Positions 1 through 64,000 of a stretch of 64,000 bases of DNA are shown in pieces. The DNA is from Bryum argenteum (Eukaryota; Streptophyta; Bryopsida; Bryales; Bryaceae). The position numbers were made by a program, and so were the translations under genes. Position 1 is the stretch's first letter; the number at the start of each line of letters is the position of its first letter. The stretch is taken from contig CM073323.1 in the NCBI GenBank assembly GCA_037043015.1, positions 25,386,758-25,450,757 of the forward strand, in the 5' to 3' direction. The notes below the pieces were generated by a model. It was not told the origin of the DNA. It searched no databases and saw nothing but the letters and a program-made list of their open reading frames with translations.

Positions 1-2178
1 AAAAATCATTGTAAGCCTTGATCACCAAACGCAATCATTTCTAGTGGTTCGTATCAGATTTTCGTACAAATCATTCTCTACGACGCCAAAGAAGAGATCA
101 AGTAGTTTGCTGAAGAGAAGGAATTTTGTTTATCAAAAACCAAGTATTTCATTTTAGTTGAGCTGCTTCTAATACTATATAAACCGGGATACATATCATT
201 GTAAAGAGGAAGTAGAAAACATTTCTAGCGGAATAAATCTCGACATTGTAAATCGTTGTCTTCTCTAATTGTTGTACTTTCATTGTGCATTCATCAAATA
301 GAACAGCACTGTGACAACTATTAAACGAAATAAAGACAATGGTAGTGAAACTCTTTACAAATTCTTACTTTCAACACATATTCTACAGTATTTACATGAT
401 CGAGATTCTCAAATATAAGTATTGATATTATTCAAACTCTTGATTTTTTCTTTGAAATTCATGAACTTCGTCGCTGTATTTATGTATTCACAATAAAGTT
501 TCGTTATAAATTACTAACTCAATTATAAATATATTTGTCTGTTTATCGAAGAACAACAAAATTTCGATATGAGTTTGAAGAATAATGAATGATTTCAGGG
601 ACTGATTAATCATGAACAACATTATAAACTGCTACAAATTTTCTTATTTTTAGAATGTAACGATAATCAATGTATTAAGATTTGGCATTTTATATCTTGT
701 AGCATGTAAATTTAACTTTATAGCCATTATTTATAGGTACTAATGTTAGAATTTCATTTAAGCAGTACTAGCATGTTCGTTAAATAAGTTTCTCAACACT
801 TAAGTGTTTTAAATTTGAAATTGCACTTGTGCAGTCTTCCACACTTCATCCAATATTCATGAACCACATAGTCTTAAACTTTGATTTTTTAAATATTATT
901 GTACTTAATAATTTAATATCAACTTTCCTTTTAAGTACTTCAGTTATAATCATATGAAAATATGAAAATTTCATACTAATTTATATATAAAGTATCTCTT
1001 GAATGATAACTCTATTCAATATCAACACATTTTCAAATAACAGGTGACTGTATTATATAATCTATTGTTAGATAATCTATTAAGTAACTCCTTTAAAGTA
1101 ATATACTATGAAATAAATATAAAAATTATTCTAATCAATAGCTTTTTGTTAGCAAATAATATGTGTATTAAAGGATTTGTTTATTCATAGTTATCTACTA
1201 AATACTAAATTTATAAGATATTGTATGTTGTGTTCATCAAGTAATTTTTATATCTATATTAATATTAATATTTATACTTATATTGACATTAGTATATAAA
1301 ATAAATAGTCTATAAAATTTCCATTACTTTCAAATTATCTTAATTCAATAATATTTTCATTAATACAAATAGTATCCAAATAATCTATTCCGAAATAATA
1401 AATATTTTAAATCCCTAATTTCAAATAATAAATTTATATAAAATACAATCATATCTTAGAATATATATGTATTAGTGACTAAATCCGAAATAAAGTTCAT
1501 AAAATAAATACAATTTGTATTGAATAATGTATTTATTCAATAATATATGTATTATTGTCTTATTCTCAAAAAATATATTCATTTAAAGTGTATTGTTTAT
1601 TAGCGACTAATACCAAATTAACCTCTTTTCAAAAGATTAGATCCTTATTTTATTCTCGTGTGTGTGTGTGTGTTTTTTTTCTATACATGTAGTGATTGAG
1701 AGTGATTATTTTGATTTCTAATTTAATAAAAATATATATTTCTTGTTTAATAGCAACTCTTCTCATTAGGTACTAATCGCTTAGATCTTTTCCTACTTTA
1801 CTCTATGTGACTAGAGTACCAGAAGAATATTCTTGTATTTAAGAACTTTTGCTATATATTTATGGTTATATTTGTTTATAGTGTCAGACTATTTCTTGTA
1901 CTTGGAAATATTGCTCATCTGAAGATAATACATACTTTAAAAGTATAAGAAATTAATATGTATGGGAAAGTACGTTGTACAAAAATAGTATATTAGTTGT
2001 ACTCTGGTAATCAAAATATTACACAACAATTAGTCAATTAGTCAAATTGAATAAAATTTAGTCAAAAAATTAGTGATAAAATCAGTTAAAATGTAAAGAA
2101 ATTAGTCAAAAAATTAGTGAAAAATTTAGTTAAAATGTAAAACAATTTACACAATTGAATTTCAAATTGAAAAAGTTG
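1..2178. other. AT-rich intergenic DNA, no gene seen
   Basis: Strongly AT-rich with no convincing reading frame on either strand. It holds a (GT)n microsatellite followed by a T run at about 1658-1680. An imperfect direct repeat built on attagtcaaa / agttaaaatgtaaa lies at about 2030-2150, just before the palindrome at 2179. No gene or complete transposon was recognised. Confidence 0.6.
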
Positions 2179-2280
2179 CCATGCCCATGATTATGTGCAT
2201 GGGCATGGTCATGTACATGGCCATGTATGTTCGCATGACCATGTACATAACCATGCCCATGCACATGATCATGGGCATGG
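2179..2280. repeat. 102-bp imperfect palindrome made of CATG units
   Basis: Two 42-base arms (2179-2220 and 2239-2280) are inverted copies with about two mismatches, separated by an 18-base spacer. The tract contains about 15 CATG tetramers. It lies where AT-rich DNA to the left gives way to GC-rich DNA to the right. Open frames through it (Met-rich in one frame, His/Gly-rich in another) follow from the repeat and are not evidence of a gene. Confidence 0.85.
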
Positions 2281-2469
2281 AAATGCGCCTCATGATTGGG
2301 TCACCATGTACCATCACAGCCGCCATTTCCTCTCCTATCTCCTCCGTTGCACCTCATTTGCTCTCGCTGCGTTGTTTGTCTTTTACTGCTCTCGCTGAGT
2401 CGTTTCCTCCATTGCTGAGTGTTTTGTCGTTTTCTGCTCTCGCTGTTTTCTGCTCTTGCGTTTGGCGGG

Positions 2470-3060
2470 CGACAGTTTTTGCCGCCATTTCACGTTCGGC
2501 GGAGGGGAGCTCGTAGGCGGGAGTTCTTTTGCGCGACTCTTTTGCCGCCATTTTCATTTGGCTCGTTCGGCGGAGTGGAGTTGGTGTGCGGTTTGCTGCT
2601 GTCGGGGAGTGCACCTTGTGAGTGTCGGAGCATCAGGCGTGGTGTCACTCGGACCTTGTTCGGCAGAGGGGAGTTGTCCGCTGATTGAAGCGGAGGAGCG
2701 CATTTTCATACGGGTTCGGCGGAGGGAGTTCACCGGCGTATTGAAGGGAGGGAGTTCACCGGCGAAGGGGTTCGGCGGAGGGGAGTTGTCCGCTGATTGA
2801 AGCGGAGGAGCGCATTTTCGTACGGGTTCGGCGGAGGGAGTTGGTCGGCTGATTGAAGGGAGTTCACCGGCGTAGGGTTTTGGCGGAGGGGAGTTGTCCG
2901 CTGATTGAAGCGGAGGAGCGCACCGACGTACGGGTTCGGCGGAGGGGAGTTGCTCGGCTGATAAAAGCGGAGGAGTGCACCGGCGTAGGGTTTAGGGCTC
3001 GTTTCCGGCGGTGTGAGTCGGACAGTGGGGGTCGGTGCATCGTCGCGTTACCGGGTTGAG
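2470..3060. repeat. GC-rich leader with ~110-bp tandem repeats
   Basis: Base composition jumps to GC-rich. The motif gagttgtccgctgattgaag recurs at 2671, 2783 and 2891 with periods of 112 and 108 bp. Each copy is preceded by a ttcggcggaggg-type block and followed by gcggaggagcgca. Diverged half-copies occur near 2837 and 2948, so the basic unit is probably about 55 bp. The block sits just upstream of apparent splice donors, so it may be the promoter or 5' leader of the decayed gene that follows; that is inference. Confidence 0.6.
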
Positions 3061-3111
3061 GGAGCTGCTACTTCGGCACTAATTTTTTTGTGAGGTGTTC
3101 GTTTGGCGCCG

Positions 3112-3195
3112 GCGGTGTGAGGTGCTCGTAAAGCGGTGTGAGGTGCTTGTTTGGCGGTGTGAGCTGCTTGTTAGGCGGTGTGATTTGCTCGTACC
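3112..3195 (+). repeat. 21-bp tandem repeat, four units, coding-compatible
   Basis: Units beginning gcggtgtga start at 3112, 3133, 3154 and 3175, an exact 21-bp period. Because 21 is divisible by three, the + frame stays open and gives seven-residue repeats of the form RRCEVLV / KRCEVLV / WRCELLV / RRCDLLV. The open frame runs to a consensus donor (cag then gtaagaaac) at 3239/3240. It could be a 5' coding exon or leader of the gene to the right. Confidence 0.6.
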
Positions 3196-3438
3196 GCAGT
3201 TGGGGTCGGCATCGATTACTGAAGAAGAGGTTTCTCAGGTAAGAAACATGTTCGACCCCAGATTTGCAGATTATGAAAGAATGTTTGAATTGTTAATTTG
3301 TGAGGTACCTCGCCAGAAAAGTATTAAAGCATTTTGAAATTAGGGTTTAGTAAATGAATTGTGTTCAATTCTGCAATTCGATTTCGATGATGAGGAAAGC
3401 GAGCATCTTAATGATATCAACTGCTGAATCTCTAGTAG

Positions 3439-3759
3439 GACTTGGACAGGGAGGAGATTCAATTGGTGGCTGCACGTAGGGATTAGCGTAATCTGAAGAA
3501 GAAGAGTGAGATAAGGTAAGACAATGGCCTTTGTTACAATCAATCTGTCATGCTGTTTGGTAATTTGTTTCGATTTGATTCTTGTTTTTGTTGTTCTGCA
3601 TTGATTGTCATGTTCTTTTCTGTATCTTACAGATTCTAAAGCGAATGCTGAATGAGAAGTTGCAGATACATTTGTGGGAGATAGAGTTGCTGAAGAGCGG
3701 GTTCGAGATTCAATTACTGCGAACTTGGAGATACTCGTAGATACAAGAAGAATATCGAG
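3439..3759 (+). pseudogene. decayed 5' exons of the unknown gene
   Basis: Two exon-like blocks have good splice sites: 3439-3515 (acceptor ctctagtag, donor gataag then gtaagac) and 3633-3759 (acceptor atcttacag, donor atcgag then gtaagg). Each has one frame that reads like protein, for example DLDREEIQLVAARRD in the first and EVADTFVGDRVAEERV in the second. Each of those frames also contains a stop codon, and the two do not join in phase. I read them as eroded coding exons. They could instead be untranslated leader exons. Confidence 0.3.
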
Positions 3760-4119
3760 GTAAGGTGGCACAAAATTTGTGTTTGAATCTTTCAGCCATG
3801 ACTTGTTATGCTTTTTTGTATCTTCTATTCTCGCTTTCATTGTTGTGCATTCTACATAGCACTTCCATTTATATTTCAGTGCTGATACTATGACTTGAAG
3901 CTCGTACATGTTTGAATTTCCCGTAAGGTGTAGCATGTTGGATTGCTTAGTATTGCTAAAAGAAAGCCCACGCATCCGATTCCAACAAAGAATTCAGTAG
4001 CCTCTGTTTCCAATTACAAATGTATTCCATAAGCATCGAATAATATACAACAAATGCTCACAATCAAACTTAGTTCCTCACAGACCTCCCCAATCCATAA
4101 CCATCACATTCTTGTGCAG

Positions 4120-6310
4120 GTCAAGGCCAAGCGAAGTTCATCATAGAAGTCCTTTGCCAAATCTACAAGAAAAATGGCCGACAGGTAATCATCATCATCA
4201 GCAAACCCACTAAGTCACTTGCAAATGGATTTGAGTCCTCTGCATTAGTTCAGCGCTAGCAAACTAGAAACATGTATAGTACGCCGCGTACATACAATGT
4301 ACTACAGTTTAGCTCGACTCGAGCTAAACTGTAGTTGACAGCACTCATTACAGTTTAGCTCGAGTCGAGCTAAACTGTAGAGGCTGCTGTCATTTACACT
4401 TTAGCTCGACTCGAGCTAAACTGTAGTTGACAGCACTCATTACAGTTTAGCTCGACTCGAGCTAAACTGTAGTTGACAGCACTCTTTACAGTTTAGCTCG
4501 AGTCGGTCTAAATCAGAAAGACCGTTTGTTCTTCTGATTAGCTCGACTCGAGCTAAACTGTTGGCATTACAATACTGCTGTCAACCAAATCGGCTACCCT
4601 TTTATCAACGAATATCAAATGACAACACCAGTAAAGGATAACGTTCACTAACATGACGTTACAATCTATATAGAATAAAAGTAGAGCTAAGGCCAAATAA
4701 ACCTACTAAAAGAAAAACCTACACAACAGCAGCCACAGTTTAGCTCGACTCGAGCTAAACTGTCGTTGACACAGGCATCTACAGTTTAGCTCGAGTCGAG
4801 CTAAACTGCATGTACTAGGATGTAAGAATCGTGCTTCAAGGGAATCGATTTCGGTACATTGAACTAACTCAAACTTTATAATTACAGTCAAGAGAAGGCA
4901 CGAGTTCGAGAGGCCCTCCAGCACTTCTTCAAACTTAGGCCGCTGGACTCTGACGAAGACGATGGCGACGATACGAAGCAGTTGGACTGCTGGGAATTCA
5001 AGGACCCATCGAAAGTGCTTTCGTGGTCAGCGAGGTGGATCCCATACACAGCATTCCTCACTCTTGTCGTCACATACGAAGGAGATGTTGAAGACCCCAT
5101 GTGCGTTGACATTGACTCCAAGCTCACTGACTTCGACCACGAAACAGAGAAAGAAGTCATAGCAACGTGCACAACCTTCAAAAATAATGACAAGGACTGT
5201 GCCTACAACTACGCCATTCTTATCGATATCAAGCAAACTCAATTCAACTTGGGGCAGTTGGTGGAGAGCTTAGAGGCGTCCAGTTTCGATGATATCAAAA
5301 CAACACTGAAACAGGATATGCTTACTAAAGCATGGCAAACCAAACAGGGGGGAGATCTCAAGGCCAAGCAGCTCGCAATAAAACTGCGATCTGTAGTCTC
5401 GGCTCTAACTCATGCTGACATGGCGGCGAAGACGATACACCTCAAGGGAAAAGCTCCACTAGAGGATGCGGGCCGACCGCAATCGGGAGCGCGGCTTGAG
5501 AGGGACACCATCTCGTCCGCAACGTGCGTCACGGCCGGCCCCCACAACCACCACGACCTCTGACTCACCCGTACAGAGGAGAGAAGCTCCCGTGAAGAAG
5601 TCTGCCGAGGCGAAGAAGAAAAAGAGCATGCTCATCCCGGAATAGGATGCTTTAACGGCTTTGAACGATGCTATACAATGCATTCCAAAGAACGTTAACA
5701 CCGTGGAGGAAATTGACTTCGAGAACGTCAACCTCATCTACCGAGTTCTTCACGGACCGTCAGGATCAAGCGTCTTTCCTAAACTCGACACGAAGATGGA
5801 GATCGACACAATGAAGATGATTGAGTCCCCTCCACAAAGGGACAATTCGGGCACTCGAGAAGAGGGAAAGACGGACTTGATGAACTTTCTCATCAATATG
5901 CCCGACAGTCGCGAAAGCAAACGCTCTGCGTAATGCCTAAATTGGATGTCAAACCAAACGGCATTGAAGATATGCGGGGCTCATGAGTTACGGATTATCA
6001 ACGGCCAAAGACAATGTTGCCGCCTCAAAGCGGATGTTTGAGTCCAAAGTTCCGAAAACCATTCGCAAGGATTTTGGTGTGGTGCGCCTTCGTAGTCCGG
6101 GACGAAGGATGAAGCCAAGCTCCGCAAAATATCGGCGTTCTATAACAGTGAACCATTTCACTCCGTTTAAGCCAACATGGGCATCGAATATCCTTGCCGC
6201 CCGTACCGTGTGGGAGAACTACGGGCGTCCAGCCAACAGACATGCAGCAGCTGGGGTGGCAGACAAACGAGTGCAGCGGCGCGTCTTTGTCGCAATTTGC
6301 AAATTTCGAC
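4120..6310 (+). pseudogene. broken 5' half of an unknown spliced gene
   Basis: An exon at about 4120-4182 reads GQAKFIIEVLCQIYKKNGRQ, then a donor. After a 705-bp intron full of palindromes, an exon from 4888 encodes an acidic stretch (LRPLDSDEDDGDD) and runs open to about 5458 (TLVVTYEGDVEDPMCVDIDS and onward). Near 5460 the protein-like reading moves to frame 3. That frame has a Thr-rich, Lys-rich linker (EAKKKKS, possibly a nuclear signal) and meets an in-frame TAG at 5643-5645. Further frame changes lie between 5930 and 6190. The last part (ending LSQFANFD) runs in phase 0 to the donor at 6311 and joins the intact exon at 6535. The family is not recognised; at least two frame lesions and one nonsense codon make this a pseudogene as it stands. 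Confidence 0.5.
4305..4808. repeat. palindrome array inside intron 4183-4887
   Basis: Copies of a 27-bp palindrome lie at 4305-4331, 4351-4377, 4397-4423 (one mismatch), 4443-4469, 4736-4762 and 4782-4808. A further copy is split by inserted sequence between 4489 and 4560. Each arm is CAGTTTAGCTCGA and the single central base is C or G. Copies are spaced by short runs such as tagttgacagcactcatta, so part of the array spread by local duplication (period 46 bp). Confidence 0.9.
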
Positions 6311-6373
6311 GTAAGTATTACCTCATGCCGCATCGTATTTCTAACTTCTGAATTTGCAAATAATTTCCCGTTG

Positions 6374-6433
6374 CAGTTTAGCTCGAGTCGAGCTAAACTG
6401 GAATGGCAGTTTAGCTCGACTCGAGCTAAACTG
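6374..6433. repeat. two palindromes inside intron 6311-6534
   Basis: Two exact copies of the 27-bp palindrome (6374-6400 with central G, 6407-6433 with central C) are separated by six bases. The host intron has a consensus donor (gac then gtaagt at 6311) and acceptor (ttgcattgcag ending 6534). The intron joins phase 0 to phase 0. Confidence 0.9.
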
Positions 6434-6534
6434 CCATTACAGTTTCAAGAACACCAGATTCCCAGAACACCTGATTCCTAATTTCGGACGCATACTTCCA
6501 ATCGGAAATCTTACATACTGCTGTTGCATTGCAG

Positions 6535-8630
6535 AAATTTGTTGACTCTATTCGGCATAGGTTCGCCATGATCGATGTTGCCAAGGCCCAAGTAGAGGTG
6601 AAGAACAAGGTCTTGTCTCTAACAAATGAGCTAAAGATCATCACCTTCCCCGATGATCTCTGGAACCTATGGGCAGAGTTGATCGGAAGTGTCGCGCAGG
6701 GGACCCTTATCGACCCCTACTCTTTGAGGCAGCTGTGTGACAAGCCAGGGTTTAAACCAGATAGCGACCAAACCCTGTCAAGAGAATTTTTCAAGAACCT
6801 CGGTAACCTTTCAGAGACGGACCACAGAAAACTATGTACACACATGCTCAATAAGTCGGGTCCGTCGAGGAAACTGGAATACCCGAAGGTTACTTTGAAA
6901 CAACCAGTAACCCTCCTTGAAGATTGCTACTCCGTCAAAGAGTACGTTGAGCGGTTGAAGCGGAAGGCGACCGCCCAGCTTCAGATCCACAAGATCAGAC
7001 CCCAACTCGGAATCTTCAAGAACAACGAGTTCGACGTGGATGCGTGGAAGAAGTTTAAGAAGGACTACCACGTCGCGAAGGCCTCCAAGCGCGCACTTCT
7101 GGAATGGGGAATCCCTGACAAATATTATACTGATCAGAGGCAGACCCAACACAGGAATACCAGCTGCGAGGATCTCTCGCCCTACGCTAAGAGATTCTTC
7201 GAGGTTTTCCTGGAGAAACGCGAGAAGTTCGTCGGCCCCACGGGTAGTGTAATATTCCGTTCCTTCCACCGCAGAACACCACAGAGGCTCGGCGAATGGC
7301 CTGAGAACAAATGGCCAGCAGTTGCTCCTGAGATGAACGTTGGAATCATCGACTTCAGATTGATTCCGGGAAGTGGTAGCACCTCCGCAGATTCCTCCCT
7401 TGAGCACCCATTCTTCGAAATGTTCATGGCGATCTTATCGTCCCAGAACAAGCCAGCTCTCAAGGATATACCTTGCTGGTTCTTCATCTGCGGGGATGAC
7501 AATGATTACCAGCAAGTCGAGGCGTTCGCGAGAAATCCTGCCTACTTCCAAGGGGCAAAGTATAAGCTGATTCCATCAATGTACTATCCGTCCCCGCACG
7601 AACGGATTGCTGGATTCAATGCGAAAGCCAAGCAAGCCTCGCAGCCCGTGCGTCTTCTCTTCATGATCAGGGAAGACATAAAGCTCGCAAGATTGCCAGA
7701 GACCGAGTACCGCGCGCCAAAGCACGCGCTTTACGAGAAGCCGCGGAAGTACAACGAGTCTCGGTATCACATGTACCCGATTGAGTTGAGGATGGATTTT
7801 TATTTGCAGGTAATCCAGCTATTTTGCCACGAGCAGGAGAATATTTTTCTTGTCTACGCCGGCGGAAAAGCAGTATGCGCAAGCGTGGTAAGCTTTCTTA
7901 CAGTTGACCTACTCTATTTACGCTCCCTACAGTTTAGCTCGAGTCGAGCTAAACTGTACTGCAGTTTAGCTCGACTCGAGCTAAACTGTATGACACTTCA
8001 AGTCGAGCTAAACTGCCATACAGTTTAGCTCGATTCGAGCTAAACTGTCATGCTTGTTTCCAACCATGTTCGCTCCTGCTTCAGCTCTATCTGTAGTCTA
8101 AGCTGCACCTTCTTTTGTAGATGTTGTCTCTCGATGCCTACTCCATATTCGATGCCGAAGACAAAGAGGACATCGACCAAGCATACAACGATGGGCTTAC
8201 TCTTGATCCCACTGACTTCTCCGTGAACGGCTACTTCGTCGACAAAGGCGAGTATCCGGAGGTCGGGGCTATGCTTTTGAAGGGCAAGCGCAAAGCTGTT
8301 GCGTCTTTGGATGACGACCCTCTCGACGATGAGGCGGACGTTCCCGACCGGGAGGACTCTGGATCAAGCGGAAGGCAACTTCACGGCGAAGGCAGCACTT
8401 ACAGCCTTGGTTCCGCAGGAGATGACGAAGAGCAAGACATGGAAATTGACACGACCCCGCAGACACCGCAAGAGTCGCGTACCGCTCCCGGGCGAGGAGG
8501 AGGCAGGGGAAGTGCAAAGCGGAAACGAAATCCCCTGTCGAGGGACTCACCTTCAAGTAGGTTCAAGGCCGAGGAGAGTGCTGTGTTAGGACTAAGCAGC
8601 AATATAGGAGTAGAACTGCGCGGCAGTTAG
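6535..8630 (+). CDS. intact 3' half of unknown gene; possible methyltransferase-like fold
   Basis: Exons 6535-7887 and 8121-8630 join in phase 0 (CASV then MLSLDAYS) and give 620 open codons to TAG at 8628. The first ~200 residues are charged and not recognised. The stretch NVGIIDFRLIPG, then CWFFICGDDND, then YEKPRKYNESRYHMYPIELR, then NIFLVYAGGKAVCASV followed by IFDAED is in the order expected of beta-class N4/N6 DNA methyltransferases (motif IV, later motif X with KP, then motif I with an FxGxG-like loop). However, the DPPY and FxGxG residues are not conserved, so this is a fold-level guess. The C-terminal ~150 residues are acidic and then basic (GRGGGRGSAKRKRN), likely disordered and nuclear. 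The upstream half is broken, so function is doubtful. The last ~15 codons may be LTR-derived sequence. Confidence 0.5.
7930..8047. repeat. palindromes inside intron 7888-8120
   Basis: Full copies are at 7930-7956, 7962-7988 and 8021-8047 (one base changed next to the centre). A half copy (agtcgagctaaactg) lies at about 8001-8015. The intron is bounded by gtaagc at 7888 and cttttgtag ending 8120, and joins two open exons in phase 0. Confidence 0.9.
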
Positions 8631-8810
8631 CGGCAGTTGGTGTTAGTTGACATTAACTGCCAGGCCTTCCCTGTACAAAAGGCCAGTGAAGGAGCTTATC
8701 CTTCACTGGCCATTTCTTCTGTTAACGAGATTCACGTTCTTCCTTGTTTCCAATGCGTCTCCTTGGCAAGGTCTGACATAATGGCCAGTCCCAGTTAAGT
8801 TTCTGGTAGC
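8583..8810 (+). mobile_element. possible LTR fragment
   Basis: Sequence starting tgttaggactaagc resembles plant LTRs: a TG start, repeated ggcagtt blocks, a TATA-like tgtacaaaagg and then a CT-rich stretch. It is followed near 8805 by tggtagcag, which is similar to a Met-tRNA primer site. It overlaps the last codons of the preceding frame, suggesting insertion into that gene. No second LTR was found, because the downstream gypsy element is truncated. The identification is tentative. Confidence 0.3.
8681..8711. repeat. perfect 13-bp stem hairpin
   Basis: ggccagtgaagga (8681-8693) and its exact inverse (8699-8711) flank a five-base spacer gctta. It lies within the LTR-like segment and would fold in RNA. 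Role unknown. Confidence 0.75.
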
Positions 8811-9176
8811 AGTTTACGTTCGATGAGTGGGTTAGCATAATAGTAATTTAGGATGCGGAGATGGTGCCGACGTCAGTCAAGTATGTGAGAGCGGTCCTGT
8901 TCAGTGAGATCCAACAGGGAGACAAGCACGGGGACGAAATGGTTGCTGGCTGGTGAAGGTGCAACGGACGGAAAGAGAGCTCGAGCACGACAAGGCTCCA
9001 CACAACAAAAGGATGCGAAATGGATGTCGGCATGAAGTAACGACCAGAGCTCCGATCCCCAGTACAAGAACGGCGACGAGTTCCTGCATGTTCGAATGAG
9101 CGGAGTGCAGGATCAGCGATCGATGAGCTGCGTGTATCGATCAGATACAATAAGTGGCCGACCGGAACGAACTGCC

Positions 9177-9230
9177 GTTACGGAGCTGTGAGCGGCCGGA
9201 TCGGTTACGAAGCTGTGAGCGGCCGGATCT
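9177..9230. repeat. 27-bp tandem duplication
   Basis: Two 27-bp units (9177-9203 and 9204-9230) beginning gttacg[g/a]agctgtgagc differ at two positions. They lie in the GC-rich stretch between the LTR-like piece and the gypsy element. Confidence 0.85.
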
Positions 9231-10858
9231 GACATGTCTGCTGCTGACTCATGAACCACGAATGTTTTCGCAACGGCCTCTCAACGTTGGCCTCTCAACG
9301 CGGGGTGATAATTCACTAGTCTTGGCTCCCTGAACATGGCACCGCAACTTCTGATCAGACAAGAGCAGCGTTGCTGATGGCATGAGCAAGAGTTTCCGGA
9401 GCTGTCTCCAGGAGCATGCGATTTTGGCCATCGCATTCGTAGCATCGGCCGGTGTCATGTCCTGCGCAACATTCAGAGTCACCGTGAACGGGACTCCGGC
9501 ATTGAGCGACGAACGGTGATACCAGGGCAGGAAGGTGGAAAGGGATGCCGGGGAAGCGGCTGAAGACGTACCATTTACAATTGGAGTTCCGGGCGGCGTT
9601 GATGCGCGCAACTATCTGCGATGCTGAGGGAAAGCTTAGCAAATACTAGTGCGACAACGCCGACGTATGTTTAGCAAGATCAATGATCCGCACAACTGAC
9701 CGGCTCGCTGATTTGCATATGTTTGTCGAACAACTCGAGAGGATCACCGAGGAACGGACCTGCGATTTCAACTTCTCTGAGAAGTTCGGCGCCGACATCG
9801 AATACGCTGCTTCTCCGTTCGACCATTTCCTGGAAACCATGCTTCAGTTAGTGGCGGACCGGATTGCAGCGATGCGACGAGCAGCGACAACCGCCGCTAC
9901 GAGGTCCAGCAATTAGCGAACTGGTGCGGTACGACCTCTTTCCGGTTGACGAGTTTGCCCCAAGTCCACCAGTTTCGGATCTCGGCAAACGGCCTGCTGC
10001 CAGCGAACGAGCCGAACGGCCTGACGGGAATCACCACGATCACTTCTGCGGCTAAGGAGTAGAACCGGAAGTTCACGGAGACCGTCGAACTCTAGATTGG
10101 ACTACGACCCCCGGACAGACAAGCGTTCCAGTGGCTCCGTGAGTCACTGCCACCGCAGCAAGAGCCAGCGGAGGTTTCGGGAGCCAGTTGGCCGGCCAGG
10201 CAACGGCTAGCCTGCTACAGCAGCGGGGGCGCGCAGTCAGCCAGGACCGCCCACCTGCCACCGCAGCAGGGAAGGATCCACGGCGGCCAGTCGCCGTGCA
10301 GTCCGCACAGGCATCGGCGCATGCTTCACCGGAGCGCCAACACAGACCATTTACTCGGTAGGAGCGACGGGCGCCAGTACAGAGCGACCGCGGGCTTGGG
10401 ACCGCGGCAGGACCGGTGACCGCGGCGATACCTATTTCCGTAGCACCCCAAGACCGCGGCGGTACCCATCTCCGTGGCATCCCAAGACCGCGGCGGACCG
10501 GTGACCGTTTCCATGACCAAGGTTACCCACGCCTTCGTTTCCGTCGCGACAGGGACCCGGCGGCAGTGACCGATTGAGGTTGGACAAGCGGGCGCTAAGG
10601 AGTTTTCTACTTAGATGATGCAAGGACTGACGAATCCATGAGTTTGGGCGTCATAGACCCTGCCACTGTGGGTCCCCGACCTTGGGTCCAACCAGGTCGT
10701 ATTCCTCAAGCCACAAGGGTGCCGTTTCCGCAGCCGCATAGTTTGACAGGATTACCCACATCTCAAATGCTTCTACTTCTAAGTCACATGCGGCTGTTGG
10801 AGGGTACAAGATAGGAAGACTCAGTATTCCAGTATAAACAGCAAGGGAGAACTACGCC
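9231..10858. other. GC-rich stretch upstream of gypsy gag, no confident gene
   Basis: No recognisable domain. Two unsupported frames are present: 9249-9611 on the minus strand (120 codons) and 9683-9916 on the plus strand (77 codons, containing HMFVEQLERITEERTCDFNF). Either could be a fragment of an unknown gene. At 10390-10510 a gaccgcggcgg-type motif repeats several times. The stretch may be the long leader of the retroelement, but no LTR pair confirms that. Confidence 0.4.
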
Positions 10859-11956
10859 ATGGAGCTTAATGAGGCACCTTTAGTCCCGGATCCGACGCCA
10901 GCGGGGAGTGCAGTTCCGGACTTGACTGTTTTCGTTCAGCAACAACTTCAAGCCTTGCATGCAGTCCAACAACAGGTCCAAGGACTACATGCAGCAATTC
11001 CCCATATTGTCCAAGAATGTATGAGCCGCAGTACCATGATTCAAGGGCCACCGGTGCTACCCCCACCGGTGCATCCCCAGCCCGGCCTAGACGGGCCGAC
11101 AGGACGGGGAGTAACAAAAATTGCGCGGCCAAAGGAGTTTGCAGGAAAAAAGGGCGGCGACGTTTACCGCTGGCTCGCACAACTTCGGCTGCAGTTTGAT
11201 AACAACCCGCTAGGGTATGGGACGGACAGACAAAAGATCACCTGCGCGTTATCCTATATGACTGGAACGGCGGAGGGATGGGCGATGCCTCTCCTGCAGG
11301 CCCTCGATGAGAAGAGGAGTCACCTACTCCTAGCTTCTTATGAGGACTTCCGAGCAGGAGTGCTTGCTGTGTTTGGAGAAGTTGATCGCAAAGGGCACGC
11401 ACAAGACCGACTTATGGCTCTCCGCCAAACCACCGTCGTGGCACCTTACATAGCGGCTTTCAACGAGCTAGCAGTCCAGGTCGGCTGGTGCGAGGAAGCC
11501 CTTATTACTCACTTCCGATAAGGCTTGAAGACTGAAGTACACTATACGATAGCCACTTCAGAGGAGCCACCTACCACCCTCCAGGGATGGATGTCGAGAG
11601 CTTCTCGGATTGACGAGCGGCTTTGGGCCATGCGACCTAAGGGAGGGCGGTCCTCGACTACACCCGCGGTTTCAGCTTTCCATCCAGGACGACGTTTCTC
11701 ACCACTTTCCACTTCCACGACGGGCCCTGTCCCTATGGAGCTTGATGCCCTTGCGCCCATTCCTCGGAAGTCGACGGCTATGGCAAGGACAGCGGCGGAA
11801 CGGCAAGAGTTTCAACGCCAAGGCCGATGTTGGGGGTGCGGACAACAAGGCCACCCACGGTCCAGGTGTCCCACCAACCCCTCAAAGCCTCTTTCTTTTT
11901 CTGCCACTGAGGCGGAAGGTGTCAACGACTCGGGAAAAGGAGAAGCCCGGGACTGA
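10859..11956 (+). pseudogene. gypsy gag with internal nonsense codon
   Basis: The frame from ATG 10859 encodes a capsid-like region (KIARPKEFAGKKGGDVYRWL and onward). It is interrupted by an in-frame TAA at 11519-11521, just after ITHFR. The same frame resumes at once and runs to TGA at 11954. It includes a CCHC zinc knuckle, CWGCGQQGHPRSRC, with C-x2-C-x4-H-x4-C spacing. The frame is identical on both sides of the stop, which points to one point mutation. Programmed read-through is possible but less likely given the other damage in this element. Confidence 0.85.
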
Positions 11957-12018
11957 CACCTCTGACTCAGTACCCGGGCGCATGCCAAACGGCTAAGACG
12001 GCAACGTACAAGCAGGCT

Positions 12019-15000
12019 TTGACCGACGTACCCCGTCTGAAAGAGGAACCTCTCTTTTTACGTGCAACGACCGATCCCGGTACGCACTTAACATTGGCAG
12101 GACAAGCCAACGGGCGGCCGGCTACATTATTGGTGGACTCTGGAGCTACTGGCGTGTTCATACATTCTACTTTTGGTGCTGCTAGTAACGCCACGGTTAC
12201 ACTGAAGCCCACACCTCGTGAGGTCCGTGTGATCGACGGACGGGTCATCAACACAGGACTGGTCATCCATGAGGCCACTTTTCAGCTGGTGATTGGGGAT
12301 CATGCGGAGATTCTCACGGCGGATATTACCAACACCGGCCGCTACGACTGCGTCCTTGGCACTCCTTGGCTATGGCAACATGACCCCGACATCCGGTGGT
12401 CTACCGGGACGGTTCGGTTTACTTCCGTCTTCTGCAAAGAGCATTGTTTACCGACCTCTGCTCCCTCCGTAGTATCCGCCATCCGACCTACTCTGTCATC
12501 TCGCCCAAAATTTCGGCAAGCCACGAGAGGGACTGAACTTTACTCATTAGAGATTTCCGAACTCTCAATGATACCGCCACGAGCGGCCATGACACTTCCC
12601 CTGGAATATGCCGACCTCGAGGGTGCGTTCAGCGAGGAGGCTTCTAATGAACTACCACAACACGGGCCTTCTGACATGAAGATAGAGTTCAAAGACGGAC
12701 AAGAACCTCGCAACATGGGACTCCGTCCTATGTCCCTTGTAGAATTAGAGGAATTGCGCCGGTATCTCGACGAACATCTCGGTAAGGGATGGATTCGCCG
12801 ATCTCAGTCACCAGTATCGGCGCCCATCGTGTTCGCGAAGAAGAAAGATGGAACCCTCCGTGTCTGCATTGACTACCGGAATCTCAATAAGGTTACCATC
12901 AAAAACCGGTACCCATTGCCCCTGATTCCTGAGCTGACGGATCGCCTCGTCGGTGCTAAGGTGTTCACCAAGCTTGATATCCGCCAGGCGTACCATCGAG
13001 TTCGGATGGCTCCAGGACATGAGTATAAAACGGCCTTCAAGACCCGAATCACCCGATACGGCCTTTATGAGTATCTGGTAATGCCATTTGGCCTCACCAA
13101 CGCACCAGCCCAGTTTCAGGCCCATATGCAGAGCATATTTGGAGACCTACTTGATATTTCTGTCGTGATCTACCTCGACGACATATTAATTTTCTCCAAG
13201 ACATTGGAGGAGCATCGACCAGTGGTTCGGGAGGTTCTAAAGCGTCTCCACCAACATGGGCTTTACGCCAAACTGTCTAAATGCGAATTTCACAAGGAAG
13301 AAGTGGAGTTCTTGGGACTTGTGGTCTCGAGCCGGGGACTTGCGATGTGCAATGACAAGGTGGCTGCCCTCAAGGATTGGCCTACACCAAAGACCCTTCG
13401 TGAAGTTCAAGCCTTCCTGGGATTCGCCAACTTTTATCGGAGGTTTATCACTGACTATTCACAGATAGCGGTCCCTCTTACACGACTCACTAAAAAGGAC
13501 CAACCGTTCGCGTGGACTCCGGCAACAGAAGCGGCTTTCAATGAACTCCGTCGTCGTTTTACAGAAGCACCTGTACTCCTCCACCCACAATTTGACAAAC
13601 CATTTATCCTGGAAACAGACGCTTCGGATACAGCCACCGGTGGCATATTATCTCAGTATGGCCCTGACGGGCTCCTACATCCATGTGCCTATCGCAGCTC
13701 GAAGATGTCCGCAGCGGAGGAAAACTACGACATTTACGACAAAGAACTCCTGAGCATTGTACTGGCTTTTCAAGATTGGCGCATATATCTCGAAGGCTCT
13801 CCTCATCAGATTCGGGTAATCTCCGACCACAAGAACTTGGAACAATTCATGACAACAAAGGTCTTAAATCGCCACCAAGCACGATGGTCCGAACTCCTCT
13901 CAGCGTACAATTTCGTCATTGAACACCGTCCTGGAGCTCTCAACGGACGTGCAGACATGCTCTCCCGGCGATTTGACGCCACTACTACGGACAACAATAT
14001 ACGACCTCTGTTACGGTTGGCCATGTTGGAGACGGTGGAACCAGTATGGAGTGACGACCACCTCTTTCAGCTGATTAGGGAAGCCACTCCAAGAGACCCG
14101 GTACTCGGACCCATTCTAAGTTTTCTGACAACAGGCCACGGGGAAATCCCGGCTCAATTACGACGTCAACTTCACGACTACACCCTTTCCGATGGGCTGT
14201 TATTTGTCCGAGGGGCGATAATGGTTCCCGACGACGAAGAATTTAGACGGCAGATTCTCCGCTCGCGCCACGACGCACCAGCTGCTGGACATCTGGGGCG
14301 CGCGAAGACGGTGGACCTAGTGGCGCGTACATTCTACTGGCCGTCACTGACCAGATACGTACACCGTTATGTTGACGGTTGTGACCTCTGTCAAAGGTCC
14401 AAGCCCACGCAACACCCTCGTTACGGGCTTCTCCAGCCTATTCCGGCCGCGAATGCTCCATGGCAAAAAGTTACAACGGATTTCATCGTCAAGCTCCCTC
14501 AAAGCGGCGCCTATGACACTATAATGGTAGTCGTCGACAAGAATACAAAATTGGCTCACTTCATTCCTACTACCGAAGCCATGGACTCCGCCGGTGCGGC
14601 CAAGTTATATTTACAACATGTCTGGAAGCATCATGGTACCCCTACTGAATTGATTTCTGATCGCGGCGCAGTTTTCGTCTCCAAATTCATGCGGCGTCTT
14701 CATGAGCTTCTCCGCATTCGACCAGCCCCAACAACAGCATTTCATCCTCAGTCGGATGGTCAGACAGAACGGGTGAGCAGTATTTGGAACAAATACTACG
14801 CATGTTCACCGCAAAGCGCCAGGATGACTGGGCTGATCTCCTTCCGGTAGCAGAATTTGCTTAAAATAATTCCGTTCACTTTGCAACAGGTTTTTCTCCC
14901 TTCTATGCGACGTACGGCTATCATCCAACCATGTCTTTCAGCAAACCTACGACCTCAGTTGTTCCAGCTGCTGAAGATAGGGTCCGGGTCTTACACCAAG

Positions 15001-15400
15001 TCCATGAGGAAATTAAAACGATGATCCAGATTGCATGAGAGCAGGCCAAAAGGCACTATGACCGTCACGTACACGACTCACCCAAGTATTCTGTAGGAGA
15101 CAAGGTAATGCTCCGAAGTGAGCATATTGCGACAACGTTCCCGTCCAAGAAGCTTGGGCCTAAGTTTTTAGGACCATTTCCGATTATCGCCAAACTGTCT
15201 GATCTTGTTTTCCGCCTAAAGCTACCTCACTCTCTTCGCATTCACGACGTATTCCACGTCGCTGTTCTAGAACCCTACCGCTCCGACACAATTCCGGGCC
15301 GACAGCAACGACCACCTCCTCCCGTCGTCACCCCAGCAGGGGACACGGAGTGGGAAGTTCGTCAAGTACTCGACTCCCGAGTTGTCGGGAGAGGTCGGTT
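12019..15400 (+). pseudogene. gypsy pol (PR-RT-RH-IN) with frameshift and stops
   Basis: A long frame (open from upstream of 12019 to 14850) encodes protease (LLVDSGATG, Asp near residue 40), RT (catalytic YLDDILIF near residue 385), RNase H (FILETDASDTATGG) and integrase. The integrase has a zinc-binding H/C region, then TDF near residue 821, SDRG, and HPQSDGQTER with the catalytic Glu. Just after that motif, near 14775, the protein-like reading moves to another frame. In that frame stops occur at 14862 (TAA) and 15036 (TGA). It then reads open through LGPKFLGPFPI and the IHDVFHVAVLEPY segment to about 15400. It is therefore not translatable as one protein. Confidence 0.9.
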
Positions 15401-15910
15401 TAGGCAGCGAAGCAAATCCATGTGTGTACCACGAGTTGTCGGGAGCGAAGCAAATCCATGTGTGTACCACGACTTTGGTATGCCTATGCTCATTGGGATT
15501 TTTATTGATGATGGCATTGCTACTTCAGGTCATACAACACGTCTTAATACTGTTATTACCTACTTGGAGACTATTTTCAAAGTCATCAAAGGAGCTATGG
15601 ACTATTATGTGGGATTATAAGTTCATCAAAACACTTCGACTCATCCCATTCCTCTTCGTCAAACACATTATCTTATTGATGTTTTGATTCGATTCGACAT
15701 GAATTGTCGTATACAGTCTCGACACTAGCTGATCCTCATCATTCTTTGTGATAAAGCCAAAGATGAAGATCACGAGTTTGAAGGTCCTTATCAACAGGTA
15801 ATTGGTAGTTTAATGTACGTCATAACTCGTGTTGACATAACTTTTGCTGTCACAAGATGTGCACAATACTCATCCAAGTCCGACCTTTCTCATTGGGCTA
15901 AACAAGGAGC
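15401..15910 (+). mobile_element. Ty1/copia reverse transcriptase fragment
   Basis: The reading NPCVYH, then FGMPMLIGIFIDDGIATSGH, then a region ending DYYVGL, followed after stops by YQQVIGSLMYVITRVDITFA and HWAK, matches the C-terminal half of copia RT. The expected YVDD-type box is present as FIDDG. There are several stops and frame changes and no other copia domains. It abuts the truncated gypsy element with no gap. Confidence 0.8.
15407..15472. repeat. 28-bp direct repeat at gypsy/copia junction
   Basis: A 28-bp block beginning gcgaagcaaatccatgtgtg occurs at 15407-15434 and again at 15445-15472 (period 38 bp). The short sequence gagttgtcggga also occurs twice nearby, at about 15380 and 15433. 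The duplication encodes the copia segment EANPCVYH twice. Confidence 0.85.
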
Positions 15911-16043
15911 GACAATAGTTCTAACTTACACAGCATTTCTGATGAGAAAGTGATATGCTACGATCAATAATCTGATCACAAAATTGTCAGACTGAGCCCC
16001 GAACAAGTCGAACAAGCCCGTCGAATGTAGCATGCGAAGAGAC

Positions 16044-18011
16044 TCACACAAGAGATAGCTTTATCTCTACTTCATCACCCGGATTTGAATCCGGCAGAAG
16101 AACATAGTTCCTCCCTCGCCAAACATTTTCGTTCATTTGATTCTTCATTTGATTGTTCACGGTTACTGTCTTGTACGAAAAGGTGATCGTATCGTCCACG
16201 TCGTCGTCGTCATCAGGCTCGTACTTCATTGATACCTTGAGCTTGTACTTCAAGGGTTCACTACCAAATGATGAACAACCGGAGATGCTGACCGTATGTT
16301 TAATTTCTATAGAATCTTCGGACTCTTGAAGTTGTCAAAGGTCCTCAATTTCTAAGGGATAGACCTGATCGGCTGTACAGTCGGGTACAGAAATAATTCG
16401 AACTGCATTTGAAGGCAGTTTTTGAAAAAACTTCAAAATGTGCCTGTATACTCAAAAATGATCGGAATTGCAATCCGTAAAAGGCGTTGGAACCACATCA
16501 GAGTGTTTTACACTATCACTGCAAAAAAATTCTTCTTTTTTGTAATTTTTTTTTAAAGAACTAAAACTCTACATGTTCCATCCACAATTGACCATTGTCG
16601 CTTTGTGCTTCAATTACAATGTTCATTTTCAGTTGCAAAATTGATATGAGTGCCATAAGTTGTTCTTTAGCTACTTGAGCTCATGCTTATTGAATCATTG
16701 AAATGTTCCTAGTTTTTTTCTTGGGTAGGAGGAATGTCTTAGAATGTGCTTATGACTAGTCAATTTTTCTCAAAACTTTGTGAAGCCATTCACACCACTA
16801 GAAATGTCCTACAAGGACTTAAAGGATGGTTTGATAAAGTTAGGGTGATTACTTTCAAAAGCTCATTGCCAAACTCAAATTCTTTTAGCATTCTCGTCGA
16901 GTTTAAATCAAAGTTCAATTTCACACCTTAAGTGTTGATTGGAAACTTATCACAAAACTACTCCAACTCAGAAGTTTAGAGGGAGCAAGTATTCTTGAAC
17001 ATTCAACAATGAGCTCAAGTAGCTAAAGAACAACTTATGGCACTCATATCAATTTTGCAACTGAAAATGAACATTGTAATTGAAGCACAAAGCGACAATG
17101 GTCAATTGTGGATGGAACATGTAGAGTTTTAGTTCTTTAAAAAAAAATTACAAAAAAGAAGAAATTTTTTGCAGTGATAGTGTAAAACACTCTGACGTGG
17201 TTCCAACGCCTTTTACGGATTGCAATTCCGATCATTTTTGAATATACAGGCACATTTTGAAGTTTTTTCAAAAACTGCCTTCAAATGCAGTTCGAATTAT
17301 TTCTGTACCCGACTGTACAGTAGGCATGGACAAGAAGTAGTTCCTTTCCTGCCGTGACCAGAACATATTGCCATTTCTTCTCCAAGGACATGTTGAATTT
17401 CACACTTCTAGTTTCTGGATGAAGTTGCACTGTCACGATGCTATGAATACTCTCGAAGTGTTCCGGGATTCCACACTTGGGTCCCGTGTGCATGCATTCT
17501 GGAAGTGGGCATTGAAGTGATCGATATTCACATGAAGTAGCATGTTTTGTTTTTTCACTAAGTTTCATCATTTCGGTACACCCTTCTGAGAAATGGACGC
17601 ACTTGATCCGAAGAGCCTCCACAATCTTTTCCACCGCCAAATTCCGTAAGTGCGCGAAGGGTGTTGCCCGGCAGAAGGGGCATTCTTTCCCCACGAGCTT
17701 CTCACAACAAGGTGCACATACTGTGTGACCATTTCTGCACTGAATCACGAATCAAACACTCATTATCCACATTCTCATGCACGTTCATCATCTTCAATTT
17801 GGAAGTTGCACGAATAAAATTACTATGGTTGTATGTATTCAAAGTCAACATTGCAAGCAGACACAAACTCAAGGCTTACACTGTACTTTCATCTGCATTG
17901 CTCGCATACGTTTGAGAAAAAGAGGATTACCTGATGGATAGGGGGAGAGAGGAACTCATTGCATAGAGGACACTGTAATGTCTCTTCATCAAATTCGTAG
18001 TTTTGCGCCAT
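16044..18011 (-). pseudogene. SINA-like RING E3 ligase gene split by a transposon
   Basis: Exon 1 is 18011-17931 (27 codons; EETLQCPLCNEFLSPPIHQ) and exon 2 starts at 17739 (CRNGHTVCAPCCEKLVGKEC). Together they complete a C3HC4 RING, followed by the SIAH-type zinc finger (CVHFSEGCTEMM, then CEYRSLQCP). At 17320, after LLLVHAY, a 948-bp fold-back element interrupts the gene. The rest of the substrate-binding region continues at 16372-16044 (GCSSFGSEPLKYKLKV, ending EIKLSLV and stop). An in-frame TGA near 16335 in the C-terminal part is a second lesion. The intact relatives nearby are 258-262 aa. A truncated RING-zinc-finger protein could still be made from the 5' part. Confidence 0.85.
16373..17320. 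mobile_element. 948-bp fold-back element with ~314-bp inverted termini
   Basis: The left arm 16373-16686 and right arm about 17007-17320 are inverted copies with only a few mismatches. Both start CTGTACAGTCGGGTACAG. The ~320-bp centre has no convincing protein. No clear target-site duplication is visible (tgatcgg on the left, taggcat on the right). High arm identity suggests recent insertion. The superfamily is undetermined; Mutator-like or fold-back elements are candidates because of the arm length. Confidence 0.9.
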
Positions 18012-18239
18012 TTCAAATTCTTCTGAGGAACCACAAATCACATTATTATGTACTATCTTACGGAGTGAAACAAGTATGTCAAGATGGGACCTTCAGTTGG
18101 TGTAAGAGAAGGGACGGTAAGGAACCGCCCCATCGGTTATTTCTCATAACCACAGGCTGCTGGACCATTACCTAGTCATATTGCTATTTCATGTCCGATA
18201 ACATGTAGTCATATTGCTATTTCATGACCGATAACACGT

Positions 18240-18838
18240 TGAACTCCACACTTCGAGTTCGTGGTTGAAGTTGCACTGTTTCAGTACTGTGAATATTCTT
18301 AAACTGTTCCGGAATTCCACACTTGGGTCCGCTGTGCCTGCATTTTGAATTGGGCAATAAAGTGGTCAATATTCACATAATTCGTTTAGCATGTTCCTCT
18401 TTAGAAGTAGGTTTCATCACTGTGGTACATCCTGATGCGGCATGCACGCACTTGGTTAGAAGAGACTCCACGATCTTTTCCACCGCCAGATTCCGGTAGA
18501 AAGCAAAGGGGCATTCCTTCCCTTGAAGCTTCTTACAGCAAGGTGCACTGACATACTGTGTGACTAATTTGGCACTGGATTACAATTCAAACACCCTCGA
18601 TAATATTCACATTTTTCATGTACATCGTTCTTTGAAAGTTCCATGCGTAAAACCACAATGAAATCACTGCTATTTTAAGTTGTCAAATCAACATTGCATG
18701 CATACAAGAAGACTTGAATCACAATTCATCTGCCGTACTTGCATATCCTTGACTAGAAGAAAGGTTACCTGGTGGATAGGCGAAGAGGAAGTGGTTGCAC
18801 TGCAATGTCTTCTCATCAAGCTCAGAGTTTCGCCTCAT
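18240..18838 (-). pseudogene. SINA-like pseudogene
   Basis: The exon-1 relic (18838-18769) is 70 bp instead of 81 and has lost part of the CPLC pair. The exon-2 relic starts at 18574 with the TGC that follows the conserved intron. Remnants of the RING and zinc-finger coding (the region around 18300-18500 that aligns with GCTEMMKL and CEYRQLKCP of relatives) carry several frameshifts and stops. The 3' half of the gene is missing. Confidence 0.75.
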
Positions 18839-18935
18839 CTCGATTGCTTCTGCGCAACCAAAAATCAAACGTATGAGCTCCTGGCTTTGCCTCATCTCAA
18901 TTTCTTCTGAGCAGCCAAAAATCAAACGTATGCAC
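18836..18935. repeat. ~50-bp imperfect tandem duplication
   Basis: The stretch with cctcatctc, tctg and aaaaatcaaacgtatg occurs twice in a row just upstream of the pseudogene's first exon. It duplicates the region around the start codon and the 5' flank. Confidence 0.65.
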
Positions 18936-19424
18936 CCTATCAGAAACAAGTAAGCGATACAAGATGAGGCTTTCATTGGTGCAAGAAAGGAGATGGTATT
19001 GAGCTGTCTACGAAACCTCTACCGTATGATACCTAAACCCCCGCGCTCCAGGAGAATGCACCCAACCGCATGTACAGATAGCTTCGAACGCAGTTTGTCA
19101 CTTCTCTTTGATCAAGTTCAGCCATTAATATTTTTCTGAAGTTACTTTCTACTGACTGATTCATGATCTGAAGTTTTGAGTGCAACGTCTTAATATCGTT
19201 ATCAAACATGATCATTTGATCATCAGTTTTACTTCAATGATGAAAGAGTTACAAATAAAGTCACCCCTGATAATGATGATTAAAGGATTCTACCTGATCT
19301 GTCATTTCAATTAGACTAGCTTTCCACCTCAGTTTGAACTTAGAGAGCAGTTTATGCATGCTGCAACTTCGTGGAAATGACTTGACTGAAAGGATCATAA
19401 AAATTGGAGAAAAAAAAAGGTTAC

Positions 19425-19505
19425 CTGGTGAACAGGCACGGAGAGGAGCTCGTTGCAGATAGGACATTCTACTGCATCCTCCTCCGACTCATACTTTCGC
19501 TTCAT
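19425..19505 (-). pseudogene. solo RING half-exon (intact 81 bp)
   Basis: Starts with ATG at 19505 and reads 27 codons (VECPICNELLSVPVHQ) to a good donor (CACCAG then GTAACC). No second exon lies between it and the next first exon at 18838. It could be an alternative first exon of the pseudogene to its left or a solo relic. Both CxxC cysteines of the first RING half are kept. Confidence 0.65.
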
Positions 19506-21628
19506 TTCAAGCAACCAAATAATCAAACGTATGCACTCCCTCAGTAATTGAAAAGTGAAATTGATAGGATGAGGCTCGGTGCAAAAGAGGTGGCCAAAAA
19601 CCCAAAGCTTGCATCAATTTCTGCACACATCTGCACGATCGCAAAGGTGAGAAAACTCGCGCTCACATGGATCTGAATAAATCAAATGTTTGTGGTTCTC
19701 AATTACGGCACAATGCTCCCCCTCACACTAGAGTCGCCTTTCGAATGTAACTGTTCATTAAAACCACGAACGAGAGCTAGGACTGCTACTGGGGTTGGAT
19801 ATAGAAGGCTGCTGAATAGTACAATTGATGCTAGATTGTGTCCCGGCACTCTTGAAATTAAAGTGTAGTCCCTGTAACTCAATGTTTCGAGACTGACTGA
19901 CAAAATAAGAGACAAAATAAGACTCACGATGGCCCAGAGAATGTCAGGGCATGGTGCAAGAAACGAGAAGAGTAACTCGAGGAACAAGACCTGTGGTACC
20001 TATCTGATGTAGCTGTGCACGTCCGCAAATGCGAGAAGGCTCGCTCTCACAGAACTATCACCAGTGCCTCTCACAATTTCAAACACAAAGTAAGCTCACA
20101 CTGGAAGACCTTTGCAACTAAAGGCGAGAAAGCTCGCTCTTCCCCAGAACAGTAAGTTAAGCACTGCCTGCTCACAATGATCAGATGTCAGCAATTCAAT
20201 TATGATTCAGTGGGAGATTTTAATGCTCTTCACTAAGAGGTCTAAATAATCCTTGAAACACAGACGCCGACTTGAGGCCCATGAATATGATCATAATAAC
20301 TTGTACTCTTGACTTGACATCTTTGTGTATTATCGATCCGCCGTCCTACATTTATGAGTTATGGTCATGGAGGTCACTTAGTTAATGACTTATGATCTGA
20401 AAAAATTACATCATGCTACTCATTTCATTACAGATTATTCATTTCGGTATGTTTCAAACCATTGAAAACTATCAAATCTGGTTTGTTGCTAAGTAGATTC
20501 CTGCCTGGATTTAGACTACAAGAGCAACGAAGTGGATATGGACATTGCATACTAAATTGGGTGAATTGGTGGTTTATTCTGGATATGGACATTGCATACT
20601 AAATTGGGTGAATTGGTGGTTTATTCAGGTGTGACAATTTTAAAAGGCTCTATATGATTTTCTTTGTAATAAATTTTGTGGAGCCCACTCATTTTGGTCG
20701 CCATTCCACTCAAAAGCTTCAGGTTTTTAAATAAAATATTGCCGGCTTATCATTTACCTCCTTTATAGGATTTGCATTGAAGGACGTGTAAAATGCGACA
20801 TATGAACATGATGTCTCGTAAAATTTGGAACAATTCCAAGATAACAAGATTTTTTAAGGTCCTACCTCAAGTGATTGCCACACCAATGTTTGTGTATGGA
20901 AAAGACTTATACCCTTGTTTGTGTATGGAAAAGACTAAGACCCTTGATATCTTTGACATACAATATCCATAATACACATTCAGTTTATAGAAATGATCTT
21001 GCAAAATCCAACAAAAAAAATGTAAATACATGATGATTCTAATGACAAAATATAGGCACATTGGCAGCATTCAAGTTGCATTTACTTCTACAACATGCTA
21101 TTCAATATGATCACAATTTCCAAGCGTCATTTAGAAGTGCCACTCCAAGCGTCATAATTTCACTAAAAGCATGCACGTAGCACGCCTTTAACACAAAGCT
21201 CCTACACCATATTTCTCATAAATTGTAATAACTTTGAAGTGTTCAGGAGATAATGTTGGAAGTTTGAATAGACCGAGGGAACCAAGAAACCCTCGAATCT
21301 TACATTTCACATTACAAGTATCACTCAAATCTTACATTTCACATTACGAATATCGTTCACTTTTAGTTGGATTGGGCTAGTGGATTGAATTCCATATTCT
21401 TGGAACTTTTCCAATTCAATACATCGTTTCTAAGACATGGTTGTGTAAGACTTCGACAAAAATCCATCTTCACAAGAACGTGAGGCATCCGAGCTGGAGC
21501 TGATGAGCGATCTTACGAGGCTTGGAATCCACCCTACCCGCACCTTTGCACGGCAGATATACCACTATCCTAGAGTCTCACCTAAGTAAAGACAGTGCAT
21601 TAATTAAGAATTGTCAATCTGTAGGAAC
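19506..21628. other. AT-rich intergenic DNA with local duplications
   Basis: No gene recognised. Three diverged copies of a block containing gcgagaaggctcgctct occur around 19640, 20025 and 20125. An exact 47-bp tandem duplication is at 20533-20626, and a ~31-bp duplication (ttgtgtatggaaaagact) is at about 20888-20946. A cttacatttcacattac duplication is near 21300-21350. Confidence 0.6.
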
Positions 21629-21631
21629 TGA

Positions 21632-24262
21632 CACTAGAGGAAAACAGTGATTTGTCCCGCGTTATTTCGCGTCAAAAGTGACGTTTACCCAGACTAGTCG
21701 AAATTAGTGTGGGTAACTTGACCACAATGACTTTTTGCATGTTAATCAATTTAACATATTTCCGTCACTATTGACTATGGTTTAACATCGAGTGTCATAG
21801 TAACACTCATGGATTTTGGAAGAACAGAACCGCGTTAAAACGAACAGAACCACGTCAACGTTGACATGTACGCCTCCGGGGGGATAAACTTTAGCACTTC
21901 ATTTTTTACCCTCTAGTAATATTTAAATGATTAAATATATTCATGATCCACGTCAGCACGTTTCTTTTAACATTGATGACGTTTAAAGTGACATGGGCGA
22001 CGTTCAGTGTGTTACTTTTGACATATTCATAAATCCTACGTGGAATGCCCTGGTGATGTGGAAGGCTTATGTGGAGGATAGGAGTGACTAGGACAAGTTG
22101 GTGTTTGTCCGACGTGGATGTCAATAGTGACGTTGGCGTTTATTTTGACACACAATTGTGTCACCGTGTGTTTAAGGAAACGTAATGATATAGCTGACGT
22201 ATCAAGTGCATTTATGGTAGGGTGACGTGGTAGTTCGGGTTTGACTTGGTCAATGATCCTAGAGAGTGTCAATGGTGACGTAAATGTCAAAAGTAACATA
22301 TATCATTTTAAACTGTGCTTTAGGGTTAGGGTTTGACCTACGGCGGCTAGGGTTTGACTTGCGTCAAAATTGACGCACGTGTCTAAAAAGACATAGGATG
22401 TGTTAAACACTGATCCTAAAGATGTTATCATGCATGCGTTTCTATTGACGCATGGTTAACGCCAGCGAGTCATTACTGACGTCGTGTTACTTGTATAACG
22501 TGAACGTGTCACTAGTGACATGATCACATCAACACAAGCATGTGAAGAAGGACTTCTACTATGACGTCTAAAATAACGTCTTTTTAGTCCATCCGGAGGA
22601 ATGACTTTCATCGGGGTGGATGAGCAGAGAGCGGCTAGGGTTAGGTTAGCCATAGTTTAGGTCATGGTACTTTTAGGGAAGATATAAGCTAGAATCTCAC
22701 TCTTGCTTTCATTTCTACACATTTTGTGTTGGAGTTCTCTGATTTTAGAGATTAACATGTTAGATTGTTAAAGTATGAGTTGTAGAGGTGTTGGAGTTTT
22801 ACAAGTTTTCCTTCTTTCTTTGCAATTTCTCTTTTTCACATTTTGTGTTAGAGTTCTACAATTTTAGAGAGTAACATGTTAGATTGTTAAAGTATGAGTT
22901 GTAGAGGTGTTGGAGTTTTACAAGTTTGTCTTCTTTTTTTGCAATTCTTAGGTTGTTCAAGAGTTGCATCGTGATGATCTCCATCACGGTTTGATTGCAT
23001 GATGTGCCTTATTAAACTCGGCGTGTCCGTGGTAATGTGTCTTTGTGCGGATCAAGAAAAATCGAGCATGAGGAAACCCGAAAGTCACTCTCTCGGCGGC
23101 TAGGGTTTTTCGCATCAAAAGTGACGCGCCCGTCAAAAGTGACATAGGTTGTGTTAAATACTGTTTTTAGAGACGTCATCATATAAAGTACTTGAATGCG
23201 TCACTATTGAAGCAGGTTTAACGCTAGCGCGTCACTTTTAACGTAGTGTAATGCAAGGAGTACCCTAGCACATAGCACATATATGTAGCCTTTATGCTTT
23301 ATGCTACTCAATACTTGCAACTTTGTACTAGTGGCTAATTTTCCATCTAATACAGCGAAAGCACTGACCGGCTTTATGTTGCACTCCATTTCGTGTATGT
23401 TTTCGTCAGAGTGTGTTATGTTTGACGTTGCATTTACGTTATCGAATGTGTCATGTAACGTCACTTTTAACGTTTTTATTTCCGTCATATTGTGTCATGT
23501 TGTGTTTCTTTTGACACACGCCTTCCATCAAATTGCGTCGAATGGATGACGTGGTGAACGTCATCCTACATCTTGTCTCTTTACTCGAAACACGCTAAAA
23601 CACGTGACATTCGTGTATAAGTGCGTCAACTTTGACACAAGGCCCTGTTTCTTTTCACACATAACTTGATAACGTGAATGTCACCCTACGTCTAAAGACA
23701 CATCCAAAACGCGTTAAAACAAACGACATTTGCGTTTAACAATATTAAACAACGTCTAAGGATGTTTTGGAAATCGCGTTAAAACAGACGACACAAGTGT
23801 TCCTCAACGTCAATGTGGACACTATCTCCTGTTTCTTTTGACACAAACTCCGAACTTCTTTCACATTCCAGGATGTGGCCACGTGTCACGATCTCAGCCA
23901 CCAAAATTTAAATGCCACGTCAGATTTCTGATGCCACATCAGATCAGATTTCATCCATCACAAGGATGAAAACTTGTCCTACGTGGCATGTACAAACGCG
24001 GGAAAAGCTGACGTGGAAAGTAATTTACTTACCAAGTTATTGACCCTCGGTAACTTACCCAACTGAAAAAATGTCATTTTAACACTGCGTCATAAATCAT
24101 TTGTCCCCGTTAACATTTTTTAACACTACACGTTAAACTCAAAAGACGTCCGTGACATTTTCGATTTATTTGCGTCACTTTTTCTGTCCGCGTTAAACCA
24201 GGTTAAACCGCGTTAAAAACAGCGTTAAAAATAGTGTCCGAGGACCCTGTTTTCCTCTAGTG
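21632..24262. mobile_element. non-autonomous CACTA (En/Spm) element, 2631 bp
   Basis: The ends are CACTAGAGGAAAACAG and its exact inverse. They are flanked by the 3-bp target duplication TGA at 21629-21631 and 24263-24265. Subterminal regions are dense in TGACG/CGTCA and GTTAAA motifs in both orientations, as is usual for CACTA elements. No transposase-like frame is present. Internally there is a ~119-bp tandem duplication (22718-22836 and 22837-22950) and a longer direct repeat (about 22330-22500 and 23095-23260). Confidence 0.92.
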
Positions 24263-24519
24263 TGAGAGATTTGGTATAATTAAGGGCAGAGATTTGAGAA
24301 ATGGGGTGTCACCCATCTAGTAAGAGAGAAGGGAAATAATCTAAAACATGTAGAATACAAATAATTTGGAGTCAAGGAATTACATACAGTCTCTACATGT
24401 GAGCAAGAGGTTTTTAGTACACTATAAACATTCGTTTCTCTGGAGATATATTCACAGAAAAGTCCGCTGCAACAAAGTTTCTACTCTGCGGCGGAAGAAT
24501 AACCCTATTGCTTTCCCAA

Positions 24520-25030
24520 ACCTTCAAAATGAACTATTGTTCACAGCCGAAGACTCTCCGGAGGACGAAAACACCCTCTCCTTGCTCTTCACCGTTACTT
24601 TGAGTTTGTATTTTCTAGGCATTATTACCAAAAGACGAGCAGCAATAGAACATAGTGACTGACCGTTCATACTCCTCGGTCGGAAGGTCCAGCGCGGAGC
24701 CGATCTCGACTTGCACAAGAACAGCTCTGTAAAAAAAACATAGTGCCGCACCTGGCTGGACCAACAAGACTCCACTACGCAACCCTGGCGGAAATTGCAC
24801 TATTGCACCATCATGTGACTGCGCTCTTAAAATGATCCGGAATTCCACACTTGGGTCCCGTGTAGCTCCATCTTGGAAAAGGGCATTTGAGTCGACGGTA
24901 ATCACATGCTCCGTTTGCATGGTTATCTTGTTTCCGTGAGTCTCAGCATTTTGGTACAACCATCCGGTGCATTTCGGTACAACCATCCGGAGCACCGGAG
25001 TGAGTGAATATTCTCTGACTATCATTTCCC
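24520..25030 (-). pseudogene. SINA-like C-terminal pseudogene fragment
   Basis: Minus-strand frames align with parts of the intact copies: the CCSSFGNNA and KYKLKVTVKS segment near 24540-24660, and the region equivalent to GCTEMMKLTE near 24950. They are in different frames with stops between. No RING exon is attached. A 23-bp duplication (ggtacaaccatccgg) occurs near 24950-24990. Confidence 0.7.
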
Positions 25031-26404
25031 TTCACCTCATGAATGACTTAGTTTATTGGATTGATTTCACTTGAGCACTAAAGTATCTAAGTTTTTTTGG
25101 ACCTGTAAAATTTGGAAAAAGTATTACATAAATTTGAATTATCCATGGATGGAGATTACTAATTATCAAAGTTCAACCATTGGTCAATTCTTGAAAGAAA
25201 AAGTGAACATACTTTTTAAATCATAAGGCTTGGTCAATAACCTTTGAACGTTGACAATGACAAGTACATGGTGAGTATATACTTTTAGGCTCGAGGTCGA
25301 ATCAACCAATAATGCTAATAGAGATTGCTGTCACGGAAACAATGAATTCAGATCCCAAATATTAAATGTACATAACTATTACCATTATAATGAATGATAC
25401 AAATTCAAAGAATAGTATATTGATAGTTTGAAAAATACTCTTACATAATCAAATGAGTTTTGTGAGCAAGAAAACTAGAGGTGTAGTGACATAATTAAGT
25501 CTAAATGGATATACACGTTCAAGCTTGTTGGGCTCATGTGATTAAGCTAATAGTAGGTTTTAAGTTATGAATCCACTTTTAACTCTAAAGTTTCAAGATA
25601 CTATTTGCATGCTTTAATTGTCAATGCCATAAAATCAAGGAATCATCTTAGGAAGGTCTTACAAGGTCCCAATTTGTGGAAGGTTTTAGAGTACCTTTTT
25701 CTTTTCTATTTACTTTTATTTTACTTTTAGTTAGTATGTGTGCGTTGTTGAGACTAAAGTTACCGTGAGACTTGACAATGCCTATATATACTAACCAAAA
25801 GTCAACAGAGACCATTCAAAGGTCATTGATTGACAATAAACCCATCTAAAGAATTATTGAATTGAAATTCCGAACAGTAAGGCCATGCCTTACAAGTAGA
25901 AAATAAAACTTTAAAAATTGAAGAAAAAGTAAAACCTCAAATTTTGGTGAAGTTTCAAAGTTTCTACACTTAAATTCATTCTAGGCACATTTTGAGAACA
26001 AATGAGCATACTTGTCTATGCATGACCCTTACATATTTCACATCTTATTGAAGTGATGATAAGTATGAAGTTAATAGTCACGCGTAAGTGAGGCACCACG
26101 ATTAGTCCCCATGGTGTGACGTAGTCCTGACCACTATAGTCCACCCCATGTTTCTTGGGCCTCGTTGTAAAAGTATTTCAGTATTATCTGAGTATTTCAA
26201 AGCCCTTTGGAGGGAATGATACCATATCGGGTATCTCTGAAGCATTAGTGGCTAGCTCAAAACTAGCAACTTCTTCACCCCGAGACGGGTTGTTATATCC
26301 GCTATTGGTGTAATGACCTCCGGGCATACATCCAAGGATAGATCAACAAACACTCTATTCATGTCGTTGTCTAAATAGTTTGGATTTCTCTTCATCACGC
26401 TTAA

Positions 26405-26948
26405 CCCCTAAGAGCCCAATCGACCATTTTATGGTCGATCCCGAATTTTGAGGAGCTGTACCTGGATTGAAAATGAATTTTTTTGAATTTTTTTTTTTAA
26501 CATTCCAGAAGTTTGATAAGTTGGGAACCACATCCAATTTACAGAACCCTATTTGGATTCATAGATTGTTCAGAATAAGCCTTCAAATACAAACAGGGCA
26601 AAGTTTTCTCAGTGTAAGAAAACTTACTATTTTGAGAAATTAATAAGGTTCCTCATAGGTTGCTTGTGGCCTCTCTCCATTTTATCATATAATATGTGAT
26701 TTTAGCCAATCATAGCAATTTCCAATTACTAATAATAGAAATTACATTTTATATTGATTTTCAAAGTTTTACTCTCTTTAATTAATTTTAAAACAAATTT
26801 TACTCATTTTAGGAAATTTAACCGTATAGATCTAATTTAGGGTTTAAGGTCTTTATACTATCTTTGGAGCGCTACTTCATAAGGGTTACCAAATCCATAT
26901 TTTATAACACATCTTAGTTTTTCTTTAAACTCCTCGCGCCTTTAGGGG
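26405..26948. mobile_element. TTAA-flanked MITE, piggyBac-like (544 bp)
   Basis: Ends CCCCTAAGAGCCC and, inverted, CCCCTAAAGGCGCG are flanked by TTAA (26401-26404) and TTGA (26949-26952). The duplicate unit has the empty site gcTTAAgtaatac at 38491-38503, a single TTAA with gap-free flanks. AT-rich and non-coding. TTAA target and CCC-starting termini are hallmarks of piggyBac elements. Confidence 0.75.
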
Positions 26949-26951
26949 TTG

Positions 26952-27255
26952 AGTAATACATCTCTTATGGGGCACCAAGGGATATAGGAAGAGTTGACCC
27001 AAAGAATCCATGAATAGGGTTAGGGTTAGTAACGAGTGGCTCTCTGGCGCGGAGTGCTTTTTCATGATGCACCTCTACTTCCAAATATAATGAGCACGCT
27101 TAAATGATACCTCCCTTATGGGGCTCCGAGAGATAAAGAAAAAGTTGGCTGAAAGGCTCTTTGAATAGGGTTTGGGTTAGTAACGAGTAGCTCTTTGGTG
27201 TGGTGTGTATTTTCATGATGCAAATTTACTTCCAAAGATGAGGGGGAGCTTAACT
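26952..27255. repeat. ~155-bp tandem duplication
   Basis: Two diverged copies (about 26952-27105 and 27106-27255) each contain tatggggc, gagatata or gggatata, the gggttagtaacgag block and a ttttcatgatgca block. The same pair occurs in the right unit at about 38500-38815, so this duplication is older than the segmental one. Confidence 0.65.
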
Positions 27256-27990
27256 ATAGATTGTAAACGCAAAATTGCATATGTAAGCTTTGCTTCTTAG
27301 ATTTTAGTGCTTAGATTTAGGTATTTAGATTTAAGAACTGTGTTGTGTTTTCTTGGTATAGGTGGCAATTGGGAGTTAGGAGATCTACTACGGCCACGTT
27401 ACGGTGAGCTGAGAGAAGAAACCATTTTGCATGTGTCGTAAGAAAGGAGCATATTGCACTTGCCGTTAGGAGGGGGTGCATTACACAACCGCACCTAGGA
27501 GGTTGAAGCTTTTCAAAACCCCTTCTTATTACCAACATGTTGAGATTTCACGAGTCGTTTGTGTTGCTAGAAAAGCTCTCGTTTGTGACTTTGTGTTGCC
27601 AGAAAAGTTGTGGTCTTTGACTTTGTGTTGCTTTGTACTGCTGGAAGAGTTGTGGTTTGTGACAACTGCCGAAAAAGTTGTTGTCTATGTTGCCGCAAAA
27701 GTTGTTGTTGAAGAAGTCTCTATTAGTGTTAGAAATCACTTTATTTTGAGATTGTAAACACGAAGAGTAATATAATACCCTAAGAGCAATCTTTTAGCTG
27801 ACCTTTCTAGATATGTATAACTACATCATCACTTCTTGAAAGAGTTGCCTTAGGCTTTTACTTAACTTGTGTATTTTCCTCTTCTCTTTACCCATTGTCT
27901 TTTTGTTTTTCATTCCTTTTACAAGCTTATTTTCTCAATTCTTGAAATTATGCATGGGATTGATTATTTGGTTGCTAACAGGATATCAAC

Positions 27991-28965
27991 ATGAAGGGAA
28001 AGTACGTGATAGAGGATGAGTCAGTTGAATGTCCTCTATGCTGCGAATTCCTCTCTCCCCCTATCTACCAGGTATTCTTTCATCTCCTATCAGGATTTGT
28101 AAACAAACATGGTAGACAAATTAGAGTATCATGTGTTTATTTGGTTTCATGTTGTTTTATGAGATCTTCAACTATGCTAATTCCACCTAGTTTGTAATAC
28201 ATTCCCTTCACCTCTTGATGTACTTGGAATCTAAAATGTGAATGGTGTTTGAATCAGTGCCAAAACAATCATGCACTATGTGGGACTTGCTCTCACAACC
28301 TTCAAGGGAAAGCTTGTCCATATTGTCTTGCAATGCCATTCGCTTATACACGGAACTTGGTGGTAGAGAAAATCATGGAGGCTCTTTTGACTCCTTGCGT
28401 CCACAGTTCACTAGGGTGTACCGAGATGGTGAAGATCAATGCAAAACAAGAACACGAACAAGAAGAATGCGAATATCGACAACTTCAGTGCCCAATTTGG
28501 GGATGCATCGCGGCAGTAATAAAGCGTGATATGCGGCAGCACTTAGAGCGTGACCACAAAGTTGAAACACATGAATTTCAAGCAGAGAGTCGAAGAGGGA
28601 GTTTTAGAATGGCAGGGGGTGGCTTAGTCAATGGCCATGTGTTGGTTACCGCAGGACAAGATCTACTTCTTATGCAAGCCCAACTTCAAATGGATACATA
28701 CCTTGAACTTGACCCAAACTCAAGGTCATATTATAATCTTGTCGTGTTCCGTTGCTCATCATTTGGTAAGAAGCCTTTGGAGTACAATCTCAAAGTGACG
28801 CTTGAAATTGAAGAGGGAACATCGTCCCTGTCCAATCCTAGTTTGTTCAAGGGTTTGGCCTTGAATTATCAAGTGAATGAACTTCACTCAGGAGAGTACA
28901 ACTTTCATATTGTGCCGATGAGTAGTCTAAGTGCCCAGATACGTGTGGAGCTTTCTTTTCAGTGA
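27991..28965 (+). CDS. SINA-like RING-type E3 ubiquitin ligase, intact
   Basis: Exons 27991-28071 and 28258-28965 (186-bp GT-AG intron, phase 0) give 262 aa. The RING spans the intron: CPLC before it, then CQNNH, LCGTC and CPYC after it, so all eight zinc ligands are present. Next comes the SIAH-type zinc finger (CVHSSLGC, then CEYRQLQCPIWGC and H-x4-H in RQHLERDH). The C-terminal region has the conserved FRCSSFGKKPLEYNLKV strand segment of the SINA substrate-binding/dimerisation domain. The expected role is to transfer ubiquitin from an E2 to a bound target; the target is unknown. The start is the ATG in the conserved 81-bp first exon. Its duplicate at 39465 is broken. Confidence 0.9.
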
Positions 28966-31375
28966 GTGATTAGTGCTCAATGATGTTTTTGTGATACAAC
29001 ACATGTAGCCAATTAGAACTGAAACTTTGACTTCAAATCAATTCATATCCTACATGTTTTGGACATTTGTTAATTGTTTTGAGACCATGTACTCTAGTTC
29101 TCATTTATATCATTTGTAGTTCCTTTGTATCAGTAGTCTTTTTGCAAGAATATCATTATGTCAATCCGACTCATCATTAAAAGCATGATTTTGGGAGCGA
29201 CTTGTAGAGCGGATTCCATCAAACACAATCCAGAGTGTCATTTAGTGGGTCAATTAGAGATTTAAGATAATAGTATGGGTCACTTTAGTTCTTCAATGAA
29301 TACTGTAAAGTATATTCTTTCTTCACACAAGCTTTTCAATTGTTTCACCTGCTTGCCATATTTTGTTTTTTGCTCAGTAATCTTGTGGTGCAAGTTCTAG
29401 TGTATGTGGAGAAAGTAGTCCTTTCAACGAGATTGAAAATTTGTACTTGAAGAGGTGATCATGTGTGTTCGTTACATGTTAATAGTTCTTTTATTTCTTC
29501 AATGGCATGATGTCTTGAGAGTAGAATAGGATGAGAATATATCACATTTGTAAGTTTGATTTGTCCTTTTGTCCTTTAAGTGAGACAACATATTTTACTT
29601 CATGGTGACTGCATGTTTCAATATCATGTTGTTTCAATATCATGTTGTTTCAATATCATGTTGTTTCAATTAGTGTAATGATTATCTAGTGCAGAGTCCG
29701 TGAATGAATCCATATTAGTTAAAGGTAGCATAAAGTGTGAGATTGTACTATGGTAGCTCCTGCATGAAGTTTGTGACTGGATCTATGTAATCTCTATAAC
29801 AATTGTGTCATTTTTCCCCCTTACACTAGTTGCATGTATTCCTATTTACGATTGTTGGTTCAATTATATAGTTGGTCACGTCGATAATAATCTTATATTC
29901 GTACAATTCGGTCTATTTGTTTGTTATTTTAACCTTTCATGCACATCAATTGTTTGTAAGTGCTTCAGGGCCCAAAAGTAGATGCTGACAATGCATTGCA
30001 CGGTGGAGAATAGGGTATGCAAGAGGATGCTTAAGCTTTCAAGAAGAAAAAAGAAAGAATGGAAAAACCTTCTTCTTTGAATGGCAGTGGTGGGAGTTAA
30101 TTGCAATAGGAGCTCATAAAGTAGTTCATACCAAAGTTGCAACTTAACACTTAAAAGTAAAGCCATAGAGGACTTTGAGCCCAAATTAGTTGACAATGTA
30201 TATTATTTAAGCGCTTCTACTAGAACCTATTAGTTGTAGTACTTGCGAAGAGTAATTGCGGAGCCACGATTTTAGGAATGTTGGGGCTCTTGGTGCACAA
30301 AAAAAATATCTTGGATGTGGATTGAAAAGACTAAGAAGTCCAACTCTTGATCACAATGAAGATCTATCCTTCATGTTAGTGAAAACCAATTGTTTCTCGT
30401 ATTTGAGTCATCTAAATATGATAAATTCATCTTCAAAGAAGATGATTTCAAACTATGAAGTGCCTACATTTAGTTTCATACATTTGGTATGTAATTGTAG
30501 AAATAATAGTAATCTGTCAATATTAAGAGATATAATGCTCTATTCAACCAAGTTCTTTTCACCCAAGCTTCAAATTAGAGCATGTTTCCAAAAGATCTGA
30601 GAGATCTATGAGGTTTATATCCTTTCCATCAAAGGATGGTTAGAAAATTTCTCTTTCAAGGGTTTATTTTACATTATCGTGATCAAAAATTCAAATAGAA
30701 GGTTAAAACAATGAAATCTCAAATCCAAATCTAAGTATGCTCCAAAATGTAAATGTTTTACAAAGTGACTATACAAAGGGTTAGTTCTCATCACCTTAAT
30801 ATATAGCACGTGGTGGTAACAAGAACGTAACAACCGACTAATAAGCATGCAATCACTTTCTTGGAAACGCCTTTCTATAGAGTCTTTCTCCTAAAGTATT
30901 CTACAGCAATTTTCTACAACTTAATAGTGCCTACTCCTTGGCACAAATCTCATGCAACTCATGTTTTGCAATAATATACTCATAAAATTTCACTCATATA
31001 CACATTGTAAGATATATACACATATTTAGTTGGATTGATAAGAATCCCTAATTTAACTGGCAATTTCCAAATTATGGAATATGGTGTCCTTCCAGAATAA
31101 CTATAGCACTGCAATCACAATCCAAATACCCCTCACTTCGAATCATACCTTGTCCATACAAAGGAAGCTGCAATTTCCTATAGTGTTTGAAGGAGACTAT
31201 GAGGAGATCAGAATCAAAAGAAGCTAAGTTGTAAGTGTTCAAGGACATCATTGCTTAGAAACACATACACTCAGATTGCAGCCTGTTTCTTATATCATGC
31301 TACTAAATATGTGTGAAGAAAAAAAAGTAACCTTAGCCTCACAAGGTTTTGAAGATTTTGAAGGTAAAATGTTAC
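28966..31375. other. intergenic DNA between convergent SINA copies
   Basis: No confident gene. Contains a ~16-bp repeat in three to four units (tttcaatatcatgttg) at about 29615-29665. At about 30210-30450 there is a frameshifted copy of the small Cys-containing frame found intact at 41703-41930. The rest is AT-rich and collinear with 40440-42720 in the right unit. Confidence 0.5.
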
Positions 31376-31454
31376 CTGGTGAATGGGTGGAGAGAGGAGC
31401 TCGGCGCAGTGGACATTCTAACGTCTCCTCGTTGAACTCATACCTCCGCATCAT
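31376..31454 (-). pseudogene. solo RING half-exon, 2-bp deletion
   Basis: Reads MMRRYEFNEETLECPL and then shifts frame. It is 79 bp instead of 81, losing the second cysteine of the CxxC pair. The donor CACCAG/GTAAC is kept. Exon 2 is gone, but intron-end sequence (gcactgcaatcacaat) survives near 31110. The upstream flank (31540-31680) matches the flank of the other first exons. Confidence 0.75.
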
Positions 31455-32878
31455 TTCAAACTCTTCTGAATTTCTTTCGAGAAACCACGAAATGAAAAGC
31501 TGGGAACATCTGAACGTATAAGAAAAGCGGTTGTGCCACTGAACACTGAGGTTGGGTCCGGGGGTGGAGCTCGTCGGTACGACTGCCGCCACAGGCTTAA
31601 CATGTCCCGACCTGCTCTTGAAGTCCCGCCTCCGTTGCCCGGCTCAGATCCACTTACAACTTAATGAATGGAATATCACTGTGATAACCTTCACTTCAAT
31701 TTATACTCTCAGTTCCTTCCCAAGCCAGTACTTACTTTTCATCACAGTGAAATAAATGGAAGCAGACTGCATAATTATGTAACACGAAGGCCTGCCCACC
31801 AACTCCAAATTACATCTCTCATACTTTTTCTCATACTTAGGGCTCGTTTAACTACGATGAAGAAGGCCACTAGTATGCCAAGAATTTCATTTCAAGCAAT
31901 CACATTTGAGACTTTTTCTTGATTATTGTCTTGACTAATGGACTTCACCACCATTTATAGTGTAAACCGACACTTACAATAGTTTCTCTTATCTTACCAG
32001 GGTGATTTCTGCAATTGAGCTCAATTTTTGAAGCAAAGCTACTACAATCATAGATCCATAGATGAGTATCATTCAAAATGATGTTCTTCATTGTGACATG
32101 TATTTATGGTAACAATTCCTCTAGATCAAAATTAAACCTCTTTGTACTCATAGATACGTCTACTAGATACGTCTACTAGATCCTAAATCTTAAATAAATC
32201 GACTTCATTCACTGAGAGAGAGAAAATGTAGGAATATACACATGCTTGGCGTCATGCGCACATTTAGGTTACAGGTTGCAAGATGCTACCCACGATGGCA
32301 ACAGAAAGATACTTACATACTACTCACACTTATGTTCGGAGTAGTGGGACATTCTTAAAAGAGCACGAGAAAAAGCATTCATTGTAAGTATCGACCACTG
32401 GAGTGCCGCTGCACATGTTTCTCTCATGGACATCGACAGCATCACTCCGGAGTTTAATCTGCTCCGACCTTATCTAGCTCAGCATTCATAACTCACGAAG
32501 GTGAGAGGTCAGAGCTGGAGCTTGAATGTGATCGAATTGAAGCAATTGTTGGGCTCTCAGAAACCACAGGTGATTACTCCTTCACAAGCCATTACCATTT
32601 GTCCATAGTTTCACACTCCGGAATAGGTTAAAGTAAGTGCACATGAAATGGGAGACTCGGAAGCAGCTTAGTTAAGTGCATCCATAATTGTCTGTCTGGA
32701 TAGAGCTAACGTTAAGCAGAATTTGAAGATAAAGCTAACCTTTTAGTAAGAGAAGCAAAATGGACTTCAGGCATGAAGCCTGTTCCTACTTGATTTACAC
32801 AAGTTGATTTCACGTACAGTGAGCTGGATGTGGACGATGAGCTATCTTAAACTCTCCCACTGAAGCTTCTACGGAGAC
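31455..32878. other. conserved SINA 5' flank and downstream intergenic DNA
   Basis: The block at about 31540-31680 (containing tgggtccgggggtggagctc) recurs upstream of other RING exons at about 34010, 43255 and 45820, and is probably shared promoter or 5' UTR. The rest (31700-32878) is collinear with 43400-44690 of the right unit. No reading frame is supported. Confidence 0.5.
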
Positions 32879-33914
32879 TCACAAAAGAGTAAGGCTTAAC
32901 CTTATTTCTGCTCTCGCCAAGTTCACAATTGGTAAAACAATAAGATCACAAGTTATCCAAACATCTGACATCACTTGATTGTTCGAAGCCGAAACCTCAT
33001 AAATTCCCGAGTTCGACAACACGGTCCCCTCCTTGCCCATCACCGTTACACTGAGATTGTACTTTAAAGAATCATTGCCGAATGACGACCCGCAAAACAT
33101 CATGACTTCAGGTGGGTGATAAACCCACTCCTCACTAGGAATGGACACCTCAGAAATATGTTGAATGTGGACAAGAAACAGTTCCTTATCTGCACTGAAT
33201 GTTACGTATTGCCGTAGCTTGCTTGATTCCTTCATAATGAATCTCCCATTTCGAGTCCCGGGAGGCAGATGCACTGTTGCACCACCGTGTACGCTCTTCA
33301 TATGCTCCGGGATTCCATGCTTGGCTCCTGTGTGGCCGCATCTCCGTATCGGGCATTTAAGCTGACGATACTCACATAATTCTTTCGCATGTTTTTCTCT
33401 CTCAGTTAGTTTCATCATTTCGGTGCACCCTTCTGAGGCATTCAAGCAAGTAGTTCGCAGAGACTCTACAATCTTATCTAAACCCAAGCTTCGCGAATGA
33501 GCGAATGGCATCGCACGACAGGTAGGGCATTCTTTCCCTGTGAGCTTTTCACAACAAGGTGCACACGCCATGTGACCATTTTGGCACTGCAATCACAATA
33601 CAAATACCCCTCATTTAGACAAGACAGTTTATCATACCTCGTCCATACAAAGGAAGCTGCAACTTCCCATGGCGTTCGGAAAAGTAGTTGAGTTGTAAGT
33701 GTTCAAAGACAACAATACTTAGATTGAAACACATACATTCAGATTGCACCCTGTTTCTTATATCATACTAGTATATCTGTGTGAAGGAAAAAAGTAACCT
33801 AAACCTCACAAGATTCTGAAGTTATAATGTTACCTGGTGAATGGGTGGAGAGAGGAGCTCGTCGCACAGTGGACATTCCAACGTCTCCTCGTCGAACTCA
33901 TACCGCTGCTTCAT
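32879..33914 (-). CDS. SINA-like RING-type E3 ubiquitin ligase, intact
   Basis: Exons 33914-33834 (27 codons, LECPLCDELLSPPIHQ) and 33586-32879 (235 codons plus TGA) join in phase 0 to give 262 aa. The RING is completed by CQNGHMACAPCCEKL and CPTC. The SIAH zinc finger follows (CLNASEGCTEMM, then CEYRQLKCPIRRC). The C-terminal domain contains FCGSSFGNDSLKYNLSV. The intron is 247 bp with GT-AG ends. The duplicate at 44693-45720 is frameshifted. It is on the opposite strand from, and clearly diverged from, the 27991 gene. Predicted E3 ligase, partner unknown. Confidence 0.9.
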
Positions 33915-34394
33915 CTCAAGCTCTTTTAAATCTCTTTCAAGAAACCACAAATTTAAAAGCTGGGAATATCTGAACGCACAAGGTAAGCAGTCGTGCCACT
34001 ACACAGGGTTGAGTCCAGGGTGGAGCTCCTCGGTACGCCTACCGCCACAACCTGAACAGACATGTCCGACCTGCTTTTCAAGACCCGCTTCCGTTGCCCT
34101 GCTCAGATCAGCTTCTTCGATCCGCCACGGAAAGGACCACTCACAGCTCAGTGAATGAAATGTCATTGACTCACAGACATTGTGGTAACCGTCACTTCTA
34201 CTTACACTCGCAGTTCCTTCCCAAGCCTGAAAGAAATGGAAGCAGATTGCTAGGACCCATGTTAATTACGTTTTAAGCCTAGCGCGCACAGACACACAAG
34301 AAGCTGGTACCTCTCATGAGATAGAAGAGACTAATTAATTTAATCATCATGAAAGAGCGTAACTATGGATGTTTGAAAGACAGTCCTCTCTGTG

Positions 34395-34462
34395 CAGTAA
34401 GGGAGCTCGTTGCAGAGAGGACAGCCGATCGTCTCCTCATCAAACTCGTACTTTCTCTACAT
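34395..34462 (-). pseudogene. degraded solo RING half-exon
   Basis: Reads EKYEFDEETIGCPLCNEL and then departs from the family before the donor; the PPIHQ end and the splice donor are lost. The counterpart in the right unit (46125-46205) keeps both. Confidence 0.65.
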
Positions 34463-36223
34463 TTTTGAGAAACCACGAATCAATGTTTGGGAGTTTCTAA
34501 CAATGAAGATCACTACTCCACAATCGGGCTGAAGGGATGGAGCACCTCGGAATGAGGTTAGACATTACTAAATCTGCCACCACAACCTCACCACCGCTCC
34601 GCCAAGTTAAGTTTCTTCAATTCGCTATGCAATGGATCAAACTATAGCTTGTGTCGGAGTCATTAAGACAGACATCATTTGCAGACACTCTTGTGTATCA
34701 TAGTTCTTTCTTCTCTCACGCAAGTGAAGCTTCGTGAATGGATGATTAGCTAGACATTTGATAACCGTCAGTACTCTAACTTCTGAGTGTAAAGTTCTGT
34801 GCTTTTAGGTTAGTTTTCTCAGGCAAGTCCTTTTCATCACGATGAATGGGATCTGAAAGTGGATTGAGTAATCTGCTCAGCATGTCCTAATCAACTTTGT
34901 CGACAAATCAAATCTCACTTTTTGATTAACTTTGTTACAAATGACGAGGTTCTACAATGAATTTAGAGTGGGGAATGTGTAAGTGAAGGATTATGAAATA
35001 TGTGCAAAGTAAGAGAATGAACTAATCGGAATCATAAATTTTGAATTCATCTTGAATTTGTTACAAATAAATAAATAAATAAGAACACCAAACCCTTGTA
35101 GGTCTGGCGTGAATAAAATGCCCGTTCGACCTACCCTTGATGATATGCCCACGGGACATAACAACAATGACGTAGGACTACTAACCCCTCTCAGGGTGGA
35201 CACTATAACCACTAATTTTTGTTACAAATATTAAAAGTGAACCCATAGGTGTAGCTAAACCAAAATTGTACACCATGAAAATAATGAAAGAGGATGTTCA
35301 ATACTATGATGTACCTCTTAAAGACCCCTTGTGGTGATTCTTGGTGTTGCGTGGATTTTCGAACACATACGTAATATAGAGTTTGTTTTCTTGAGATATT
35401 ACAAAAAGAACAAAATCTTCAAGAAAGGAGAATGCCTTGACCAATGAGTTGTTGACCTTTTTTGTCGAAAGACATGACCTTCAATGTGTTGTCGTAATAA
35501 GAATGCCCATTATCAACTTTTGCTTTCATACATGTCACAAAAGGACCAATTTTTGAAAAGTTTGTACATTTGTGATGAATGCAAAACAAACATCAAAGTA
35601 CTTGATGAAAGCTAGTTCTTACTAAACTACTGTAAATACTAAATAGTATAATTTGTAGGGCCCAAGTAAAGCAACTAGAATGCTTTTAGTATCTTCCACC
35701 TCAACGACACCCAAATTGTAGCCCCGTGTCCTGATTGACGGCTATGGACACCCCCAAATTCTGCTGAAACGAAAACATGGTCCATCTGAAGCTTAATATT
35801 AACCTTTCATTGGAGAAAAAGGGATGATCATCGTGATCACAATCGGGCGAATTCTGTTGATCGAAACGACGTTGCCTACGCAAGCATCATAAAGTCACAG
35901 CAAGCAGTATGTCCCAGTTGCAGCCTACACACGGAAAGATAGCACAGAAACAATGAAGAACGAGAGACGCCACATGAACAAGCACCATAAATATCGATTA
36001 ATGAAGTCTGTGCCATGCAACAACCCAGAGCACAGTGAGTGCCTGCATACCTGTTCCAAGTCCTCGATTGCCTCGCACCTCGAGGGAGGGGCCATGAGGT
36101 CCATATTGTGGACTGCCTTGGATTTGCTGGAGTCTCCATTAGCTTCATCCCTCGATGGAATCCTGATGAACTGCTGGAGAGACCGCTACACCTTCGGCTC
36201 CACATCTTGGATCAGCAGCGTTC
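34463..36223. other. intergenic DNA, end of left duplication unit
   Basis: AT-rich, collinear with 46210-47570. Similarity ends near 36000 (the block with gatagcacagaaacaatga). From 36000 to 36223 the DNA is more GC-rich and has no partner in the right unit that I can see. No supported gene. Confidence 0.5.
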
Positions 36224-36226
36224 TAA

Positions 36227-36717
36227 GGGCATCCTCAATGGATGCCATGTTAAAAGGGCCGCCATCGGTATTTCCTAGGGCCCTTTCTGATGGCGGGGCA
36301 GGAACTGCGCAGGCGCCCTCAATGGTGTGCCCGGCAACTGCGCCCGCCATCAGAGCCTGCTGCAACCGAGTCGCCCCCTCTCAGCCCCTGTCAGAGATTC
36401 TGGCATATAAAACGAGCGCTCGCTGCCATAAACGGCAAGCAAGCGACGGACTGGCACTCGTTTTTATTACTATTTTATTTTTCCAGTTTAATAATATCAG
36501 CCCCCCTCACTAATCGAGTTATGGATAGCCCTTTGACTCCTTTTGGCGTGAGTAATGCGTCTCCCTGCAAAGCCAGAAAATATGCCGAGAGCGGGAGCTC
36601 CAATAGCGGACTCTTCAGGGTGAAGGGAGCTGTAGCGTGACCGTTGGGTCGACTTTTTGGTGAACTCACGGTAAGAGCCGTTGGCGGGATCCGTTACCGA
36701 GTCCATTGAGGATGCTC
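36227..36717. mobile_element. PIF/Harbinger-like MITE (491 bp)
   Basis: Ends gggcatcctcaatgga and, inverted, gagcatcctcaatgga are flanked by the 3-bp duplication TAA (36224-36226 and 36718-36720). A 3-bp TAA/TTA target and G(G/A)GCATC-type ends fit the Tourist/PIF-Harbinger group. It is more GC-rich than its surroundings and has an inner inverted repeat (ctgatggcggg and cccgccatcag). No transposase is encoded. Confidence 0.85.
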
Positions 36718-36720
36718 TAA

Positions 36721-37032
36721 GGTCGAGCTTGCAGCACAGTAAGCTCTTACTCTTTAACATGATTCTCTTTGGAGTCTCATAAAAGCTCTGACATCAACTC
36801 TACGCTTTGGACCAACCTTTATCCACATTTTCTTGAGATTCGATCGAACTTATTTGTGTTGTTGCACATTTGTCCTCAAAAGAACTAGTTAAGCATTTGA
36901 GACTTGTAAATTTGATGTTCAGTTTCAGTGACCTTGCAAGTCATGGTGAGCATGCTAAAGATGCTCAATAACCACCTTACAATCAAGCATGTGCTTTATT
37001 ATAGTTCACAACAAACCAGGTGCCTTAGTGAA
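36721..37032. other. spacer between duplication units
   Basis: About 310 bp of sequence with no supported gene, lying between the MITE and the start of the right duplication unit. Confidence 0.4.
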
Positions 37033-38238
37033 TTTTCTCTCACTACTATTTCTTTTCACTTTATAAATGACTGAATTTATTGAATTGAATTCACTTAAAC
37101 ACAAAATTATCTACTTTTTTATGAATCTGTAAAATTTGGAAAAGTATTGCATAAGTTTGAATTATTCACCTTAAGCTCATGGATGGAGATTACTAATTAG
37201 CAAATTTCAACCACTGGTCAATTGAAGAGAAGTGAACATAATTTTGAAATCATGAGGCTTGGTCAATAACCTTTGAACGTTGACAATGACAAGTACATGG
37301 TGTGTATATACTTTCAAGCACAAGTAACTATCTTGAGGTGGAATCAACCAATAATAATAGAAATTGATGTTAAGGAAACAATAAATTCACATCCTAAATA
37401 TTAAATATAACTGTTACCATTATAATGAATGATACAAATTCAAAGAATAATATATTGTTAGTTTAAAAATAACTCTTACATAATCAAGAAAAATAGTATT
37501 AAATGAGTTTTGTCAGCAAGAAAACTAGAGGTAAAGTGACATAATTAAGTCTAAATGGATAGACTTGTTCAAGGTTGTTGGGCTCATGTGATTTAGCTAA
37601 TTGTAGGTTTTAAGTTATGAATCCACTTTAACTCGGAAAGTTTCAAGGTATTATTTGCATGCTATAACGGTCACGGCCATAAATCAAGGAATCATCTTAG
37701 GAAGGCCTTACAGTCAAGGTCCTAGTTTGGGGAACGTTCTAGAGTACTTTTTTCTTCTCTATTTACTTGAATTGTACTTTTAGTTAGTATATGTGCGTTG
37801 TTGAGACTGACGTTACCGTCAGACTTAACTACGCCTATATATACTAACTAAAAGTCAACAGAGACTATTCAAATGTCATTCATTGACAATAGAGCCATCC
37901 AAAGAATTATTGCATTGAAAATCCGAACAGTAAGATCCTGCATTACAACCTCCTTTACAAGTAGAAAAAACAAAAAATTGAAGAAAAAGTAAAACCTCAA
38001 ATTTTGGTAAATCTTCAAAGTTTTGGCAATTTAATTGATTCTAGGCACATTTTGAGAACAAATGAGCATACTTTTCTATGCACGACCCTTACATGATTCA
38101 CATCTTGTTGAAGTGACCATATGAACTGAATAGTCACGCATAAGTAAGGCACCACAAGCGTTGACTTGGTGGTTAGGGCTCATGGCTCCCAATGAGGAGG
38201 TCTGAGTTTGGCTCCCCATGCTGTCGTAGTGCTGACCA

Positions 38239-38490
38239 CTATAGTCTACCAACTATGTTGGGGGGTTCTTGCACCTCGTTGTATGAGTATTTCAAAGCTC
38301 TTTTGGGGAATGATACCATGTCGGGTATCTCTAAAGCATCAGTGGCTAGCTCAAAAATAGCATATAGTTCATCTCGTGTTGTTGTTATATTCGCTATCGG
38401 TGTATTGACCTCCTTACATACATCCAAGGATAGATCAACAAACACTTTATTCATGCCGTCCTCTAAATAGTTTGGATTTCTCTTCATCAC
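38239..38490 (-). pseudogene. fragment of an unknown protein gene
   Basis: A minus-strand frame of 83 codons (KRNPNYLEDGMNKVFVDLSL, then IFELATDALEIPDM). The left unit has a related stretch at about 26200-26397 (KRNPNYLDNDMNRVFVDLSL), frameshifted further on. The family is not recognised. The protein-like reading in both copies suggests descent from a real gene or transposon. Confidence 0.3.
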
Positions 38491-39353
38491 GCTTAAGTAA
38501 TACCTCTTTTATGGGGCACCAAGGGATATAGGAAAAGTTAAACCAAAAAATCCATGAATAGGGTTAGGGTTTGTAATGAGTGGCTCTCAGGCGCGGAGTG
38601 CTTTTTCATGACGCACCTCTATTTCCAAATATAATGAGCACGCTTAATAATAAATAATACATCTCTTATGGGGCACCAAGAGATATAGGAGAAGTTGGCT
38701 TAAAGGCTCTTTGAATAGGGTTTGGGTTAGTAACAAGTGGCTCTTCGGTGCGGTGTGTTTTTTCATGATGCACATCTACTTCATGAGATAATGAGGAGCT
38801 TAACTATAGATTGTAGACGCAAGATTGCGTATGTAAGCTTTGCTCCTTAGATTTTAGTGCTTAGATTTTAGTGCTTAGATTTAATTACTTAGATTTAAGA
38901 ATTGTGTTGTGTTTTCTTGGTGTAGGTAGCAATTGAGAGTTAGGAGATCTACTACGGCCATGTTACGGTGAGCGGAGAGAAGAAACCATTTTGCATATGT
39001 TGTAAGAAAGGAGCATATTGCACTTGTCGTTAAGAGCCAGGGGTGCACGACACAACCGCACCTAGGAGGTTGAAGCTTTTCAAAACCCTTTCATATTTTC
39101 AACATGTTGAAATTTCACGAGTCGTTTGTGTTGCCAGAAATGTCCTTGTTTATGTTGCCGCAAAAGCTGTTGTTGAAGAAGTCTCTATTAGTGTCAGAAA
39201 TCACTTTGCTTTGAGATTGTTAATCATACAACGAGTAATGTTATACACTTTTAGATGACCTTTCTAAATGTGTATAACTAAATCATCACTTCTTGAAGAA
39301 GTTGCCTTGGGCTTCCACTTAACTTGCGTATTTTCCTCTTCTCTTTACCCAAT

Positions 39354-39398
<45 letters not shown>

Positions 39399-39464
39399 GC
39401 TTTCTCTCTCAAATCTTGACTTTTTGCATGGGATTGATTATTTGGTTGCTAACAGGATATCAAC

Positions 39465-40438
39465 ATGAAGGGAAAGTACGAGATAGAAGATGAGACAGTT
39501 GAATGTCCTCTATGCTGCGAATTCCTCTCTCCCCCTATCTACCAGGTATTCTTTCCTCTCCTATCAAGATTTGTAAACAAACATGGTAGACAAATTAGAG
39601 TATCATGTGTTTATTTGGTAAAATTTTGCTTTATTATATTTTTAATTATGCTATTTCCCCCTAGTTTGTGATACATTCCCTTCACCTTTTGATGTACTTA
39701 AAATCTGAAGTCAGAATGGTGTTTGAATCAGTGCCAAAATGATCATGCACTATGTGATTAACTTGCTCTCAAAATCTTCAAGGGAAAGCTTGTCCATATT
39801 GTCCTGCAATGCCATTTGCTTATACACGGAACCTGGTGGTAGAGAACATCATGGAGGCTCTTTTGACTTTTTGCGTCCATAGTTCACTAGGGTGTACCGA
39901 GATGGTGAAGATCAATGCAAAACAAGAACACGAACAAGAAGAATGCGAATATCGACAACTTAAGTGTCCAATTTTGGGATGCATGCAGAGAGTACTCAAG
40001 CGTGATATACGGCAACACTTTGAGCGTGACCACAAGGTTCAAACACATGAATTTTAAGCAAAGAGTCGAAGAGGGAGTTTTAGAATGGTAGGGGGTGGCT
40101 TAGTCAATGGCCATGTGTTGGTTACCGCAAGACAAGACCTACTTCTTGTGCAAGCCCAACTTCAAATGGATATATACCTTGAACTTGATCCAAACTCAAG
40201 GTCATATTATAATCTTGTCCTGTTCCGTTGCTCATCATTTGGTAAGAAGCCTTTGGAGTACAATCTCAAAGTGACTGTTAAAAATGAAGAGGGGACGTCC
40301 AAGCCTAGTTTGTTCGAGGGTTTGGCCTTGAATAATCAAGTGAATGAACTTCACTCGGGAGACTACAACTTTCATATTGTGCCAATCAGTAGTCTAGGTG
40401 CCGAGATACGCGTAGAGTTGTCACTTCAGAGTGATTGA
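39465..40438 (+). pseudogene. SINA-like gene, broken duplicate of 27991-28965
   Basis: Exon 1 (39465-39545, 27 codons) is intact. Exon 2 starts at 39732 (CQNDHALC) but has two extra bases compared with the intact copy just after HALC, which shifts the frame inside the RING. A TAA at 40055-40057 replaces a Gln codon in the middle. The rest still resembles the intact gene (RCSSFGKKPLEYNLKV). The 3' end differs by a few codons. Confidence 0.9.
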
Positions 40439-40559
40439 TGCTCAATCACTTTTTTGAATAAGCGCACATGTAGCCAATTGTAACTGAAACTTTGACTTGA
40501 AGTCAATTCATATCCTACATGTTTTGGACTACATTTGTTATTTGTTTTGAGACCATGTA

Positions 40560-40640
40560 CTCCAGTTCTCATTTGTATCATTTGTAGTTCATTTGTATCA
40601 TTTGTAGTTCATTTGTATCATTTGTAGTTCATTTGTATCC
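40560..40640. repeat. 20-bp tandem repeat
   Basis: The unit catttgtatcatttgtagtt occurs about three times in a row downstream of the broken SINA copy. The left unit has only one. Confidence 0.75.
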
Positions 40641-41702
40641 CTAATCATTTTCCAGCAGTACCGTTATCTCAATTTGAATCATCATTAAAAGCGTGAGTTT
40701 GGGAGTGACTGGAGAAGTTTGTGTAGAAAGTTGTGTAATCAAGACTTAATGTAGAGCGGATTCCATCAAACACATTCCAGAGTGCCATTTAGAGGGTCAG
40801 TTGGAAGATAATAGTATGGGTCACTTTTCTTCGTCAATGGATATTGTGTAGTATATTCTCTCTTTATATGCTTGCAAAGTTTTTCTTTTCGATGAGTAAT
40901 CTTTGTGTTGCAAGTTCTAGTGTCCGTGGAGATTGAGAATTTGTACTTGAAAAGGTATGTTTGTTCGTTATGTTAAGAGTTCTATGACATGATGTACAAT
41001 GGAATGAGATTTTATGTCAATGTGGGTGAGCTTGATTTGTTTTGTTGTTCTTTAAGACAGTGAGAGAATGTGTTTTACTTCACGGTGATTGCATGTTTAA
41101 CTAGTATCATTTTGTTTGAATTGGTATTACTTTTTTTTAGTTTCTAGGTTCAAGTATGAGATGGAATGCTGTGATTTGTATGCGTACAGTGCGATTACAT
41201 CAGTGCATTATTACATGTATTCGTTTTTTATACATCTAGTTCTGGTAGCATGTCTTGTATAAAGTGTGAGATTGGACTATGGTAGCTTTTTCATGAAGTT
41301 CTTGACTCGATTTACTGTACTCTATAACAATCGTGTCAATTTCCCCCTTTACACCAGTTGCATGTATTCCTATTCAAAATTGTCAGTTCGATCATATAGT
41401 TGGTCTCATTGGTAATAATCCCACATTTTGGTATATTTTTTTGTTATTTTTCCCTTTTGTGCAAATCAATTGTTTGTAAGTGCTTCCAGGCCCTACAGTA
41501 GATGCTCACCACGCATTGCACGGTGGAGACTAGTGTATGCAAGAGGATGCTTAAGCTGAAGAAAGAAAGAGAGTGAAAACCTTCTACTTTGAATGGCAGC
41601 TAGTGGTGGCAGTTAATTACAATACGAGCTTATAAAGTAGTACATACCAAAGTTGCATACCTTTGAGCCCAAATTAGTTGACAATGTATTTGAGCGCTCC
41701 CA
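40641..41702. other. intergenic DNA, no gene seen
   Basis: AT-rich 3' flank of the broken SINA copy, collinear with the corresponding part of the left unit. No reading frame with recognisable features. Confidence 0.4.
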
Positions 41703-41930
41703 ATGGAACCTTTCAGTTGTAGTACTTGTGGAGTCCCTGACTTTAGGAATGTTGGGACTCTTGGTGCTGATAAAAAATATCCTGGATGTGGATCGAAAAG
41801 GCTAAAAATTCCAACTCTTGATCATAGTATAGATCTATCTCTTCATGTTAGTGAAAACCGACTGTTTCTTGTATTTGAGTCATCTAAAGATGATAATTTC
41901 ATCTTTGACGAAGATGATTCTAAAGTATGA
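41703..41930 (+). CDS. small Cys-containing hypothetical protein
   Basis: A 75-codon frame from ATG: FSCSTCGVPDFRN, then KKYPGCGSKRLK, then an acidic end (FDEDDSKV). The CxxC plus later CG could be half a zinc ribbon, but the family is not recognised. The related sequence in the left unit (about 30210-30450) is frameshifted. It may be a fragment rather than a gene. Confidence 0.2.
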   Translation: MEPFSCSTCGVPDFRNVGTLGADKKYPGCGSKRLKIPTLDHSIDLSLHVSENRLFLVFESSKDDNFIFDEDDSKV

Positions 41931-42725
41931 AGTGCCCTATAATTCCACATTTAGTTTGATACATTTGGTACGTACTTGTCGAAATAATAGTGGTTTGTCA
42001 ATATCAAGAGATATAATGTTCTATTCAACCAAGTTTTTTTAACCCAAGCTTCAAATTAGAGGATGTTTCCAAATGCTCAGAGAGATCTATGAGGTTTATA
42101 TCATTTCCTGCAAGGGATGGATAGAAAAATATTCTCTCAAGGGTTCATTTTACATTATGATCAGAGATTCAAAAAGAAAAGACTAAGGATAAAACAATAA
42201 AAGTACAAATCCAAATCCAAGTACGCTCCAAAATGTAAATGTATTACAATGTGACAATGTATCGACACAAAAGGTTACATCTCATCACCTTATATAGCAA
42301 GTGGTGGTAACAAGAACGTAACAACTTAATAATAAGCATGCAATCACTTTCTTGGAAACGCCTTTCTATCGATTCTCTCTCCTGAATTATTCTACAACAA
42401 TTTTCTACAACTTAATAGTGCCTACTTCTTGGCATACATCTCATGAAACTCATGTTTTGCAATAATATACACATATGATCTTACTCATATACACATTTTA
42501 GTTGGATTGATTAGAATTCTTTTTTTAAGTGCAATCACAATCCAAATACCCCGCATTAAGAATCATACCTCGTCCATACAAAGGATTCAAAGACAACATT
42601 GCTTAGAAACACATACACTCATATTGCAACCTCTTTCTTATATCATGCTACTAAATATGTGTGAAGAAAAAAAAAAAGTAACCTAAACCTCACAAGATTT
42701 TGAAGTTAAAATGTTACTTGCTTAA

Positions 42726-43087
42726 CCCTTAAACGCCCATGGGGTGGAAAACGGGCAGCCCAAAATTGGATCACAGCATCTTTTGGACTTGGGCATCATG
42801 AATAGTGCACTTTTTGAACAAGGGCATCATGAATGCACCAATCAATGATGAGCTTGCAATCTCCTACAAGGTTATGTACAACCCCAACTTCGCTACCACA
42901 ATCCTTTCAAAGCACAAAATCACTCATACAAATTGTGATTTGAATTGTAAAATTTCACTTTTTGAATGCATCACAAGAAGGTGACCATTTTGACATCAAA
43001 ATATAAGTGAAAAGTTGAGTACAGTGAGAGCTACAGAGAAGATTCTGTTGGAAGGTGACCCCTCGGGTCACCTTGGGCGTTTAAGGG
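42726..43087. mobile_element. TTAA-flanked MITE, piggyBac-like (362 bp)
   Basis: Perfect 14-bp inverted ends CCCTTAAACGCCCA are flanked by TTAA at 42722-42725 and 43088-43091. Removing the element and one TTAA leaves a junction that aligns without gaps to the left unit at about 31370-31390. The element therefore inserted exactly at the 3' edge of a solo RING exon. Inside are a hairpin near the right end (aaggtgacc / ggtcacctt) and two gggcatcatgaat direct repeats. No coding capacity. Confidence 0.85.
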
Positions 43088-43091
43088 TTAA

Positions 43092-43164
43092 TGGGTGAAG
43101 AGAGGAGCTCGGCCCACAGTGGACATTCTAACGTCTCCTCGTCGAACTCATACCTCCGCATCAT
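43092..43164 (-). pseudogene. solo RING half-exon truncated by MITE
   Basis: Reads MMRRYEFDEETLECPLWAEL. The second RING cysteine of the CxxC pair is replaced by Trp. The end of the exon and its splice donor are replaced by the TTAA-flanked insertion. Counterpart of 31376-31454. Confidence 0.75.
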
Positions 43165-44692
43165 TTCAAACTCTTTTGAATTTCTTTCGAGAAACCACGA
43201 AATGAAAAGCCGGGAACATCGGAACGTATAAGAAAAGCAGTTGTGCCACTGCACACTGAGGTTGGGTCCGGGGGTGGAGCTCGTCGGTACGACTGCCACC
43301 ACAGGCTTAACATGTCCGACCTGCTCTTAAAGTCCCGCCTCCGTTGCCCGGCTCAGATCCACTTACAACTTAATGAATGGAATGTCACTGACTCACAGAC
43401 ATTGGGATCACTGTCACTTCTATTTATACTCTCAGTTCCTTCCCAAGCCAGTACTTTTCATCACAGTGAAATAAATGGAAGCAGACTGCATAATTATGTA
43501 ACACGAAGGCCTGCCCACCAACTCCAAATTACTTCTCTCATACTTTTTCTCATACTTAGGACTGGTTTATACTACGATGAAGAAGGCCATGTCTCATACT
43601 TTTCTCATACTTAGGATTGGTTTACACTACAATGAAGAAGGCCACTAGTCAGTCAAGAATTTCATTTTCAACCAATCACATTTCAAGAGCCCTACATTTC
43701 AACCAATCACATTTGAGAATTTTTCTTGATTTCTTGAGCAATGAACTTCTCCACCTTTAATAGTGTAAACCCGCCCTTAGTTTCTCTTATCTTGTGATTT
43801 CTAGGATCGAGCTCAACTTTTAAAGCACAAACTACTACAACCATGGATCTATAGATGAGTGTCCCAAAATGATGTTCTTCAATGTGACGTGTATTTATGA
43901 TAACAACTCCTCCACATTAAAAACCTCAGTAGTCATGGATATGTCTACTAGATCCTAAATCCTAAATGAATTGACTTCATTCAAAGATAGAAAACTTAGG
44001 AAAATGTAGGAATCTATACATGCTTGGCGCACATTCAGCAAGCGGCGCCTACAAAGTCGCTACTGCAAGCATCGTTGCAGAATAGTTACAGGTTGCAAGA
44101 TGCTACCCACGATGGAACACACCGATCCTTACATAATACTGACACTTTTGTAGCGAGAAATGGAACATAGAAGAGCACGATAACAAGCGTTCATTGTAAG
44201 TATCGACCACTGGAGTGCCGCTGCACATGTCCCTCTCATGGACATCGACAGCATCACTCTGGAGTTTATTCTGCTCCGACCTTATCTAGCTCAGCATTCA
44301 TACTTCACGAAGGTGAGAGGTCAAAGCTCGAGCTTCTGATCAAATTCAAGGAATTGTTGGGCTCTCAGTAACCACAGGTGATTACTCCTTCACAAGCCAT
44401 TACCATTGTTCCATGGTTTCACACTCGGGAATAAGTTAAGGTAAGTGCACATGAAATGGGAGACTCGGAAGCAGCTCAGTTGAGTGCATTCAAAATTGTC
44501 CGTGTCTGGATAGAGCTAATGTTAAATGCAGAATTTGAATATAAAGCTAACCATTTAGTAAGAAAGAAGCAAAATAGACTTCAGGCATGTAGCCTGTTCC
44601 TACTTGATTTTCACAAGTTGATGTCACGTACAGTGAGCTGGATGTGGACGATGAGCTATCTTTAACTCTCCAACTGAAGCTTCTTTGGAGAC
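43165..44692. other. SINA 5' flank and intergenic DNA
   Basis: Contains the conserved promoter-like block (about 43250-43390) and AT-rich DNA collinear with 31455-32878. A local duplication of ctcatac / ttagga[ct]tggttta occurs near 43550-43630. No supported gene. Confidence 0.45.
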
Positions 44693-45720
44693 TCACAAAA
44701 GAAAAAGGTCTAACGTTATTTCTGCTCTCGCCAAGTTCACAATGGGTAAAAGAATAAGATCACCACTTCCCCAAACATCTGACGTCATTTGATTGTTCGA
44801 AGCCGTAACCTTACACATTACCGAGGTCGACAACACGGTCCCCTCCATGTCCCTCACCGTTACATAGAGCTTGTACTTTAAAGAATCATTGCCGAATGAC
44901 GACCCGCAGAACATTATGACTGATGGGTGATAAACGCACCCCTCTATAGGAATGGACACCTCAGAAACATAATGAATGTGGACAAGAAACAGCTCCTCAT
45001 CTCCACTGAATGTTACGTATTGCTGAAGCTGGTCCGATGTCTTCATGATGAATCTCCCATTTCGAGTCCCGGGAGGCAGATGCACTGTTGCAACATCGTG
45101 TAATCTCTTCATGTGCTCCGGGAATCCATGCTTGGGTCCTGTGTGGCCGCACCTCCGTACCGGGCATTTAAGTTGACGATACTCACATGATTCTTTCACA
45201 TGTTTTTCTCTCTCAGTTTCATCATTTCGGTGCACCCTTCTGAGGTATACAAGCAAGTAGTTCGCAGAGACTCTACAATCTCTTCTAAACCCAAGCTTCG
45301 CGAATGAGCGAATGGCATCGCACGACAGGTAGGGCATTCTTTCCCTGTGAGCTTTTCACAACAAGGTCCACACGCCATGTGACCATTTTGGCACTGCAAT
45401 CACAATACAAATACCCCTCATTTAGACAAGACAGTTATCATGCCTCGTCCATACAAAGGAAGCTGCAACTTCCCATGGCGTTCGGAAAAGTAGTTGAGTT
45501 GTAAGTGTTCAAAAGACAACATTACTTAGATTGAAACACATACATTCAGATTGCACCCTGTTTCTTATAGCATACTAGTATAACTGCGTGAAGAAAAACA
45601 AAGTAACCTAAACCTCACAAGATTTTGAAGTTATAATGTTACCTGGTGAATGGGTGGAGAGAGGAGCTTGTTGCACAGTGGACATTCCAGCGTCTCCTCG
45701 TCGAACGCATACCTCAGCAT
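44693..45720 (-). pseudogene. SINA-like gene, frameshifted duplicate of 32879-33914
   Basis: Exon 1 (45720-45643, 26 codons, LECPLCNKLLSPPIHQ) and exon 2 (45393-44693) keep all RING ligands. Exon 2 lacks four bases relative to the intact copy near 45220 (after GCTEMMKL), which shifts the frame before the end of the SIAH zinc finger. The downstream frame is otherwise open to the family's stop position (FCGSSFGNDSLKYKLYV). A truncated RING protein is the only predicted product. Confidence 0.9.
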
Positions 45721-46124
45721 CTTCTCAAGCTCTTTTGAATCTATTTCAAGAAACTACAAAACTAAAAGCTGGGAAAATCGGAACGCGTAAGATAAGCCGC
45801 CGTGCCACTGCACTCTTGGGTTGGGTCCGAGGGTGAAGCTCCTCGGTACGACTGCCGCCACAAGCTGAACATGTCCGACCTGCTCCTAAAGACCTCCGTT
45901 GCCCTGCTCAGATCCACCGACAGCTCAAGGAATGGAATATCGTAGACACTGTGCTAACCGTCACTTCTATTTATACTCTCAGTTCCTTCGCAAGCCAGTA
46001 CTTTTCATCACAGTGACAGAAATGGCATGTAGACAGAAACAGTAGAATTGTAGCATGTTTCTTATGCCATACTTTGTGTACTCTCTGTGCAGGAATAGAT
46101 AGCTGAAGCTCATAAGAAACTTAC

Positions 46125-46205
46125 CTGGTGGATAGGCGGAGAGAGGAGCTCGTTGCAGAGAGGACACCCGATCGTCTCCTCATCGAACTCATACTTCGTT
46201 TTCTT
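46125..46205 (-). pseudogene. solo RING half-exon lacking a start codon
   Basis: 81 bp with a normal donor (CACCAG then GTAAG). Reads TKYEFDEETIGCPLCNEL and ends PPIHQ, but the codon where relatives have ATG is AAG. No second exon lies before the next first exon at 45720, so it is a relic or a possible internal exon. The left-unit counterpart is 34395-34462. Confidence 0.7.
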
Positions 46206-48245
46206 GTTGAGAAACCACAAATAAAAATTTGGGAGTTTCTAACCATTAAGATTACTAATCCACAATCAGGCTGAAGGGGTGGAGCACCTCGGAATGAGGC
46301 GAGCCCCAATCTTCCACCACAACCTCACCATGTCCTGCGTGCTCCACCACCACTCTGCCAAATTAAGTTTCTTCAATTCGCTATGCAATGGATCAAACTG
46401 TAGCTTGTGTCGGAGCCATTAAGACAGACATCATTTGCAGACACTCTTGTATATCAATTTTTTTTTCTGCTCTCACGCAAGTGAAGCTTCGTGAATGAAT
46501 GATTAGCTAGACATTTGATATCCGTCACTGCTCTAACTTCTGAGTGTAGGGTTCTGTATTTTTAGGTTAGTTCTTCTCAGGCAAAGTCCTTTTTATCACA
46601 ATGAATGGGATCTGAAAGTGGATTGTGTGGTCTGCTCAGCATGCCCTAATCACCTTTGTCAACAAATCAAATCTCACTTTTTGATTAATTTTGTTACAAA
46701 TGACGAGGTTCTACAATTTCAGAATAGGGAATGTGTAAAGGAAGTATTATGAAATATGTGGAAAGTAAGAGAATGGACTAATTGGAATCATAAAATTTGA
46801 ATTTATCCTGAATTTGTTACAAATTTTGGACGTGAACCTATAAGTGTAGCTACTCTAAATTGTACATGTGTCATGGATACAATGAAATAGGAAGTTAAAA
46901 ACTATGATGTCAGTACCTCTGGAATGCTCCTTGTGGTGATTCTTCGTGTTGCGTGGATTTTGAAACACATACCTTACATGGAGTATGTCTTTTTGGGATA
47001 TTGCAACAGGAACAAATCTTCAAGAAAGGAGAATGCCTTTACCATTAAGTTGTTGACCTCTCTTGTCGAAGGACATGACCTTCAGTGTGTTGTTGTAATA
47101 AGAATGCCCTAGCATTATCAATTTTTGCTTACATATATGTCACAAAAGGACCAATTTTTAAAAAGTTTGTACATTTGTGATGAATGCAGAAGAAAAATCA
47201 AAATACTTGATGAAAGCTAGTTCTTACTAAACTACTGTAAAGAGTATGAAACTTGATGTATACTAGGGCCATGCAAAGCAACTAGTCAGAATGTTTTCAG
47301 TATCTTCGACCTCAACGACACCCAAATCGAACCGATTAACCTTACTTGCCGCTCATTGTAGTCCCGTGCCTTGATTGACGGCCATGGGCACCCCCAAATT
47401 ATGCTGAAACGAAAACATGGTCGATGTGAAGCTTCATTGGAGAAATGGCCACAGCGTTGACAAAGGGATAATCATCGTGATCACAATCGGCGAGTGTTAC
47501 TCGAAACGTTGCACAAAGCTCCTGCACAGGAAAAGATGGCACATAAACAATGAACAAGCACTGTAAGTTTCGATCAGGTGAAAGAGAGCCCTGAGCAACG
47601 CCGCTCCGAATGGGAGGAGGAGGATCATGCATTGTGGAATGCACAAATTCTCATTGCAGCGCGCACACCTGCAAAAGATCGATCTGCGTCACTTCAGTTT
47701 CACCTGCTTGCTTGCAGGCAGTCGCCTTGAGCTACAATGACATCCACATTGAGAGCATCACTCTCGAACCAGAATTGGTGACACGCCATGTTTCATGAAT
47801 TAATTCGGGAGAATCGCCAGACATGGATACTGATCAATCTAACCAGATTTCTTTTATTGCATATATTTCATGTGCTGTAATGTGCATACAATATACGGCC
47901 ATCTTCGGCGTGCTTCTGCTCTTGGATTTTCATAATCTGTGAACTGTCCTTATGAGATCTTACCCCAACATCCATCCTCACGAGAAAGTTACCAAGCTGA
48001 AAGTTACAAAGCTTGAATTCTGTCGCACTCGCTCCCTAGCAGGGTGGTTATACCACTGTTACTCAATACCCAATAGCTAGGGTAAGTACATGCAAATTCA
48101 TCACTTTCTAGAATCTGGCTAAGAAAACGGCAGAAAATTTGACGAGTGAAGCTCACCATCTGGACAATAGTACGAAGAATCCTTTTAGTCCGCTGTACGT
48201 GAGCAGAGCTCTCTAGTACTCTTTACCATTAGCTTCTCTGAGGAT
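46206..48245. other. intergenic DNA, end of right duplication unit
   Basis: Collinear with the left unit to about 47570, then unique sequence. No reading frame is supported by composition or motifs. Confidence 0.45.
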
Positions 48246-49270
48246 TCACAACTTGAGAGTAAACTGCAAGCTTAGCACTTTCTCTGGTCTCGGGTTCACA
48301 TCCGGTAGAAGAATAAGATTCCTATCTTCCTGAATATTTTCAGTCGTCTGATTGTTCAAGGCCAAGGCATTCTCCAATTTAGAGGTCGATGATACTCCGT
48401 CCACGCTCGTCACTTTCAATCTTAGGTCGTAACAATAGGAATCGCGACCAAATGAAGAACAGCGGATCATGAGGACTCTTTGTTGAAGTTCCGACTCCTC
48501 AACCGGAAGGGATACACGGTGAATGTGGGCAAGATACAGCTCCGAACCTACTACGAATAAGATATATTGCGGCCATGTTGGTTTCCATGAGATACTGATT
48601 TTTTGACTCTCGATTCCCTGCGGAAATCGCGTTACTACAGCGTTGTGTAGAGTCTTGAAATGCTCGGGGACTTCGAACTTGGGTCCCGTGTAGGTGCAGG
48701 TCGGTACAGGGCATTTGAGTTGACGGTAATCACATACGTCTTCATGTTCCTCTTTTTCCGTGAGTTTCACCATACTCGTGCACCCGTGCGGAGCATGCAC
48801 ACAAGTAGTTCGTAAGGATTCTATCATCTTCTCCATCCCCAAGCTTCGTGAGTGCGCAAAAGGCATCGCACGGCAGGAGGGACATTCCTTCCCTTGTAGC
48901 TTCTCGGAACAATCCGCACAGGCCATATGACCATTTTGGCACTGCAATCACAACCCAGAGAACCCTCCACGTTTAAATTTCATGCAAACTCGTTGATAAC
49001 ACCGGAAACAGAATAAAGATCTTCTTCTCTCATGTTGCAGAAGAGAATAACGAGAGAACCAGAATGAGAGTACCTGAGACTTAAGACAACATTGCATACA
49101 GACAGTCAAAAACAGCTTGTGCCATGCTCGTTAATTTCTATGAAGGAAGAAGTATTTTAAAGCTCATAAGATCTGAAAAACACAAATACCTGGTGGATAG
49201 GTGGAGTGAGGAGCTCGTTGCATAGTGCGCAATCTATGATCTCCTCATCGAACTCAAACATTTGCTTCAT
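48246..49270 (-). CDS. SINA-like RING-type E3 ubiquitin ligase, intact
   Basis: Exons 49270-49190 (27 codons, IIDCALCNELLTPPIHQ) and 48941-48246 (231 codons plus stop) give 258 aa with a 248-bp phase-0 intron. RING ligands are CALC, CQNGH, ACADC and CPSC. The SIAH zinc finger follows (CVHAPHGCTSMV, then CDYRQLKCPVPTC), then a C-terminal domain with IRCSSFGRDSYCYDLRL. It lies outside the duplicated block and is diverged from the other copies, so it is probably an older member. Predicted E3 ligase; substrate unknown. Confidence 0.9.
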
Positions 49271-50864
49271 CTCTATGTATCAAGAGACCACAAAAACAAA
49301 ACCAGAATTACTACGGTGGTGAAGAGCTTCTGAACGCTTAAGATAAATAATCTCAATCCACAATATAAGGGTGAAGCTCCTCCGTATGAGACGAGTCCCA
49401 AACTGCCGCACCACCACCCTCTTCGCCTCCACAGATCCGCCAATTTCTTTCGACGATTCGCCTTGGAGTGATGAAATTAAAACTTTGGGAATTAAGATAA
49501 ACATCAACTGAAAACATTGCACGAGTCATTGTCATGCTGCCACTGCTATTTACAGTTTGTATATCTTTCAGTTAACTGAAGTCTTTTTATCAGATGTCTC
49601 CGAAAAGACCAACTTAAGTCTTTTCATCACAGTCTACAGTTTGTGTATCTTTAGTTAACTTAAGTATTTTTATCCTATGTCTCCAAAATGATTAACTTAA
49701 TTCTTTTCATCGCAATGGAGGTCTAAAAGCGGGTAGTGTGATCTATTAAGATCCCGTTTCACGTAGTATTAAAAACAAGAGAAATCAATACAAGTTTTCA
49801 ACAAAAGGAGATTCACTAATACCGGGTTGTATGCCTTGCTAACTATTGCATGATTTGTATGCATGTTGGGTTATATAGACCCTCGCTTACAACCGATATG
49901 GATTAAATGTTCCAGTCCCCTAAACCCGCCCAAACCAGCCAACCCCAACTCTTTGGCAATGCTTCAACTTGTGACTCTAAGCAAAATGAACCTTCAACAA
50001 AATCATTAATACTAAGTTTCTATGTGCTTCTGAGATCTGTAAGAAAAATTGATGGAATTCCTACTGCACCACCCAGACTAGTTTTGATAATAAAGGCGAG
50101 AATTACACTGATCGATTATGAGCAATTTTGCCTCTTTCTGCTTCTTAGGAATCTTAGTGCACAGTGCATGAATCTTAATTGATCCTGATTCCAATCTTGC
50201 TCTCGCGAAGAGATGAGAGAAAAGCGTGTATAAATGCCATTGAATTCCTAACTTAGATTCCTTCTACGATTTCTTGAAAGTGTGGAGTCAAATTAATTAG
50301 GGTTTAGGGTTTAAGGGTGCTATCACTGCAATCTTGTATTCATGAGCTGCTGCTGCACGCCGCTGCTTCGGGAAAAGTATCTGATGATGCAATAGTTAAG
50401 CGCAAACCCCGATGCATCACCTCCTTACAGCCAATTCCAAGCATCCATACACCTTCTCAACTTCCCCATGCACCAGGATTTAGTCATGCACTGGATTTAG
50501 ATTTGTTATAGTACGAGAAGATGACGCCTCTCGGAGAGGAAGAAGAAGGTGCGCTGATTGAAAGTGCCGGGAGTCCGAGAGCAGATGCGCATGGACGAAG
50601 CTTGCAGCCCTTAATTGCCGCGGAGAAAGACTTACTGGCTGGAGCCTCTATTACAGAGTTCAAAGCGAATGCGGACACGTTAACACGACTGTATTGGATA
50701 ACAATTTACTGACAATCGCTTAAATTGACCGGTTTCCCGCTGATTCATTGATCAGTGATACAACAACCCAAATCAACCCGAGCAAGTTACACTATAAATA
50801 GGAGGATCAAACTGTACACATATATAACCTACATTTTCACCTTCCGCATGTACACTACATCGAA
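49271..50864. other. intergenic DNA between SINA array and carboxypeptidase
   Basis: The SINA 5' flank is followed by AT-rich sequence with a diverged repeat of ctgaagtctttttatcagatgtctcc / cttaagtatttttatcctatgtctcc near 49575-49690. A short frame at 50521-50712 (63 codons) and others lack support. No gene called. Confidence 0.45.
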
Positions 50865-53576
50865 TCAAACAGATTTAGTGTAGCGATCTCCTTTGCTTGG
50901 AATCTCTTTGATAATGGTTACATCGGAGATCTTGTCACCAAGCGACTTCCCTCTTGTCCATCGATACAGCATTTCAAGCGAGCTCTTGGGTTGATCCATT
51001 GGCACCATGTGACCAGCATCATGTACCTATCAATATCCACGAAAGAGTTCTCATTCAGCTTCGGCTTTTAAACCCTAGTTCACTTCCATGCCTTGTAAGT
51101 ATTATATACGAATCAATAAAATACTGAGGTTAAGAGGATCATTGCTTAACGATTCTTCATGAACTAGAAGATACCTTGAGGAACTGCAAAGGTCCATAGC
51201 CGGTCGTAAGCCCCGCTTCTTCACCGTCAACCTCAAACTTCTTCCAGTCAGCCTTCGCATACTCAATCTGGCCGGACCAGTCCATTGCCGTCACCCACCT
51301 TGAATTTCCTGCAAGAATCAATCACAGTAAGCACCATCAGTTCCAAACTAAGCACCATAAGCTCCAAACGGAACTAGACTCCAGTGGCTATGGACTTAAG
51401 AGTATATCATGGAATGTCTGATTGTTAGCAAGAATAAATTCAGGACACAAACAAGGTTGTAGTGACGGTGCTCACCTAACCAGTTGCAGATCAAGTCATA
51501 TTCTCCAGCATAGACAAGAAGCTCAATGCCATCCTCAAGAAGAGCAGGAATGCCCTTCTCCAGATTCTTCATCCAATCCACAATCATGGCTTCATACACC
51601 AAAGGACTGCAGGGCACGAATTTGCGCTCTCCAACGCCCAAGGCTGCTCGCGTGGTTTCATTGTTCAAGAAAACGTCCAGCCTTGAGAAGTCGTAGCATA
51701 GACCACCCTCGCATTCCTTCCGAATATCGTAGTACTGCACCAAAGAAATGACTATGAAGAACTTCCAAACAACTAACAATATTGCATGTCTCAAAATTCA
51801 CATTCCCTCCGCAACGTAAAACGGCTGGAAGTTGAAAGCTTACGTTCACGTTTCCAGCGATTGACAGGATAGCGTTGAAGATGCTCTGACACACTAAGTA
51901 AGCTGCAATGCAAGTGACAGTTCCCTTGGGTCCTGTACATGAGAAAGTTTTGGCGTCAGACTACTCACCACAGCTTAAGAAAAGAACTGATGATCATCAC
52001 GGCTGCAAAAAAAGAGTATGTTGGAAAAAGCTTACCGCAAAGTTTGATGGATGTAGCACAAGCTGGATACAATTTGCTTAATCTGTTATAGTCATACTGC
52101 GAAATCAAGTTCATATCAAGGGCGTAATCGGCGTATGCTTCATACTGGATGTCAGGTTGCGTAAGACCATTCCCAATTGCAAAGCCCTGCACGGCGAACA
52201 GAAAGTTAATAATACAGCTCCATACAAAACAGATACAGATAGACTCTTAAAATCAAGTAACAGAAGACCATATGCTGAGTAGAAATGCAGCAATTTACTC
52301 CTGTTGAGCTACTTCATGGAAAAAATATACGAAGCTATGTACCTTCAAGTTGATGGGGACACCCTCTTTGTTCTTAATCGCCTTGTGGAGGCGTCCAGTC
52401 ACTGCAGGAACGTAGTGCCCGGCATAAGACTCGCCAGTAACAAAAAACTTGTTCTTCAGAAACTCCGGATGCGCCTCAAAGAATGCCTGTCACCAATCAT
52501 GCGGAGCTGTTAGTATGCAAGTCCGAAAGGAGATGTACGGCATCCACAATGTCAAATATAATACAAAAGTGTGAGGGCGTCGTCTAACCTGAAAGAAGTC
52601 GTACATGTCTTCACTCACACCCTCCTCATCGTGACGAAGGTCACGTACATCACCGCTGTAACTAAAACCCGTTCCAATCGGTTGATCCACGAAAATAATG
52701 CTCGAAACCTGCCCAACCACACATGCTGTCATCAGTCAAAAGGACCATTCGAGAAAAATGCCAAATAAAACAAGAGTAGGAGCGTAATGAAACACTGATA
52801 CTGCGTGAAAACAATGCTCACATGTGAAGACAATAGCTTCAAAATTCCTCGTACGCTCATGCCGATTCAGAAGATGCTCAAGAATGATTCTGAAATGATC
52901 TACAAAGAATTAATTCATTCTTCGGTCAGATTATGTACCTTGTCCCATCCGAAGTCGTTCCATTCGAGGCTAAGATCTTCTTTGATCTTAAATGGTCCGT
53001 TTTCGTAAAACAGAGCAAGTTCGCTCGCACACCCGGGACCGCCCGTCATCCAGAGCACAACCGGATCGTCGGTCTTGTTTCCTCGTGACTCAAAGAAGAA
53101 GTAGAACATGCTGAGGCGAGGTCATCACAACAAAACCCCAATCAGCATGTAAGCTACTGCTTAAAAAAACTAGTCATAACAACTGAATACAGGTACTTGT
53201 GAAGAATTCGGTACAGATGTAGGCAAAGCTTGCAAAAAAAATGTGATAAGAAGGGCAATCCTTACTTGGCATCATGAGTTCTTGCGAGCTTGAAGTAGCC
53301 GGCATACTGGCCAAGCTTCTCGGGACCGATCCCAGAATCACCTTGCACATCAAGCTTGATTTCACGCTCGTGCAACCTCGGTCCATCGAGCGAAGCAGCA
53401 ACATTGGAGCCACCCTCCGACAGGCCCGGAAGCAGATTCAAGGCCTTGATGAGACGCTCAGCTTGACCTTGCGGGAATCGAGCAGCGCTTGTCGGAATGC
53501 TGGCGCGACCACTGGAGACAATGCTTACGAGTGAGGAACAGAGCAACATGCCCAGAATCAGATTCACCCCCGCCAT
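50865..53576 (-). CDS. serine carboxypeptidase (peptidase S10), secreted/vacuolar
   Basis: Nine exons on the minus strand (53576-53266, 53110-52939, 52708-52589, 52486-52343, 52186-52036, 51932-51844, 51734-51476, 51308-51175, 51026-50865) join in frame to 513 aa. It starts with a signal peptide (MAGVNLILGMLLCSSLVSIV) and a propeptide-like region. Family landmarks in order are VVLWMTGGPGCASE, VDQPIGTGFSYSGD, VTGESYAGHY (catalytic Ser 221), ELLVYAGEYDLICNW (Asp 409) and VHDAGHMVPMDQP (His 466). It removes C-terminal residues from peptides in the secretory pathway or vacuole. Its length fits the SCPL47-49-like clade of plant carboxypeptidases; that placement is inference. All introns are GT-AG. 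No lesions seen. Confidence 0.95.
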
Positions 53577-54132
53577 CGCGTGAACTTAATCCAAACCCTG
53601 ACACCGCAAATTCTCCTCCTCCACTCCACCCAATGTACCGCTATTGCAGAACAATGAGTTATCCGCGTTTATATACCAGATCGCCACCGCCACTTATGCA
53701 CCACATTGCGTGATCAGCACGAGACACTCCATGTGCAAAATTAGGGTTTCATCCATGCATGCACTAATTTCAAGGATTGGATATAGACATGTGGCGATCA
53801 TTCCGGGATCCCTGCTCTCGAAATTACACAGGAAACTGTCGTCGTCTTCTTCGTCTTCTCGCAGGGACTGACGGAGCCTTCAGTGAGGAGAGCAATCGCT
53901 CGCAGAGTCGAGAATAAGACAAAATTTGAACCACCTTTTGTCGGACTGAGTCTTGTATCGATCGCTCGTGTGAAGAGTTTTTTGTCATTGATTACGAATT
54001 AAATTGGACCACATCACGACACTTTTGTGTCCTGAAGTGTTGGAGAGGACTCGCCCAGCTCTGATAGTGTACGTTTAGGTTTTAGAGAGCGCGGTGATGG
54101 TGTGTGAGTGAGTGAGTTTTGGTTCATTCAGT
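53577..54132. promoter_or_regulatory. shared divergent promoter region
   Basis: The 556 bp between the ATG of the carboxypeptidase (minus) and the ATG of HRD3 (plus) must hold both promoters and both 5' UTRs. No clear TATA box was picked out. Both products enter the secretory pathway, so co-expression is plausible but unproven. Confidence 0.6.
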
Positions 54133-57103
54133 ATGGGATTAGTTCGAAGGGGGGTGTTTCTTGTGCTGTTTGTTTGCCTTCTTGTTAGAGTGGCAGCAGC
54201 TTCGACTCCGAAGAAGAATGGGAACGCCATTCTGTTGTTCTTAGGCCCAGACGAGGCCAGGGAAGAAAGCGGCATCAGCGAGGGAGAGGAATACGAGGCT
54301 ATAGAGGAGGTCGAGACGGAGGCTGAAGACGCGTCTCCCGAGTGGGACGAGTTTCGGGACACTCCGGATGTGCCGTTCAGCGATGAGGATTTGGATCCTG
54401 GATCGTGGGTTCACGTCCTGGAGCAAGCATCCATTCCAGACACCCGCAATCAACAGGTGCCCGATCATTTACTGTAATGTCCATGTCACTGTAATGTGGT
54501 TCAGGGTTTAGGTTTTCTGATGATTCTTGAGCTTGCGCAGTTTGCATTGTGGATTCGCAAAATGGCTGAGGCAGTCAACGAGGAAGATCCCGACATGTTG
54601 AAAGAAGCCATCGTAGGCTTACAATCGGAAGCCGACCTCGGAAACGCGCATGCTCAGTCAACTCTGGGGTTTTTGCATTGGATGGGCTGTGGTGTACCCT
54701 ACGTTGATGCGAAGGCGTTTCTGTACCACGATTTTGCTAAAGAGGGTGGAAACTCTCAATCGAAAATGGCCCTTGCCTACCGCTACTTCCGGAATCAGGT
54801 GGCTTTCGTGGAATCCCCTCGTTGTGGAGTTTGTGCTTGGATCGTTCATTTCACTAAGTGTATCTTTTTACCTGTAGGAATACGAGAAAGCTGTGAAGCT
54901 GTACTCTGAGCTTGCTGCTATCACAATGACGAGCTTCGTAAGCTCTAGAGATGGTCCTCTTCTGGAGTACGTGCGATTAAATTATGGTCTCGAGGAGAGC
55001 AAGGATGTGCTCAAGAGGTTCCGGGGTGAAGACGATGACGATTTCCAGTTTTTGGAGTATCAGGTACGACAGTCGCTAAATGCTTCTGGCGATTTACAAA
55101 GCTTGAATGTGGAAGCTTAGAAGCACAAATCTGGTGTGCATTAAAATAAGATACTACTCAAAGGATATCATGGACACTAGAGTAGTTTGTGTAACCATTG
55201 TTTGTGTCATCTCTGCGTGCAAGATCCTTGTTTACTCGTTGTCGTAAACGAGCTTGGTGGTCAAATAGTAGTGTTTCACATTGTGATATTATTTGTTGGG
55301 TGCAGGCTCGCAAGGGACATCCAGATTTCATGTTCCAGCTGGGAGCGTTTTACTACTACGGTTTACGAGGAGTTCACCGTGATCACAGCAAAGCCCTCTA
55401 CTGGTTTTTGATGGCAGTGGAGAAGGGTGAAACACGACCATTTGAACTGATCGCAGAGATTTATGCACGGGGATATGGTGTCGAGAGGAATTTCACTGAA
55501 GCATTGAAGTGGTTCGAGGCAGCTGCAAAACGAAAACAGTACTCGGCTTTGAACGGAATCGGCTACTTGTACATAACAGGGCACGGCGTGGACAGCAAGA
55601 ATTACACCAAGGTACATGCAACCATATTATACCACTCACGAACCTTTCGTTAATATCTGTTCAGTCAGCAGCTTCTAACATGGGGATTTGTACCAGGCGA
55701 GGGAGCTTTTCCACAAAGCCGCAGAAGCCAACAACGTCGATGGGTTTTACAACCTCGGCATCCTTTTCTTGAAGGGTTTGGGTGTTGAGAAGGACTATGG
55801 ACGCGCAAGGGACCTTCTCGTGGACGCTGCCAATAAGGGTCATCCGAAAGCTCGGTACTATCTTGCGAATATGTTGCATAAAGGTTCAGCAGGCATGAAG
55901 AAGGATCTTGCTCATGTAAGTGCTAGCTCTCTCTCACAGCATCACTTCAATATACAACAATGATTGTTGCAATGGAACTCGTAACGAGATGGTTCTATGC
56001 AGGCTGCTGCATTGTACAAGCTGGTAGCGGAAAGGGGGCCCTGGGGAAGGTTGATGCGTCAAGCGCTGGAGTTTTACACTAAGGGTCAAGTCGGCAAAGC
56101 ACTTCTACTGTACTCACGCACAGCGGAGCTCGGTTATGAAGTCGGCCAGAGTAACGCAGCCTGGATGATTGAAAAGTTCCATTCGATTTGCATTGGCACC
56201 TCTGGCGTGTGTACAACTGAAGAGCGTCACCAGCGGTCGCATAACCTGTGGCGACACGCTTCCGAACAGGGCAACGAGCATGCGTCGTTGCTTTTGGGCG
56301 ACGCTTACTACTATGGCCGAGTATGCAACATCCTTCCCTTGTTACTTATGCATCCCTGGACCGAGTGTTAATGATTAGAAATCTGCCAGAATCACCAGCC
56401 CTCACTTTGCTAAATTGGTGCTCTTTGAATCGAAACATAATTTAGAAAGCTTGAAAGAACTGTGTCCTGCAATGACAGAAGTATGTTATGATGATTAACT
56501 ACGGGAGTGGATTTTCATGATGTTGAGCTGGTTACATGAGGATTATTTTGCTTCAATTTTAGTTTTTTGGGGGTGACAGGGCGCAGCTAAAGATTTGGAG
56601 CGAGCAGGAGAGGCATACCTGAGGGCGAAGGAGAAGCACAGCTCACAGGCTATGTTCAATCTAGGCTACATGCACGAGCGAGGGTTAGGGTTGCCATTGG
56701 ATCTTCATCTCGCAAAGCGGTACTACGATGAAGCACTTCTAGAGGAGCCGTCGGCGTTGATACCTGTTACACTTGCTCTTGCCAGTCTCTGGTTGCGGCA
56801 ACATTACAGCGGCAGTTTTCTGGTACGCTGTTTCAACCAGTGACTCATTGCAATGAGCTCTTTTATCAAGTCCATTTTTATGAGCATTGTATGATGGTGC
56901 AGGTGAGGGCTATCGATTCATTGCCAGATGCTCAGACAAATATCGAGGAGTGGTGGAACAACATGACGGTGGATGAACTTGATGCGCTGCTAGTTACTTT
57001 GCTCCTGAGCCTTTTTGTCGTTATCTATTTGCGGCAAAGACACCGATTGGAGGCTGCAGCTGCTCAAGCTCAAGCTCAAGTGCCTCTTATGCCTGTACAA
57101 TGA
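54133..57103 (+). CDS. HRD3: HRD3/SEL1L-type ERAD component
   Basis: Eight exons (54133-54456, 54541-54798, 54878-55063, 55306-55611, 55697-55915, 56003-56320, 56580-56822, 56903-57103), all phase 0, give 684 aa, close to plant HRD3 length. It has an N-terminal signal peptide ([18 protein letters not shown]), an acidic linker, then many Sel1-like repeats (for example [61 protein letters not shown]). A C-terminal transmembrane helix lies at about residues 646-661 ([15 protein letters not shown]) with a short Ala/Gln-rich tail. In this family it sits in the ER membrane, binds the HRD1 ubiquitin ligase and presents misfolded glycoproteins. The start was chosen as the first ATG followed by the signal peptide. 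The exon-intron pattern (one repeat block per exon) is regular, and no damage was seen. Confidence 0.93.
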
Positions 57104-57747
57104 TCCAGTAACATACTTCTTGCTTGATACCATTCGTACTGGCTTGTCATTTGATGTATTACTAGAATTGGGATTGTGTACATTGCTGCAGTGTAATGTA
57201 CCGTAAATTTTATTTTTCCTGGATAGGATTCACACTTCGTGGGGATAGGTTGATTAATGTAGAATATAATTGAAACAGGTTCTGTGATGGTGGTTGGCAA
57301 CGTAGAACTCGTCATTTGTATGGATTTTTCTCAGTAAGTAAATAACCTTTCCATAGGGGACAAACTCCTCGTTTGCCTAAACAGTCAGTTCCTGTAAGTT
57401 TGTTGATGATTGTTGTAGGGGTTGCTACAATACGTTCAATCTTATTGTTGTGATCAACTTCTTACCTTGCATTCAAAAAGGGAACTTTTGAGGGTAAAGC
57501 ATGCTAACAATGCCTTGAAACTTGAAATCGATACAGAAAATCGTATGTACACCATGTACTAGTGCAGCCCAGCAAAATACAAAGAAACAAAAGAGATTTG
57601 TGATCGTCTCTACACTTCACATGCTAAGCAGATACACATCTTCCACCCCAATTCTAGAAGTATATATATCCAATACCCTACACATGCCTTATTCACTATC
57701 AATGCAGGCATTCATGTCGCCAAATACTGTTCGTCCACAGAACTAAC
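57104..57747. other. 3' ends of convergent HRD3 and PPDK genes
   Basis: 644 bp between the two stop codons, AT-rich, holding both 3' UTRs and polyadenylation signals. No reading frame is supported. Confidence 0.6.
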
Positions 57748-60700
57748 TCACTTCGTAGCTGCTTGGGCAGCTGCCAAACGGGCTATGGGCACCCTGCATA
57801 GATCACCATCCCTCGCTTCGTCAATAATAGTTGGATCATATTTTCAAATATTCATACAGAGCAGGAATGTTGGTTCGATCATCAAAAGAGAGGCAAACTG
57901 ATAGCAGATTGTATACTGAAAAGACTCGCACCTGAATGGAGAGCACGACACATAGTCGAGACCGATTTTGGCGAAAAATGCCACCGACGATGGTTCACCT
58001 CCATGCTCGCCACACACTCCAACCTACATGGACGATTGTGAATTGTTTAATTATGATGCATAACGTCGTTGATATGTGTAGACCTAAGTTGAAGAACGCC
58101 TACTCAGAACATGATTGTAGATTGAAAACTAGCATAGTGGCGTTCAAATATAGATTGCTGAGAAACTAGCTAATGCCGGAAACTGGTCGTAGAAGATGTG
58201 AAACGTACCTTCAAATCTGGTCGTGCAGTACGACCCCGATCCTTGGCAATAACGATCAGTTGTCCTACACCTCGTTGATCCAGTACCTGTCGGGAGCATT
58301 TCAATTTGATGATTTTCGGTCTTGTATTTTTTAAGGGTGCGAACTATTCATGGGGTGAACAATTTTCGCATACAAGATAGGACGAAGAATGTGAGTACCT
58401 CAAATGGGTCATGCTGGAGAATGCCTCTTGCCAGGTAGGAAGGTAAAAACTTGCTCACATCATCTCGGCTATAGCCGAACGTCATCTGTGTCAAGTCATT
58501 TGTACCGAACGAAAAGAAATCGGCATGCACTGCGATCTGTACACAGAATATGAAACTGTAAGGGATGTTTTTCTACTCCTGGAAGAAGATTGCTGTAAAA
58601 TGAAGTGCAATACGACAAATGTAGCTCTGAAAAAAAGCAGGTAGCAGATTTGAACCAGTTACAGTTGTATTGTACCTCATCTGCTACGAGAGCTGCCCTG
58701 GGAATTTCGATCATAGTTCCAACTTTGTACGCAAGAGTTAATCCAGTCTCTGTGAACACCTCCTTGGCAACATCGTGAATCAAATCAACCTGATGTTTCA
58801 GCTCCTGCGAAAAAGATGGAACGCCCAGTTTGTGAACTGTTCATTTGCAACATCGACGTATGATGGAAAATAGTTTTGAGCTTACCTGCGGCGTTCCTAC
58901 GAGAGGAACCATGATTTCTGGGAAGACTGTGATGCCCTGGTTTGACATCGCAGTAGCCGCCTGAAAAATTGCTTTGGCTTGCATCTGTGACAACTCTGGG
59001 TACGAGATTCCCAACCTGGATGCACATGATACGGATCAATCAGAGTTGCAAAATTGTGCATGAAATGCATAATTGGTACTACGAGAGGTTTTTCGATTTC
59101 CTTACCGACAACCGCGGAATCCAAGCATAGGATTGACTTCTGACAGTTTCTCGATCCGATTGAGAACTTCCTCCTCTTTGATTCCTGTCGCTGCTGCAAG
59201 CTCTTCGACAATCTCGTCTACATCGCCCTCCGGTAGAAACTCGTGTAGAGGGGGATCCAGCAATCGAATCGTCACCGGAAGTCCTGTCAACACAACGGAC
59301 GAGCTACATCAACAACAACGCCCTACAAATATGAGCCTGGATACCATAGAATTATCAAAGCTAGAGCAGTGCAACTTGCCATCCATCACACGGAATATGC
59401 CCTCGAAATCAGAACGCTGATAGGGGAGTAGTTTATCAAGGGCAACTTGACGTTCTGTAGTGGTTGAAGCCATGATCATCTGCCGAACTGCTTTGATCCT
59501 CTCGTCAGAAGCAAAGAACTGGAAGCCAACCACTCGTCTTAGTTTCAAGTGAGGTGAACGCAGATAAGAACAGAGCAATAATAGAATCAGCTTCTTCATC
59601 TAATGAACTAAGCAAACAAAGAGCCAGAAATTACCATATGTTCCGTCCTGCAAAGACCAATGCCCTCTGCTCCGTTCTTGCGAGCAGCCAAAGCATCCTC
59701 GGGTGTGTCGGCATTCGCCATGACCTGAATCATTCATTGATGTCAGAGAGACGTCCTTTGTGAAGATGCAACAACTCACGAAGCTGTCAGGAGTTCAGCA
59801 TGAACCTTCAGTTTTCGGCAATCATCAACCCAGCCCATGAAGACTCCCAAATCGCCACTGATTGCTGGAGGAGCCAGTGGCTGCTTGCCCAGTACAACCT
59901 CCCCTGTTGATCCATTGAGTGATAACCAGTCACCCTCGTACAAAGTCTGGCCACCCGCTTGTAAAGTCTGCGCTTGCAACATCACAAACTCAAGAATCAA
60001 TAGAGAGCTTACCAAGCACGTACTGTAAGTGAATGTTTGATATATGCCGTGGGCCTAAAGCTGCCAGTTTCAGATGCAGGGAGTGATACAGATTGAAAGA
60101 AAACGTACCCTGTTCGTTTCATTAACACGGATTTCGGAGCAGCCAGAGACGCAACACTTGCCCCAGCCGCGAGCAACAACGGCAGCATGGGAGGTCATAC
60201 CACCACGAGCAGTCAATATTCCCTCGGCTGCATGCATACCGCCCACATCTTCTGGACTGGTTTCATTGCGGACCTGCAGTACGAGTTCTTCAATTAATCA
60301 CCAATTCGACTTGCCTGAAGAAAATTCACGGCAAGAATAAAGAACGATCTTTACCAAGATAGTTGGTTTTCCTTGTGCATGCCAAGCCTCGGCATCCTCT
60401 GCAGAGAAGACAACTTGGCCCACAGCAGCTCCAGGCGACGCAGGTAGTCCCGTTGCGATCACTTTACTCTTGTACAGCGCTGGGTTGTCAAACTACTACC
60501 ATCATAAAACAGAGCTTCAGATTAGCAATTTTCGGAAAGAGTTGGGAACATGTTTCAGTGCAGTCAAATATCTGATACCTGCGGATGAAGGAGCTGATCC
60601 AGGTGCTGTGGCTCTACTCTATGAATCGCCACCGCTCTGTCAATCAAGCCTTCGTTCACCATGTCCACCGCGATCTTTACCGCCCCTGCTCCTGTGCGCT

Positions 60701-62998
60701 TCCCCGATCGGCATTGCAGCATCCACAATCTACCCTCTTGCACCGTGAATTCAATATCCTGGAAACACATTCATGCTTGCCTGGGTTAAGTATTCTTAAT
60801 ACCCTTGACGAGGTTCATATCAAACGAATTTTCACAACCAGATGTGTACAAAGCAGTTACCATCATCTCCTTGTAGTGAGATTCCAGTATATCGCAATTG
60901 TCAAGCAGCTCCTTGTAAGCATCTGGAAGTGCTCGTCGCATTGTGTCGATATCTTCGGGTGTTCGAATGCCTGCTACAACATCTTCTCCCTGCGCGCACA
61001 TATTCATTCGCCATCAAGAGATTGAACAGTAACTTCAGAAGCATATTTCCATTTCTCAGCGAAGATAGGATATGATCCCTTCCTTTGATTGACATTCATA
61101 TTAACATCTGGAAGCATTTGGGGGTTAAGCAAACAAAACACTCTGAAAGGTTGAAACTTCTGTAGCTGAAAATTATGAAAGATAAGCCACTTGAAATTTC
61201 AATGCAAACCTGCGCATTAATGAGATATTCTCCATAGAGTTTCTTCTCGCCCGTGCTGGGATTGCGGGTGAAGAGCACACCTGTGCCAGAATCAGGGCCC
61301 ATGTTTCCAAACACCATGGCCTGTATGTTCACAGCCGTGCCGTTCAAGCCAGAGATCTGGTTGATGCTACGGTACTTCACAGCTCGAGAGCTGTTCCATG
61401 AATCGAACACTGCAATCACCGCCAACCGCATCTGCTCCACAGGATCTGCCAAAATTCAAATCACTTCTTTCAGTCTTCGGGATAATACTTGTTGATATGT
61501 ACGATGAGTAACGGCAACGGGGAAGTAAAGTTGTACCAGTGGGGAATGGTTTGCCAATAGCTTTCTGGTAGACGTCTTTGTACTTCTGTACAAGCTCCTT
61601 GAGATCTTCGGTTGTTAAATCAGTATCTTGATGCACTCCACGCGCATCTTTCATGCTTTCCAGCTCGTGCTCGTACAGGGAATGTGACACACCCATCACC
61701 TATGCAATGGCCCACAGATAGTTGACTAATTTAAGGCAACAGACTCAGAAAGAAAAATAAACTGCAATCGTATGTAAGCTGAAGCCAGATTCGCTCGCAA
61801 CTACACTCACCACACCTCCAAACATGTCGATGAAGCGCCGGTATGAATCATAAGCAAATCGTTCTCCACTGCGAGCAGCAAGACCTTGAACCACCTCGTC
61901 GTTTAACCCCAGATTCAAAACTGTGTCCATCATCCCGGGCATTGAAATCTGCACCACCTCAATCACTCGATGTCAATCCTACCAGTGATTTACGAGTCTC
62001 CAGGAAACTGACAAAATGCCGGCTAACCCTAACAGGCTCACTTTGCGCCCTACATTGTTTTAGCACGAAAATCAAATGCAACAGTTTGACCAACACATGC
62101 AATCTTCATCAGAAATGTAGCCAAATAAGAATTTTTTTGGTTATCATTGAAACTGTAGCATCGCATTTAGATGTATTTGCAAATGGTCCTCGATGGAGCT
62201 ACTGTAGGTAGTGATGAGAATTCTGAGAGGGGTCGATGGGAGACTTACAGCTGCTCCCGAACGGACAGAAATAAGGAGGGGATTGGCAGGATCACCCAGT
62301 GATGCACCCATATCCTCTTCTACAGTCCGCAAAGCTTCGATCACTTCTTCCCAGAGCCCGTCTGGTAACTTGCTGCCATTCAAGTTGTACTCGTGACACG
62401 TTTCAGTGGTGATGGTGAGCCCGGGCGGCACCGACAGCCCAATGCTCGACATTTCGGCGAGGTTTGCCCCCTTGCCACCAAGCTGCAATCCATCCAAATG
62501 CAGCAGTGGGGGATCCATGAGAATACTGTCGATTGATCGATAATCAGAAGCTTGACCATAGAGGAGAGTTTCAGCAGAAGTAGATGCTCACCAGGCTCTT
62601 CATGCCCATGTTTCCTTGGCTTCGTCCCTTCCCAAATGTGAATACTCTCTGCACAATCGCATCACTAAGTTGGTACAAGCAATCGGACGTGGTGACGAAA
62701 GGCGATCAAGGAAAGCAGGGGTGAAATGGACCTGCTTCGTTTGAGTAGGAGGGGATGCCAAGCTCTGCGCTCGAATAGTGAAGCCACTAGTTCGGCGTTG
62801 ACGAATTTCAACGGCACGAAAAGCGTCGCCATAGTTCACGCAGCTGCGCAAGCTGCGATGGGAAGACAATCTGCTATGCCCTTTCACTGTGACGACGTTA
62901 GCCGCTCCTGCTGCTGCCACGGGAGTCGAATTTGCACCACATCTTGCATCACAAGCTGCTTTCGAAGCTCCCAACTGCAAACCTCCCAACGTCTTCAT
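57748..62998 (-). CDS. PPDK: pyruvate, phosphate dikinase, chloroplast-type
   Basis: Twenty exons from ATG 62998 to TGA 57748 join in frame to 962 aa, the usual length of plant PPDK. It interconverts pyruvate, ATP and phosphate with phosphoenolpyruvate, AMP and pyrophosphate. The N-terminal ~88 residues are Ser/Ala/Arg-rich and look like a plastid transit peptide, before [19 protein letters not shown]. Landmarks are [12 protein letters not shown] (ATP-grasp), [17 protein letters not shown], the phosphohistidine loop [13 protein letters not shown] (regulatory Thr 541, catalytic His 543), [21 protein letters not shown], and [10 protein letters not shown] with catalytic Cys 921. Exons 5'-3': 62998-62732, 62648-62592, 62482-62249, 61948-61811, 61699-61537, 61445-61210, 60989-60861, 60758-60579, 60492-60355, 60273-60109, 59967-59806, 59724-59635, 59518-59380, 59283-59106, 59015-58886, 58804-58676, 58536-58399, 58286-58209, 58023-57932, 57793-57748. 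Intron 13 uses a GC donor. The regulatory Thr suggests control by the light/dark PPDK regulatory protein. Confidence 0.96.
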
Positions 62999-64000
62999 GC
63001 TTGTCGTTGCCTCGATCACTGCATTCAAGCGCCTATGCAACAAAAATCCGCAGTTGGAACACCTGAAAACGTGGTTTCTTCGAGTACTGGCGCTCCTACC
63101 TGCTGCCCACCTCTGTAATACGAAAACAGAACTCAGCACAAGACTCTTCAGAGCGTGTCCGGAACGGCAACGAGAAGCTACACTGTTCTTTCCAGCCTCT
63201 AAAAATCAAAAGCCTCAATCATGTGCTACCGAAAGTTCAGTCAACCCAATTCATAGCCACTAACGAATGATCCACACACGAAGCGACATGTTTGATCACA
63301 GCGTCTAAAACTGAAAGAGTTCGCCTAATTGTTCTCGCAAACCCACATAGTCACTGATCGGTCAAGGGCCCTAAGGTGATGTACCGCGATCAAGCAAGGA
63401 ATCGTCTGTCAGGCTCCAGAAGCAACTGATGAGTACACACGCACTTGCATTTTAACTTATCTGCACAATTACTAATTACAGTAGACAAAAAGGACGATCG
63501 CTTAATTGCTGTGTTCTTCGGGACGCTTCTAAAACATGAAGATGAGGAGTCATGCTCGCCTCAGGAAGATGACGGCGATGATTCCATCTCCGCAAAAAGG
63601 TACTTGGGACTGAGAGTACAACTCATTGCTCACACTTAGTCGCCAAAAAGCTGAAAAAAATATTTAAAAAGGAAGAAAAAGAATCAACTTTTTGATTCTC
63701 GTCTGTAATCTTCAGATGCTCATCCTTTCGAGCGTTTCGGGTGGGACCACGTGATACAGTAACGAGACCAGCACCGATTTCTAGGGTTCCCCTCACTAAG
63801 GCTTTTCTTTTCTTTTCTCGCAAGGCAACGACTGTAGACCTCAAATTAACTTCCTGGTGGGGTACGTGGATATGATGAAATATCTTATAATAAGAGCATG
63901 GGTGGGGTGCTTAGTTTGCCTAGGAAGAGCATTTACCAGCAATAACAAAGCTCTCATCGATTACATACAGTAGAAAGTGGTTATCTACGTGTACACTTCC
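62999..64000. other. PPDK upstream region
   Basis: The PPDK frame stays open upstream of the chosen start to another ATG at 63139, so a longer N-terminus is possible. The inner ATG ([12 protein letters not shown]) gives a more typical transit peptide. The rest is presumed promoter/5' UTR. Other frames here have no support. Confidence 0.5.

Follow-up and report, generated by a model that had tools for sequence, protein, structure and literature searches.

The locus

We analysed a window of 64,000 nt from Bryum argenteum (GCA_037043015.1, CM073323.1:25,386,758-25,450,757, forward strand). Its left end holds part of a DNA transposon copy, including the second gene of the element, and introns 1 to 3 of this gene carry copies of a palindrome. 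The palindrome has the core TTTAGCTCGANTCGAGCTAAA and is often longer, as CAG...CTG. The features are as follows.

1..8583, + strand: DNA transposon copy, right-hand part; DNA matches copy L032 from 1161 on
4174..4184, + strand: probable exon 1 (ATGGCCGACAG), ahead of a GT donor
4185..4887, + strand: intron 1, GT..AG; 7 palindromes and 1 degenerate copy
4305..4331, no strand: palindrome, 0 mismatches
4351..4377, no strand: palindrome, 0 mismatches
4397..4423, no strand: palindrome, 1 mismatch
4443..4469, no strand: palindrome, 0 mismatches
4489..4515, no strand: degenerate palindrome, 5 mismatches
4534..4560, no strand: palindrome, 2 mismatches
4736..4762, no strand: palindrome, 0 mismatches
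4782..4808, no strand: palindrome, 0 mismatches
4888..6310, + strand: exon 2, broken in the window copy; tblastn with translated L028 exon 2 gives matches spread over three frames
6311..6534, + strand: intron 2, GT..AG; 2 palindromes
6374..6400, no strand: palindrome, 0 mismatches
6407..6433, no strand: palindrome, 0 mismatches
6535..7887, + strand: exon 3, 451 codons, open frame
7888..8120, + strand: intron 3, GT..AG; 3 palindromes and a half-site
7930..7956, no strand: palindrome, 0 mismatches
7962..7988, no strand: palindrome, 0 mismatches
7989..8015, no strand: half-site, 8 mismatches over 27
8021..8047, no strand: palindrome, 0 mismatches, central T
8121..8583, + strand: exon 4, start; DNA homology to other copies stops at ~8583

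At a threshold of three or fewer mismatches, 12 palindrome copies were found in the window (ten with no mismatch, one with one and one with two), all within 4305-8047 and in the three introns. Dinucleotide-preserving shuffles (n=100) gave no matches. A previous reading of the sequence alone had reported about a dozen palindromes in three introns and none elsewhere in the window, which these counts bear out. Loosening the threshold to eight mismatches gained just the matches at 4489 (five mismatches) and 7989 (eight mismatches), the latter being the half-site that ends at 8015. At this level mononucleotide shuffles (n=20) averaged 0.2 matches, and the rest of the 64-kb window had none. Spacing inside the arrays is regular, at 46, 33 and 32 bp. 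The sequence-only reading had the limits of introns 2 and 3 right, but began the first intron at 4183, two bases off. It also correctly described a host gene with a broken frame and almost intact palindromes; the break is in exon 2, and exon 3 is open.

The host gene is part of a DNA transposon

What had been described as a decayed gene is one gene of a class II (TIR) DNA transposon, with both terminal inverted repeats and a target-site duplication. The repeats are AACCCCATATTCGTTATATTTGG on the left and ..CCAATATAACGAATATGGGGTT on the right, 26 bp at 96% in L032, and the terminus 20-mer has 116 exact occurrences in the genome. Both of the copies with both ends seen have a 4-bp target-site duplication, CTGG in L032 and CTAT in L020. 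The left end of the window copy is the terminal inverted repeat at L015:3918, left of the window, and we infer that positions 1-1160 belong to this copy. Exon 4 matches at least 40 genomic sites, one of them its own, and the 39 others listed are 88-97% identical; a weak translated match continues past the end of its DNA homology, to 8792.

The left-hand gene has a 973-codon open frame with a DUF7869 domain (E 1.1e-41), a domain of unknown function. This was its sole domain match, with none to a Mutator-type (MULE) transposase, and we regard it as a putative transposase gene. The structure prediction of the DUF7869 protein had a pLDDT of 31. The third gene of the element is phosphatase-like and follows a gap behind exon 4 of the second gene. 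In a literature search that covered few subscription journals, DUF7869 had no mention and titles and abstract openings gave nothing on this element; the items listed for the palindrome letters look unrelated by title and abstract opening.

Residues 234-451 of exon 3 model as an N6-adenine methyltransferase fold. The moss protein would share this fold with the CcrM/beta-class N6-adenine methyltransferases but, along with its relatives, it lacks the DPPY-type catalytic motif ([DNS]PP[YFW]) at its place, where 24 of 24 aligned rows have DFRxxP. The lone [DNS]PP-type pattern match, SPPL in P0006, sits elsewhere than the catalytic position. With the motif missing at its place, the protein may lack methyltransferase activity. 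A Pfam scan of those second-gene exons that were scanned gave no match above the cut-off, and a profile search of PDB sequences gave no credible relative (one match, E 0.91). We rejected a virus or phage origin: exon 3 had no match in phages, and no viral contig was found by the palindrome or confirmed among 139 pattern hits to the profile.

Palindromes occupy fixed positions in the element

Exact matches in the genome number 1323 for the 27-mer and 5878 for the 21-bp core. That the host gene belongs to a transposon explains why palindrome copies occur genome-wide. In a MITE/satellite test the palindrome was not itself the dispersed unit: all window copies lie inside one 18-kb element copy, and the termini of the element are different sequences. 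We studied ten element copies, with the fetched fragment L034 (C23) excluded from the counts. In all ten, palindromes are present in the three introns of the second gene. Nine also have clustered palindromes upstream of the DUF7869 gene; in the window copy this cluster lies beyond the left window edge, at L015 7332-7815. Nine copies other than the window copy have a single palindrome in the gap between exon 4 and the phosphatase-like gene. Array copy number differs between element copies, and 143 of 232 palindrome sites are intronic. The fixed coding intervals of nine copies hold 2 palindromes in 39,600 bp, and both (L022 15775, L024 13977) are intronic, in copies with shifted coordinates.

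The palindrome is not, as had been thought, confined to introns, since the same element also has the upstream cluster and the site after exon 4. Nor do we retain the suggestion of an intron-targeted repeat: the arrays are recurrent transposon parts, and besides introns they occupy a gap between two genes and the region ahead of the DUF7869 gene. An intron-seeking mobile repeat was rejected because the sites recur at the same element positions. An ordinary transposon family, which the sequence-only reading had named as a refutation of its view, applies in part. Copies are found genome-wide and their host gene belongs to a transposon, but the terminus of the transposon is a different sequence, and conservation of the palindrome extends beyond one family.

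Among the matches listed, 83 of 88 27-mers lie near a gene-2 match (for gene 2, 94 of 1064 candidates were scored), and 35 of 100 C1 cores have no gene-2 match or terminus nearby. These cores would suit a functionless, self-propagating palindromic mini-element that inserted repeatedly in the non-coding parts of the transposon and was kept by local duplication, of which the regular spacing is a mark; the varying array copy number would suit it too. However, some of the 35 follow the element layout: at C1:1217057-1229248 a pair is followed after 7 kb by a cluster and after another 4.3 kb by one site, the arrangement of L032. In the window no palindrome was found outside the element, relatives at ~41-59% protein identity have the same introns occupied, and neutral copies would lose exactness while coding DNA drops to 69%. 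We disfavour such a mini-element and consider it highly improbable.

Subterminal transposase sites are common in DNA transposons, and a large palindrome cluster adjoins the putative transposase gene. The DUF7869 protein might then bind the palindromes to assemble a transposition complex. Against this, the palindromes of L032 come no closer than ~3.4 kb to its left end and 2.4 kb to its right end and are therefore not subterminal, and introns 1-3 of another gene would be an odd location, which leaves this role decidedly unlikely. Maize En/Spm encodes TnpA, a protein that attaches to motifs repeated within En/Spm and can relieve the methylation of the element. The TnpA sites are subterminal in En/Spm, whereas the moss sites are palindromic and kilobases from the element ends.

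Conservation of the palindrome core

A second family, with 58% protein identity, has one copy with the core at matching positions, as known from exact-match positions. In relatives from other assemblies, the palindrome is readable at the exon edge in 23 of 82, with DNA of the relatives seen for L043 alone. The core is kept at matching places in relatives with proteins ~41-59% identical, and this floor drops to 35% if the reading may differ by one residue. By these sequence comparisons the palindrome core is old. Twenty-six exon-3 relatives extend to the donor; five of them have no sign of a palindrome (P0020, P0028, P0031, P0034, P0044), and another eight end only in V-stop, which is merely consistent with one.

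The 21-mer occurs three times in prokaryote contigs. Two occurrences, in Rhizobium, were taken as unrelated since their outer bases differ (GAT..ATC). Contig L043, labelled as part of a cyanobacterial bin, has an exact palindrome copy and a DUF7869 protein that is 65% identical. Because it carries the DUF7869 gene of the element, we infer that L043 is eukaryotic DNA in that bin.

A palindromic site for a host transcription factor, captured and multiplied by the element to drive its genes, would also explain arrays of varying copy number whose placement, close to gene starts and within a first intron, suits enhancers. All 12 window copies are nevertheless in the element, with none elsewhere in the 64 kb, and one 21-bp site kept over such divergent families probably exceeds the usual needs of a host site. 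We find this origin quite unlikely.

The palindrome could instead act in RNA, with hairpins or pairing between neighbours in transcripts affecting splicing, nuclear retention or small-RNA production. The intronic sites (143/232) would be present in pre-mRNA. Both arms are changed in 26 pairs where 5.6 would be expected, and 14 of these pairs are still complementary, most clearly at L016 12038 and 12218; several double changes are in degenerate copies, however, and related tandem copies inflate the counts. The three outer base pairs are paired in 82, 92 and 83 of 100, with shuffle means of 78, 87 and 79 (maxima 83, 93 and 84). Beyond the 27 bp, pairing 22 bases from the centre is 42 against 29 in shuffles (maximum 40), but the other 11 of 12 positions are under the shuffle maximum. 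For P0024 and P0027 the peptides can be read as palindromes that differ in both arms, in a test that is permissive (72 hits against ~57 expected), and the variant so deduced has no match in the Bryum argenteum genome. Families also share the actual letters of the palindrome, a constancy beyond the needs of a stem, and the upstream cluster is perhaps untranscribed. An RNA element is unlikely on this balance. A known RNA family was rejected, as an Rfam gathering scan of the window found none.

Transitions at CpGs amount to 3.9% inside palindromes and 5.0-5.5% in exons, where the low non-CpG rates in palindromes carry a bias from the limit of four mismatches set on the copies counted. CpGs in palindromes thus decay nearly as fast as exon CpGs, and therefore the palindromes of the copies studied have no clear protection from methylation.

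A possible site for an element-encoded factor

Of the three ideas that had been offered for the palindrome, a candidate binding site fits the evidence best; the factor bound might be the product of the host gene. By analogy with the VANDAL/VANC layout, we tentatively favour the view that a factor encoded by the element would bind the arrays and thereby control or de-silence the element. The palindrome would be a cis-acting sequence of the ~18-kb DNA transposon family, and each copy a symmetric DNA site for an element-encoded protein dimer. The most plausible binder would be the product of the second gene, with its C-terminal part modelled as an adenine-methyltransferase fold. Binding over the promoter and introns could keep the element expressed or counter host silencing of its own copies.

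A bolder form of the proposal, which we hold to be quite improbable, would make the GANTC-centred palindrome a superfamily-wide epigenetic address label. Distributed across the promoter and introns, it would be read or adenine-methylated by the element's own methyltransferase-fold protein so that every gene of the element stays active, and it would have been kept throughout the life of the superfamily. In a comparison with CcrM/beta-class enzymes, the variant palindromes deduced from the P0024 and P0027 peptides would be without GANTC.

Counterpoints to the site model are the absent catalytic DPPY, the 35 of 100 listed C1 cores with no listed gene-2 match or terminus nearby, the CpG decay, the 5 of 26 relatives with no sign of a palindrome, and the constancy of the site where VANC motifs diverge fast.

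VANDALs are MULEs with longer target duplications, whereas the moss element has a 4-bp duplication and a left-hand gene that matched DUF7869 alone. The DUF1985/DUF287 domains of VANC-type proteins had no match in the scanned exons of the moss second gene.

Arabidopsis VANDAL21, likewise a DNA transposon of a plant, has accessory genes besides its transposase gene. Arrays of a short motif occupy accessory-gene introns and the region ahead of the transposase gene, for the most part outside coding sequence (Hosaka et al. 2017, PMC5735166; Sasaki et al. 2023, PMC10398659). Motif copy number varies between VANDAL21 copies, and VANC proteins counter host silencing of VANDAL elements (PMC5735166, PMC10398659). 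The moss element is similar in having arrays in introns and upstream of a putative transposase gene, mainly outside coding DNA (PMC5735166). It differs in its site, an odd-length palindrome of 21-27 bp rather than a 9-base motif, and in its proteins, DUF7869 and a modelled adenine-methyltransferase fold rather than VANA and DUF1985/DUF287. The moss palindrome is also conserved across very diverged families, whereas VANC motifs are described there as rapidly diverging.

As read here, the VANC system of plant transposons acts through non-coding motif arrays and extends its protection to its own family alone. A second layout of this type, with a different transposon, a methyltransferase-fold protein and a near-constant site, would if true suggest convergent evolution, and the non-coding sites of a transposon can outlast its proteins in conservation. 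One palindrome, in thousands of copies and with one candidate reader, would offer a simple test system.

Palindrome copies in the window lie within gene 2 introns

The 27-mer palindrome CAGTTTAGCTCGANTCGAGCTAAACTG, built on a 21-bp core, is present in 12 copies at up to three mismatches when the whole window is scanned, ten of them perfect and all within 4305–8047, while shuffled window sequence gave none at this threshold. Allowing up to eight mismatches revealed degenerate palindromes at 4489 and 7989 and none elsewhere in the 64 kb. All 12 copies fall inside three introns of gene 2, a four-exon gene; the intron limits were deduced by combining coding frames with splice ends and with relatives. 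Thus, the sequence-only reading of about a dozen copies in three introns, and none elsewhere in the window, is borne out.

Palindrome-bearing introns deduced for gene 2 (GT..AG ends)
4185–4887, intron 1
6311–6534, intron 2
7888–8120, intron 3

Gene 2 is part of a DNA transposon

The palindrome's host gene belongs to a transposon. At least 40 matches to the last exon of gene 2 occur in the genome including the exon itself, the other 39 at 88–97% identity (40 of 143 candidates scored). Exon 3 gave at least 98 match pieces, with 94 of 1064 candidates scored. We compared nine further copies with their surroundings and the DNA left of the window (L015, same copy as the window); one fetched fragment was left out. 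By this comparison the ends of the element lie 18.1 kb apart in the copy L032 (1321–19399). The inverted termini read AACCCCATATTCGTTATATTTGG..., and in both copies for which two ends were seen the element is flanked by 4-bp duplications.

Parts of the element, left to right
Leftmost gene, minus strand, DUF7869 domain, taken as the putative transposase gene
Stretch right of the DUF7869 gene in L032, ~7 kb, palindrome-free, open frames of at least 110 codons only repetitive
Four-exon gene 2, host of the window palindromes
Rightmost gene, NIF/FCP1-type phosphatase domain (E 1e-13)

In the copy to which the window belongs, the DUF7869 frame lies left of the window (L015:4366–7284, minus strand, 973 open codons). 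This frame stays open, whereas exon 2 of the neighbouring gene 2 is broken. DNA homology to the element ends at 8583, a weak translated match continues to 8792, and the right part of the element was not found in the window by blastn.

Palindrome arrays recur at the same places in ten copies

The ten element copies contain 232 palindrome sites at up to six mismatches, 114 of which are perfect. The palindrome had been read as intronic, which stands for introns 1–3 in every copy, but it is also found upstream of the DUF7869 gene and after exon 4.

Palindrome sites in ten element copies
Upstream of the DUF7869 gene, 80 sites, nine copies (none in the fetched DNA of the copy L018)
Intron 1, 89 sites, ten of ten copies
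Intron 2, 35 sites, ten of ten copies
Intron 3, 19 sites, ten of ten copies
Gap after exon 4, 9 sites, nine copies (the window copy stops short of the gap)

The upstream cluster of the window's copy (L015 7332–7815) begins ~90 bases upstream of the probable DUF7869 ATG. Spacing within arrays is mostly regular, at 46 bp, 33 bp or 32 bp, and palindrome number per array varies among copies, therefore the arrays expand and shrink. The palindromes lie well away from the element ends; in L032 the distances are ~3.4 kb and ~2.4 kb. Non-coding DNA in the gap after exon 4, to the left of the fifth palindrome site, has changed less than the exons, at ~0.9% versus 4.8–5.1% of A/T sites across nine copies.

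The palindrome is conserved in relatives

The genome also has a second family, whose exon 3 proteins are 57–59% identical to that of the window. One copy, on contig C1 (C1:1054157–1055521, minus strand, 58%), has 27 exact cores among the matches listed, none of them inside exon 3. Judged by distance alone, their positions would correspond to introns 1, 2 and 3 and the gap.

Cores around exon 3 of the second-family copy
1.9–3.7 kb upstream, 17 cores
Just upstream, 4 cores
Just downstream, 5 cores, the nearest ~10 bases past the end of the protein match
Further downstream, 1 core

A third gene 2 group in the genome (e.g. C1:10040321–10041634) reaches 46% identity with P0017, a related protein from another assembly, and is absent from the matches that gave the first and second families.

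Other assemblies provided 82 related proteins (28–59% identical), and these predictions often read past the splice site into the intron. We searched them for the two readable frames of the palindrome, FSSxRAK and LARxELN, both strictly and allowing a single residue to differ. Strict matches occur in 14 of the 82, in relatives of 41–59% identity, and the relaxed search found 24 sites in 23 proteins, down to 35% identity; in 100 shuffles of all 82 proteins there were five near matches and no strict one. All but one of the 24 sites lie within 61 residues of the C-terminal end, the last being near the N-terminal end of P0001, ahead of exon 3. Among the 26 of 46 exon-3 relatives that reach the donor site, seven carry the palindrome in these frames and three read LDSS or LESS then a stop, the third frame. 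Eight terminate in V followed by a stop, five codons in, which is at most consistent with the palindrome. P0021 shows half of the palindrome reading, P0024 and P0027, which share 68% identity, have a different symmetric reading, and five have no trace of the palindrome.

L043, a contig assigned to a cyanobacterial bin, encodes a DUF7869 protein 65% identical overall (45–68% by part), its coding DNA matching the element at 69%. An exact palindrome lies 0.4 kb upstream of this gene, with a 1-mismatch palindrome nearer the gene and a 4-mismatch one further out; the opposite side of the gene has two more, each with 7 mismatches. Outside the gene, blastn gave short matches around the palindromes only.

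Genome-wide distribution

The genome holds 1323 exact 27-mers and 5878 exact 21-mer cores, and none of the reversed patterns of either. Among the matches listed on C1, 83 of 88 27-mers and 65 of 100 21-mers have a listed gene 2 match no more than 16 kb away; the zones so defined make up 11% of the stretch compared. For the other 5 27-mers and 35 21-mers, no gene 2 match or terminus is listed nearby. These could be lone sites, members of other families, or element copies that are decayed or unlisted; a group of unmatched cores (C1:1217057–1229248) is spaced as in an element. Dense core arrays at C1:511445–511675 and C1:524208–524939, with 35-bp and roughly 80-bp spacing, have no gene 2 match nearby among the matches listed and perhaps represent another family.

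The terminal 20-mer of the element has 116 exact copies, 84 of them on C1 (44.1 of 258.8 Mb), and at least 43 of the 67 W-centred palindromes in the genome are on C1 too (43 of 50 places listed). Both shares far exceed C1's share of the genome, and C1 may be a sex chromosome or other poorly recombining chromosome.

A proposed binding site

The location, recurrence and conservation of the palindrome are direct observations, and VANDAL21 of Arabidopsis offers the closest parallel. According to two papers (PMC5735166; PMC10398659), its accessory protein VANC21 lifts silencing of its own family and binds a short motif; this motif is repeated both upstream of the transposase gene and within introns of two accessory genes, and its arrays gain as well as lose units. 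The element's arrays match the layout described there, in introns and upstream of the putative transposase gene. However, the transposon and the protein are different, the site is palindromic, and the palindrome is conserved whereas VANC targets diverge rapidly. The arrangement is a variation on a known type of system, and the element may already be catalogued in repeat databases; the literature covered, which excludes most subscription journals, yielded no paper on DUF7869 and, among the results listed, none on the palindrome.

We infer that an element-encoded dimer would be the reader that binds the palindromes, and that this binding would keep the element expressed or de-silenced. The GANTC centre of the palindrome is a lead only. 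CpGs inside palindromes decay almost as fast as exon CpGs, so most of the compared copies were probably methylated like the rest. Instead of a protein site, the palindrome may have a role in RNA: pairs changed in both arms are in excess (26 versus 5.6 expected, 14 complementary) and, at one of 12 positions beyond the 27 bp, pairing is higher than in any of 500 shuffles, although related tandem copies inflate both signals.

Other features of the window

Host genes recognised were PPDK, serine carboxypeptidase and Sina-type genes.

10838–14850, plus strand, Gypsy-type retrotransposon pol, with reverse transcriptase, RNase H and integrase domains at 11911–14850 and, by eye, a gag-like frame ahead of them
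~17–49 kb, Sina-type zinc-finger genes (one frame tested, others by eye)
~17–49 kb, duplicated segments ~11.5–12 kb apart
16373–16684 and 17009–17320, inverted repeat of 312 nt, 99% complementary, 324 nt apart
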